Part shown: positions 1 to 41,484 of the stretch, piece after piece
How the letters are laid out: each line of letters begins with the position of its first letter
Position numbering within the stretch: position 1 is the first letter of the stretch
Made by a program: the position numbers and the translations under genes
NCBI GenBank assembly: GCA_026709335.1
Contig: JAPOTE010000019.1
Coordinates: 1-41,484 of the forward strand
Source: Bacteroidota bacterium
GTDB lineage: Bacteria; Bacteroidota; Rhodothermia; Rhodothermales; Bin80
Length of the DNA stretch: 41,484 nt
Reading direction: 5' to 3'
Notes under the pieces: model-generated
Databases searched by the model: none
Told to the model about the DNA's origin: nothing
The model's input: the letters and a program-made list of their open reading frames with translations, nothing else

Positions 1-518
1 AGAATGTCGGGCATGTTCTATCGCTGTTTCGGAAGATCTATGCGATTGAACGAGATCTTCGTGAGCGAGACGTTTCGTTTGAAGAGCGGCAGTGCATACG
101 TCAGGAAAAATCTGCTCCGATCTTTGATCAACTCAAGGCATTTCTGGAGCTCAATGCACTGGTTGGTCCGAAGTCCTGGAAGCAGGCGGTTCAGTATGCG
201 CTGGTTCGCTGGCAGAAGTTGACGCGATTTTTGAATCACGGGGAGGTCGAGATTGACACCAATCTTGTCGAGAACCGTGTTCGTCCGATTGCACTCGGAC
301 GAAAGAACTACCTGTTTGCGGGCTCCCATGATGCGGCGCAACGTGCGGCGATTCTCTATTCATTGCTCAACACCTGTACCTTGCACGAGGTGAACCCACA
401 AGAGTGGTTGGTGGACGTATTAAAACGGATCCATACGATTGCCGAAGAGCAGAGGTCTACGCTATTGCCTCAGCACTGGAAGGCAACACAGCAGATCGAC
501 CTCGCAAAAGCCGCATAG
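1..518 (+). CDS. IS66-family transposase, C-terminal part (5' truncated by window edge)
   Basis: Reading from base 3 gives an open frame of about 171 residues with no start in the window, so the N-terminal part lies to the left. It contains the IS66 transposase C-terminal signature: 'EIDTNLVENRVRPIALGRKN' followed by LFAGSHDAAQRAA and then TCTLHEVNPQEWLVDVL. In this family the Glu of the 'EIDxNxxEN' segment belongs to the DDE catalytic triad. The frame is uninterrupted to its TAG/TAA-type end, so this end of the element looks intact. IS66 elements normally also carry two small accessory genes upstream, which cannot be seen here. The right end of the element probably lies about 20 bases past the stop codon. 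Confidence 0.93.
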   Translation, partial: NVGHVLSLFRKIYAIERDLRERDVSFEERQCIRQEKSAPIFDQLKAFLELNALVGPKSWKQAVQYALVRWQKLTRFLNHGEVEIDTNLVENRVRPIALGRKNYLFAGSHDAAQRAAILYSLLNTCTLHEVNPQEWLVDVLKRIHTIAEEQRSTLLPQHWKATQQIDLAKAA

Positions 519-541
519 ATCTGACGCGGTAGACATTTACT
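519..541. mobile_element. putative right terminal end of the IS66 element
   Basis: IS66 elements usually begin GTAA and end TTAC. The first TTAC after the transposase stop closes at base 541, just before a C-rich stretch belonging to the decayed propeller gene. The left inverted repeat and the target duplication are outside the window, so this boundary is an inference from family habit. Confidence 0.35.
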
Positions 542-1587
542 CCCCCTCCATCCTGCCATGATATCATCATCTGACATACCAGATGAAGCACTCGCAGAAA
601 TGATCCCAATTTGCCGTGCCCGAGTATATGGGATTTTCGTATAGATACTCCATAACTTGCATAATGGGATACTTCGGGGATTGTTCTCCCAGAGTATAAA
701 GCATAAATATATCGATCGGTTGATACGACTCCTATGTAGCCAAATCGCATATCTGGATCCGGCATCATTGCCGGAGATTGGGATTCGCCAAGAATAGCCA
801 GATCATATTTGAGTACAAAAAAATCTGGGCCTCGCACCAAGTTATCCAAAACTTGTCCCCTGTATATTTCCAGTCAGTCAGTATGCCTGCTTGCAACTGC
901 AATCTTGTTGCCCTCGTCTTGAACAGTAAGAAATGCTTGATATGCATGTTGGCGCACTGGTGCCGGGATGTTGGCAGGGCCTGGTGGGGCCGCCCCGATA
1001 GTATGTTGAAAAGATCCATCATCCGCTTAAACATTGAGTCTTCCTGAGTCAAAGAAACCGGTCGCTACAAACCCATTATGAATCTTTGCTGGACTTATGA
1101 TGGGAGGGTTTTCCAGAAAGCGAATCTCTCTATCAGTCAATACAGAATTGTAAACTAGATTGTCAAAATTGATACTGATCATTGATTTTGCATCGAAATC
1201 GTAAACCCAGCCCGCATTTAATGTACCTTTGAGATCGAAAGATCAGACTTCAAATTCTCCTGGACCATCCCCACGAGCGCCTACTGAAGCAATCCATGCA
1301 CCTGTTTCTTTATCAAAAATTATGATAGGTTTCTCAGCCTTATCATCACCAATGACGACATAAACTGATGTAACTGCGATAGTATAAGGATCTCCTAGGG
1401 AATCGCTGCCCGGGAAGGGTTTTCCTTCCAGTATATAGGTTGCAATGGAATCGGAACTAAATCTAACCGTGGTGTCCAAATCACTAACAAAATCCCTCGA
1501 GCAACCTACGTTAACGAGAAATAAAACTGTGACTAATGGTAGAACTCGCAAGGCAAATAGGTGCAGGATCACGCAGGATGGGAGCAA
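542..1587 (-). pseudogene. 6-bladed beta-propeller lipoprotein, broken by three in-frame stops and truncated at its 3' end
   Basis: Read on the minus strand from a TTG at 1587, the product starts with a hydrophobic leader and a lipobox-like VNVGC, so it was an exported lipoprotein. A single reading frame then runs to about 700, with recognisable propeller-family blocks: GARGDGPGEF, GWVYDF, VRGPDFF and YIYALYSGRT. It is interrupted by TGA (1243-1245), TAA (1027-1029) and TGA (874-876). The protein similarity continues across each stop without a frame change, for example SGRLNV-stop-ADDG. A frameshift is likely near 655, where the alternative frame continues as GEYLYENP-like sequence. The 3' end abuts the IS66 end at 541. 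The same family is intact at 39104-40249. Function unknown; exported surface or sensing roles are commonly assumed. Confidence 0.75.
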
Positions 1588-1591
1588 TAAA

Positions 1592-1960
1592 TTATAAAGA
1601 ATCGTCCTTAAAAGGAAAATAACTGACGAAAATCCTGCTTAACTCATGGGCATGCCCCCTCGCTAATGAAATACGCTTTTTTTGAAGATCTCTCCCACCA
1701 ATATAACAAGTGGCTTTCCTCTGGTTACAACATGTGCCACATAATTCCACTCTTGCATATGCAGGCGAAAACGATATCTGGTTGGATATCTTTTCGGAGA
1801 AGGAAAATCCAGTCATTAATAACAAAACCATCAAAGTTGAAAAAGTGAAACGGGCTGCAAATCTTTTACAGTTCCTGATAGCGATCTTTTTGGTGAATGA
1901 AAAGACAATGTAATCAATTTCATGAAATAGTATATAGGTAATATCTCGATATGACCACAT
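1592..1960 (-). CDS. small Cys-rich exported peptide upstream of the propeller pseudogene
   Basis: This short minus-strand frame encodes up to 122 residues. After a basic stretch (KKIAIRNCKRFAAR) comes a hydrophobic segment (FSTLMVLLLMTGFSF) and an AYA-type signal peptidase site. A small Cys-rich part follows: VELCGTCCNQRKATCYIGG. The stop codon lies only 4 bases before the TTG start of the propeller gene, so the two look cotranscribed. In Bacteroidota, small exported peptides such as the NVEALA family often precede 6-bladed propeller lipoproteins. I see the same arrangement here but not the NVEALA motif itself. The true start is unclear: the first ATG gives a long N-terminus, and no ATG sits next to KKIAIRN. 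The gene may be decaying like its neighbour. Confidence 0.4.
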   Translation of the reverse strand: MWSYRDITYILFHEIDYIVFSFTKKIAIRNCKRFAARFTFSTLMVLLLMTGFSFSEKISNQISFSPAYARVELCGTCCNQRKATCYIGGRDLQKKRISLARGHAHELSRIFVSYFPFKDDSL

Positions 1961-2406
1961 CTTGACATGTTTTGAATAACCAGAATTGCCTCGAAATTCG
2001 AGAAATAAGGCATCTCATTGCTTCACGATCATCTTTCAATTACATACAGAAGCGAGAGCAAGCAATGCAACATACTTTATCAAGTTAGCCCGCGAACGTA
2101 TAATTCTCTCCTTCAAATGATTGACCTGTACGTGAAGACTGTCTCCGAGTCTTCGATATTTGACAGCAAAGTGATTTGATGTTCAAATTATTCTGAAGGC
2201 AACCTGCTCATGCTCACTGCTGTAATCTCCGTAATCTCAAAAAATGGCCAGGGAATGCCTCTGCAACCCCGGTGCAACCTAGCGGGAACATGAACGGTAA
2301 ATCACCGTATTCACATTTCCTCTGGATCGGAGCCTCTAAATGGAACAAGCCCACACCGTCCACCGCAAGCATAATCAGCTCTCTACTGATTAGTTTGCCC
2401 CCTGCT
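1961..2406. other. intergenic stretch between the decayed cassette and the carotenoid operon
   Basis: About 446 bases without a gene I can support. Short open frames on both strands lack recognisable motifs or ribosome-binding sites. The frame upstream of cruF is open from 2272, but that N-terminal extension is polar, proline/serine rich and unlike the family. The carotenoid operon promoter must lie here, but I could not identify a convincing -35/-10 pair. Confidence 0.5.
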
Positions 2407-3240
2407 ATGCCGAAATCTCCCCGTGTTTTCACAGTCCTTGATTGGCTTGGGTTGGTTTTGCTTTGGCTATTCACCATTGCTGTTCTTGCCGGATTCGGTT
2501 CATTTGGTCTACACCCGGAACTCTTGGCACAAGCACCTTCGGCTGCAGATTTCTATGGAATAGCCTTCATCCTTTTCTCCCGAGGGCATGTAATCATAGC
2601 TTTCCTGGTGCTTGCATTACTGCTGATTCCACGTATTCGACTAAGTTGGCTTCCCGCTCTGATTCTGGCAGGCTTCATTTCTCTTGGAATGGAATTAATG
2701 GGCACGAAAACAGGATTTCCGTTCAGTGGCTATGAATATACGGGCTTGTTGGGGTATCGTATTGCTGGCCTGGTCCCGGTCCTTATTCCGATCAGCTGGT
2801 TTATGGTGGCATTCCCTTCCTATGTACTGGCACGGCGAATGACCTCATCCAGGTACATGCACTGGATTTTGGGTGCACTCATTCTGACTGCCTGGGATTT
2901 AACCCTTGATCCTGCCATGAGTGACCTTACCAAATACTGGATATGGGAAAATGCAGGCCCATACTATGGAATGCCTCTGGTCAATCTGGCCGGATGGTTT
3001 GGAACCGGTATCTTGATCATGGTTGCATTCCACTTCAGTGGTACAGGTAAGATAGCAGATCGCATTCCTCCAATCCTCATGGAGGCATATTATATCACGG
3101 TGGTTGTACTCTCATTAGGAATGACACTTTTGGCTGGCTACTGGTTGGCAACCTTCCTTACTTTAGGAGTATTCGCAGCAATAAGAGTATTGATCTATCT
3201 TAACTCAGACACTTCCGAAGGATTGCCCGGATCTCCATGA
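2407..3240 (+). CDS. cruF: carotenoid biosynthesis membrane protein, CruF / bisanhydrobacterioruberin hydratase-like
   Basis: A 277-residue hydrophobic protein with about seven to eight membrane segments. It matches the DUF422/CruF family, which adds water across the terminal 1',2' double bond of acyclic carotenoid ends. Family blocks visible are MELMGTKTGFPFSGYEYT, 'VPVLIPISWFMVAFPSYV' and AWDLTLDPAMS. The start is set at the ATG at 2407 because the family-like sequence begins there; an in-frame upstream start at 2272 would add 45 unlikely residues. The stop overlaps the start of the next gene by 4 bases (ATGA), indicating translational coupling with the fused prenyl/phytoene synthase. The pathway context supports a C40 xanthophyll hydroxylation step. 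No lycopene cyclase is seen nearby. Confidence 0.85.
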   Translation: MPKSPRVFTVLDWLGLVLLWLFTIAVLAGFGSFGLHPELLAQAPSAADFYGIAFILFSRGHVIIAFLVLALLLIPRIRLSWLPALILAGFISLGMELMGTKTGFPFSGYEYTGLLGYRIAGLVPVLIPISWFMVAFPSYVLARRMTSSRYMHWILGALILTAWDLTLDPAMSDLTKYWIWENAGPYYGMPLVNLAGWFGTGILIMVAFHFSGTGKIADRIPPILMEAYYITVVVLSLGMTLLAGYWLATFLTLGVFAAIRVLIYLNSDTSEGLPGSP

Positions 3241-5117
3241 CAGCAGTTGAGCTCGTGAGAACTGGAGTCTCCGAAAGCGCTGCTCTGGCGGAAAAGCTTG
3301 GGATAAACGTCCCCCCTCTTCGGGGAAAATTGCTACGCCCTTTCACCTCCTTTTCGTTTGTTTCCCGAGAAAGACAGGACGTACCTGATGAACGATTCTG
3401 GCTTGGCTGCCTGGCGATTCAAATGGTTCATGAAGCATCTATTTGCCATGATGATGTATTCGATGGCGGAGTGCAACGACGTAGCATGAAAACCCTTCTA
3501 TCCCAAGAAGGAATCGGTGCTTCTGTACTGACAGGCGACCTTTATCTGACCGGTGCCTATCGGGTGGCAGCACTAACAAATCTGGACAAGTTTTTGTCTG
3601 AATTTATTGGAACCGTTGAAGCCATGGTCCGAGGGGAGAGTATGCAAGCTTCAAAGGAAGCGACTGAAAATCATCAAGCCTCGTATGAAAATATAGTACA
3701 GATGAAAAGTGGGGAGTTATTCGGGCTCGCAGCTGCATTACCGGGCTGGAGCGGAGACGCTACCCTTCCACCAGATCAGTTACGTAAAATCGGGCTCAAA
3801 CTCGGGGTGTTCTACCAGATGGTAGATGATTTCCTCGATTATTGCCCCGCGGGCAACACAGGCAAGCCAAAGCTTCAGGACTTTCACAATCAGACCTGGA
3901 CATTTGTATTAGCTTCTCAAGGGACCGAATGGTTCAAACAATCTCCTGAGCAAGCCCTGAAAAAATTTTTCTGCACCACCGACAGACCGTCCATTGCAGA
4001 GAGGGCACTGGCCCAGATTCAGGAACGCGGCACTGCCCTTTTGAATCAAATTCGTGATGCAGACGCTCGTTCTCCCCTAATTGAAGTAGTAGAAGACTGG
4101 CTCAATTCCTGCACCGCTGCTTTCACCGCTGGTATGCTTCCAGATGTAAAGGCAGCGCAACGAATCTCCACATCTACCGGATTCACAAAAGCTATCAAGG
4201 GAGCTCAGATTGCAATGCGTGCTCAACAGCTCGGCCCGGTTTCGGACTGGGGAGATTTTTTTGCTCGTAATAGCAGGAGTTTTTCTTTTGCCTCACGGCT
4301 ATTTCCGCAGAACGAACGGTTGATGATCACCGAAATTTATCTCTTCTGTCGTTTTACGGACAACCTGGTGGATAAAGATACCGACACTATTCCCCAAGCC
4401 TACGAAACGCTGGATCTATGGTATCAAATTGCCTATTCAGCCTACTCAGGAAATCCCACAGGCATTCCCGTGGCTGATGTGGTTATGGATCGAATGGCGC
4501 ATCTGGAGATCCCCTTTACACTAGTCTCTGAACTCATTGAGGGAATGCGCATGGATGTTGAGACACGTACATACGTATCCATGGAAGATCTGCGTTCCTA
4601 TACCCATCGGGTGGCCTCGGTCGTGGGGGCCTGGATCACCCAGGCATTTGGCGTCAGAGACTCCTGGGTACTTGAACGAGCACATGATCTGGGGCATGCC
4701 ATGCAGCTTACCAATATTGTGCGCGATGTTGGCGAAGATCTGTCGATGGGGCGAATCTATCTGCCCACCGACCTGATGGCTTCACATAACATCACACCTG
4801 AGAAACTCGGCACCATAAAAGAACAAGTCGAACAATCGGAGAAAATTCCGCCCGATTATATTGCTCTCCTTGAAGAAATCATGGAAGAGGCCAGCTCTGC
4901 TTATGACAGAGCCTATGAGGGAATTCCCTTTCTGCCACCCCGTCTGCGCCGTGCAATTGCAGTCGCCGCGCGCGTGTACCGTGGAATTCACCAGGAAGTA
5001 CGTGTGAACGGCTATAATAATCTTACTCGCAGAGCATATACATCCTCGTGGAAAAAGATTATGCTGGCTCGCAAAGGCTTACATCAGCTTAGACAAACTT
5101 CTAGACCACATATTTGA
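3237..5117 (+). CDS. crtE-crtB: fused geranylgeranyl-diphosphate synthase and phytoene synthase (CrtE-CrtB)
   Basis: One uninterrupted 626-residue frame joins two carotenoid enzymes. Residues about 1-310 are a polyprenyl synthetase: RGKLLRP (29-35) for diphosphate binding, a first Asp-rich motif HDDVFD (D72, D73, D76) and a second one, MVDDFLD (D197, D198, D201). Residues about 335-626 are a phytoene/squalene synthase: NSRSFSFASRLFP, then CRFTDNLVD (D375, D379), YTHRVASVVGAW, and NIVRDVGED (D497, D501) followed by MGRIYLP. Both catalytic sets look intact, so the protein should make geranylgeranyl diphosphate from shorter precursors and condense two molecules to phytoene. Residue -5 to the first motif is Ala, which would leave room for C20 products (inference). 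It overlaps cruF by 4 bases and ends 2 bases before crtI. These activities are normally on separate genes. Confidence 0.92.
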   Translation: MTAVELVRTGVSESAALAEKLGINVPPLRGKLLRPFTSFSFVSRERQDVPDERFWLGCLAIQMVHEASICHDDVFDGGVQRRSMKTLLSQEGIGASVLTGDLYLTGAYRVAALTNLDKFLSEFIGTVEAMVRGESMQASKEATENHQASYENIVQMKSGELFGLAAALPGWSGDATLPPDQLRKIGLKLGVFYQMVDDFLDYCPAGNTGKPKLQDFHNQTWTFVLASQGTEWFKQSPEQALKKFFCTTDRPSIAERALAQIQERGTALLNQIRDADARSPLIEVVEDWLNSCTAAFTAGMLPDVKAAQRISTSTGFTKAIKGAQIAMRAQQLGPVSDWGDFFARNSRSFSFASRLFPQNERLMITEIYLFCRFTDNLVDKDTDTIPQAYETLDLWYQIAYSAYSGNPTGIPVADVVMDRMAHLEIPFTLVSELIEGMRMDVETRTYVSMEDLRSYTHRVASVVGAWITQAFGVRDSWVLERAHDLGHAMQLTNIVRDVGEDLSMGRIYLPTDLMASHNITPEKLGTIKEQVEQSEKIPPDYIALLEEIMEEASSAYDRAYEGIPFLPPRLRRAIAVAARVYRGIHQEVRVNGYNNLTRRAYTSSWKKIMLARKGLHQLRQTSRPHI

Positions 5118-5119
5118 TT

Positions 5120-6679
5120 ATGCCCGAAAAAACTGCGCAGAACGCTTTAGAATCTTCATCTCGCACAGGATATCAAGCTGTCGTGATCGGTGGAGGGTTT
5201 GGTGGACTTACGGCAGCAGTTCGGCTACAAGCCGCTGGCGTTGCAACCACATTGATTGAACAGCGGGGGCAGCTGGGCGGAAGAGCAGGTCAAATTTGTG
5301 ATTCCGGCTATACCTTTGATACTGGTCCCAGTTTAATTACCGCTCCACCTCTGTTGGAAGATATCTTCCAGGCAGCTGGGCGATGCCTGAAAGATTACGT
5401 CTCACTGGTTCCCCTTGATCCGTTTTACCGAGTCTGGTTTCATGATGGAACTTATCTGGACTACACTTCTGATCTAGAGCAAATGAAGTCTGCTATGGCT
5501 CAATTTGATCAGCGTGATGCCGACCGACTTGATACATTTTTCTCCAAACTTCAACCAATCTATGACGCAGTCATTGTTGAAGGGCTTGGGGCGCGCCCCT
5601 TCGATTCTCTAGGCAAAATGATTGCCTTTACTCCGCGAGTCGTCAATCTGGGAGCATGGAAACCCGTTTCACAATTCGTACGTCAATATTTTCGGAACTG
5701 GAGACATCATTTTCTCTATTCCTTTCACCCACTCTTTCTCGGAGGGAGTCCATTTCGTGCCCCATCTATTTTTCTGATGATCCCCTATCTCGAGAAGGAA
5801 GATGGCGTATGGTATGCATACGGAGGAATGTATAGCCTGGTCAAGGGATTGGCACAATTATTTACTGATATCGGCGGCAAGATTCTCCTGAATACATCCG
5901 TCCTGAAAATAGAGACTGATCAAGAGAATTCATCACGTCCCAAGGTCAAAGGAGTCTGTATCCTGGATTCCAAAGAAAACGCCCGGTCCTCAATCGATGC
6001 CGATATTGTCGTGAGCAATGCAGACGTTGGACATACATATGCCGGATTGTTGGGAAATACAAAACGGCGCCGCTGGACCAACCCCCGCGTGAGCCGCATC
6101 CACCAATCTATGAGTTGTTTTCTACTCTACCTTGGGGTTCGCAAGAAATACCCCAAGCTATCACATCACACGATCATTCTGGGACCTCGTTACAAAGGAT
6201 TGGTTCAGGATATTTTCGACCGTAAAAAACTGTCTGATGACTTTAGTATGTATCTCCACGTACCTAGTCGAACGGAGCCAGATATGGCGCCCCCGGGAGG
6301 CGAAAGCATCTATATCCTAGTTCCGGTTCCAAACCTGGCTTCAGGCACGGACTGGAAGCAAACCAGCGATTGGATGGCTGACCAAGTAATTACAGCCTTG
6401 GAAGCATGGGGGCTGGAAGATCTACGCAATTCAATTGAGGTGCAGCATGCTTTTACTCCTGCAGATTTTGAGTCTGAATATAATTCAACCCTGGGAAACG
6501 CATTCGGAATTGAGCCCCGGATCACACAGACAGCCTGGTTCCGCCCTCATAATCGGAGTGAGGATGTAGACGGCTTATACTTGGTCGGAGCGGGAACACA
6601 TCCTGGCGCAGGGGTACCGGGAGTTGTGTTATCGGCAAGTGCGACCATGTACGCGATCCGAGAAGATTATAAACTGTAG
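5120..6679 (+). CDS. crtI: phytoene desaturase (CrtI-type carotene desaturase)
   Basis: A 519-residue FAD-dependent desaturase. The N-terminal dinucleotide fold reads AVVIGGGFGGLTAAVRL (about residues 20-36), followed by the second FAD element LGGRAGQ. The middle has the family block YAYGGMYSLVKGLAQLF. The C-terminal FAD-binding region is LVGAGTHPGAGVPGVVLSA. Its role is to introduce double bonds into phytoene to give lycopene or a related product. ATG 5120 is chosen; a TTG at 5114 would overlap the upstream stop by 4 bases and add only two residues. It is the third gene of the cruF-crtEB-crtI operon, whose product order fits synthesis, desaturation and end-group hydration. A CrtD-like (3,4-desaturase) role cannot be excluded from sequence alone, but next to the fused synthase CrtI is more likely. 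Confidence 0.88.
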   Translation: MPEKTAQNALESSSRTGYQAVVIGGGFGGLTAAVRLQAAGVATTLIEQRGQLGGRAGQICDSGYTFDTGPSLITAPPLLEDIFQAAGRCLKDYVSLVPLDPFYRVWFHDGTYLDYTSDLEQMKSAMAQFDQRDADRLDTFFSKLQPIYDAVIVEGLGARPFDSLGKMIAFTPRVVNLGAWKPVSQFVRQYFRNWRHHFLYSFHPLFLGGSPFRAPSIFLMIPYLEKEDGVWYAYGGMYSLVKGLAQLFTDIGGKILLNTSVLKIETDQENSSRPKVKGVCILDSKENARSSIDADIVVSNADVGHTYAGLLGNTKRRRWTNPRVSRIHQSMSCFLLYLGVRKKYPKLSHHTIILGPRYKGLVQDIFDRKKLSDDFSMYLHVPSRTEPDMAPPGGESIYILVPVPNLASGTDWKQTSDWMADQVITALEAWGLEDLRNSIEVQHAFTPADFESEYNSTLGNAFGIEPRITQTAWFRPHNRSEDVDGLYLVGAGTHPGAGVPGVVLSASATMYAIREDYKL

Positions 6680-6871
6680 TGAACCTTGACTGAATAACGC
6701 GATCAAAGCCGGCAAGAGATTGGATCAGTTCCAAAACCCGGCAACAAGTGAGGTATCTGTTCATGAGCATGGATCAATCAAAAAAATCGAAGATAATTTA
6801 TAGGTCCAAATGGCTCAAAAGTACCTATGGACCGTTACAGTTCAAAATATCTATTCAGCTCTCTGAAACCT

Positions 6872-8077
6872 ATGGAAGCATCCTTCAATCCTCGTGTTGC
6901 AGCTATGCAACCCTCTGCCACACTCGCCATGGCGGGACGTGCAAAAAAACTTAAACGTGCAGGAGCGGATGTCATTGCCCTTAGTGCTGGAGAACCCGAT
7001 TTTAATACACCCGAACCGATTGCTCAAGCAGGGATTGAGGCAATCCAGGATGGATTTACCCGATATACACAGAACCCGGGAATGCCCGAACTGCGAGAGG
7101 CAATCTGTGCCAAATTCGCACACGAAAACAACCTGAAATACACTCCCGAGCAAATTCTGTGCTCTAACGGGGCAAAACAATCCGTTGCTCTAGCGGTAAC
7201 GGTTCTTGCCGCTGAAGGTGATGAGATCTTGATCCCTGCCCCCTACTGGGTCAGCTACCCCGAAATGACCCGTTTTGCCGGTGCCAACCCTGTGATTGTC
7301 CCGACTACTGCTGAAACTGAATACCGCCTGACCCCACAGGCACTCGCAGACGCTATCACAGAACGCACCCGCGTACTGATACTATGCTCTCCATCAAACC
7401 CGACAGGCTCGGTATACACTCAGGGAGAATTAAAGGCTCTTGTAGAAGTTTTGCAGAATCATGAACGCATCGTGGTTGTTTCGGATGAGATCTACGAACA
7501 CGTCATCTATGATGCTGTGCATGTACCGATTGCAAGCCTTTCCGGAATGCAAGAACGAACGATTACGATCAATGGCTTTTCCAAGTGTTTTGCCATGACA
7601 GGATGGAGACTGGGCTACATGGCTGGCCCCGTAGATATTGTCAAACAGGCTGCAAAACTTCAGGGCCAATTTACATCTGCACCATGTAGCATTACCCAGC
7701 GAGCCGGGATCGCAGCACTCTCCATGGATAAAGCCCCTTTACAGGCCATGGTGAAAGCTTTTCGGGAACGCCGCGATTATTTACTGGAACGCCTGAGCAC
7801 ACTGCCCGGTGTACAAGCCCCTAAGCCCGAAGGTGCATTTTATCTGTTTCCTCAGATCAATGACTACTATGGAACTATTGCTCCCTCTGGTCGAATGATT
7901 AACTCGAGTGACGATCTATGTTTCTACCTTCTTGAAGAACATCTTGTCGCTCTGGTTCCCGGGGCCGCCTTCGGAGATCCTGATGGAATTCGGATCTCAT
8001 ACGCCTCATCAATGGACGATCTGCGTAAGGCATTTGATCGCATTGAAACAGGTCTGAAGCAGCTTTCTCAAAGGTAA
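6872..8077 (+). CDS. aspC: aspartate aminotransferase-like, PLP-dependent class I
   Basis: A 401-residue fold-type I aminotransferase of the prokaryotic Ib group. The PLP lysine is K238 in INGFSKCFAMTGWRLGY. Other family residues are SAGEPDFNTP near the N-terminus, the CSPSNPTG cofactor/substrate loop, VVSDEIYEHVIYD, and the C-terminal GIRISYASS with the substrate-carboxylate Arg. It would interconvert aspartate and oxaloacetate using 2-oxoglutarate/glutamate. Exact substrate range (aspartate, prephenate, aromatic) cannot be set by eye. The start is the ATG at 6872, because the family sequence begins right after it; an in-frame upstream start at 6827 would add 15 residues with no family match. 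The 190-base gap to crtI suggests its own promoter. Confidence 0.9.
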   Translation: MEASFNPRVAAMQPSATLAMAGRAKKLKRAGADVIALSAGEPDFNTPEPIAQAGIEAIQDGFTRYTQNPGMPELREAICAKFAHENNLKYTPEQILCSNGAKQSVALAVTVLAAEGDEILIPAPYWVSYPEMTRFAGANPVIVPTTAETEYRLTPQALADAITERTRVLILCSPSNPTGSVYTQGELKALVEVLQNHERIVVVSDEIYEHVIYDAVHVPIASLSGMQERTITINGFSKCFAMTGWRLGYMAGPVDIVKQAAKLQGQFTSAPCSITQRAGIAALSMDKAPLQAMVKAFRERRDYLLERLSTLPGVQAPKPEGAFYLFPQINDYYGTIAPSGRMINSSDDLCFYLLEEHLVALVPGAAFGDPDGIRISYASSMDDLRKAFDRIETGLKQLSQR

Positions 8078-8129
8078 ATATTTTCGTTACGAGTAATATA
8101 AACAGCTATTCCTCCTCGCTCTCATCTCA

Positions 8130-9317
8130 TTGCCGGCATCTGAATTGTTGACCCGTAACCGCTACCTGCTGCATGCCGGGCTCTTTGTTGTGACGCTTTT
8201 GTCAACCGCACTCACGGGTGCACTCCTCTTCATTGGACGAAGCGTGGCCTGGGCTGCCGGGGATACTATCTTCAACCTTGGAGGCATTCCCTTTACAGCC
8301 GCGTTTTTTGCCGATGCCTTCACGTTTGGGGGAGCATTGATTGCATTTTTGACCGTGCATGAATTTGGCCACTATATTGCCGGACGTGTCCACCATGTCA
8401 AAACATCTCTTCCCTATTTTATTCCCGCCCCGCTGGTAGGAATCGGAACTCTTGGGGCCGTAATCAGCATCCGAGAACCCATCTCAAATCTGACGAAACT
8501 TTTTGATATTGGCGCCTCGGGCCCCCTTGCCGGATTCGGAATCATCCTGATTCTTCTCACCTGGGCAATGCTGAGCCTCCCCCCACCGGAGTATATGTAT
8601 GGGGTTGGCGGGCATGAATCATTGATTGAATATATTCAGGTCACCGGACAATTCCCTGAAACCCCTATCTCTGATGCTCCTCCGGGTGGTCGCCTGACAT
8701 TGGGCGCAACCCCTTTGTACTGGATACTTTCGCAGATATCCCCCAATGTGCCTCCACTCTACGAAATGTATCATTACCCGTTGCTGTTTGCTGCATGGCT
8801 GGGACTGTTTTTCACAGCACTTAACCTGATGCCTGTCGGCCAACTCGATGGCGGGCACATTACCTATGCACTCTTTGGTCCCAAATGGCACGCCAGAATC
8901 TCCCGTGCATTTATTTTCATGCTGCTCTCATCCATGGCAATCGGAGGCGCATTGACGCTCCCCGATATATTGACTGCTATGACCGGAAATGATCTGACCG
9001 GGCAAATGGCTGTATGGTTTATTCTTGGCGCAATTCTTGCCCTTTGCACACGCCGAGTATTTGGGGGACAGTGGTGGCAGATCATGTTGATCATTTTGGT
9101 TCTCGCATCGACTGCAACTGTGATTCCGAGTGCATTTAATTGGTTTGGATACTTCGGGTGGCTTCCCTGGTGCCTAATCCTGATCTTCATGATTAAAATT
9201 GATCATCCCTCAGTTCCTCTGGTCCATCCACTAAAAGGGCGAAGGCGGATCATTGGTTATCTCACACTGACAATATTTATTTTCTGTTTCAGTATCAAAC
9301 CGTTTTATAGTGTATAG
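8130..9317 (+). CDS. site-2 protease family (M50) membrane metallopeptidase
   Basis: A 395-residue multi-pass membrane protein. The zinc-site helix is VHEFGHYIAG (H77, E78, H81), and the second catalytic block is NLMPVGQLDGGH (Asp 240). Both are diagnostic of the M50/site-2 protease family, which cleaves transmembrane segments inside the membrane. There is a loop region of about 60 residues (roughly 155-215) between the two motifs and a hydrophobic C-terminal third with several further segments. There is no PDZ domain, so it is not RseP-like. The assigned start is a TTG at 8130; no nearby ATG gives a full-length product. Substrate unknown. It sits between aspC and a lipoprotein-led envelope operon. 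Confidence 0.88.
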   Translation: MPASELLTRNRYLLHAGLFVVTLLSTALTGALLFIGRSVAWAAGDTIFNLGGIPFTAAFFADAFTFGGALIAFLTVHEFGHYIAGRVHHVKTSLPYFIPAPLVGIGTLGAVISIREPISNLTKLFDIGASGPLAGFGIILILLTWAMLSLPPPEYMYGVGGHESLIEYIQVTGQFPETPISDAPPGGRLTLGATPLYWILSQISPNVPPLYEMYHYPLLFAAWLGLFFTALNLMPVGQLDGGHITYALFGPKWHARISRAFIFMLLSSMAIGGALTLPDILTAMTGNDLTGQMAVWFILGAILALCTRRVFGGQWWQIMLIILVLASTATVIPSAFNWFGYFGWLPWCLILIFMIKIDHPSVPLVHPLKGRRRIIGYLTLTIFIFCFSIKPFYSV

Positions 9318-9342
9318 GCCCTTATAGTGTATCGATTCTGCT

Positions 9343-10176
9343 TTGACACACACAAACCGATTTATACTTCTGCTGGTAATTGTCTTTGGAGCGGCATGTG
9401 ACTCTGTGCCAGATTCCAGTTCGGGATTGCTTGAACGACCACCGAAAATTGAAGAATTCTCCATCTCACCACAGCGCGTTGTATATGATCTGTTGGATGA
9501 ATCATTTATTGAAGGAGATAATGTGAACATTCCGTTGAGCCTCACTGCTACCGTTCAGGCACCAGAAAGCCAGGTGGCATCAGTTTCTTATGCGATCCTG
9601 TCACCAGATTCTACTGGCGAACCACTGTACAGTGGTGATCTGTCTATCACTGAAAACAACCGCTATACTGCTCAAGTCAATGTTACACTCAATGCACTTG
9701 TCGTGCAGGCCTATCCGGTGATTGTTTATATCGTTGACGAGAGTAACCGCCTCGGAGGAGAAGCTCGAACAGCACTGGAGTATCAACGCTCATTTGATCC
9801 CGGATCTCCTCCTGTGATTGAAAATTTGAGAATCCCTGCCAGAATTCAGCGCCCAAGCGCCGGCGAACCTCCTCAAACCCCGCTCTTCATTGCAGAGGTT
9901 TCTGACCCAGACGGACTTTCGAATATTGCACTCGTCGAATTCTGGAACGTCAATGCTCCCGGCGTTCGGATCCTGCTTTGCGATGATGGGAGCAAACACC
10001 CCTGCGGGAACAGTACCGAGAGCGGAGACGAGACGGCCGGAGATGGATTATTCAGCCGACGCGTATTCATTCTCAACTCCAACAGCCTTGGAGTGAACAC
10101 ATTCAGGTTCGAGGCAATTGATCTGGCCGGTCTGCGCAGCGAACAAGTCAGCTATACAGTAGAGATTTTTGAATGA
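9343..10176 (+). CDS. exported lipoprotein with Ig-like domains
   Basis: A 277-residue protein with an N-terminal signal and lipobox GAAC (Cys19), so probably lipid-anchored. The rest has no catalytic motif. Two beta-rich segments can be seen: one around PLSLTATVQAPESQVASVSY and one around VSDPDGLSNIALVEFWN. The second is followed by an Asp/Gly-rich loop, GDETAGDGLFSRRV, of the kind that binds calcium in Ig-like/cadherin-type repeats (inference). It starts at TTG 9343, 25 bases after the protease gene, and its stop overlaps the next start (ATGA, 10173-10176). It heads a four-gene unit with a BNR-repeat secreted protein and two PorV/PorQ-like barrels, suggesting a cell-surface role. Confidence 0.7.
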   Translation: MTHTNRFILLLVIVFGAACDSVPDSSSGLLERPPKIEEFSISPQRVVYDLLDESFIEGDNVNIPLSLTATVQAPESQVASVSYAILSPDSTGEPLYSGDLSITENNRYTAQVNVTLNALVVQAYPVIVYIVDESNRLGGEARTALEYQRSFDPGSPPVIENLRIPARIQRPSAGEPPQTPLFIAEVSDPDGLSNIALVEFWNVNAPGVRILLCDDGSKHPCGNSTESGDETAGDGLFSRRVFILNSNSLGVNTFRFEAIDLAGLRSEQVSYTVEIFE

Positions 10177-11762
10177 CTCGAAAAGCATTATTCGGTATAC
10201 TGATCCTTTTTGCTATTCCCCTCCAAGCTCAGGATTTAGTATACTCGCCCGGGATTCTGGGAAACAGTATTACAAATCTCGGCAGCGCGGGCGAATCCAT
10301 CTGGCTTGGCCCCTACCTGAATGTATCCCATGATGGAGGTAGTACCTGGGAGATTGCCTCCGTTGAACCTTTTCGAGATTTTGCGAACTCTGTCTTTTCA
10401 CTGAGCATTCACGGCCAATCTATCTGGGCGGGTGTTGGAAATCAATACACACGAACAGATGGTCAAGGAGAATTAGAGACCATCAATGACGTTCAAGGCC
10501 TCTTGTATTCTCCCGATGGCGGAAACACCTGGAGTTACTGGCCACCTACCCCGCCAACTGACAATGATCCTGTCACCACAGGAATGCTTGATACCGCAGA
10601 GGATACGCAGATCAAATATGGGAATATTACTCTGGATACATTACCAATCACCGTCCCGGCGCAAAGCCCTCCATGGGATCTGGATTATGATACTGCAACC
10701 GGAACTTTGTGGCTTGCTGGACAGCTTGCCGGAATTCGGCGCAGCATGGACCTCGGACGTACCTGGGAACGTGTGGTTCTCCCCCCGGATACAAGTGCCT
10801 ACCTCGGACCGGAATTGGGATATGAGTTCTCATTTACTGTACAACCGGTTGGCGTTGCCCCTGCCCAGTTTCATGGCTTGAATTTTCAGGCTTTTTCGGT
10901 CCGAGTTGACGATATCGGCACGATATGGGCGGGAACTGCCGGCGGCCTAAATCGCTCTGAAGATGGCGGCATAAGTTGGTATCACTATACAACAAACGAT
11001 GGATTATTGGGAAACTGGGTAATCTCCATTGAAGTACAGACTCGGAATGCTCAGCCTCCCGCCATATGGGCTACCAATTGGCCAGGCCGAGGGAGAAATC
11101 AGGGCTATGGAATATCGGTAACCCGCGATGAAGGCGCATCCTTTCAAACCGCACTGCACGGCGAACAGTGCTCCGATTTTGCGTTTGATGGCCCAAGAAT
11201 CTATGTCGCCTGTAGTCGAGGACTCTATCAGTCCACCGATAATGGGAACACTTTTTTTCTCAATAATGAATTTATTGATCGCGTGAATCCTTCTCGAAGC
11301 ATGCGCCCTGGCGCAAGGATCTATGCGGTTGAAGTAACTGAGAATGCTTTATGGGTTGGATCCCAGGACGGGCTGTTCAAAAGCACAGACCGAGGAAAAT
11401 CCTGGGAGATTTTCCGGACAGAAGTTCCACTTGATCCAACGGGGCTTCCGCCAGTCATTCCTGCAGACCGAGTCCCTCGGGTATCTACCTACGCCTATCC
11501 AAATCCATTCTCGCCTTCGTCAGATCGCTTGGTTCGCCTACGCTATGATCTGGATCAATCCCAAACAGTCAACATACGAATCTTTGATTACAGTATGACA
11601 CTTGTCCGAGAAATCTTATCCGCATCAGGCAGTGTTGGCGCTAATGAAGCGGCTTGGGATGGTACCGACGACAAAGGAACTCGACTCGCAAACGGTCCCT
11701 ACTTCTATGCTATTCAGGCAGGGAATGATACGTTCTGGGGCAAAATTCTGATCGCTGAATAG
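10173..11762 (+). CDS. secreted BNR/sialidase-like propeller protein with FlgD/T9SS-type C-terminal domain
   Basis: A 529-residue protein with a signal peptide ending near LQAQ. The body holds repeated Asp-box style motifs: SHDGGSTWE, SPDGGNTWSYW, SEDGGISWYHY, STDNGNTFF and STDRGKSWEIF, typical of BNR/sortilin-type beta-propellers. The last ~90 residues form a domain starting YAYPNPFSPSSDRLV and containing AWDGTDDKGTRLANGPYFY. This resembles the FlgD Ig-like and type IX secretion sorting domains. The domain suggests export across the outer membrane and retention at the surface; that is inference, as no T9SS machinery is in the window. Two PorV/PorQ-like proteins directly downstream fit this idea. 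Ligand unknown. Confidence 0.78.
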   Translation: MTRKALFGILILFAIPLQAQDLVYSPGILGNSITNLGSAGESIWLGPYLNVSHDGGSTWEIASVEPFRDFANSVFSLSIHGQSIWAGVGNQYTRTDGQGELETINDVQGLLYSPDGGNTWSYWPPTPPTDNDPVTTGMLDTAEDTQIKYGNITLDTLPITVPAQSPPWDLDYDTATGTLWLAGQLAGIRRSMDLGRTWERVVLPPDTSAYLGPELGYEFSFTVQPVGVAPAQFHGLNFQAFSVRVDDIGTIWAGTAGGLNRSEDGGISWYHYTTNDGLLGNWVISIEVQTRNAQPPAIWATNWPGRGRNQGYGISVTRDEGASFQTALHGEQCSDFAFDGPRIYVACSRGLYQSTDNGNTFFLNNEFIDRVNPSRSMRPGARIYAVEVTENALWVGSQDGLFKSTDRGKSWEIFRTEVPLDPTGLPPVIPADRVPRVSTYAYPNPFSPSSDRLVRLRYDLDQSQTVNIRIFDYSMTLVREILSASGSVGANEAAWDGTDDKGTRLANGPYFYAIQAGNDTFWGKILIAE

Positions 11763-11763
11763 G

Positions 11764-12771
11764 ATGAGATTCTGTTTTCTCTTGGGCCTTTTATGGCTTT
11801 CCCCCCACATGGCTACTGCCCAAACTGCCGGACAAATTGTGCGCATGGGTTTTGGTAGCCGAGGCATTGCCGTCGGGAATGCTCTTGCAGCGGATGCATC
11901 AGGAATGGCAAGTCCGTTTTACAACCCTGCACTTGCTCCGTATATCGAGAGCCAAAGCCTTGTCCTGAGTGCAGCGCTCATGACACATGACCGCCAGCTT
12001 CAATTTTTGGAGCTCAGCACCCCGCTGAAACCCTTGGCTGGCATTGCCGCCGGACTCATACATACGGGAGTCGGCAATATTGATCTAAGAAATTCGAGCG
12101 GTTATCACATCAACATGGCTTCGACGAATGAATATGCATTCTTTGCGGCCTTCGGTGTCCGTATGGGAAACAGGGCCTCTATTGGAATCGGATTACAGTT
12201 ATTTCAAAATGATCTGCACGCTGATCTGTCAACTGCCAGGACGTTCGGGCTTGACTTTGGTATAGGGATCCATATTCTTCCATCATTGCATGTAGGGTTT
12301 GTGCTGGATGATCTATTGGCAAAATATGACTGGGATGCACTTGATGGTGATGGAGGCGGAGTTGTCGACGAGTTTCCAACGCGTCTTCGCACAGGAATTT
12401 CCTGGATCTTACTGGATGGGAGGCTACAACTTCTTGGCGAATATGAATCCAGTTTTTCTGTGCAAAGCATACGAGAAGCAACCGTAATTTTTTCGGGAAG
12501 TACACCGAGAGAAGTATTTGAACCGCGTGAGCTTACCCTCCATAAGAGCCACTTCAGACTTGGGGCAGAATTTTCATTGGTCCCTGCACTGACCCTTCGC
12601 GCCGGAATGGCACGAATTGAAGAATTTTCAAGAGGAGGTCCACGTCCCAGTACCGGCTTCATGATTGAGCAGAACTTGGGGCTCCTGCGTACACAACTGG
12701 CATATACATTTGTATTGGAACCATATGCACTGGGAACCTTGCATCTGATTGCGCTGAGATTTTTCCTGTAA
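11764..12771 (+). CDS. PorV/PorQ-family outer-membrane barrel protein (first copy)
   Basis: A 335-residue protein with signal peptide LLWLSPHMATAQ and family-typical opening GQIVRMGFGSRGIAVGNALAA, then FYNPALAP. It has alternating beta strands throughout and ends in an aromatic residue region (ALRFFL), as outer-membrane barrels do. The PorV/PorQ (UPF0164) family includes the T9SS shuttle protein PorV and related FadL-like barrels. The start ATG is 1 base after the preceding TAG. The exact role (T9SS accessory or transporter) is not determinable. It is only distantly similar to the next gene, so they look like diverged paralogues. Confidence 0.75.
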   Translation: MRFCFLLGLLWLSPHMATAQTAGQIVRMGFGSRGIAVGNALAADASGMASPFYNPALAPYIESQSLVLSAALMTHDRQLQFLELSTPLKPLAGIAAGLIHTGVGNIDLRNSSGYHINMASTNEYAFFAAFGVRMGNRASIGIGLQLFQNDLHADLSTARTFGLDFGIGIHILPSLHVGFVLDDLLAKYDWDALDGDGGGVVDEFPTRLRTGISWILLDGRLQLLGEYESSFSVQSIREATVIFSGSTPREVFEPRELTLHKSHFRLGAEFSLVPALTLRAGMARIEEFSRGGPRPSTGFMIEQNLGLLRTQLAYTFVLEPYALGTLHLIALRFFL

Positions 12772-12772
12772 C

Positions 12773-13684
12773 ATGCGTGCACTGACACTATTGGGATTGA
12801 TCTTCTTCGCTCCATCCACTATGGGGCAAGACACCGGTCTGAGTTTTCTAAGAATCGGAGTCAATGCACGTGCAGCCTCGATGGGAGATGCGCAGACCGC
12901 CAGCGTTCAAAATGCGTTTGCAACCTATTGGAACCCGGCTGGCCTTGCTGCGACAAGAAAGAATTCGATTGCCGGATCTCATCGTATTTGGATTGGTGAT
13001 GTCCGGGCCTACGATATTGCCGCTCAGATTCCGGGCAGCCGTGGAGGCACTTGGGGATTTGCATTGACTGCGACAGACAGTGGGGACCTGGAAGCCCGAA
13101 CTCAACCGGGAGAACCTGACGGGATTTTCAGCGCTCAGTTTATCAGCTCTGGATTGAGTTATGCGCGAGTACTCCTGGGGCTTCGCACTGGACTGACACT
13201 CAAATATTTGCGCGAACGTATCTTTGACACAAATGCATCGGGGTACGCTGTAGATTTTGGATTTCAGGCAAATGCTTTCGGTAAACGATTAAACCTGGGA
13301 GCAGCTCTTCGAAATTTTGGCCGCATGGGTATTTTGGAAACAGAACGGACGCCGTTACCCCGCCTCGTACAAGGAGGTATTGCGTTTTCACCCTTTCAGA
13401 TCATCGCTATATTTGACGAAGCTCGACTCCTTGATTTGATGGCCAGCATAGAAACATCTCATCTGTTCGACGAGAACCTGACTCGATTACATATAGGAGC
13501 CACGGTTACGATTATGGACCTTGTTGATCTGCGCGGCGGCTATATCTCCGACGATGCACTTCGAACCTATACTTTTGGGATCGGACTATTCTTTGACCGA
13601 ATTGACGCAGATTATGCATATATTCCCTTTGAAGATGGATTTGATGGCCCAGGACATATTCTCAGCCTTCTTTACCATTGGTAA
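12773..13684 (+). CDS. PorV/PorQ-family outer-membrane barrel protein (second copy)
   Basis: A 303-residue protein with a signal peptide ending near TMGQ, then LSFLRIGVNARAASMGDA and ATYWNPAGLA. This opening is the classic one for PorV/PorQ-family proteins (GARAxGMGxA...WNPAGL). Predicted strands continue to an aromatic C-terminus (SLLYHW), fitting insertion into the outer membrane. The ATG at 12773 follows the previous stop by one base. It is last in the 9343-13684 unit. It is closer to canonical PorV/PorQ openings than the upstream copy. Likely partner of the BNR protein's sorting domain (inference). Confidence 0.82.
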   Translation: MRALTLLGLIFFAPSTMGQDTGLSFLRIGVNARAASMGDAQTASVQNAFATYWNPAGLAATRKNSIAGSHRIWIGDVRAYDIAAQIPGSRGGTWGFALTATDSGDLEARTQPGEPDGIFSAQFISSGLSYARVLLGLRTGLTLKYLRERIFDTNASGYAVDFGFQANAFGKRLNLGAALRNFGRMGILETERTPLPRLVQGGIAFSPFQIIAIFDEARLLDLMASIETSHLFDENLTRLHIGATVTIMDLVDLRGGYISDDALRTYTFGIGLFFDRIDADYAYIPFEDGFDGPGHILSLLYHW

Positions 13685-13750
13685 TTACTGGCATATTGAA
13701 CCCTATCGGCCTCAACCCTCGTAATATTTTGAGATCATGCTTGAATAGTT

Positions 13751-13850
13751 ATGGGATTAATTAGCTGGGGTCTTTCTGGACTCCTTAGTTTTAGCGGCAG
13801 TGCTTGGTGCATTATTGGTGATCTGGATATGGAAGCGAATTCAAGGATAA
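13751..13850 (+). pseudogene. remnant of a GlsB/YeaQ/YmgE-type small membrane protein
   Basis: The ATG at 13751 opens MGLISW, the usual opening of the transglycosylase-associated GlsB/YmgE family. In the frame shifted by one, the sequence ends with GVFLDSLVLAAVLGALLVIW followed by IWKRIQG and a TAA at 13848-13850. That closely resembles the C-terminal membrane segment of the same ~80-residue family. Only about 33 codons remain, so the middle is deleted and the frames no longer match. This reading rests on recognition by eye of both ends. Confidence 0.45.
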
Positions 13851-13879
13851 TTCTTTCAAAACACATACGGTGAGGTTCA

Positions 13880-14995
13880 GTGGCCCGTTCGGGTATAGAG
13901 TTATCAAACTTCCGCCCCCAGGGGATAGCATCCTTATTCCTTGGATTAATTGCTGCATTCTTTGTAGGAGTTACCCTACTCGAGCTAAAAGCCGTTCTGG
14001 TTCCTTTTTCGATTGCACTCCTGCTTTCGTTCATATTTCAACCGGGCATGCTTTACCTCAAAGCACGCCGGATCCCTATGGCAGTTTCCTTGGTGGTTGT
14101 GATTGTGGTCCTGGCCGCAGCTGCTACAATAATTGGGTATATTGTGTATTCCAGTGCACAATCTCTTACAACTGCAATCGATCGTTACCTTCCCCGCATT
14201 CAAACTATCATTACAGATATTGAACTACTCATCCAAAGTGCTGCTGCTGTACTCGGGTTAGAAGAGGATCTTTTGGACCTCAGTCAAGTGATTGATCCAT
14301 CCATGGTTCCCACCTTCATTCAGAATGTAATCGGGGAAGCCATTACATTTGCTGGAAACACATTCCTGGTCCTTTTATTCATGCTGTTTATCTTGGCAGG
14401 AAGTGGAGAATTGGTCGTCAAGGTGCAACGTGCATACCCGAACAATATTGCTGCAAGAATTACTTCTGTCACCGATAACATCAGCCAGCAAGTTCGCCAG
14501 TATCTTGTAGCAAAAACGTTGGTCAGCCTCGGAACAGGCCTGTTAATCTTTTTTGTCCTCTGGATTTTGAGGGTTGACTACCCGGTTTTCTGGGGGTTTC
14601 TGGCATTTTTGCTGAACTATATCCCGAATATTGGCTCGTTCATTGCTGTACTCCTTCCATTCGGATTTGCACTGCTTCAGTTTGACACCCTGACAATTCC
14701 CATTATCGCCGCTCTGCTCATGTGGCTTATTCAGATGATTATGGGTAATGTTGTTGATCCAAGACTCATGGCATTCAGCCTGAACCTTAGTCCATTATTG
14801 GTGATCGTATCCCTCATTTTCTGGGGATGGCTTTGGGGAGTTGCAGGCATGATTCTGGCCGTCCCGCTTACAGCCACACTCAAAATTTTCTTTGAGAATA
14901 TCGACAGCTTACGACCCATAGCAGTCCTGATGGGATCCGTGAATGGTACTTCCGACAAGAGTACCCGAGAGGAGTTTACTCCGTCTCACGACTGA
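13880..14995 (+). CDS. AI-2E family transporter (PF01594-type membrane permease)
   Basis: A 371-residue protein with about eight membrane segments in the AI-2E pattern: an N-terminal pair, a long polar loop (SSAQSLTTAIDRYLPRIQTI), and the conserved C-terminal block LAFLLNYIPNIGSFIAVLLP. This is followed by the VVDPRLMAFSLNLSPLLVI segment. Family members have been linked to autoinducer-2 export and to Na+/H+ antiport, so the substrate is open. The GTG at 13880 is preceded by a weak TGAGG ribosome-binding site. The last 20 bases overlap the 3' end of argH on the opposite strand, a convergent arrangement with no room for a separate terminator. Confidence 0.85.
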   Translation: MARSGIELSNFRPQGIASLFLGLIAAFFVGVTLLELKAVLVPFSIALLLSFIFQPGMLYLKARRIPMAVSLVVVIVVLAAAATIIGYIVYSSAQSLTTAIDRYLPRIQTIITDIELLIQSAAAVLGLEEDLLDLSQVIDPSMVPTFIQNVIGEAITFAGNTFLVLLFMLFILAGSGELVVKVQRAYPNNIAARITSVTDNISQQVRQYLVAKTLVSLGTGLLIFFVLWILRVDYPVFWGFLAFLLNYIPNIGSFIAVLLPFGFALLQFDTLTIPIIAALLMWLIQMIMGNVVDPRLMAFSLNLSPLLVIVSLIFWGWLWGVAGMILAVPLTATLKIFFENIDSLRPIAVLMGSVNGTSDKSTREEFTPSHD

Positions 14996-16388
14996 GCTGC
15001 AACCGAGCAAGCTTCAGTTGGCGTTCCACCTCTGTTGTAGCTGTTCCACCTAGACTTGATCGGGCATTCACCACCCTGTCCAATCTCAAACACTCCCGAA
15101 TTTCCGGTCCAACCAAGGGACTTATCTCTTGCATTTTCTCAAGAGGTAATGATTCCAGAGGAATACCCTCTTCTAAACAGATTGCAACGAGGCGTCCTAC
15201 AATTTCATGGGCTTCCCTGAATGGCACTCCCTTGCGAGATAGGTAATCTGCAAGATCTGTGGCATTACTGTACGCCGAGCCGGCGGCGTTTCTCATGCGC
15301 TCTGGATGGAGTTGTATATCGACCAACATCGTAGAATAAATTCTGAGAGACATCCGAATTGTATCAGCCGCGTCAAACACACCTTCTTTGTCCTCCTGCA
15401 TATCCTTGTTGTACGTCAAAGGCAACCCTTTCATGGTCATGAGCAACGCCATGAGGCTACCACATACCCGACCTGTTTTTCCCCGGATTAGTTCACACAT
15501 GTCCGGATTTTTTTTCTGCGGCATGATGCTGCTTCCTGTCGTATGACTGTCCGGTAATGTAATAAAACCAAATTCCTGACTCGACCATAGAATGAGCTCT
15601 TCGCTCAACCGAGATAGATGGACCATCACAATGCTTGCGCATGAAAGAAAATCTAGTACAAAGTCCCTGTCACTCACTGCATCCATTGAATTCAAAGCCA
15701 CATCCTCAAATTTTAATTGCTTTGCTGTTGCAGCACGATCAATCTCAAATCCGGTTCCTGCCAATGCTCCGGCGCCAAGAGGCGAATAGTTCATCCGGTC
15801 CAGAGCTTGCGAAAGGCGCTCTGAGTCTCTGGTGAACATTGCATAATAGGCCATCATATGGTGGGAGAAGAGAACCGGTTGTGCAACCTGAAGGTGCGTA
15901 TAGCCTGGCATAATCACTCCCAAATGTTTTTCTGCCATGTCCACGAGCACCGAACGAAACTGATGGAATTCTCCAGTAATCTCTTCACCAGTTCTGCGAA
16001 GCCACAAGCGTAGATCCGTAGCAACTTGGTCATTACGACTGCGTGCTGTGTGCAACTTCCCACCCACTGACCCAATTCGTTTTGTCAATTCGTGTTCAAT
16101 GTTCATGTGAACATCTTCCAGTGCAATATCCCAAACAAACTTACCCGCAAGAATATCTTCACGAATCGACTCCAGTCCCGCACATATTGTACTACACTCC
16201 TGTTCAGTGAGAATCCCTTGCGCTCTCAGCATGGATGCATGCGCAATTGATCCTTCTATATCCTCCAGTGCCATCCGTTTATCTACCTCCACAGACGCGC
16301 CAAAGGCTTGAACCAAGTCATTCGTATCTCCACTAAATCGGCCACCCCACATGCGAGTTGATGAACGTCTATTGTATCCTGTTCCCAT
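14976..16388 (-). CDS. argH: argininosuccinate lyase
   Basis: A 470-residue enzyme that splits argininosuccinate into arginine and fumarate, the last step of arginine synthesis. The fumarase/aspartase superfamily signature GSSIMPQKKNPD is at residues 285-296, carrying the catalytic Ser loop. HTARSRNDQVATDLRLW (113-129) and PGYTHLQVAQP with His165 are the other conserved regions. The length is normal for the family and no active-site change is visible. MWGGRFSG, the usual family opening, starts at residue 13, so an internal ATG at 16352 is an alternative start. The ATG at 16386-16388 shares bases with the TAA of a small upstream frame (TAATG). No other arginine genes are in the window. Confidence 0.96.
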   Translation of the reverse strand: MGTGYNRRSSTRMWGGRFSGDTNDLVQAFGASVEVDKRMALEDIEGSIAHASMLRAQGILTEQECSTICAGLESIREDILAGKFVWDIALEDVHMNIEHELTKRIGSVGGKLHTARSRNDQVATDLRLWLRRTGEEITGEFHQFRSVLVDMAEKHLGVIMPGYTHLQVAQPVLFSHHMMAYYAMFTRDSERLSQALDRMNYSPLGAGALAGTGFEIDRAATAKQLKFEDVALNSMDAVSDRDFVLDFLSCASIVMVHLSRLSEELILWSSQEFGFITLPDSHTTGSSIMPQKKNPDMCELIRGKTGRVCGSLMALLMTMKGLPLTYNKDMQEDKEGVFDAADTIRMSLRIYSTMLVDIQLHPERMRNAAGSAYSNATDLADYLSRKGVPFREAHEIVGRLVAICLEEGIPLESLPLEKMQEISPLVGPEIRECLRLDRVVNARSSLGGTATTEVERQLKLARLQLSRETE

Positions 16389-16599
16389 TAAATAAAAGGG
16401 ATTCTATACGTGATTGCCAGCTTTTTAACACTGCTCCAAAGAGCTGTTTTCTTGATTTTTTTCACTTGTTCAGGCTTTCGGGCGGAAGCTCTTAGAATCG
16501 CTTTCGCAATCTGCTCCACTGGAATATTCAAGGGTTTCAGTTCCTTTAGGGGCCGTCCTCTGGCCTACTGGCTTCCTTTTTCGGCAGGGTTGAGTTCAT
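16388..16599 (-). pseudogene. small Lys/Arg-rich protein upstream of argH, apparently frameshifted
   Basis: On the minus strand an ATG at 16599 opens MNSTLPKKEAS. After a frame change near 16565, a coding-looking stretch runs to the argH start: RGRPLKELKPLNIPVEQIAK, then AILRASARKPEQVKKIKK and a TAA at 16388-16390. The TAA overlaps the argH ATG (TAATG), typical of translational coupling. The composition is charged and helical, with an RGRP element. A downstream TTG would give an intact shorter protein, so it may not be dead. Function unknown. Confidence 0.35.
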
Positions 16600-16612
16600 G
16601 GTATTTGTTGAG

Positions 16613-17788
16613 TTAACGCTTTGATGATGCCCAGAGAGAACGAATTTGTTCTGCCGTCTTTTTATGGTGAGCTGCCTTACAGATCATTTGGCAATTATCA
16701 GCGTCTGTCTTTCCTCCCTCTGACCAAGGCTTGATATGATCTGCTTCCATCTCTTCAATGGATAGTTCTTTGTTCGTAATAGCACAGACACCCTCTTGCC
16801 TGTCATATGCAGATTGTCGTTCCTCGGCCGTAAATGCACGACGGTTCAAATACTTTTCATCACCTGATAACACAAACGGATAAATGCCCGCTTGGTTAAC
16901 TTCTTTGGGATCACACTTGAATAGATTCGTGACTTTCTCTGCTACTTCTATGGGATCAAAATCTTTATCCTTGAACTCACAGTATAGGCTCCCCCAGTCC
17001 ACAGATTTCATTTTGGTCCGGTAATTCTTAGCGTTCTTAGATACATTGAATGTATCCTCAATCCATTCATAAATACCTTTGAAGTAATCCCATAAATGCT
17101 TCGCGGATCGTTCGTGTCGGTGTTTTGCCATGTACTGACGAATCGTAGAGTCCTGGTTGGAGCCGGTTCTCCAGATCAAGATACGCTCAAGATGATCTTG
17201 ACGCTCCCGTTTGCCACTCATATATCTCCCGCACATCACTGTTTGACCACCTTTCTTTGTGAAATAACGCTTTGCATCTGTGACCCAAGGGCCATTATAG
17301 ATTGAATTTCTTAATTCTTGGTTAGACAATTCTTTTGCGCCTGTATTGATGGTTTGAAACCAACGCATTAATTCATTTGCATTCCCTTCACAGACATGTA
17401 CATGGAGTTGATAATCTAAAATGCGTTCACGATCTTCCTTATCCAATCCATGCCAGTATTGAGTTTGGCCATCACCAATAGACACAGAGAACTCGCGGTT
17501 AACAATGAATTTGCAAATTGTAATAATTCGCTGCTGTCCATCCAATAACTCGTAGTCATATTCACTGTTCTCGGCCTTCGCGAAGTAAATCAAGTTTACA
17601 GGACGGTCATGGTAAATGGACTGCATCAGTGCTTCTTGAAAATCTTTTTTCCCATCATAGATATATTCTCTCTGGTAGGGCGGTCGGATGTTCAGCATCC
17701 CTCCAAGTCCAGTGACCTGTCCAGATTCATCATTATCATATCCGTCAATGATGTCCCGAATTGTGATTTTGTGCTCGTGGATTTTCAT
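16613..17788 (-). CDS. DUF262 (ParB-like) and HNH endonuclease fusion, probable restriction component
   Basis: A 391-residue two-part protein. The N-terminal DUF262 domain shows PPYQREYIY (36-44) and the LLDGQQRIITI nucleotide-binding motif (DGQQR 83-87). Then comes a helical middle with FQTINTGAKELSNQELRN. The C-terminal part is an HNH nuclease: a zinc-type Cys at 335, then EADHIKPWSEGG (348-359), a DNCQMIC segment and AHHKK. DUF262-HNH proteins occur in GmrSD-type and other restriction systems. Here the gene starts 2 bases after the stop of an EcoRI-type adenine methyltransferase, which suggests the cutting partner of a modification enzyme. That pairing is inferred from position. The G-tract in the upstream gene may also affect its translation. 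Confidence 0.85.
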   Translation of the reverse strand: MKIHEHKITIRDIIDGYDNDESGQVTGLGGMLNIRPPYQREYIYDGKKDFQEALMQSIYHDRPVNLIYFAKAENSEYDYELLDGQQRIITICKFIVNREFSVSIGDGQTQYWHGLDKEDRERILDYQLHVHVCEGNANELMRWFQTINTGAKELSNQELRNSIYNGPWVTDAKRYFTKKGGQTVMCGRYMSGKRERQDHLERILIWRTGSNQDSTIRQYMAKHRHERSAKHLWDYFKGIYEWIEDTFNVSKNAKNYRTKMKSVDWGSLYCEFKDKDFDPIEVAEKVTNLFKCDPKEVNQAGIYPFVLSGDEKYLNRRAFTAEERQSAYDRQEGVCAITNKELSIEEMEADHIKPWSEGGKTDADNCQMICKAAHHKKTAEQIRSLWASSKR

Positions 17789-17790
17789 GT

Positions 17791-18753
17791 CTAGATCTGG
17801 CGGTTGCGAATAATAATTCGGTTGTAAATTTTTCGCCCTTCAATAATGGTTAAACACTCATATCCAATCCACCGAGCGCTATTTGCTATCCCCAGTATCT
17901 CAAACTGCTCCGGGTTGTACTTGTCCAAAAAACTGATAGGAACACCCATTGCCCCCCCCCAATTTTTGGGAATATCCTTCGTCTTACTTACTTCGATTGC
18001 ATCGTAATTATCGTAGTGCGGGTATTCCTCAGGAGAATATTTTCTGTAAAGAATTAACTCCTCATTACGTTTCTTGTGAGGCAGATTCGTGAACCAGTGA
18101 ACCCCCGACACCCGAATCATTCCTTCTTTTCTATCCGTAGCTGTAGCGGTATCTTCATATCGGCTAATAAAGTGGCCAGCTCCGCCTTTGAAACCCATGC
18201 CAAGCCATATTTTATTTTCCTTGATCAGCGGAAATATCTCCTTGTAGGTGATAGAATTCTGGTGCCCAATAATCAAAAACTTTTTGTCGTATTTCATGAG
18301 CTGAGCGACGTATTCACGAAACTTCGAGAACGGTGGATTGGTCACCACAATATCCGACTGCTTTAACAGTTCAATACACTCGGCACTCCGGAAATCGCCA
18401 TCACCTTCTAAAGGCTTTACATCAATCTTGTGTGGATCAGGACGAGAGTTCCCGTCTTGATCTCCATGATACTCAAGATATACTGCTTTCTCCGAATCAT
18501 GCTTTGAAAATAGATCTGGTTGCTGATTTTGATAGCAGGTTGTAATCAATTTCTTCAGTCCATAGAACTCAAACTGTTTGGAGAAGAATTTAAAAAAGTT
18601 GCTCACTCGTGGATCATCACAATTACAGTAGACTACCTTATCCTTGAAATACAAGCGATAATGCTTTAATTCGTTCTCTATGTCGCTTAGTTGCGTATAG
18701 AACTCGTCTTTTTTTGCGTTCCGTGCAGAGTGCAGATTTAAATTCTTAGCCAT
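17791..18753 (-). CDS. EcoRI-type adenine-specific DNA methyltransferase
   Basis: A 320-residue protein resembling the EcoRI methylase family. Seen are KKDEFYTQLSDIENELKHY (14-32), VYCNCDDPRVSNFFKFF (41-57) and the catalytic IV motif VTNPPFSKFREYV with NPPF at 139-142. NPPF is the adenine-N6 methylation motif. Late in the protein comes MGVPISFLDKYNPEQFEI and a tail ending IYNRIIIRNRQI. The product methylates adenine in a specific DNA site, presumably protecting host DNA from the adjacent DUF262-HNH protein. A run of nine G on the coding strand (17952-17960) encodes the W-G-G of NWGGAMG at residues 265-267. The present length keeps the frame open. Confidence 0.9.
   Translation of the reverse strand: MAKNLNLHSARNAKKDEFYTQLSDIENELKHYRLYFKDKVVYCNCDDPRVSNFFKFFSKQFEFYGLKKLITTCYQNQQPDLFSKHDSEKAVYLEYHGDQDGNSRPDPHKIDVKPLEGDGDFRSAECIELLKQSDIVVTNPPFSKFREYVAQLMKYDKKFLIIGHQNSITYKEIFPLIKENKIWLGMGFKGGAGHFISRYEDTATATDRKEGMIRVSGVHWFTNLPHKKRNEELILYRKYSPEEYPHYDNYDAIEVSKTKDIPKNWGGAMGVPISFLDKYNPEQFEILGIANSARWIGYECLTIIEGRKIYNRIIIRNRQI
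17952..17960 (-). repeat. G9 homopolymer inside the methyltransferase gene
   Basis: Nine consecutive C on the plus strand (G on the coding strand) fall inside the methyltransferase frame at residues 265-267. Long G tracts in methyltransferase genes are the usual substrate of slipped-strand phase variation. A one-base change would remove the last ~55 residues, including the MGVP block. I noticed no comparable G/C run in other genes of the window. Confidence 0.85.
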
Positions 18754-18779
18754 AATCCTCGTGTTTCATAGCATCCATA

Positions 18780-18971
18780 TTAGAGTCGCTTGTTGCGAAT
18801 GATGATACAAGCGTATATTCTTTTTCCATCAACATAGCCTCTGTCTATTTTGCCTTTCCACTCTGGCTTTATAATATCTGGAAACATCTCTATGAATTTC
18901 TTCCAAGATAATCCTTAATGGAATGATTTACCAAGATATGTCTGTTTCTTGATTAGTTTTTGTGTGCTCAT
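18780..18971 (-). pseudogene. orphan EcoRI-type methyltransferase tail with an internal stop
   Basis: An ATG at 18971 opens MSTQKLIKKQTYLGKSFH. After an in-frame TAA (18915-18917) the same frame continues GLSWKKFIEMFPDIIKPEWK and ends DGKRIYACIIIRNKRL. That ending mirrors the end of the adjacent methyltransferase, EGRKIYNRIIIRNRQI. It therefore looks like the C-terminal remnant of a second methyltransferase copy lying 26 bases upstream of the intact one. It may act as nothing, or as a donor for recombination of the tail (inference). Confidence 0.5.
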
Positions 18972-19000
18972 TGTTACAAATATTTATTGTGTTTGAGCAC
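18964..19000. promoter_or_regulatory. inverted repeat upstream of the methyltransferase operon
   Basis: GTGCTCA (18964-18970) and TGAGCAC (18994-19000) form perfect 7-base arms around 23 AT-rich bases. The element lies between the methyltransferase operon (leftward) and the retropepsin pair (rightward). Restriction-modification loci often have such operator sites, but no controller-protein gene is seen here. Confidence 0.3.
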
Positions 19001-19161
19001 CCTCTAATACGAATGTGAGTTATCAAAATAGAGAACAATCCAAATTTTGAAAAATTTGCCGCAGAAATCATCCTTTTTACGTTTTTGCGCAGGATTGTAG
19101 ACAGTAGAACACTTTTTGGGCCAAATGGTACATCCGGTACCTATTCAAGCGATAAAGAATC

Positions 19162-19473
19162 ATGACAACCACATCTAATCGTAAAGTTGCGTCTCATGAT
19201 GAGGCAGAAAAGCAGATTAAACAAAATGATGATGTATATCTCGAAAGGAAGAGAGAATTTGAAAACTTATACCATGGTAAAATTTTGTTAATGCATAACG
19301 GCAAAATTGAAGGTGCATTTAATGATGACGAAGACGCTTATTTGATAGGTTGTGATAAATTTGAACTTGGCAATTTTTCTTTGCATCGTGTAGGAAAGAA
19401 GCCTGTTGAATTAGGATATATTTCATACGGGATAAGAGCCGAAAAAATAGCGGATGCCACCATTCCTCGCTGA
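19162..19473 (+). CDS. small protein paired with a retropepsin (DUF5678-like, uncertain)
   Basis: A 103-residue, charged, soluble protein without a signal peptide. The N-terminal half is probably helical (SHDEAEKQIKQNDDVYLERK). The second half has a beta-type HGKILLMHNGKIEGAF followed by an acidic NDDEDAYLIG segment. The pattern of an aromatic/Gly-Lys strand followed by 'NGKI' is like the small DUF5678-type proteins that often precede bacterial retropepsin-like proteases. I cannot confirm the family by eye. Its last 20 bases overlap the start of the protease gene, so the two are translated together. It is AT-richer than the surrounding conserved genes. Confidence 0.65.
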   Translation: MTTTSNRKVASHDEAEKQIKQNDDVYLERKREFENLYHGKILLMHNGKIEGAFNDDEDAYLIGCDKFELGNFSLHRVGKKPVELGYISYGIRAEKIADATIPR

Positions 19474-19858
19474 GATTGAAAACAATCAGGCTATAATTAA
19501 AGCAGCTGTTGGGCGTCCAGGGTCTCTGAACAATATGCAGGGATATGATGCTTTGTTAGACACTGGCGCTCAGAGTACATTAGTGTCTCAGAAAGTTGTT
19601 GATGAATTGGGATTTATTCCTATTGGATCCGATTCTATTCGCACCGTAGAGGGTAACATAGTAACGACCAAGAAATATCACATAAATGTGGGAATTCTTG
19701 TGCAATTTGGGAGTAATGATATAGTTGGTACGGGTTTTACTATAAACGTGGCATCATTACCCTTTCAACCTGCTAATTTTGATGTATTATTGGGTATGGA
19801 TTTGATCTCAAGATTCCATATGACATTTTGGGGAAATAGAATAATCATCAGTAATTAA
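19454..19858 (+). CDS. retropepsin-like aspartic protease
   Basis: A 134-residue protein the size of a single retroviral-type protease subunit. The catalytic loop is ALLDTGAQSTLVS with Asp36-Thr37-Gly38-Ala39. The second family mark, a hydrophobic-hydrophobic-Gly element, is FDVLLGMDLI near residues 108-117. Retropepsins work as homodimers, each chain giving one Asp. No signal peptide or membrane segment is visible, so it should be cytoplasmic. The target is unknown; the overlapping partner gene upstream is a candidate substrate or regulator (inference). It lies in the AT-rich accessory stretch. Confidence 0.85.
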   Translation: MPPFLAEIENNQAIIKAAVGRPGSLNNMQGYDALLDTGAQSTLVSQKVVDELGFIPIGSDSIRTVEGNIVTTKKYHINVGILVQFGSNDIVGTGFTINVASLPFQPANFDVLLGMDLISRFHMTFWGNRIIISN

Positions 19859-20267
19859 CACAAAACAAACAGGTAGGTTATTGCAGGTTATTTACGTATG
19901 TACAAATGATTTCTGAGCTTCCTAAGGCCTGAAACAAATCTCATCAATGATTGCGGTATTTCTCATCTTTAGTGGACAGAATACGTTATAACTACAAGAG
20001 GTTGTTAATCCTCAGTATGGAGGGAAATTCATCCCTACCCGCCTAACAAGAGTAAGCTCCGTTATCTTGAACTCTTGAATAAACACGAATAAATATGTAG
20101 TCAGCGGAGGTTCTTGCAAAACCTCTGTTTTCAGACAGAAAAGGCTCCCTCAGGTGCTCTCAGAGCAATATTTATGCTCAATTTCGGAGGTTTTGTAAGA
20201 GGTTCAGATTTGATGTCAAAAAAAATTTTACAGAATGGGAACCTTTTGTTTTTATGGAGATTCACGG

Positions 20268-20313
20268 GGAAGTACATCTCGCAGAACCTAGAGTTCTCGT
20301 ACGATGTACTTCC
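20268..20313. repeat. long imperfect hairpin with 11-base perfect arms
   Basis: GGAAGTACATC (20268-20278) pairs with GATGTACTTCC (20303-20313). Inside, AGAAC (20283-20287) pairs with GTTCT (20293-20297) around a five-base loop. The two stems are separated by a short internal loop. The fold is far longer than needed for a terminator. Confidence 0.8.
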
Positions 20314-20344
20314 ATTGTATGGGCAATGGGGTTTGGTGAAGATT

Positions 20345-20376
20345 CCCTGCAATCTGAAAAGGTTGCAGGGTTTTTT
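20345..20376 (+). terminator. rho-independent terminator
   Basis: CCCTGCAA (20345-20352) and TTGCAGGG (20363-20370) form a perfect 8-base GC-rich stem with a 10-base loop, followed at once by six T (20371-20376). Orientation is plus strand, so it ends transcripts from the retropepsin side before the convergent LVIVD gene. Confidence 0.85.
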
Positions 20377-20475
20377 GTTTCCTCACTACGCGTAAATGGG
20401 GACAATAGAAACGGTGCCCCCAATGGGGTAAACCTTGAAATTCTCAGACTGAGATTACCCTCTACCCCCTGCCCG

Positions 20476-22362
20476 CTACGGTCTCACTACATCCATTCTG
20501 GCAATCCACAATCCACTATTCAAATCTGATGTGTAGATATGCCCTTTAAAAATCTGAGCTCCCCAGGTCATCGGCCAACCGGGCACCATGGACTGTTCAT
20601 CTGCTGTGAGAACATGTGCAATTTCTCGCCCCTGATTGTACAAATTACCTCTCAATTCGCCACTGATATCAATCACGCGTAAACCCGCCTGATAATATCC
20701 AACATATAGGCGGTCATCTTCTACCCATACATTGTGTGCGCCTGCACCCGGTATCTCGTATCTGGCAACCTCTACGGGAGCTTCAAGATCTGATACATCC
20801 AGAATATGGATATACCCTCTGGCATCAATTGGCTTACTGGGATCCCAGTCCTCAGGAAAAATCTCATCTCCGACAAACAGGTACTGCCCATGCCGCCATG
20901 CAACATGCGTGTTTCCCTCTGGATAGGAAAGTCTGCTGACCATCACGGGGGCTGTTGGAGTGCCCCCATGAGTACCTGCTCCCACGTCCAGCGTTACCAC
21001 TCCATCATCCCAGTATGAAAGGTAGGCATACCCTTCCTGAACGATGACATCATGTAGCGTTTTCTCTTCCTTATCAAGCTCCCACCGCCCCACTTCTTTC
21101 GGACGAACAGGATCCGAAATATCTATAATATGGAGCGCACTTGTCCCATTGTGACACGCATATACAAGATCCTCCTCAATCCAGACATTATGGACACCTC
21201 CGGTAACCGTTTCTGTGTACTCTGAGAGGATTGTAGGATGTGCCGGATTCGAAAGATCCAGAATAACGATTCCATTTCGCCGACTAGAGGCACCTTCACG
21301 CGTAATCACGGCAAGTTGGTTACTCCCGTGAATCTTGACATCATTGATCCGTCGGGCATCCACCTGTATTGAATCCGTCAAAACAGGCTCTTCTGGATTG
21401 GTTACATCAAAAACTTTCATCCAATCATGTATGAAAGTGCCGATATATACATAATCTCGACCATCCACGCCTTCAAAAGCCCACATATCTCCAGAGTGAT
21501 GATGTGCAATGGCACCACGGCCAGCAATCATCAACGTTTCTTTATGAACTCGAGGCTCGACAGCGATGATGATGGTTCGCTGGATATCTTCACCAATATG
21601 AGCGGTAATGGAATAATCGAGTGCCTCTTCTGGTACAAAAATTCCCTCCGCTCCCTCACTGCCCATATAAAGTCCACCACCAGAGGCTTCCCATGTGGGA
21701 TAAACCCCCTCAACGGCGTCTCCATTCTCATCAACCGCATTCACTCGAAAACGTACCACATCTCCCTGTCGCACAATATATCGGTTTTGTGCGATTTGAT
21801 AGGATACGGCCGGATTCTCTATCACGGTCACATCCACGGTCGTGGAAACATCCGCAACTCGAACGGTTACATTTGCAGTGCCAGGTTTGTGTGCATGCAC
21901 TCGTCCATCCCGATTTACTGTTACTACTGCAACATTGCTACTCCTGAACCGAATACGCTCCTCCGTTGGCAACCCGTTAAGGAGTACATTTATGGACATA
22001 CTTGTTCCCGAGAGAAGCGAAGAACTCGGTAATGTGGCAATCAAATGGGTCTGGTTACTCTCCTCTACGATGATCTCGGCGTATCCTGGTTTACCTCCCA
22101 AAACCGCAACAATGACTGCACGACCCGGTGCAAGTGCCTGCACTTTGCCATTCTCATCAACAGTTGCGATAGTAGACTCTGCAATATGCCAACGAGCCTC
22201 CAGTCCTGAAATAGCCGCACCAGACGCATCGTATGCCTCTGCCAGAAACTCTCTGGTTTCATTTACTTCCAGAGTAATAGATTCCGGCATGATTTTAACA
22301 TGCTCCGGTGGCTCGGCTTGAGGATTTACCTGTAAAAACAGTCCAACGAGTAGTAACAACAT
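20476..22362 (-). CDS. secreted protein with BIG2 domains and LVIVD propeller repeats
   Basis: With the start at the ATG at 22362 the product has 628 residues and begins with a short signal, MLLLLVGLFLQVNPQA. An upstream in-frame ATG (22458) would overlap the divergent MATE gene, so it is less likely. Two or three bacterial Ig-like (BIG2) domains come first: a 'ITLEVNETREFLAEAYDASG' type opening, then STIATVDENGKVQALAPGRA and VVTVNRDGRVHAHKPGTANV. A C-terminal beta-propeller follows, made of LVIVD repeats such as MKVFDVTNPEEPVL, IVILDLSNPAHPTI, LHIIDISDPVRPKE and IHILDVSDLEAPVE. There are no catalytic residues that I recognise. Exported, probably a surface binding or adhesion protein (inference). 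Confidence 0.83.
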   Translation of the reverse strand: MLLLLVGLFLQVNPQAEPPEHVKIMPESITLEVNETREFLAEAYDASGAAISGLEARWHIAESTIATVDENGKVQALAPGRAVIVAVLGGKPGYAEIIVEESNQTHLIATLPSSSLLSGTSMSINVLLNGLPTEERIRFRSSNVAVVTVNRDGRVHAHKPGTANVTVRVADVSTTVDVTVIENPAVSYQIAQNRYIVRQGDVVRFRVNAVDENGDAVEGVYPTWEASGGGLYMGSEGAEGIFVPEEALDYSITAHIGEDIQRTIIIAVEPRVHKETLMIAGRGAIAHHHSGDMWAFEGVDGRDYVYIGTFIHDWMKVFDVTNPEEPVLTDSIQVDARRINDVKIHGSNQLAVITREGASSRRNGIVILDLSNPAHPTILSEYTETVTGGVHNVWIEEDLVYACHNGTSALHIIDISDPVRPKEVGRWELDKEEKTLHDVIVQEGYAYLSYWDDGVVTLDVGAGTHGGTPTAPVMVSRLSYPEGNTHVAWRHGQYLFVGDEIFPEDWDPSKPIDARGYIHILDVSDLEAPVEVARYEIPGAGAHNVWVEDDRLYVGYYQAGLRVIDISGELRGNLYNQGREIAHVLTADEQSMVPGWPMTWGAQIFKGHIYTSDLNSGLWIARMDVVRP

Positions 22363-22426
22363 GGATAAGTAGTCAGTTTCAGCCCCAATATACTTATCCT
22401 GTGGGTTGCTTGATCCCCCCGTCCAT

Positions 22427-23827
22427 ATGAAAACGATTGTCACCGCTAATAGACACATCCATATCCTCAGGAATGAGGCCCACGAGGTTACACTCCTTTC
22501 ACTCCCAATCGTTATGACTCAATTGGGGCAGATTAGTAATGGGTTTATTGATGTGATCATGGTCGGACGCTTGGGCTCACCTGAACTTGCAGGGGCAGCC
22601 CTCGGAAATGCCACCTACTTTCTTTTTGCCCTGATTGGAATTGGCATCCTCCTAGCGGTAGGCCCCATGGTTTCACAGGCATATGGTGCAGGAAAGCATG
22701 ATCCCATTGGCCGTACAGTGCGACAGGCGCTCTGGCTAGCTACCCTTCTGTCGTTGCCTGTATTGCTGATTATGTGGAATGCAAAATTACCATGGGGGCT
22801 GATGCAACAGGATGCCGCTACAATTGAATATGCTGAAGGATACCTACAGGCTTCAATGTGGGGATTTCTCCCCTTCATGTGGTTCAACGCTCTGCGCAAT
22901 TTTGTCGAGGCAATTGCGCGTCCGATCCCTGTTACAATCATCATCGTAATGGGAATTCTATTAAATATCGCTGCTAATTATGGCTTGATGTTTGGTAATT
23001 TCGGCCTTCCACGACTTGGCCTCACTGGGACCGGATGGGCTACCTGTATCGTCCACTGGTTCATGTTCACCTGTATTGCACTTTATGTTGCCACAAAAAA
23101 ACCTTATCGATCTTTCGGGGTTTTGAGAAAACTCCGAACCCCGGATTTTGGATATTTTCGCGAACTCCTGCAGGTTGGACTTCCAATTGGGGGATCTATC
23201 GGCCTTGAGGTCACTCTCTTTAGCGCAACAGCCTTTCTAGTTGGCACCTTTGGCGCAGTCCCCATCGCCGCGCATCAGATTGCAATTCAGTGTGCTGCAA
23301 TTACATACATGGTCCCTCTTGGCATTGGGCTGGCAACTTCCGTCCGAGTCGGCCAAAATATTGGAGCCAAAAATCCTGCTGCCGCTGCAATTTCAGGATA
23401 TACGGGGCTCGGATTATCCTTCATATTTATGTCCTGTACTGCATTACTGTTTCTGATTGCCCCGAATTTTGTTGCGGGTATTTATTTGGACATAAATGAT
23501 CCGGCGAACCTTACAACCACTCTACAAGTGGTGAGTTTATTGGGCATTGCAGCAATTTTTCAACTGTTCGACGGAGTACAAGCGACGGCACTGGGAGCAT
23601 TAAGAGGGCTTAAGGATACACGCATTCCCATGTTACTTGGCTTTATTGCATATTGGCTCATTGGAATGCCTACGGGTCTTGGTCTTGGATTCGGTCTGGA
23701 TATGGGACCGGAAGGATTCTGGTGGGGGCTTGTCGTCGGTTTGTTTGCGGCATCCATCATGTTCACCTATCGTTTTTTTCGTATGACCAATCAATTAAGA
23801 ATTAGCCATTCTCCACCTTTGACCTGA
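22427..23827 (+). CDS. MATE family multidrug/cation efflux transporter
   Basis: A 466-residue protein with the 12-segment MATE layout. Typical blocks are LSLPIVMTQLGQISNGFIDV followed by IMVGRLGSPELAGAALGNA in the N-terminal half. The C-terminal half repeats the pattern in VGTFGAVPIAAHQIAIQCA and then PLGIGLATSVRVGQNIGA. These proteins export drugs or metabolites in exchange for Na+ or H+. The ATG at 22427 is preferred because an upstream TTG at 22406 adds seven residues and runs into the promoter space shared with the divergent LVIVD gene. The start-to-start gap of about 64 bases implies overlapping divergent promoters. Confidence 0.9.
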   Translation: MKTIVTANRHIHILRNEAHEVTLLSLPIVMTQLGQISNGFIDVIMVGRLGSPELAGAALGNATYFLFALIGIGILLAVGPMVSQAYGAGKHDPIGRTVRQALWLATLLSLPVLLIMWNAKLPWGLMQQDAATIEYAEGYLQASMWGFLPFMWFNALRNFVEAIARPIPVTIIIVMGILLNIAANYGLMFGNFGLPRLGLTGTGWATCIVHWFMFTCIALYVATKKPYRSFGVLRKLRTPDFGYFRELLQVGLPIGGSIGLEVTLFSATAFLVGTFGAVPIAAHQIAIQCAAITYMVPLGIGLATSVRVGQNIGAKNPAAAAISGYTGLGLSFIFMSCTALLFLIAPNFVAGIYLDINDPANLTTTLQVVSLLGIAAIFQLFDGVQATALGALRGLKDTRIPMLLGFIAYWLIGMPTGLGLGFGLDMGPEGFWWGLVVGLFAASIMFTYRFFRMTNQLRISHSPPLT

Positions 23828-24100
23828 CAATCGACAATCACACGCCATGTTGTTGAGTTATTTTACTTTCTAAAAATCAAAGATTAAACCGATATTTAGT
23901 CGATCTTATGCGTAGAAACTACAGTCTTGAAGCATCGTACAATTCATTCGCTAATTCCGATAGACGAGTTGTTAATTTTATCGTTGTTGTGGATTCAATA
24001 ATTCTCGCTGTAGTCATTGGTCGGGAGTGTGCGTTTTTGTAATCATTGGAGCAATAAGCAATAGTAGTCACTGTACTCCCATAATACACGCAGTGCATGT

Positions 24101-24304
24101 TCAGATCTCAGAGTTGAAATGAAAAAAGATCATGGAAAGTGGAGCGAGCGGCTTGAGTATCTGAGTGAACGTGTATTCAATATGAACGGGAGTAGTTATA
24201 AAAAATTGCGGGATATTTAATTCGGAGTCAGAGATATTGCCTGAAATAATACTGGAGAAAACGGAACTTGCTTCTAAGCTTATGCCAAGAAGATTTTGCT
24301 TCAT
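24101..24304 (-). CDS. candidate small protein of 67 residues
   Basis: The ATG at 24302-24304 is preceded by a perfect AGGAGG ribosome-binding site four bases upstream, the best Shine-Dalgarno noticed in the window. The product (MKQNLLGISLEASSVFSSII...) is moderately hydrophobic, with no motif I know. A charged plus-strand reading overlaps it, so only one strand can be real. Kept at low confidence because of the strong binding site. Confidence 0.25.
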   Translation of the reverse strand: MKQNLLGISLEASSVFSSIISGNISDSELNIPQFFITTPVHIEYTFTQILKPLAPLSMIFFHFNSEI

Positions 24305-24389
24305 GCAACCTCCTGTACCCTAACTCTTTCGTGCCCCCTCTACAATAATGAAAATTGACTCCTTGTAGTAATTTTGTGAAAACTTGTTG

Positions 24390-24414
24390 AGTTACATCTA
24401 ATTATGTCGTAACT
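24390..24414. promoter_or_regulatory. inverted repeat 30 bases upstream of actA
   Basis: AGTTACAT (24390-24397) and ATGT-C-GTAACT (24404-24414) form eight-base arms with one bulged base around CTAATT. The centre also reads like a -10 element (TAATTAT). It lies 29 bases before the actA start and could be an operator or the 5' leader hairpin of the respiratory operon. Confidence 0.3.
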
Positions 24415-24443
24415 TTGCGCAATATCGAAAGGCTTGCCCCTGA

Positions 24444-25091
24444 ATGCCACAAATATTTCCCAAGAAGTCCAACGTGCTCCCGCACTTTTCTGTTGGAGCA
24501 ATGCTTGGCGGCGGCGTGATAACCGTTTTCCTAGTATGGTACTATTTCTCTCCCGAATATACGGATGTCGGCTACGCACCGGAACAACCTGTTCCCTATA
24601 GCCATCGTGTTCATTTAGATCAGCTGGGACTCGATTGTCGGTACTGTCACAGCTTCGTGGAAGTGGCGGACGTATCCAACGTACCTGCAACGGAAACCTG
24701 CATGAATTGTCACGAGATCGTTCTCCCACAGAGCACTGATCTCCTGCCTGTCCGTACCAGTTGGGCAGACGGCTCATCTATTCCCTGGGTTAAAATTCAT
24801 CAATTACCTGACTATGCACAGTTCAGCCATGCAGCACATGTCAATAACGGTGTTGGCTGCGAAACCTGTCACGGTAGAGTCGATAATATGGATGTGGTGA
24901 GATTGGTCGAACCACTTTCTATGGGATGGTGCCTTGAATGTCATCGAGAACCTGAAAAATATCTCCGCCCGAACGAAGAAATTACTACCATGGGCTATGT
25001 ACATACCGCGGGATTCCTGGAGGATAATTTGAACCGGATCAAACAGGAAGGAATTCGTCCTCCAACCAATTGCAGTGCCTGCCACTACTAG
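24444..25091 (+). CDS. actA: alternative complex III subunit ActA, pentaheme cytochrome c
   Basis: A 215-residue protein with an N-terminal membrane anchor (about 17-35) and five CxxCH heme c sites: 65-69, 86-90, 139-143, 163-167 and 210-214. The count and spacing match ActA of the quinol:cytochrome c oxidoreductase known as alternative complex III (ACIII). It sits on the periplasmic face and relays electrons from the iron-sulfur subunit ActB to the monoheme subunit or a cytochrome partner. It is the first gene of a 12-gene operon that runs to 36925. The only upstream regulatory candidate is the inverted repeat 30 bases before the ATG. Confidence 0.95.
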   Translation: MPQIFPKKSNVLPHFSVGAMLGGGVITVFLVWYYFSPEYTDVGYAPEQPVPYSHRVHLDQLGLDCRYCHSFVEVADVSNVPATETCMNCHEIVLPQSTDLLPVRTSWADGSSIPWVKIHQLPDYAQFSHAAHVNNGVGCETCHGRVDNMDVVRLVEPLSMGWCLECHREPEKYLRPNEEITTMGYVHTAGFLEDNLNRIKQEGIRPPTNCSACHY

Positions 25092-25103
25092 TCCTTATAC
25101 GTC

Positions 25104-28100
25104 ATGATATCACTTCCAGTTATCGATGCCCCGACGAGGGATTTGAATCGCAGGTTGTGGAGAAGTCGGCCACATCTTGACCAAGACCCTGACCTGATTG
25201 AAATGGCTTCTGAGGAGCTTATCCCCGGAGCCAGTGATACCCCCTCAGGCAGTAATCGGCGCCACTTCATGCAGCTTCTGGGCGCCTCCATGGCCATGGC
25301 CGGACTCGCCGCCTGCCGTCGCCCGGTTGAATACATTATGCCGTTTTCGGATCGTCCGGAGGAACTCATCCCCGGAGTCCCGCTACGCTATGCGACTGCA
25401 ATGAATTTTCGTGGAATTGCCCGTCCTCTACTAGCCAAAAGCTATGATGGGCGTCCCGTAAAAATTGAAGGTAACCCGGAACATCCAAACGCGTCGGGAT
25501 CATCGGGAGTCTTTGAACAGGCATCGCTACTTCAACTCTACGATCCTGATCGTTCAAAGAATATTTTACGAACAGGATCTCCAGCGAGCTGGAATGATTT
25601 CCTGACTCTTTGTGAACAAATTCAAATCGGGAATCGCCGTATTGCTGTACTTGCCTCACCAGACAGTTCCCCAACAAGAAATCGACTTCGTACACAACTT
25701 GAGACTCAATTCCCTGGCGCAACATGGATTGAATATCGTAGCGAGGGAGATGATGTAGAGACCCTCGGACTTCAGATGATCTATGGACAGGCGCTCAGGC
25801 CTGTCTATGATTTTGCAAATGCGGATGTAATTGTGAGCCTGGATGCGAATTTTCTTGGACCACATGCGAGAAATGGCGACTGGAACACTCGTTCTTTTGC
25901 TCAAAGCCGCAAACTCAACGGTGCAGATGACCAAATGAGTCGGCTATATGTTGCCGAAAGCACCTATACTTCGACAGGCACTCTGGCGGATCACCGCAAA
26001 CGGATGCGGTCGAATGACATCTCTGGACTTGCAAACCAGATTGCTTCTTTTTTGGGAATCCATTCCGGGGAAACGCCTGATGCTTTTGCCGCCAGTATTG
26101 CGGCGGATCTTCAAAACGCCAATGGACGCTGTCTCATTCTTGCAGGTGAAACTCAGCCTGCTGAAGTGCACGCACTTTGCGCGCTAATGAACGAAACCCT
26201 CGGCGCCATTGGAACTACGGTCACACTCCTTGACACTGAAGTTCCTATGCAAATACCTCAATCTCAAGCATTTCCTGAGTTAATTGAAGAGATGGAAGCT
26301 GGACAGATTGATTTGCTTTTGATGCTGGGCGTCAACCCCGTATATGATGCACCATCATCTTTGAACTTCCCCGAAGCAATGAGCAGAGTCATGGAGACCA
26401 TCCATGTTGGCCTCCATGTTGATGAAACTGCCCGGATGAGTACATGGCATCTCCCTCTGACTCATTACCTGGAAGCATGGGGAGACGGACGGTCATGGGA
26501 TGGAACCCTCACCGTAGCCCAACCACTCATTGCTCCGCTTTACGAGGATGCAAAAAGCGAAATTGAAGTCCTTCATACCCTGGTCAATGGTCAGCATACA
26601 AAGGGTTACGACCTGGTTCGGGAGACTTGGACTCCCGTCTTGGAAGACCAGAATTTTGAATCTGCGTGGCGCCGCACCTTACACGATGGTTATCTGCAGG
26701 ATACTGGATTTGCATCCGTAACGCCAGCGGCCTCATTTGACGGACAACTCGCAACACCAGATAATCGATTGGAACTTGTGTTCCGGCTGGATCCCACTAT
26801 TCTGGACGGGAGCTTTGCCAATAATGCATGGTGTCAGGAACTGCCCGATCCCATCACAAAAATTGTATGGGATAATGTTGCAGTTATAAGTCCGAAAACA
26901 GCTGAAGACTACGGGCTGGTATGTGAGTATTCCAAGGGCCGCTACTACGCTGATGTTGTGACCCTTGCAGCAGATGGACAGGAAATTGAACTACCCATCT
27001 GGATCCTCCCCGGGCATGCAGATAATACTATATCTGTTACAATGGGATATGGTCGAGAAATCTCCACAACACGCCCTGAGCGAGATACTCCCTTCTGGGA
27101 TAAGGACGATGAAACGGATATCTACGCCCGTGGAACACTGGCCACCGGAGTTGGAACGAATGTATCCAAACTCAGAAATCTGCTTGCCCAACCTGTACTA
27201 ACCGGTGTGGAACTAACGGCTACCGGCCGTAAATGGACCATCGTTACAACGCAGGATCATGGGATCCTTGATACTGAGGCGCGCCCACTCATTCGTATGG
27301 CTACACTGGATGAGTACAGGCAAGATCCTGCGTTTGCCCTTCAGGATGAAGCTCCCACACCGAGCTCAGATATGAAAACAGATTTTCAGGATTATCCCGA
27401 ACTCTGGAAGAATAATCATCCGGCCAAGAGTCCTGCATACCGTGACAGTGATTACTGGCAAAATCAGTGGGGAATGGTCATCGACCTGAATACCTGTACA
27501 GGATGTAATGCCTGCATCGTTGCCTGTCAAGCAGAAAACAATATTCAGGTCGTCGGGAAGAAAGAGGTTGGAAATGGTCGCGAACTGCACTGGTTACGTG
27601 TTGACCGCTATTTTCTCAGCGAGGGAGACATGGATCTGGATGCCGATCCACAGATCGTCATGCAGCCAATGCCCTGCCAACACTGCGAGAATGCCCCTTG
27701 CGAATCGGTCTGCCCTGTTGCGGCTACCGTTCATTCACCCGATGGCACGAACCAGATGATCTACAACCGATGTATCGGGACGCGCTATTGTGCCAATAAC
27801 TGCCCGTACAAAGTTCGCCGATACAACTTCTATAACTGGTCAAAAACTATTCCGGATACAGTCCAAATGGCCCAGAACCCGAATGTCTCCATTCGTTTCC
27901 GGGGCGTCATGGAAAAGTGTTCATTCTGTATACAACGAATTCGGGAGACACAGAAACGAGCCGGGCTGGAAAAACGTCCGTTACACCGTGATGAAGTAGC
28001 AACTGCATGCCAACAGGCCTGCTCAGCTGAATCCATTACATTCGGTGATTTGAATGATGATCAGAGCAAGGTCAGCCAAGCCATGCGCAACCCGCGCGGT

Positions 28101-28193
28101 TATAAGCTTCTTGCCGAATTGAACGTTAAACCGCGAGTGTCTTACCTAGCTCGAGTGCGTAATCCCAATCAGGACTTGGAGCCTGTAGGATAA
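25104..28193 (+). CDS. actB: alternative complex III subunit ActB, molybdopterin-oxidoreductase-like and iron-sulfur protein
   Basis: A 1029-residue protein with a twin-arginine export signal, [12 protein letters not shown] (RR at 52-53). The N-terminal two thirds resemble molybdopterin oxidoreductases; in the ACIII family this part is known to lack the cofactor. The C-terminal third is a ferredoxin-type unit with four cysteine clusters: [11 protein letters not shown] starting at Cys798, [26 protein letters not shown], and CSFCIQRI with a distant CQQAC. They would bind three [4Fe-4S] and one [3Fe-4S] cluster in known members. Its task is to carry electrons from the quinol site to the hemes. 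It follows actA by 12 bases and precedes actC. Confidence 0.95.
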
Positions 28194-28218
28194 TCATAGA
28201 AAACATCCAACCACTATA

Positions 28219-29625
28219 GTGTCTTCATCAACTGACAAGACTGTAAAACTTCCTGCCGAACCGCCACTGGTTACAGGAAACTTGGGATTCCACGATATCA
28301 CCCAGCTGGTCTCCTATCATACAGAGAAACGTCCTCCCTCCGTGTGGTACATGGCTTTGGCTGTGTCCTCCACCCTCCTGTGCATTCTTCTGTTGATGAT
28401 CGCTTATCTCGTTTGGAATGGGGTTGGCGTCTGGGGAAATAACAACCCTGTGGGATGGGGATGGCCTATTGTCAACTTTGTTTTCTGGGTCGGGATCGGC
28501 CATGCCGGCACCCTGATTTCAGCGATTCTGTTTCTGTTTCGACAACAGTGGCGTACCGCCATCAATCGAAGTGCGGAAGCCATGACGATTTTTGCTGTGA
28601 TCTGTGCATTACTGTTCCCAACAATCCATGTAGGCCGGGTCTGGGTTATCTATTGGACACTACCTTTGCCGAATCAGATGGAGATGTGGCCGCAGTTTAA
28701 GAGCCCCCTACTCTGGGATGTCTTTGCAGTAAGCGTGTATTTCACTGTATCCCTGGTATTCTGGTATATCGGGATGGTCCCCGATTTGGCGACTCTCCGA
28801 GATCGTGCCCGTAATGCATTCAAACGACGAATTCTAGGATTCTTTTCTCTCGGATGGAGTGGTGCAAACCGCCATTGGCGTAACTATGAAAAAACCTATC
28901 TGCTACTTGCCGCTCTTGCCACCCCGTTGGTTCTGAGTGTTCATTCTGTGGTTTCTTTTGACTTTGCTGTCAGTATTATTCCGGGCTGGCATACTACCAT
29001 CTTTCCCCCATATTTTGTCGCTGGAGCTATTTTCTCGGGATTTGCCATGGTGATGACGTTGCTCATCCTGGCCCGCAGGATCTATGGAATTGAAAATATC
29101 ATTACGATTGATCACCTTGAGAAGATGGCAATCATTACGCTTCTCACGGGCACAATGGTTGGTTTTGCATATATCACTGAATTCTTCATTGCCTGGTATT
29201 CCCAGGTTGAATATGAGCAATATGCATTCCTGAACCGGGCAACTGGTCCTTATGCATGGGCATATTGGATCATGATGTCATGTAACTTGCTTTTCCCGCA
29301 ATTCTTCTGGATCAAGCGGCTCCGAAGAAGTATTCCGTTCTTGTTCGTGACTTCCATTATCGTGAATATTGGAATGTGGTTTGAGCGATTCGTGATCACA
29401 GTGACCAGCCTACACCGTGATTTTCTACCCAGCAGCTGGGATTATTTCAATCCGACGATTGTTGACATTTTGACCTTTGTCGGATCATTTGGACTCTTTT
29501 TGACTCTGTTTTTGATTTTCCTTCGCTACCTGCCTATGGTCTCAATGGCAGAAGTTAAAATGGTGCTCCCGGAAAGCGATCCCCATCACTATGACGACAA
29601 TCATTCCAAAAGTGAGCCCCATTAA
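28219..29625 (+). CDS. actC: alternative complex III subunit ActC, NrfD-type quinol-binding membrane protein
   Basis: A 468-residue integral membrane protein with about ten helices, of the NrfD/PsrC family. Visible family stretches are [20 protein letters not shown], '[20 protein letters not shown]' and [20 protein letters not shown]. In ACIII, ActC holds the quinol-oxidation site next to ActB. The start is GTG at 28219 ([10 protein letters not shown]), which fits the family N-terminus. There is a His-rich tail ([16 protein letters not shown]). It is followed by actD after 15 bases. Its paralogue actF lies three genes downstream. Confidence 0.95.
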
Positions 29626-29640
29626 TCTGAGCATAATACC

Positions 29641-30255
29641 ATGTTAAAGAAGGTGGTTCAAAATGTAAAGGCATCCATGGGTATCTACCAGGCCCGGGAG
29701 GACATGGTCTATGGATTGCTGGCGGAATACCCTAATCCCGGGGCTCTAGTTTCGGCCGCACGCAAAGTGCATTCCTCCGGATATCGTCACTTTGACACGC
29801 ATTCTCCTTTCCCGATTCATGGGATGGATCGTGCTATGGGACTTGGGCAATCCAAAGTCGGCTACCTTACACTCATTGGGGGAATCTCCGGTCTGGCACT
29901 TGCTACATGGTTACAGTGGTGGACATCCGCTGTGGATTACCCCATGAATATCAGTGGTAAGCCTTTCTTTGCTATCGAGCCATCCATCCCGATCATGTTT
30001 GAACTTACCGTCCTATTGGCCGCACTCGTGACTGTGGGGGGAATGCTCGCCATGAACGGGCTTCCCCGCCCCTACAATCCTCTCTTTTACTCCCGTGGAT
30101 TTTCTCGCGTTACCGATGATGCATTTTTTCTGCACATCGCTGCCAGTGATTCAAACTTTGATCTGGACGAAACAGAAACACTCCTCAAGGAGGCAGGTGC
30201 AACTTCCATTGAAGTCGTACATGACCATGGATACTCAGAAGTATATACGCTCTAG
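29641..30255 (+). CDS. actD: alternative complex III subunit ActD (DUF3341)
   Basis: A 204-residue protein with a cytoplasmic N-terminal domain (EDMVYGLLAEYPNPGALVSA), then two membrane helices (LTLIGGISGLALATWLQWW and 'IMFELTVLLAALVTVGGMLA') and a C-terminal cytoplasmic tail with DSNFDLDETETLLKEAGA. This is the DUF3341 layout; in ACIII structures ActD is a peripheral membrane subunit of uncertain function. Its stop is immediately followed by the ATG of actE with no gap. Confidence 0.93.
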   Translation: MLKKVVQNVKASMGIYQAREDMVYGLLAEYPNPGALVSAARKVHSSGYRHFDTHSPFPIHGMDRAMGLGQSKVGYLTLIGGISGLALATWLQWWTSAVDYPMNISGKPFFAIEPSIPIMFELTVLLAALVTVGGMLAMNGLPRPYNPLFYSRGFSRVTDDAFFLHIAASDSNFDLDETETLLKEAGATSIEVVHDHGYSEVYTL

Positions 30256-30864
30256 ATGAGAACCCTTTCTATCTTATTGGGGTTTGTATTCATCCTTGGT
30301 GGCTGCCGAGGTACACAAAAAGATAATCCGCCCATTCATATCAATCCGAATATGGATGCAATGGAGCGGTTTGAAGCTCAGGAAGCAAATCCCTTTTTCG
30401 CGGATGGTCGCGCCATGCGCCCTCCTGTTCCTGGCACCGTAGCTCGGGGAATACTGCGTGAAGATGTTGCATTTCATGCCGGACGTAATGCAGATGGAAG
30501 TTATGTTCAGGTGATGCCAGTTGAGTATACCGTCGAATTTGCTACGAGAGGACGTGATCGTTATGATATTTACTGCATCGTCTGTCATGGTGCTGCAGGA
30601 GATGGACAAGGGGTTGTAATGACGGGTGGATATGGATTCATTCCTATTGGCTTCCACACAGATCGCCTGCGTGAAATTGAAGATGGATACATCTATGAGG
30701 TGATTACACAAGGGATCAGAACCATGCCCGGTTACGCGCAACAAATTCCAGTTGCAGACAGATGGGCAATTGTTGCCTATGTCCGAGCATTACAGCGTAG
30801 CCAAAATGCAACGGCGGATGACCTCCCTGCTGACGAGCTAACCAACTTTCAGAACACGCCCTGA
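30256..30864 (+). CDS. actE: alternative complex III subunit ActE, monoheme cytochrome c lipoprotein
   Basis: A 202-residue protein with a lipoprotein signal, FILGGC (Cys17), so attached to the outer face of the inner membrane. One heme c site, CIVCH, sits at 107-111. A Met ligand is likely in RTMPGYAQQI. It also has the usual family stretch MRPPVPGTVARG before the heme. In ACIII it passes electrons on to a soluble cytochrome or directly to the caa3 oxidase encoded downstream. Gene order act A-B-C-D-E-F is intact. Confidence 0.94.
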   Translation: MRTLSILLGFVFILGGCRGTQKDNPPIHINPNMDAMERFEAQEANPFFADGRAMRPPVPGTVARGILREDVAFHAGRNADGSYVQVMPVEYTVEFATRGRDRYDIYCIVCHGAAGDGQGVVMTGGYGFIPIGFHTDRLREIEDGYIYEVITQGIRTMPGYAQQIPVADRWAIVAYVRALQRSQNATADDLPADELTNFQNTP

Positions 30865-30874
30865 CACACTACTC

Positions 30875-32146
30875 ATGCGTGACTCATTGCGAGGCAGCTC
30901 GCTCCTGATGAAATTCATTGATCCCTTGGCGCCTACCAAGAGTGATCAATACCCCTTTACCTCTACGCCTCGGGGCTACACCTTTACCCTACTGGCCGGC
31001 CTGACAATTACATTAGTGAGCGTTTTTGTAGGAATGAATGAATTGTTCATTGAACAATTCTATTTCTCCTACCTGATTGGATGGGTTTTCTGCCTCTCGA
31101 TTTCTCTGGGCTGCCTGTTCATTGTACTGATCAAGCACCTTGTACGGGCAGAATGGATCGTTTCTCTGAGAAGAATTCCCGAAGCTGCCTCTGTCTCCTT
31201 TCCTCTTCTGGCAATTCTGTCTATTCCTGTTATTATCAGTCTGTTTGATCCACACGGCCCTTATCATCATTGGACCACTGAAGGGATTGCCGATCCAACC
31301 AGCAGTCACTATGACGAGATTGTGGCGGGAAAAGTCGCCTATCTGAATATTCCGTTTTTCCTAGCTCGGATTGCCTTCTATTTCATCGCCTGGACCTTCG
31401 TCTCTTCACGACTGTGGAGATTATCTGTGCTGCAGGATGTTACAGGCGACCCACATATATCTGTCAGGCTTCGCCATCTGAGTGCTTGGGGTTTGCCCCT
31501 CTGTGCTATCACGACAGCATTTGCAGGATTTGACCTGCTCATGACGCTGGACCCACATTGGTTTTCCACGATATTTGGCGTTTATTTTTTTGCGGGCGCA
31601 TTCCTGTCGGCCTTCTGCTTCACCGCTTTGACTGTTGCCTGGTTACAGCGGGCCGGGATGTTGCGAGGAGTGGTGACTGCTGAACATTATCACGACTTGG
31701 GCAAGCTGATGTTTGGATTCGTGGTGTTCTGGGCCTATATCGCATTCAGTCAGTATATGCTCATCTGGTACGGTGGAATCCCTGAAGAAACTGCCTGGTT
31801 CAAATATCGTTTGCAGAACGGGTGGGAAACCCACAGTGGAATTCTGCTGTTCGGACATTTTATTGTTCCATTTATCATTCTCTTGCCTCGGGCTATTAAA
31901 CGCTATGCTACACCACTTGCCATCATCGCCGTGTGGCTGTTAATGATGCAATGGTTTGATCTTCACTGGCAATCAATGCCTGTGCTCCATAAAGAACAAG
32001 CACAATTTCACTGGTTGGACCTGAGTTGCTGGGCTGGACTGTTCAGCTTGTTTGTGGCTGCATTTCTCTGGCGATTCAGTCGCCATGCGATTGTATGTGA
32101 AGGTGATCCGCAACTGGGCAAGTCGTTACGCTTTGAAAACGTATAG
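30875..32146 (+). CDS. actF: alternative complex III subunit ActF, NrfD-like membrane protein
   Basis: A 423-residue integral membrane protein with about ten helices and sequence features of ActF: 'GWVFCLSISLGCLFIVLIKH', AFAGFDLLMTLDPHWFSTIF, and FSQYMLIWYGGIPEETAWF. It is a diverged relative of ActC. In ACIII it forms the second membrane module, and a role in proton handling is proposed for it in the literature. The annotated start gives MRDSLRGSS; an ATG 11 codons on (MKFIDPLAP) is an equally good choice. It lies 10 bases after actE. Confidence 0.93.
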   Translation: MRDSLRGSSLLMKFIDPLAPTKSDQYPFTSTPRGYTFTLLAGLTITLVSVFVGMNELFIEQFYFSYLIGWVFCLSISLGCLFIVLIKHLVRAEWIVSLRRIPEAASVSFPLLAILSIPVIISLFDPHGPYHHWTTEGIADPTSSHYDEIVAGKVAYLNIPFFLARIAFYFIAWTFVSSRLWRLSVLQDVTGDPHISVRLRHLSAWGLPLCAITTAFAGFDLLMTLDPHWFSTIFGVYFFAGAFLSAFCFTALTVAWLQRAGMLRGVVTAEHYHDLGKLMFGFVVFWAYIAFSQYMLIWYGGIPEETAWFKYRLQNGWETHSGILLFGHFIVPFIILLPRAIKRYATPLAIIAVWLLMMQWFDLHWQSMPVLHKEQAQFHWLDLSCWAGLFSLFVAAFLWRFSRHAIVCEGDPQLGKSLRFENV

Positions 32147-32155
32147 GATACCCGT

Positions 32156-32506
32156 ATGAACGCGGCTTCTGAACCCATGATGTCTGATCAACCTGCCGTT
32201 CAAGATGAAGCGGTGGCTTCAGCTGGAATCATATCCTTTGTAGTAGCTCTACTGATCGGTCTTGGGATACTGACACTTGTGGCTTCTTATTGGTTTCATC
32301 GGGAAGCACAAGTGGTGAACAATCGGCATGCAATTGAAGCTTCATATCCCAATCTGGAACGATTAAACGCCGATGGCATGCAACAGCTGAATCGCTATGA
32401 AATGCTAGATGCGGGAATCTATCGGATTCCCGTGGAACAGGCCATGCTTAGATTATCGGATGAATTTCCGCAAGACGCATCTATCTCCGAGGAAATGGCA
32501 CCTTAG
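32156..32506 (+). CDS. small membrane-anchored protein of the ACIII cluster
   Basis: A 116-residue protein with one membrane helix (IISFVVALLIGLGILTLVAS, about 25-44) and a periplasmic tail. The tail has the pattern QQLNRYEMLDAGIYRIPVEQ, then AMLRLSDE. A similar 'L..Y..LD...GIYRIPI..AM' motif is found in small proteins of respiratory clusters that pair ACIII with an oxidase. It could be the local ActG/ActH-like subunit or an assembly partner of the oxidase. It ends one base before the sco start, so it belongs to the operon. Confidence 0.7.
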   Translation: MNAASEPMMSDQPAVQDEAVASAGIISFVVALLIGLGILTLVASYWFHREAQVVNNRHAIEASYPNLERLNADGMQQLNRYEMLDAGIYRIPVEQAMLRLSDEFPQDASISEEMAP

Positions 32507-32507
32507 C

Positions 32508-33311
32508 ATGTATAGAAAATACTTCGCCATATTTGCTCTGTGTGCTTTTTCAGTTCCATTGTATGCGCAATTGACTGAACAGGCCAGTATCGCATATGAA
32601 GGTGTTGGCCTCTCTCCCCGTTTGGGTGAGCAAATCCCCCTTGACCTTGTGTTTACCAACTCAAGGGGGGAGTCCGTCGTTCTTGGAGATTATTTTCACC
32701 AGGACCGTCCAGTTGTTCTTACATTTGTGTATCACACCTGCCCAATGCTGTGCAGTGCGTTACTCGACGGTGTCACTCGTAGCTTGGAAGAAGTACCATG
32801 GGCGCCTGGCAGCAACTATGAAATGATCACAGTTTCTTTCAGCCCTGCTGATACACCTGAGCGTGCTACCCAACAGCGTGCCCGTTACCTGAGACGCTTA
32901 GACCATGAAGATGCTGATTGGGAATTTTTGACCGGAGATGATGCTTCAATTGCCGCGCTGACCGAAGCGACCGGATTCATGTTCAAGTGGGTTGAAGAAC
33001 AGGGCGAATATGCTCATCCTGCTGCGGTCATTGTGCTCAGTAATGAGGGGATGATTACCCGCTATCTCCCTGATATTGCCCCAAAAGGCCGGGATCTCCG
33101 TGCTGCCATTGTGGAAGCTTCAAACGGAACAGTCGGTAGCTTCCTCGATCGTGCTTTTCTGTATTGCTTTCAATTTGATCCAACAGCGAACTCATACGTA
33201 CTTGTCGCACGCCGTGCTATGCAGGTCGGAGGTGGGATTACCGCTGTACTTCTCATTGCATTTCTGAGCATTTTGTGGATGAAAGATCCTAAAAAGACGG
33301 AGCATAAATGA
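32508..33311 (+). CDS. sco: SCO1/SenC-type copper chaperone for cytochrome oxidase
   Basis: A 267-residue protein with a signal peptide ending at LYAQ, a thioredoxin-like fold and the copper-binding motif HTCPMLC (Cys78, Cys82) plus His170 in EYAHPAAV. These three residues bind copper in SCO proteins, which load the CuA site of subunit II. A C-terminal membrane helix (AVLLIAFLSILWM) anchors it. The ATG at 32508 is preferred over an in-frame start at 32409 that would overlap the preceding gene and precede the signal sequence. It overlaps coxB by 4 bases, matching its job of metallating that subunit. Confidence 0.93.
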   Translation: MYRKYFAIFALCAFSVPLYAQLTEQASIAYEGVGLSPRLGEQIPLDLVFTNSRGESVVLGDYFHQDRPVVLTFVYHTCPMLCSALLDGVTRSLEEVPWAPGSNYEMITVSFSPADTPERATQQRARYLRRLDHEDADWEFLTGDDASIAALTEATGFMFKWVEEQGEYAHPAAVIVLSNEGMITRYLPDIAPKGRDLRAAIVEASNGTVGSFLDRAFLYCFQFDPTANSYVLVARRAMQVGGGITAVLLIAFLSILWMKDPKKTEHK

Positions 33312-34243
33312 ATCAACAAAGCTCAATTTGGCTCCCCGAAGCTGCATCCACCATTGCAGGGGATGTAGATCACTTATTTTATTTTATTCTCGTCACTAGT
33401 GTGATTCTTTTTGTGGGAGTCATGGCAACGATGGTATTCTTTGCCTGGCGATATCGGCGGCGTAGTCCTAATGACCGCCCCACTCCGGTTCACGAAAATA
33501 GAATCGTTGAAGCCTCTTGGGTTGTCTTCCCTACAATCCTTGTGGCAATCGTCTTTATATGGGGATTCAAGGTATTTCTGGAACAGGGAATTGCCCCACC
33601 AAACTCTTACGAGGTAAATGTCACTGCCCGTAAATGGAGTTGGACTTTCACGTACCCGAACGGGGTAATTTCACCCGACCTTCATGTTCCTGTAAATCGC
33701 CCGATCAAACTTCGGATGAGTAGTGAAGATGTCATCCATAGTTTTTTTGTTCCTGCTTTTCGTATCAAAGCGGATGTATTGAATGGACGTTACTCCTATG
33801 TATGGTTTGAAGCGACCCGAAAAGACACCTTTTTAGTTGCCTGTACCGAATATTGCGGAACCGCTCACTCAGATATGTATTCGCGTGTCATTGTTGAATC
33901 TCAGGATGATTTTAATACATGGCTTGCCGATAACATAGATGACGGCACGATGACTCCTGCAGAAAGGGGAGAGCGTCTGTATACCCTGCAGGGTTGCTTC
34001 GGCTGTCATTCTTTAGATGGATCCGTTGCTGCAGGTCCATCTTTCGCTGGCTTGGCGGGAAGCATGCGGAATTTTACGGATGGCACAAACGCCGTTGCAG
34101 ATGACAATTATCTTCGCACCTCCATTGTTAATCCCGCAGCCCAGATCGTTGAAGGGTATGACAATGTGATGCCCGGGCAATATGCTGTAACGATGTCTGC
34201 TGAGGAAATTGACGCACTAATAGCATTCATAAATGAGCAGTAG
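33308..34243 (+). CDS. coxB: cytochrome c oxidase subunit II with fused cytochrome c (caa3 type)
   Basis: A 311-residue protein with two N-terminal helices, a cupredoxin domain carrying the CuA ligands His144, and [12 protein letters not shown] (Cys179, Cys183, His187, Met190). A C-terminal cytochrome c domain has CFGCH at 230-234 and a Met ligand in NVMPGQY. The fused heme domain defines a caa3 oxidase and lets the enzyme accept electrons directly from a c-type donor such as ActE/ActA. ATG overlaps the sco stop (ATGA). Followed by coxA after 5 bases. Confidence 0.96.
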
Positions 34244-34248
34244 CAGGT

Positions 34249-35895
34249 ATGAGCGACGAATCACATAATTATTTGAACGCCAAGAAGGGCATTTGGTCTT
34301 GGCTATCCACAACCGACCATAAGCGTATCGGAATCCTGTATGCTATCGCATGCGGTGCATTCTTTCTTTTGGGAGGTATTCTCGCGACATTTGTTCGAAC
34401 CGAACTCGGTACGCCCGGAGAGACAATTCTTGGACAGGACGAATACAACCAGGTCTTCACCCTCCATGGTGTCGTCATGGTATTTCTGGTAATCATTCCT
34501 GCGATCCCTGGCATCCTCGGAAATTTTGCTCTGCCTATACAAATTGGAGCAAACGATGTGGCTTTCCCACGCCTGAATCTCGCCAGTTGGTATCTCTTTA
34601 TGGCCGGCGCAATCATGGCGGTTTGCGGGTGGCTGTTTGTCGGAAAGGTAGACACTGGCTGGACCTTCTATACCCCCTACTCCAGCGGAGCTTCCAATGC
34701 GGTCCTTTGGCTTACGTCAGCAGTTTTTGTTGCCGGCTTTGCATCTATCTTCACTGGATTGAATTTCATTGTTACCGTACATAAGATGCGTGCTCCTGGC
34801 ATGACCTGGAACCGGCTACCATTATTTACTTGGGCCATCTATGCAACCGGGATCGTTCAGGTTCTAGCTACACCGGTTATCGGGATCACTATGATACTCC
34901 TGTTCTTGGAAAAATTGATGCATATCGGCATCTTTGATCCGGCTCTTGGTGGTGATCCCGTCCTGTTTCAGCATTTCTTCTGGTTCTACAGCCATCCTGC
35001 CGTATACATCATGATTCTTCCGGCGATGGGTATAATCAGTGATCTCATGGGGACATTCTCCCGTCAACAGGTTTCCGGCTATACGTTCATTGCTCTTTCG
35101 TCCGTAGCCATCGCATTCCTGGGCTTTCTTGTATGGGGACACCATATGTTCGTAGCCGGTCAGAGTGCTCTTTCTTCAATTATTTTCTCAATGCTCACCT
35201 TCCTGATTGGAATACCAACAGGAATCAAGGTGTTCAACTGGGTTGCAACCATGTACAAGGGATCTGTCTGGCTCCGTACTCCGATGCTTTATGCCCTGAT
35301 GTTTCTCTTCCTGTTTACAATTGGTGGTCTCACAGGAATTATGGTCGGCGTTCTGGCAGTAGATGTTCATCTACATGACACCTATTTCGTAGTTGCCCAC
35401 TTCCACTATGTAATGATGGGCGGCGCACTGATTGGATTGATTGGCGGTCTGCATTACTGGTGGCCGAAGATGACCGGTCGAATGTACAATGAGACGGCGG
35501 GGGTGATTGCGGCCATCTTGGTATTTATAGGATTTAATCTGACCTTCTTTACCCAATTCTTCTTGGGATCAAAGGGAATGCCGCGGCGCTATCATGACTA
35601 TTCTGAATTACTGGACACATTCCCCGAATTTGCAGCACTGAATATGGCTTCTACCATTGGATCATATATCTTGGGAGTCGGGTTACTGCTGATCCTTGTA
35701 TATGCACTGTATTCACTGTTTCGAGGCCCGAAAGCAACTGCAAATCCATGGGGAGCATGTACTCTGGAGTGGACACATACAGGGCCGGTTCCTGATGAAC
35801 ATAATTTCCATGAAACTCCCCAGGTCACTCGTGGCCCCTATGACTTTCACCTTGCGGATGATGTCTTTGGGCCCAAAAACAATTCTCAGTCATGA
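34249..35895 (+). CDS. coxA: cytochrome c oxidase subunit I, A2-type heme-copper oxidase
   Basis: A 548-residue, 12-helix catalytic subunit. Heme a ligands are His73 and His386, heme a3 is His384, and CuB has His249 plus the pair His298-His299 (WGHHMF). In the active-site helix the usual Glu of A1 oxidases is absent and the motif is YSHPAV (247-252). That is the A2 signature, where Tyr and Ser replace the Glu of the D-channel, as described for the Rhodothermus marinus caa3 enzyme. It reduces O2 to water and pumps protons. The stop overlaps the coxC start (ATGA). Confidence 0.97.
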
Positions 35896-36554
35896 GTAGT
35901 GCAGACACAACACTTAAGCACTATTTCGTGAGCCACGAGCAGCAGTTTGATGCTGCAAAACTAGGTATGTGGCTGTTTTTAGTCACAGAAATTCTCCTTT
36001 TTGCAGGGATGTTTGTGGCATATGCAGTATACAGATCATGGCACCCAGAGGTCTTCCTTCAGGCCAGCGAATTATTGGACTGGCGCTTGGGAGCTCTGAA
36101 TACAGTGGTACTTCTGGCATCAAGCTTTACGGTTGCCCTTTCAATCCACTACGTACAAAAAGGACAAAATGACAAAGTTTTTCTGCTCATTATACTCACG
36201 CTTTTATGCGCTGCCGCTTTTATGGTCGTGAAGTATTTTGAATATTCAGATAAATTTTCTCATGGAATTTTCCCGGGAGCAGGCTTTGACCCACATGGCA
36301 TTATTGACGGCAAAGATTACTCCAAGTATAACGTTCCGTTTGCACCGCAATTTTTTAGCATATATTTTGTCATGACTGGAATCCATGGCGTCCACGTACT
36401 TGTCGGGATGGGGATGTTTGGATGGCTTGCTACGCGCGTGGCACGCGGTCATTTTTCACCTCAGTGGTATACTCCGGTAGAGCTGACCGGCTTGTACTGG
36501 CACTTGGTGGACATTATCTGGATCTTTCTTTTCCCACTACTTTATCTGATATAG
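35892..36554 (+). CDS. coxC: cytochrome c oxidase subunit III
   Basis: A 220-residue membrane protein of the seven-helix or reduced five-helix subunit III family. It opens with [20 protein letters not shown] and ends with the conserved [20 protein letters not shown], then [20 protein letters not shown]. The conserved E-rich helix ([10 protein letters not shown]) is present. It overlaps coxA by 4 bases and precedes coxD by 11 bases. Subunit III is thought to stabilise proton uptake by subunit I. Confidence 0.95.
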
Positions 36555-36565
36555 AGGTATTCTCT

Positions 36566-36925
36566 ATGGCACAGGGCCATCATCACATTATTCCCCTGCG
36601 CACACTCAGTATAGTGTTCGCTATACTCCTGGTTCTGACGGTAGTCACTGTGATCACCGCACGAATTGATTTGGGAGCACTAAATGTTCCTCTGGCATTA
36701 TCCATTGCTGGCTTCAAGGCAATCCTCGTTGCGATGATCTTCATGGCTCTGAAGTATGATAATAAGGTGAATCTATTGGCAGTCGTACTTGGAGTTGTAT
36801 TTGTTGTGGTTTTTCTGGCACTGACGTTTGCTGATACGGAGTTTCGCGGGAACCTTGGAATTACAGAACCTGCAATTACAGAACCGGTCTCTGAGCCTTC
36901 CGACAAGGAACCTCCTTCACACTGA
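36566..36925 (+). CDS. coxD: cytochrome c oxidase subunit IV (CoxD/CtaF-type)
   Basis: A 119-residue protein with three predicted helices, a His-rich start (MAQGHHHIIP) and a block AGFKAILVAMIFMALKYDNK typical of prokaryotic subunit IV (PF03626). The C-terminus is Glu/Pro rich. ATG 36566 has a GAGGT-type ribosome-binding site; the frame is open further upstream to 36422, but that part lies over coxC and is not family-like. It is the last gene of the respiratory operon. A palindrome directly after it may terminate the operon. Confidence 0.88.
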   Translation: MAQGHHHIIPLRTLSIVFAILLVLTVVTVITARIDLGALNVPLALSIAGFKAILVAMIFMALKYDNKVNLLAVVLGVVFVVVFLALTFADTEFRGNLGITEPAITEPVSEPSDKEPPSH

Positions 36926-36933
36926 GCAATCTA

Positions 36934-36951
36934 TCGAAAATTTATTTTCGA
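36934..36951. terminator. 18-base palindrome after coxD, possible operon end
   Basis: TCGAAAAT (36934-36941) and ATTTTCGA (36944-36951) form perfect 8-base arms around TT, 9 bases after the coxD stop. There is no T run afterwards and the stem is AT-rich, so it may be a processing hairpin or a binding site instead of a true terminator. Confidence 0.35.
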
Positions 36952-37031
36952 GCAGATGAGATCAGAAGGTGTTCCTCTTGCTTTTCTGTGACCTCTTGAT
37001 TTTGGCTAATCGCTACGTTTATCTTTCGATG

Positions 37032-37116
37032 ATAACCTCAGTTATGATTCTCTCCTTTGCTTTTCTGTACTTTTCGGGGCCTTTGTTGTATAAACAATAG
37101 TTATAACACCTGTTAT
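37032..37116. promoter_or_regulatory. two ATAAC-N4-GTTAT palindromes upstream of the solute-binding gene
   Basis: ATAAC-CTCA-GTTAT lies at 37032-37045 and ATAAC-ACCT-GTTAT at 37103-37116, 71 bases apart from start to start. Fourteen-base dyads with 5-base arms and a 4-base spacer are the format of CRP/FNR-family boxes; the second copy contains TAACA-CC-TGTTA, close to the PrfA-box core. The downstream copy ends 27 bases before the ATG of the solute-binding protein. A 12-base direct repeat (TTGCTTTTCTGT, 36978 and 37057) lies in the same region. Confidence 0.45.
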
Positions 37117-37143
37117 TTCATCTCCAATAATTAACCTGTTGCA

Positions 37144-38301
37144 ATGAGATTTCTATCGCTCGTCCTCTCTGTTTTGCTCGTTGTGTCCTTGAGTTCATGT
37201 GACTCAAATTCTACCGACGAACCCATAGAAACCTATATTGGCCTAGCTGCACCATTAACGGGCGCCCTGGCCAGAGCTGGCCAAAACATGCGTATAGCCG
37301 CCGAAATGTCCATCGCACTTGCGAATGAATCTCGTTCCGAAGATACCCCGCCCTACAGGCTGATCATTGAGGACACTGGAAGTACAACTGAGGGGGCCGA
37401 AGAAGCCTTTGAGAACCTCATTGCAGATGGCGTAAGATTTGTAATAGGACCATTTACCTCTTCCAATACTGCACATGTCACTTCCCTCATTGACGAATCC
37501 GGGATTGTCACAATTGCCCCGGCCTCTGCAGCAGCAGGCTTGTCAGCTGAATCTCAGTGGCTCTTCAGGTCCTCGCTTACTGTCGATATTTTGATACCGG
37601 AAGGTGTTCGTGCAACTCATGAGTTTATAAAGTATACCAATGTTGCAACGGTGACCAATCAGGCTGACCGATTCTCCAAGAGTGCACGTGATAAATTCGT
37701 TGAAGAACTTGGCAAACTGAGTGGAGTTACGCTGAATCTCAAAGAGACATTCAGTCGTTTTGATGACGAGATTGTCCCTGAAATGGATTCTCAGATCAGA
37801 GCACTGGCCAACACAAATGAGAAAATAGACGCTCTTGTCTTTTTCGGACAGGCGCCTGACCGCATTCACTTTATCTTAAGGGCTCATGAATTAGGCTTAC
37901 GCGGTATACCGATTATCATCCCGCTCCTCAGCACCTCTGATCTCCGTTTAGCTCGAGAAACAAATCCGATAGCTACAGAGGGGATTTTTGCAATCCAGGT
38001 ATGGATTTCTGGTAGCACTCATGCTGCTAGTAAAGAATTTGTAGCAGCATTCGAAAAACGATACGGTGATACCCCGAATGATCAGCACGCCCGAACCTAT
38101 GCGGCAGTGGGTCTTCTCTTGGAAGCAATTGAAGACGCAGGCGCAAATCCGAGTAGTGAGAATGTCAGAGAGGAATTGGCCGATATGCGCAACGTAGATA
38201 CGATTTATGGTTCGTTTTCTTTTGACAAAAACGGGGATGCCGACTTTACTCCGTTAGTCGGTGTCGCACGTGGTCGCAATCTTGCGCCCTTGGGGAAATA
38301 G
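37144..38301 (+). CDS. lipoprotein periplasmic solute-binding protein (type-1 fold, branched-chain amino-acid-like)
   Basis: A 385-residue protein with a lipoprotein signal, VSLSSC (Cys19). The body resembles the periplasmic binding proteins of ABC transporters for branched-chain amino acids and similar ligands (Peripla_BP_6). Family-like stretches are YIGLAAPLTGALARAGQNM, DGVRFVIGPFTSSNTAHVTS, IVTIAPASAAAGLS, and near the end NVDTIYGSFSFDKNGDADF. No permease or ATPase genes are next to it, so it may be an orphan binding protein or a sensor. Ligand unknown. The two dyads upstream suggest dedicated regulation. Confidence 0.85.
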   Translation: MRFLSLVLSVLLVVSLSSCDSNSTDEPIETYIGLAAPLTGALARAGQNMRIAAEMSIALANESRSEDTPPYRLIIEDTGSTTEGAEEAFENLIADGVRFVIGPFTSSNTAHVTSLIDESGIVTIAPASAAAGLSAESQWLFRSSLTVDILIPEGVRATHEFIKYTNVATVTNQADRFSKSARDKFVEELGKLSGVTLNLKETFSRFDDEIVPEMDSQIRALANTNEKIDALVFFGQAPDRIHFILRAHELGLRGIPIIIPLLSTSDLRLARETNPIATEGIFAIQVWISGSTHAASKEFVAAFEKRYGDTPNDQHARTYAAVGLLLEAIEDAGANPSSENVREELADMRNVDTIYGSFSFDKNGDADFTPLVGVARGRNLAPLGK

Positions 38302-38631
38302 ATTGAAATTCTCCCTTACGTTCCCACAAAATCATACTGATTGCCAGGCAAGCCATTATCTGGATGATTATTGGTTGGTTTCAATGCCTATTTCTTGGAA
38401 TTTTATAGCTATTGCGCGCTATAACGTCTGCCAATCGCTTAACGGCTCCTCACAACAGAAGCATCTATAATCTGCGCCTCGAGCTTTGAGATACGTATTG
38501 TATAGCCTGCATAACTGCATCCTTTAGGAAATTGATCAGCTGTTCTGGGTAATCCGCCGACAATGAAATTGTTAATCTGCCGATATGTATATTGTTAATC
38601 TGCCGGTACATTTACTGTCAATTTGACTGAA
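38302..38631. other. intergenic stretch before the split ATPase gene
   Basis: About 330 bases without a supportable gene. A short open frame that begins inside the solute-binding gene has no motif. The right part contains the 23-base tandem repeats listed separately. The left part has a GCGC-containing palindrome-like patch (TAGCTATTGCGCGCTATAA near 38405), which I could not connect to any function. Confidence 0.5.
38548..38616. repeat. three tandem 23-base iteron-like repeats
   Basis: Copies start at 38548, 38571 and 38594 with a constant 23-base step. The core of copies 2 and 3 is identical: ATTGTTAATCTGCCG (38568-38582 and 38591-38605). Copy 1 matches copy 2 at about 16 of 23 positions (GGTAATCCGCCGA core). 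They end 16 bases before the ATG of the ATPase remnant, so they resemble operator or iteron sites. Confidence 0.7.
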
Positions 38632-39060
38632 ATGCCCAAAAAGAGCTTGATTCCCCGACAAATAAGATGTTTATTTCATGAAGCAATTGGAGATTCACCT
38701 GTCATACTGATTCATGGCCCTCGTCAATGCGGAAAGACAACTTTGGCAAAAAGCGTAGCAAAAAGCTCGGGTTTTCCTATTTCACCTTTGACGATAAAGA
38801 TACCCGACTACTAGTTGCTCAGAATGACCCATTGGGTTTTGTGAGCGATTGCCCAGATCATACTATACTTGATGAAATCCAACGTGTACCAGGATTGGCT
38901 CGCATTTTGAAACTGTCGGTAGATCGTCACAGAATGCCTGGACGCTTTATTCGTATGCATACTGCTAATATCTATTCTTTATTCACCAACTTTGTGGGGT
39001 TGTAACAATGAAATTGATCTTTATTCACTCGCAGCTGCGGATGCGTCACCTTTTGAGTAA
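38632..39060 (+). pseudogene. AAA ATPase with DUF4143 C-terminal domain, N-terminal remnant
   Basis: The product begins MPKKSLIPRQ and has a Walker A motif GPRQCGKTTLA, typical of AAA_14/DUF4143 ATPases. A frameshift near 38775 moves the reading frame; it continues YFTFDDKDTRLL and the Walker B part HTILDEIQRVPGL, then GRFIRMHTANI. Another shift near 38990 leads to LWGCNNEIDLYSLAAADA, matching the position of the family's 'LAGRxEI..L.PL' block. A TAA at 39058-39060 ends it. The domain that should follow is found at 41105-41484, so the gene was interrupted. These ATPases often lack known function. Confidence 0.7.
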
Positions 39061-39103
39061 TGTTGCTTTGTGCTTCCCTGTCCTGTTTTTGATGAAGGCT
39101 TCT

Positions 39104-40249
39104 ATGAGATCAACCTCGTTTCTCCCCATACTTTGTACTTGTTTTTCTTTTGCCCTACATCAAGTGACAGAGGCTCAGGTGAACAAGTCTCCGTACCAGT
39201 TCACGGAGATTTTTAGAATTGGAGACGAGTCTGCTGGCGATACTATCCTGTTCCGATCTCATTTGCATTCACAGATTTCTGTGAATAGTAACGGCCAGTT
39301 ATTCGTTGGAGGTGGATGGAGAGAATCTCCCATCATGTCTTTCTCAGACAGAGGAGATTTCGCTGGCTATTTAGGTGCTGTGGGCGCAGGTCCTGGGGAA
39401 TTCAGAAATAGCACTAGCGTAATCATTGGACTTGAAGATTCAATCTATGTTTTTGACCGGGAGTTAAATAGACTCGTGGTATTTGACCCAAAAACGCTTC
39501 AATACGTTTATAGTAGGACTACAGTTAACGCTGAATCAAATTTTTCCAGTCCCTCTGAATTACTTGGCGTTACGAAAAAAGGATATCTCTACAAATTTGA
39601 CACACCATACCGACCTTCTGGGAATGAATGGGGTATAGAACCCGATGATCCTAGAACTAGTGTAATAAATTTTATAGATTGGCAAGATGTTAAGGTACAA
39701 CACCCCATGGCAGAACTTCCTGCCACAGAGCGCTTAATTAAGACTCAGGAATCATCCATTACCGTGATGCTACGACCCTTTGGCAGGTCACCCTTTTTCG
39801 TCTTTAAGAACGGAGTATTGTATGCTGGATGGAATGACACGATTAATATCTCTATCATCTCAGATATGGGAGAACAAATACAAATCATAAAAGCCGAACA
39901 TGAAGCCCAATCTGTTACTCGGAAAGAACTAGAGTCTATCGTTGCCTCAAATCACATGGAGGAAAACCATCAGGTGATACTTCAATCTGAATTGATACCA
40001 GAAACAAAACCAGCATATGATGCAATGGTCGTTGATGATCACGGACACATATGGATCAGAAAGTACCCTGACACTGGTGCGGAACTTGCTCTATGGATGA
40101 TTATTGGTTCAGATAACAAATTGGTCGGCGAAATGGAACTGCCCTCAAATTTACTCTTAAAAACTATACAAGGAGGGCGAGCGTATGCGAGTGTTGAGTC
40201 TGAAATATACGGTCCATATATCGTTGTATATTCTATTTCGTCGAAATAG
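39104..40249 (+). CDS. exported 6-bladed beta-propeller protein
   Basis: A 381-residue protein with a signal peptide (MRSTSFLPILCTCFSFALHQ, cleavage near TEAQ). The open frame extends upstream to 39008, but that N-terminus is unlike a signal sequence start, so ATG 39104 is preferred. The family-typical motif GAVGAGPGEF occurs at about residue 92, followed by DSIYVFDRELNRLVVFDPKT. Further blade-like segments are FVFKNGVLYAGWNDTI and DDHGHIWIRKYPD. It belongs to the same family as the decayed gene at 542-1587. It sits inside the split ATPase gene and just before a transposase remnant. Role unknown, probably extracytoplasmic. Confidence 0.78.
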   Translation: MRSTSFLPILCTCFSFALHQVTEAQVNKSPYQFTEIFRIGDESAGDTILFRSHLHSQISVNSNGQLFVGGGWRESPIMSFSDRGDFAGYLGAVGAGPGEFRNSTSVIIGLEDSIYVFDRELNRLVVFDPKTLQYVYSRTTVNAESNFSSPSELLGVTKKGYLYKFDTPYRPSGNEWGIEPDDPRTSVINFIDWQDVKVQHPMAELPATERLIKTQESSITVMLRPFGRSPFFVFKNGVLYAGWNDTINISIISDMGEQIQIIKAEHEAQSVTRKELESIVASNHMEENHQVILQSELIPETKPAYDAMVVDDHGHIWIRKYPDTGAELALWMIIGSDNKLVGEMELPSNLLLKTIQGGRAYASVESEIYGPYIVVYSISSK

Positions 40250-40413
40250 TGGTTTGTTCGGAATCTGAATCGCAGTTCAGATTTCTCTGTCTGCTCTTTT
40301 TCTTGGTGTCCATCTGCACACATTCCTGATTGATGTGCCTCTGCGATACTACTGAAGTACACCAGATATATGGTGAAAACATTCCACCCGATGTCCGAAT
40401 AATCACGGACTAA
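40250..40413. other. spacer after the propeller gene with a possible terminator hairpin
   Basis: AATCTGAA (40262-40269) and TTCAGATT (40276-40283) form a perfect 8-base stem with loop TCGCAG, about 12 bases after the propeller stop. A pyrimidine-rich stretch with a T5 run follows at a distance. It is a weak intrinsic-terminator candidate. The rest of the spacer holds nothing I can assign. Confidence 0.4.
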
Positions 40414-40968
40414 TTGAGTGCGGGGAAGACAGCCCTATTAGAGGAAATGGCCTTGGTTGCGGTGACGGTTCAAACGATGGACGGTGGGGATACGGCGTCC
40501 ATTGAAGAGACATTGGATGTAATAACCGAGCACCTGGATGCAATGGAGTTGCGCGCAGAAGAGGTTGTGACGGATAAGGGATATCATTCCAATGCGGTGA
40601 TGGTTTCGGTGAAAGAGCGTGGGCTTCGCAGTTCCATCAGCGAGCCGAATCGTGAGCGTCGCAAATGGAGCAAGAACAGAGAGGCGCAGCAGCCGACCTA
40701 TGCAAATCGGCGTCGAATCAAGGGGGCACGTGGGAGGTCCTTACTTCGTCAGCGAGGAGAGAAAATGGAGCGGGCGTTTGCGCATTTGTTGGAGACGGGT
40801 GGGTTACGTCGGGTTCATGTATGAGGTCAAATTGAAATTTCGAAGCGAATCATGCTACAAGGGGCAGCCTTGAATCCGGGAATTTTGATGCGCCAAATCC
40901 TTGGGGTTGGTAAACCCAGAGTGCTTCAAGGGGAGATGTCCGTCCAATTGGCACTGGCGGGGTGGTAG
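40414..40968 (+). pseudogene. DDE transposase (IS4/IS5-superfamily), C-terminal remnant with internal stop
   Basis: The frame shows family blocks ALVAVTVQTMDGGDTASIEE, then EEVVTDKGYHSNAVMV, 'RSSISEPNRERRKWSKN', and YANRRRIKGARGRSLLRQRG followed by EKMERAFAHLLETGGLRRVH. The VVTDKGYHS and R(G)E-K-E-R-A-F-A-H parts carry catalytic D and E residues of DDE transposases. A TGA at 40822-40824 interrupts it, and the same frame then continues GQIEISKRIMLQGAALNPGI and LGVGKPRVLQG to a TAG at 40966-40968. The N-terminal half is missing. So this element cannot move by itself. Confidence 0.82.
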
Positions 40969-41104
40969 GAGGGCCCTTTTGGGTTGATTTTTGGGCGAAA
41001 ACGTTCATATTCAAGCCTGTAGCACCAGATTCGCCTCACCTGCCCCGAACTGAGATCAAAAATGCTCAAATAACCCGTTTCACTACAAATGGCAAATCTT
41101 GGAA

Positions 41105-41484
41105 ATACGCAGTCAAAAAACTGCTTTATCCACGGGCTGATAGGCGTAAATCCAAATACGTTGCTTGAAAATCGTGCTTTATTTGGACACCTGGTTGAGT
41201 CATTTGTTTATCAGGAGTTGAGACGACAAGCCAGCTCATCCGACGAACCCTATATGTTCCATCATTTTCGCAACCGTGATGGGGGTGAAGTTGACCTCAT
41301 CATTGAGCGAGGCGCCCTTGAGTTAGCAGGTATTGAAATCAAAGCTTCTGCCACGGTATTTGATTCTGATTTCAAGGAGCTGCGCAGGATAAAGGCTGCC
41401 CATCCTGACAAATTCAGATGGTTCTACTGGGCTTTGTGTGGTTTAAGATCTAAACCTCCGCAGAAAAAGAAAATTGCGACTCTG
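41105..41484 (+). pseudogene. AAA ATPase with DUF4143 domain, C-terminal remnant (runs off the window)
   Basis: From about 41105 the frame reads KNCFIHGLIGVNPNTLLENR, then ALFGHLVESFVYQELRRQAS. The nuclease-like DUF4143 pattern follows: HHFRNRDGGEVDLIIERG and ELAGIEIKASATVFDSDF. In DUF4143 proteins this end follows the ATPase core, which is found at 38632-39060 in the same orientation. The frame is open to the last base of the window. The FIHGL part suggests a small deletion compared with the family's 'FxDTGL'. It has no start of its own that I can support. Confidence 0.7.

Follow-up and report, generated by a model that had tools for sequence, protein, structure and literature searches.

A poly-G tract as a probable phase-variation switch in an EcoRI-type methyltransferase that may direct a DUF262-HNH nuclease

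The run of nine G in the EcoRI-type DNA methyltransferase gene (hereafter M) of the window, i.e., the whole 41,484-nt stretch of DNA analyzed here, is probably a slipped-strand contingency switch in a two-gene restriction-modification module, in which M would direct the partner nuclease (hereafter R). The phase variability of the tract is well supported by comparative evidence across homologous loci, as the same codons carry G runs of different lengths in both coding frames. More tentatively, the pairing of an EcoRI_methylase protein with a DUF262-HNH nuclease might represent a restriction system of its own kind: an M with two exchangeable recognition modules would direct a specificity-neutral nuclease, and in some bacteria a combinatorial phase-variable array of such M genes, each with a poly-G switch, would share one nuclease.

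M is encoded on the reverse strand (17,791–18,753) as a protein of 320 aa. It matches the Pfam family EcoRI_methylase (PF13651) across residues 6–292, with an E-value of 5.8e-130 and a score of 434 bits against a cut-off of 26.4, and the PADLOC MTase_II profile over nearly its full length (E 2.6e-115). This profile score, the full length of the protein, and an NPPF motif (residues 139–142; 18,328–18,339, reverse strand) that is invariant in 62 aligned homologs identify M as an EcoRI-type N6-adenine DNA methyltransferase. We take NPPF to be the catalytic motif IV, with the role it has in N6-adenine methyltransferases. In the AlphaFold2 model (pLDDT 83.5, pTM 0.84), residues ~12–225 adopt a Rossmann adenine-methyltransferase fold, followed by a C-terminal domain. 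A PDB sequence search with M gave no match at E-values up to 1, Foldseek with the model gave none up to 0.001, and no NCBIfam family was assigned to M; residues 12–225 were placed on KsgA/Dim1-type adenine methyltransferases by the second-look structure aligner only, with the C-terminal domain barely covered. The conserved block MGVPISFLDKYNPEQFEI (residues 269–286; 17,896–17,949, reverse strand), directly behind the G tract, ranks among the most conserved stretches of M, with G270, V271, P272, K278, P281, Q283, and F284 invariant in the 62 aligned homologs.

R (391 aa; 16,613–17,788, reverse strand) starts at position 17,788, 2 nt behind the M stop according to the ORF coordinates (gap at 17,789–17,790, reverse strand), in agreement with the two-base gap in the original prediction. 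It contains a GmrSD_N (DUF262) domain at residues 34–164 (PF03235, E 3.6e-17) and an HNH domain at residues 340–379 (PF01844, E 3.6e-10), with invariant DGQQR at 83–87 and invariant D350, H351, and N365. A DUF262 domain with DGQQR joined to an HNH-type nuclease domain, both with profile scores over cut-off, is the composition of a GmrSD-type nuclease. The fold comparison gave modest similarities to BrxU (Z 7.5 over 115 residues) and SspE (Z 6.6), as well as matches to HNH domains. The PADLOC REase_II profile covers nearly the full length of R (E 6.8e-89), so that methyltransferase and endonuclease genes (MTase_II and REase_II) stand together as in Type II restriction-modification systems. M and R co-occur in 116 of 146 loci (some of which were fetched twice), mostly side by side.

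The tract lies at positions 17,952–17,960, where nine C on the forward strand, read directly from the window, correspond to G9 on the coding (reverse) strand, and it runs through the codons tTGG GGG GGG GCA (W265-G266-G267-A268) of the open 320-aa frame with the PF13651 match, exactly where the original prediction had located it. That prediction also described the run as having no equal in the window, which is true for G and C, the next longest run being 6, while the longest A and T runs have 8. Under Markov models of the window, 0.12–0.25 G/C runs of at least 9 are expected per window, and the chance of such a run at the tract site is 3.3%, given the protein and the local codon use. By pattern counts, which underlie all our genome-wide poly-G statistics, the source genome (G000) contains ~11 runs of this kind in 2.8 Mb, some of them in housekeeping-type genes. 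Because composition predicts this many runs in the window and the genome has others, housekeeping-type genes included, the G9 run alone is weak evidence and proves nothing by itself; the case for a switch is made by the homologs. In-frame G9 runs were also observed in genes for a fabG-like reductase (G000:C122, L215) and an amino-acid permease (G000:C52, L184).

Homologs of M were collected from genome contigs, viral contigs, and genomes of the order, and most of them encode D-Y/W-x-G-x-MGVP at the tract site with mixed Gly codons and no run. An uninterrupted run of G7 to G10 occupies the same codons in 12 distinct M copies, eight in frame and four out of frame. These are the M genes of the window (G9, in frame) and G001 (G9, in frame), three of G002 (G9; G8 in frame via a compensating codon; G8 out of frame), one of G006 (G10, out of frame), two of G029 (G9; G10 out of frame), and four on Rhodobacteraceae bin131 contigs (two with G9; G7 out of frame; G10 with a second change that keeps it in frame). 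The carriers belong to the same genus, to another family of the order, and to a metagenome-assembled genome (MAG) filed as Rhodobacteraceae. In all four out-of-frame tract copies, the tract is the sole lesion and the gene is open on both sides. Copies without the tract were out of frame in 1 of 111 cases, compared with 4 of 12 tract copies (Fisher p = 2.6e-4, a guide and no exact probability, since the M copies are related). Among 79 M ORFs with a neighboring R (81 kb in total), G runs of at least 8 are found at the tract site only.

In a tree computed from the M sequence ahead of the tract, the tract copies are scattered and form no single clade; the presence of the tract requires at least eight changes, three of which are forced by well-supported branches. 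A single inherited origin of the tract is rejected because of this scatter, and the number of origins is uncertain because the M gene recombines. A pattern search of 394 genomes across the phylum gave matches confined to the same order, and the only viral-contig match (L221) yielded no entry among the tabulated M copies. Overall, the tract is a repeat whose changes in length shift the reading frame, and related loci differ both in its length and in their frame state, as in slipped-strand phase-variable genes. The original prediction had named an invariant tract length in deep reads and in related genomes as the result that would speak against switching; in related genomes, lengths from G7 to G10 and both frames were found.

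Out of frame, M in the window would end at 288 aa (8 G) or 284 aa (10 G), without the seven invariant residues from G270 to F284 listed above and without the second of two variable modules (V2), and the truncation destroys the C-terminal domain of the AlphaFold2 model. Truncated M is therefore predicted to be inactive, as the invariant GVP...KYNPEQF block and V2 are lost. The stop of M would at the same time move from 2 nt before R to 97 nt (8 G) or 111 nt (10 G) before it. In the tract loci with R directly behind M, in-frame M genes stop −4 to +13 nt from the R start and out-of-frame ones 59–204 nt upstream of it, so that translational coupling from M to R is possible in all of them. The coupled switching of the nuclease suggested in the original prediction fits this stop/start geometry, but R taking its target from M seems to be at least as likely a route.

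The latter route is suggested by the mosaic structure of M. In paralog pairs, sliding identity reveals blocks of up to 100% DNA identity broken by exchanged segments at ~nt 510–650 and ~nt 840–960. The corresponding modules are V1 (residues ~184–222; 18,088–18,204, reverse strand), which lies behind motif IV NPPF and is swapped between otherwise near-identical M genes, and V2 (residues ~287–312; 17,818–17,895, reverse strand), which lies behind the conserved MGVPITFLDKYNPEQFEI; the poly-G tract sits between the two. Identical V2 modules recur with differing V1 modules across phyla: RKGDDGKDLS in L083, L024, L064, and L092; TESEGxGF in L084 and the Neisseria loci L063 and L068; and ANSARW in the window, L082, L062, and L072. 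The identities of V1 and V2 are uncorrelated (rho 0.08). Judging from their position, variability, and swapping, V1 and V2 are probably target-recognition modules. A further EcoRI-type M, in G005:C135 (L230), has no R within the 8 kb fetched and is a candidate solitary methyltransferase; its first 800 nt are 93–100% identical to the R-linked copy of G005, and its V2 is different.

R does not follow these modules. Between L024 and L078, R is 99% identical while V1 is 30% and V2 19% identical, with the remainder of M nearly the same. The pair is a clean natural domain swap in which both variable modules are exchanged. Among L031, L037, and L047, R is 98–99% identical and V2 5–17%, and the R proteins of the window, L083, and L084, which are ~84–85% identical along the whole protein, accompany M proteins of three V1 classes and three V2 classes. 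When R proteins are grouped at 80% identity or more, most of the groups include M genes with different modules. If V1 and V2 set the target of M, near-identical R proteins beside M proteins with unrelated modules suggest that R has no fixed target of its own and takes its target from M, and these sequence comparisons speak against an independent specificity of R. R may still have some specificity of its own, given a modest correlation between R and V1 identity over all loci (rho 0.38) and a more variable stretch of R at ~205–300.

In addition, several M genes may share one R. The L011 array is arranged M-M-M-R, each M with its own tract and its own V2 (the three module sets being SGDREF/NPHFFT, in frame; SRDLLF/RKGTDGK, out of frame; and GFKGG/SASAGY, in frame), and the G002 array is arranged M-M-R-M, with a tract in each M, one V1 class, three V2 modules, and the third M out of frame. 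Since each M in such an array has its own poly-G tract, several specificities that switch independently could share a single R.

Taken together, a tract of 9 G (or 6 or 12) would yield full-length M, and 8 or 10 G truncated M, with slippage moving a strain between these states. Full-length M, with its two shuffled target modules, would direct R, either within a complex or through sensing by R of the mark that M leaves; both routes are reasonable because two relatives with DUF262, SspE and DndI, act together with modification systems and depend on or sense a DNA modification (PMC12707154, PMC11662687). In frame, ribosomes would reach the R start, and out of frame they would halt ~100 nt earlier and R might be made less, so that translational coupling might reinforce the dependence of R on M. 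Loss of M would then turn off modification and restriction together and the cell would survive, the off state being safe because R would take its specificity from M. This could also explain why, in G006 and G029:C28, an out-of-frame M with no neighboring M stands directly before an intact R, as R without M would have no target. The original prediction that the modification state may switch is supported comparatively by the same-site G7–G10 runs and the four out-of-frame copies among twelve, but it seems too narrow, because R appears to be M-directed and the whole restriction-modification function probably switches.

It is possible, though rather doubtful, that M and R form a conventional Type II pair, each with a specificity of its own, and that the tract switches M while translational coupling lowers R along with it. 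The spacing of M stops and R starts in all tract loci with R behind M is what such a pair would display, but near-identical R proteins beside M proteins with unrelated V1 and V2 are hard to reconcile with a fixed specificity of R, the coupling would have to be nearly complete to prevent self-cutting, and the out-of-frame third M of G002 sits behind R. It is improbable that the out-of-frame copies are simply assembly errors, or pseudogenes in decay that broke at a fragile position, and that the window copy is merely intact. One M copy (G005:C67) indeed has several lesions and no R, and the data are mostly draft MAGs; by contrast, none of the four out-of-frame tract copies has a second lesion, three of the four have an intact R next to them or belong to a live array, and two are on contigs named NODE_ and k141_, suggesting short-read assemblers. 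Some out-of-frame M copies may nevertheless be fixed losses or assembly errors.

The expected number of runs in the window, the 3.3% chance at the site, and the G9 runs in the fabG-like and permease genes of the same genome would all be compatible with a compositional run, in which Trp-Gly-Gly is needed, the Gly codons happen to be GGG, and no switching takes place. This seems very unlikely: 12 distinct homologs have an uninterrupted run over these very codons, they sit in several parts of the tree, and their runs have four different lengths and fall into both frames, while members lacking the tract use D-Y/W-x-G with mixed Gly codons. A run of 9–10 G is able in principle to slip during transcription, and programmed transcriptional or ribosomal slippage might thereby produce full-length and truncated M together in each cell from unchanged DNA. 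We consider this the hardest reading to credit, as tract lengths fall into more than one phase and the majority of copies read in frame, which is what a DNA switch predicts. A slipped-strand switch in an M that directs R therefore remains our preferred reading.

Among the closest known systems are the phase-variable Type III mod genes of Neisseria, Haemophilus, Moraxella, and Helicobacter (poly-G in modH) and their phasevarions, which share repeat slippage in a methyltransferase gene and a swappable recognition module. In Type III systems, the nuclease depends on Mod and the off state is safe, much as proposed here for an M-directed R. By contrast, M belongs to the EcoRI type (PF13651) and has two variable modules, R is a DUF262-HNH protein and not a helicase-type Res, and there may be several M genes per R. 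Type I systems with several or shuffled HsdS are similar in having one protein with two interchangeable recognition modules to guide a shared nuclease, and alternative specificity genes in one locus, but HsdM and HsdR are lacking here and the specificity carrier is the methyltransferase itself. Like GmrSD, BrxU, SspE, and DndI, R combines a DGQQR-bearing DUF262 domain with an HNH-type nuclease, yet it has HNH (PF01844) rather than DUF1524 and is paired with an adenine methyltransferase.

Phase-variable Type II examples were called limited in a 2026 review (PMC13076061). The parts of the sources consulted describe M.HpyAIV of H. pylori, with a poly-A tract (PMC12456177), and MhoVII of Mycoplasma hominis, with a TA repeat in the recognition domain (PMC10305163, PMC12898733); both are similarly stand-alone Type II methyltransferase genes with a frame-shifting repeat, but they belong to other methyltransferase families with other repeats, and neither poly-G nor arrays of mosaic copies are described in those parts. 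Homopolymers in the modification enzyme are also known from the phase-variable Type IIG systems of C. jejuni (PMC4889913) and H. pylori JHP1272, the latter with a second tract that changes specificity (PMC3936762). There, M and R are one polypeptide, whereas the window system has two genes. Among open-licence papers, we found no report joining an EcoRI-type methylase with DUF262, of poly-G in the EcoRI-type family, or of an M-directed pair of this kind.

Phase-variable methylation is known mainly from the Type I and Type III systems of pathogens, and the present probable case concerns a Type II system from environmental bacteria not yet cultured (one genome of the same genus is filed as Rhodothermales), in which alternative methyltransferases form arrays. 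If our reading is true, a common module filed as Type II in many phyla would really be M-directed, direction of R by M would explain why switching off the methyltransferase does the cell no harm, and the module would provide a nuclease whose specificity can be exchanged.

Poly-G contingency seems to be used more widely in this genus, and by pattern counts poly-G numbers differ strongly between its species. G000:C119 (L231) contains two N6_N4_Mtase genes of the DPPY type (Type III-like) with poly-G at one codon position just before DPPY (G9 at 505–513 and G12 at 2604–2615, reverse strand), both out of frame in the assembly, and their relatives in G002 and G004, 69–80% identical, have no run there. 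A further DPPY-type methyltransferase in G002:C7 (L232) is broken out of frame at G9. In G002, seven loci (L235, L238, L239, L241, L242, L245, and L250) have runs of 9–16 G at the 5′ ends of genes encoding repeat-rich proteins with signal peptides, which are possible phase-variable surface proteins. In the neighborhood of the M-R pair, a 103-aa ORF overlaps a retropepsin-like aspartyl protease gene (134 aa, with weak matches to PADLOC PDC-M08B) at 19,162–19,858 on the forward strand, divergent from the pair. At 20,476–22,458 on the reverse strand, a gene probably encodes a surface protein, whose product has Big_2 and LVIVD repeats and resembles choice-of-anchor B proteins (below cut-off).
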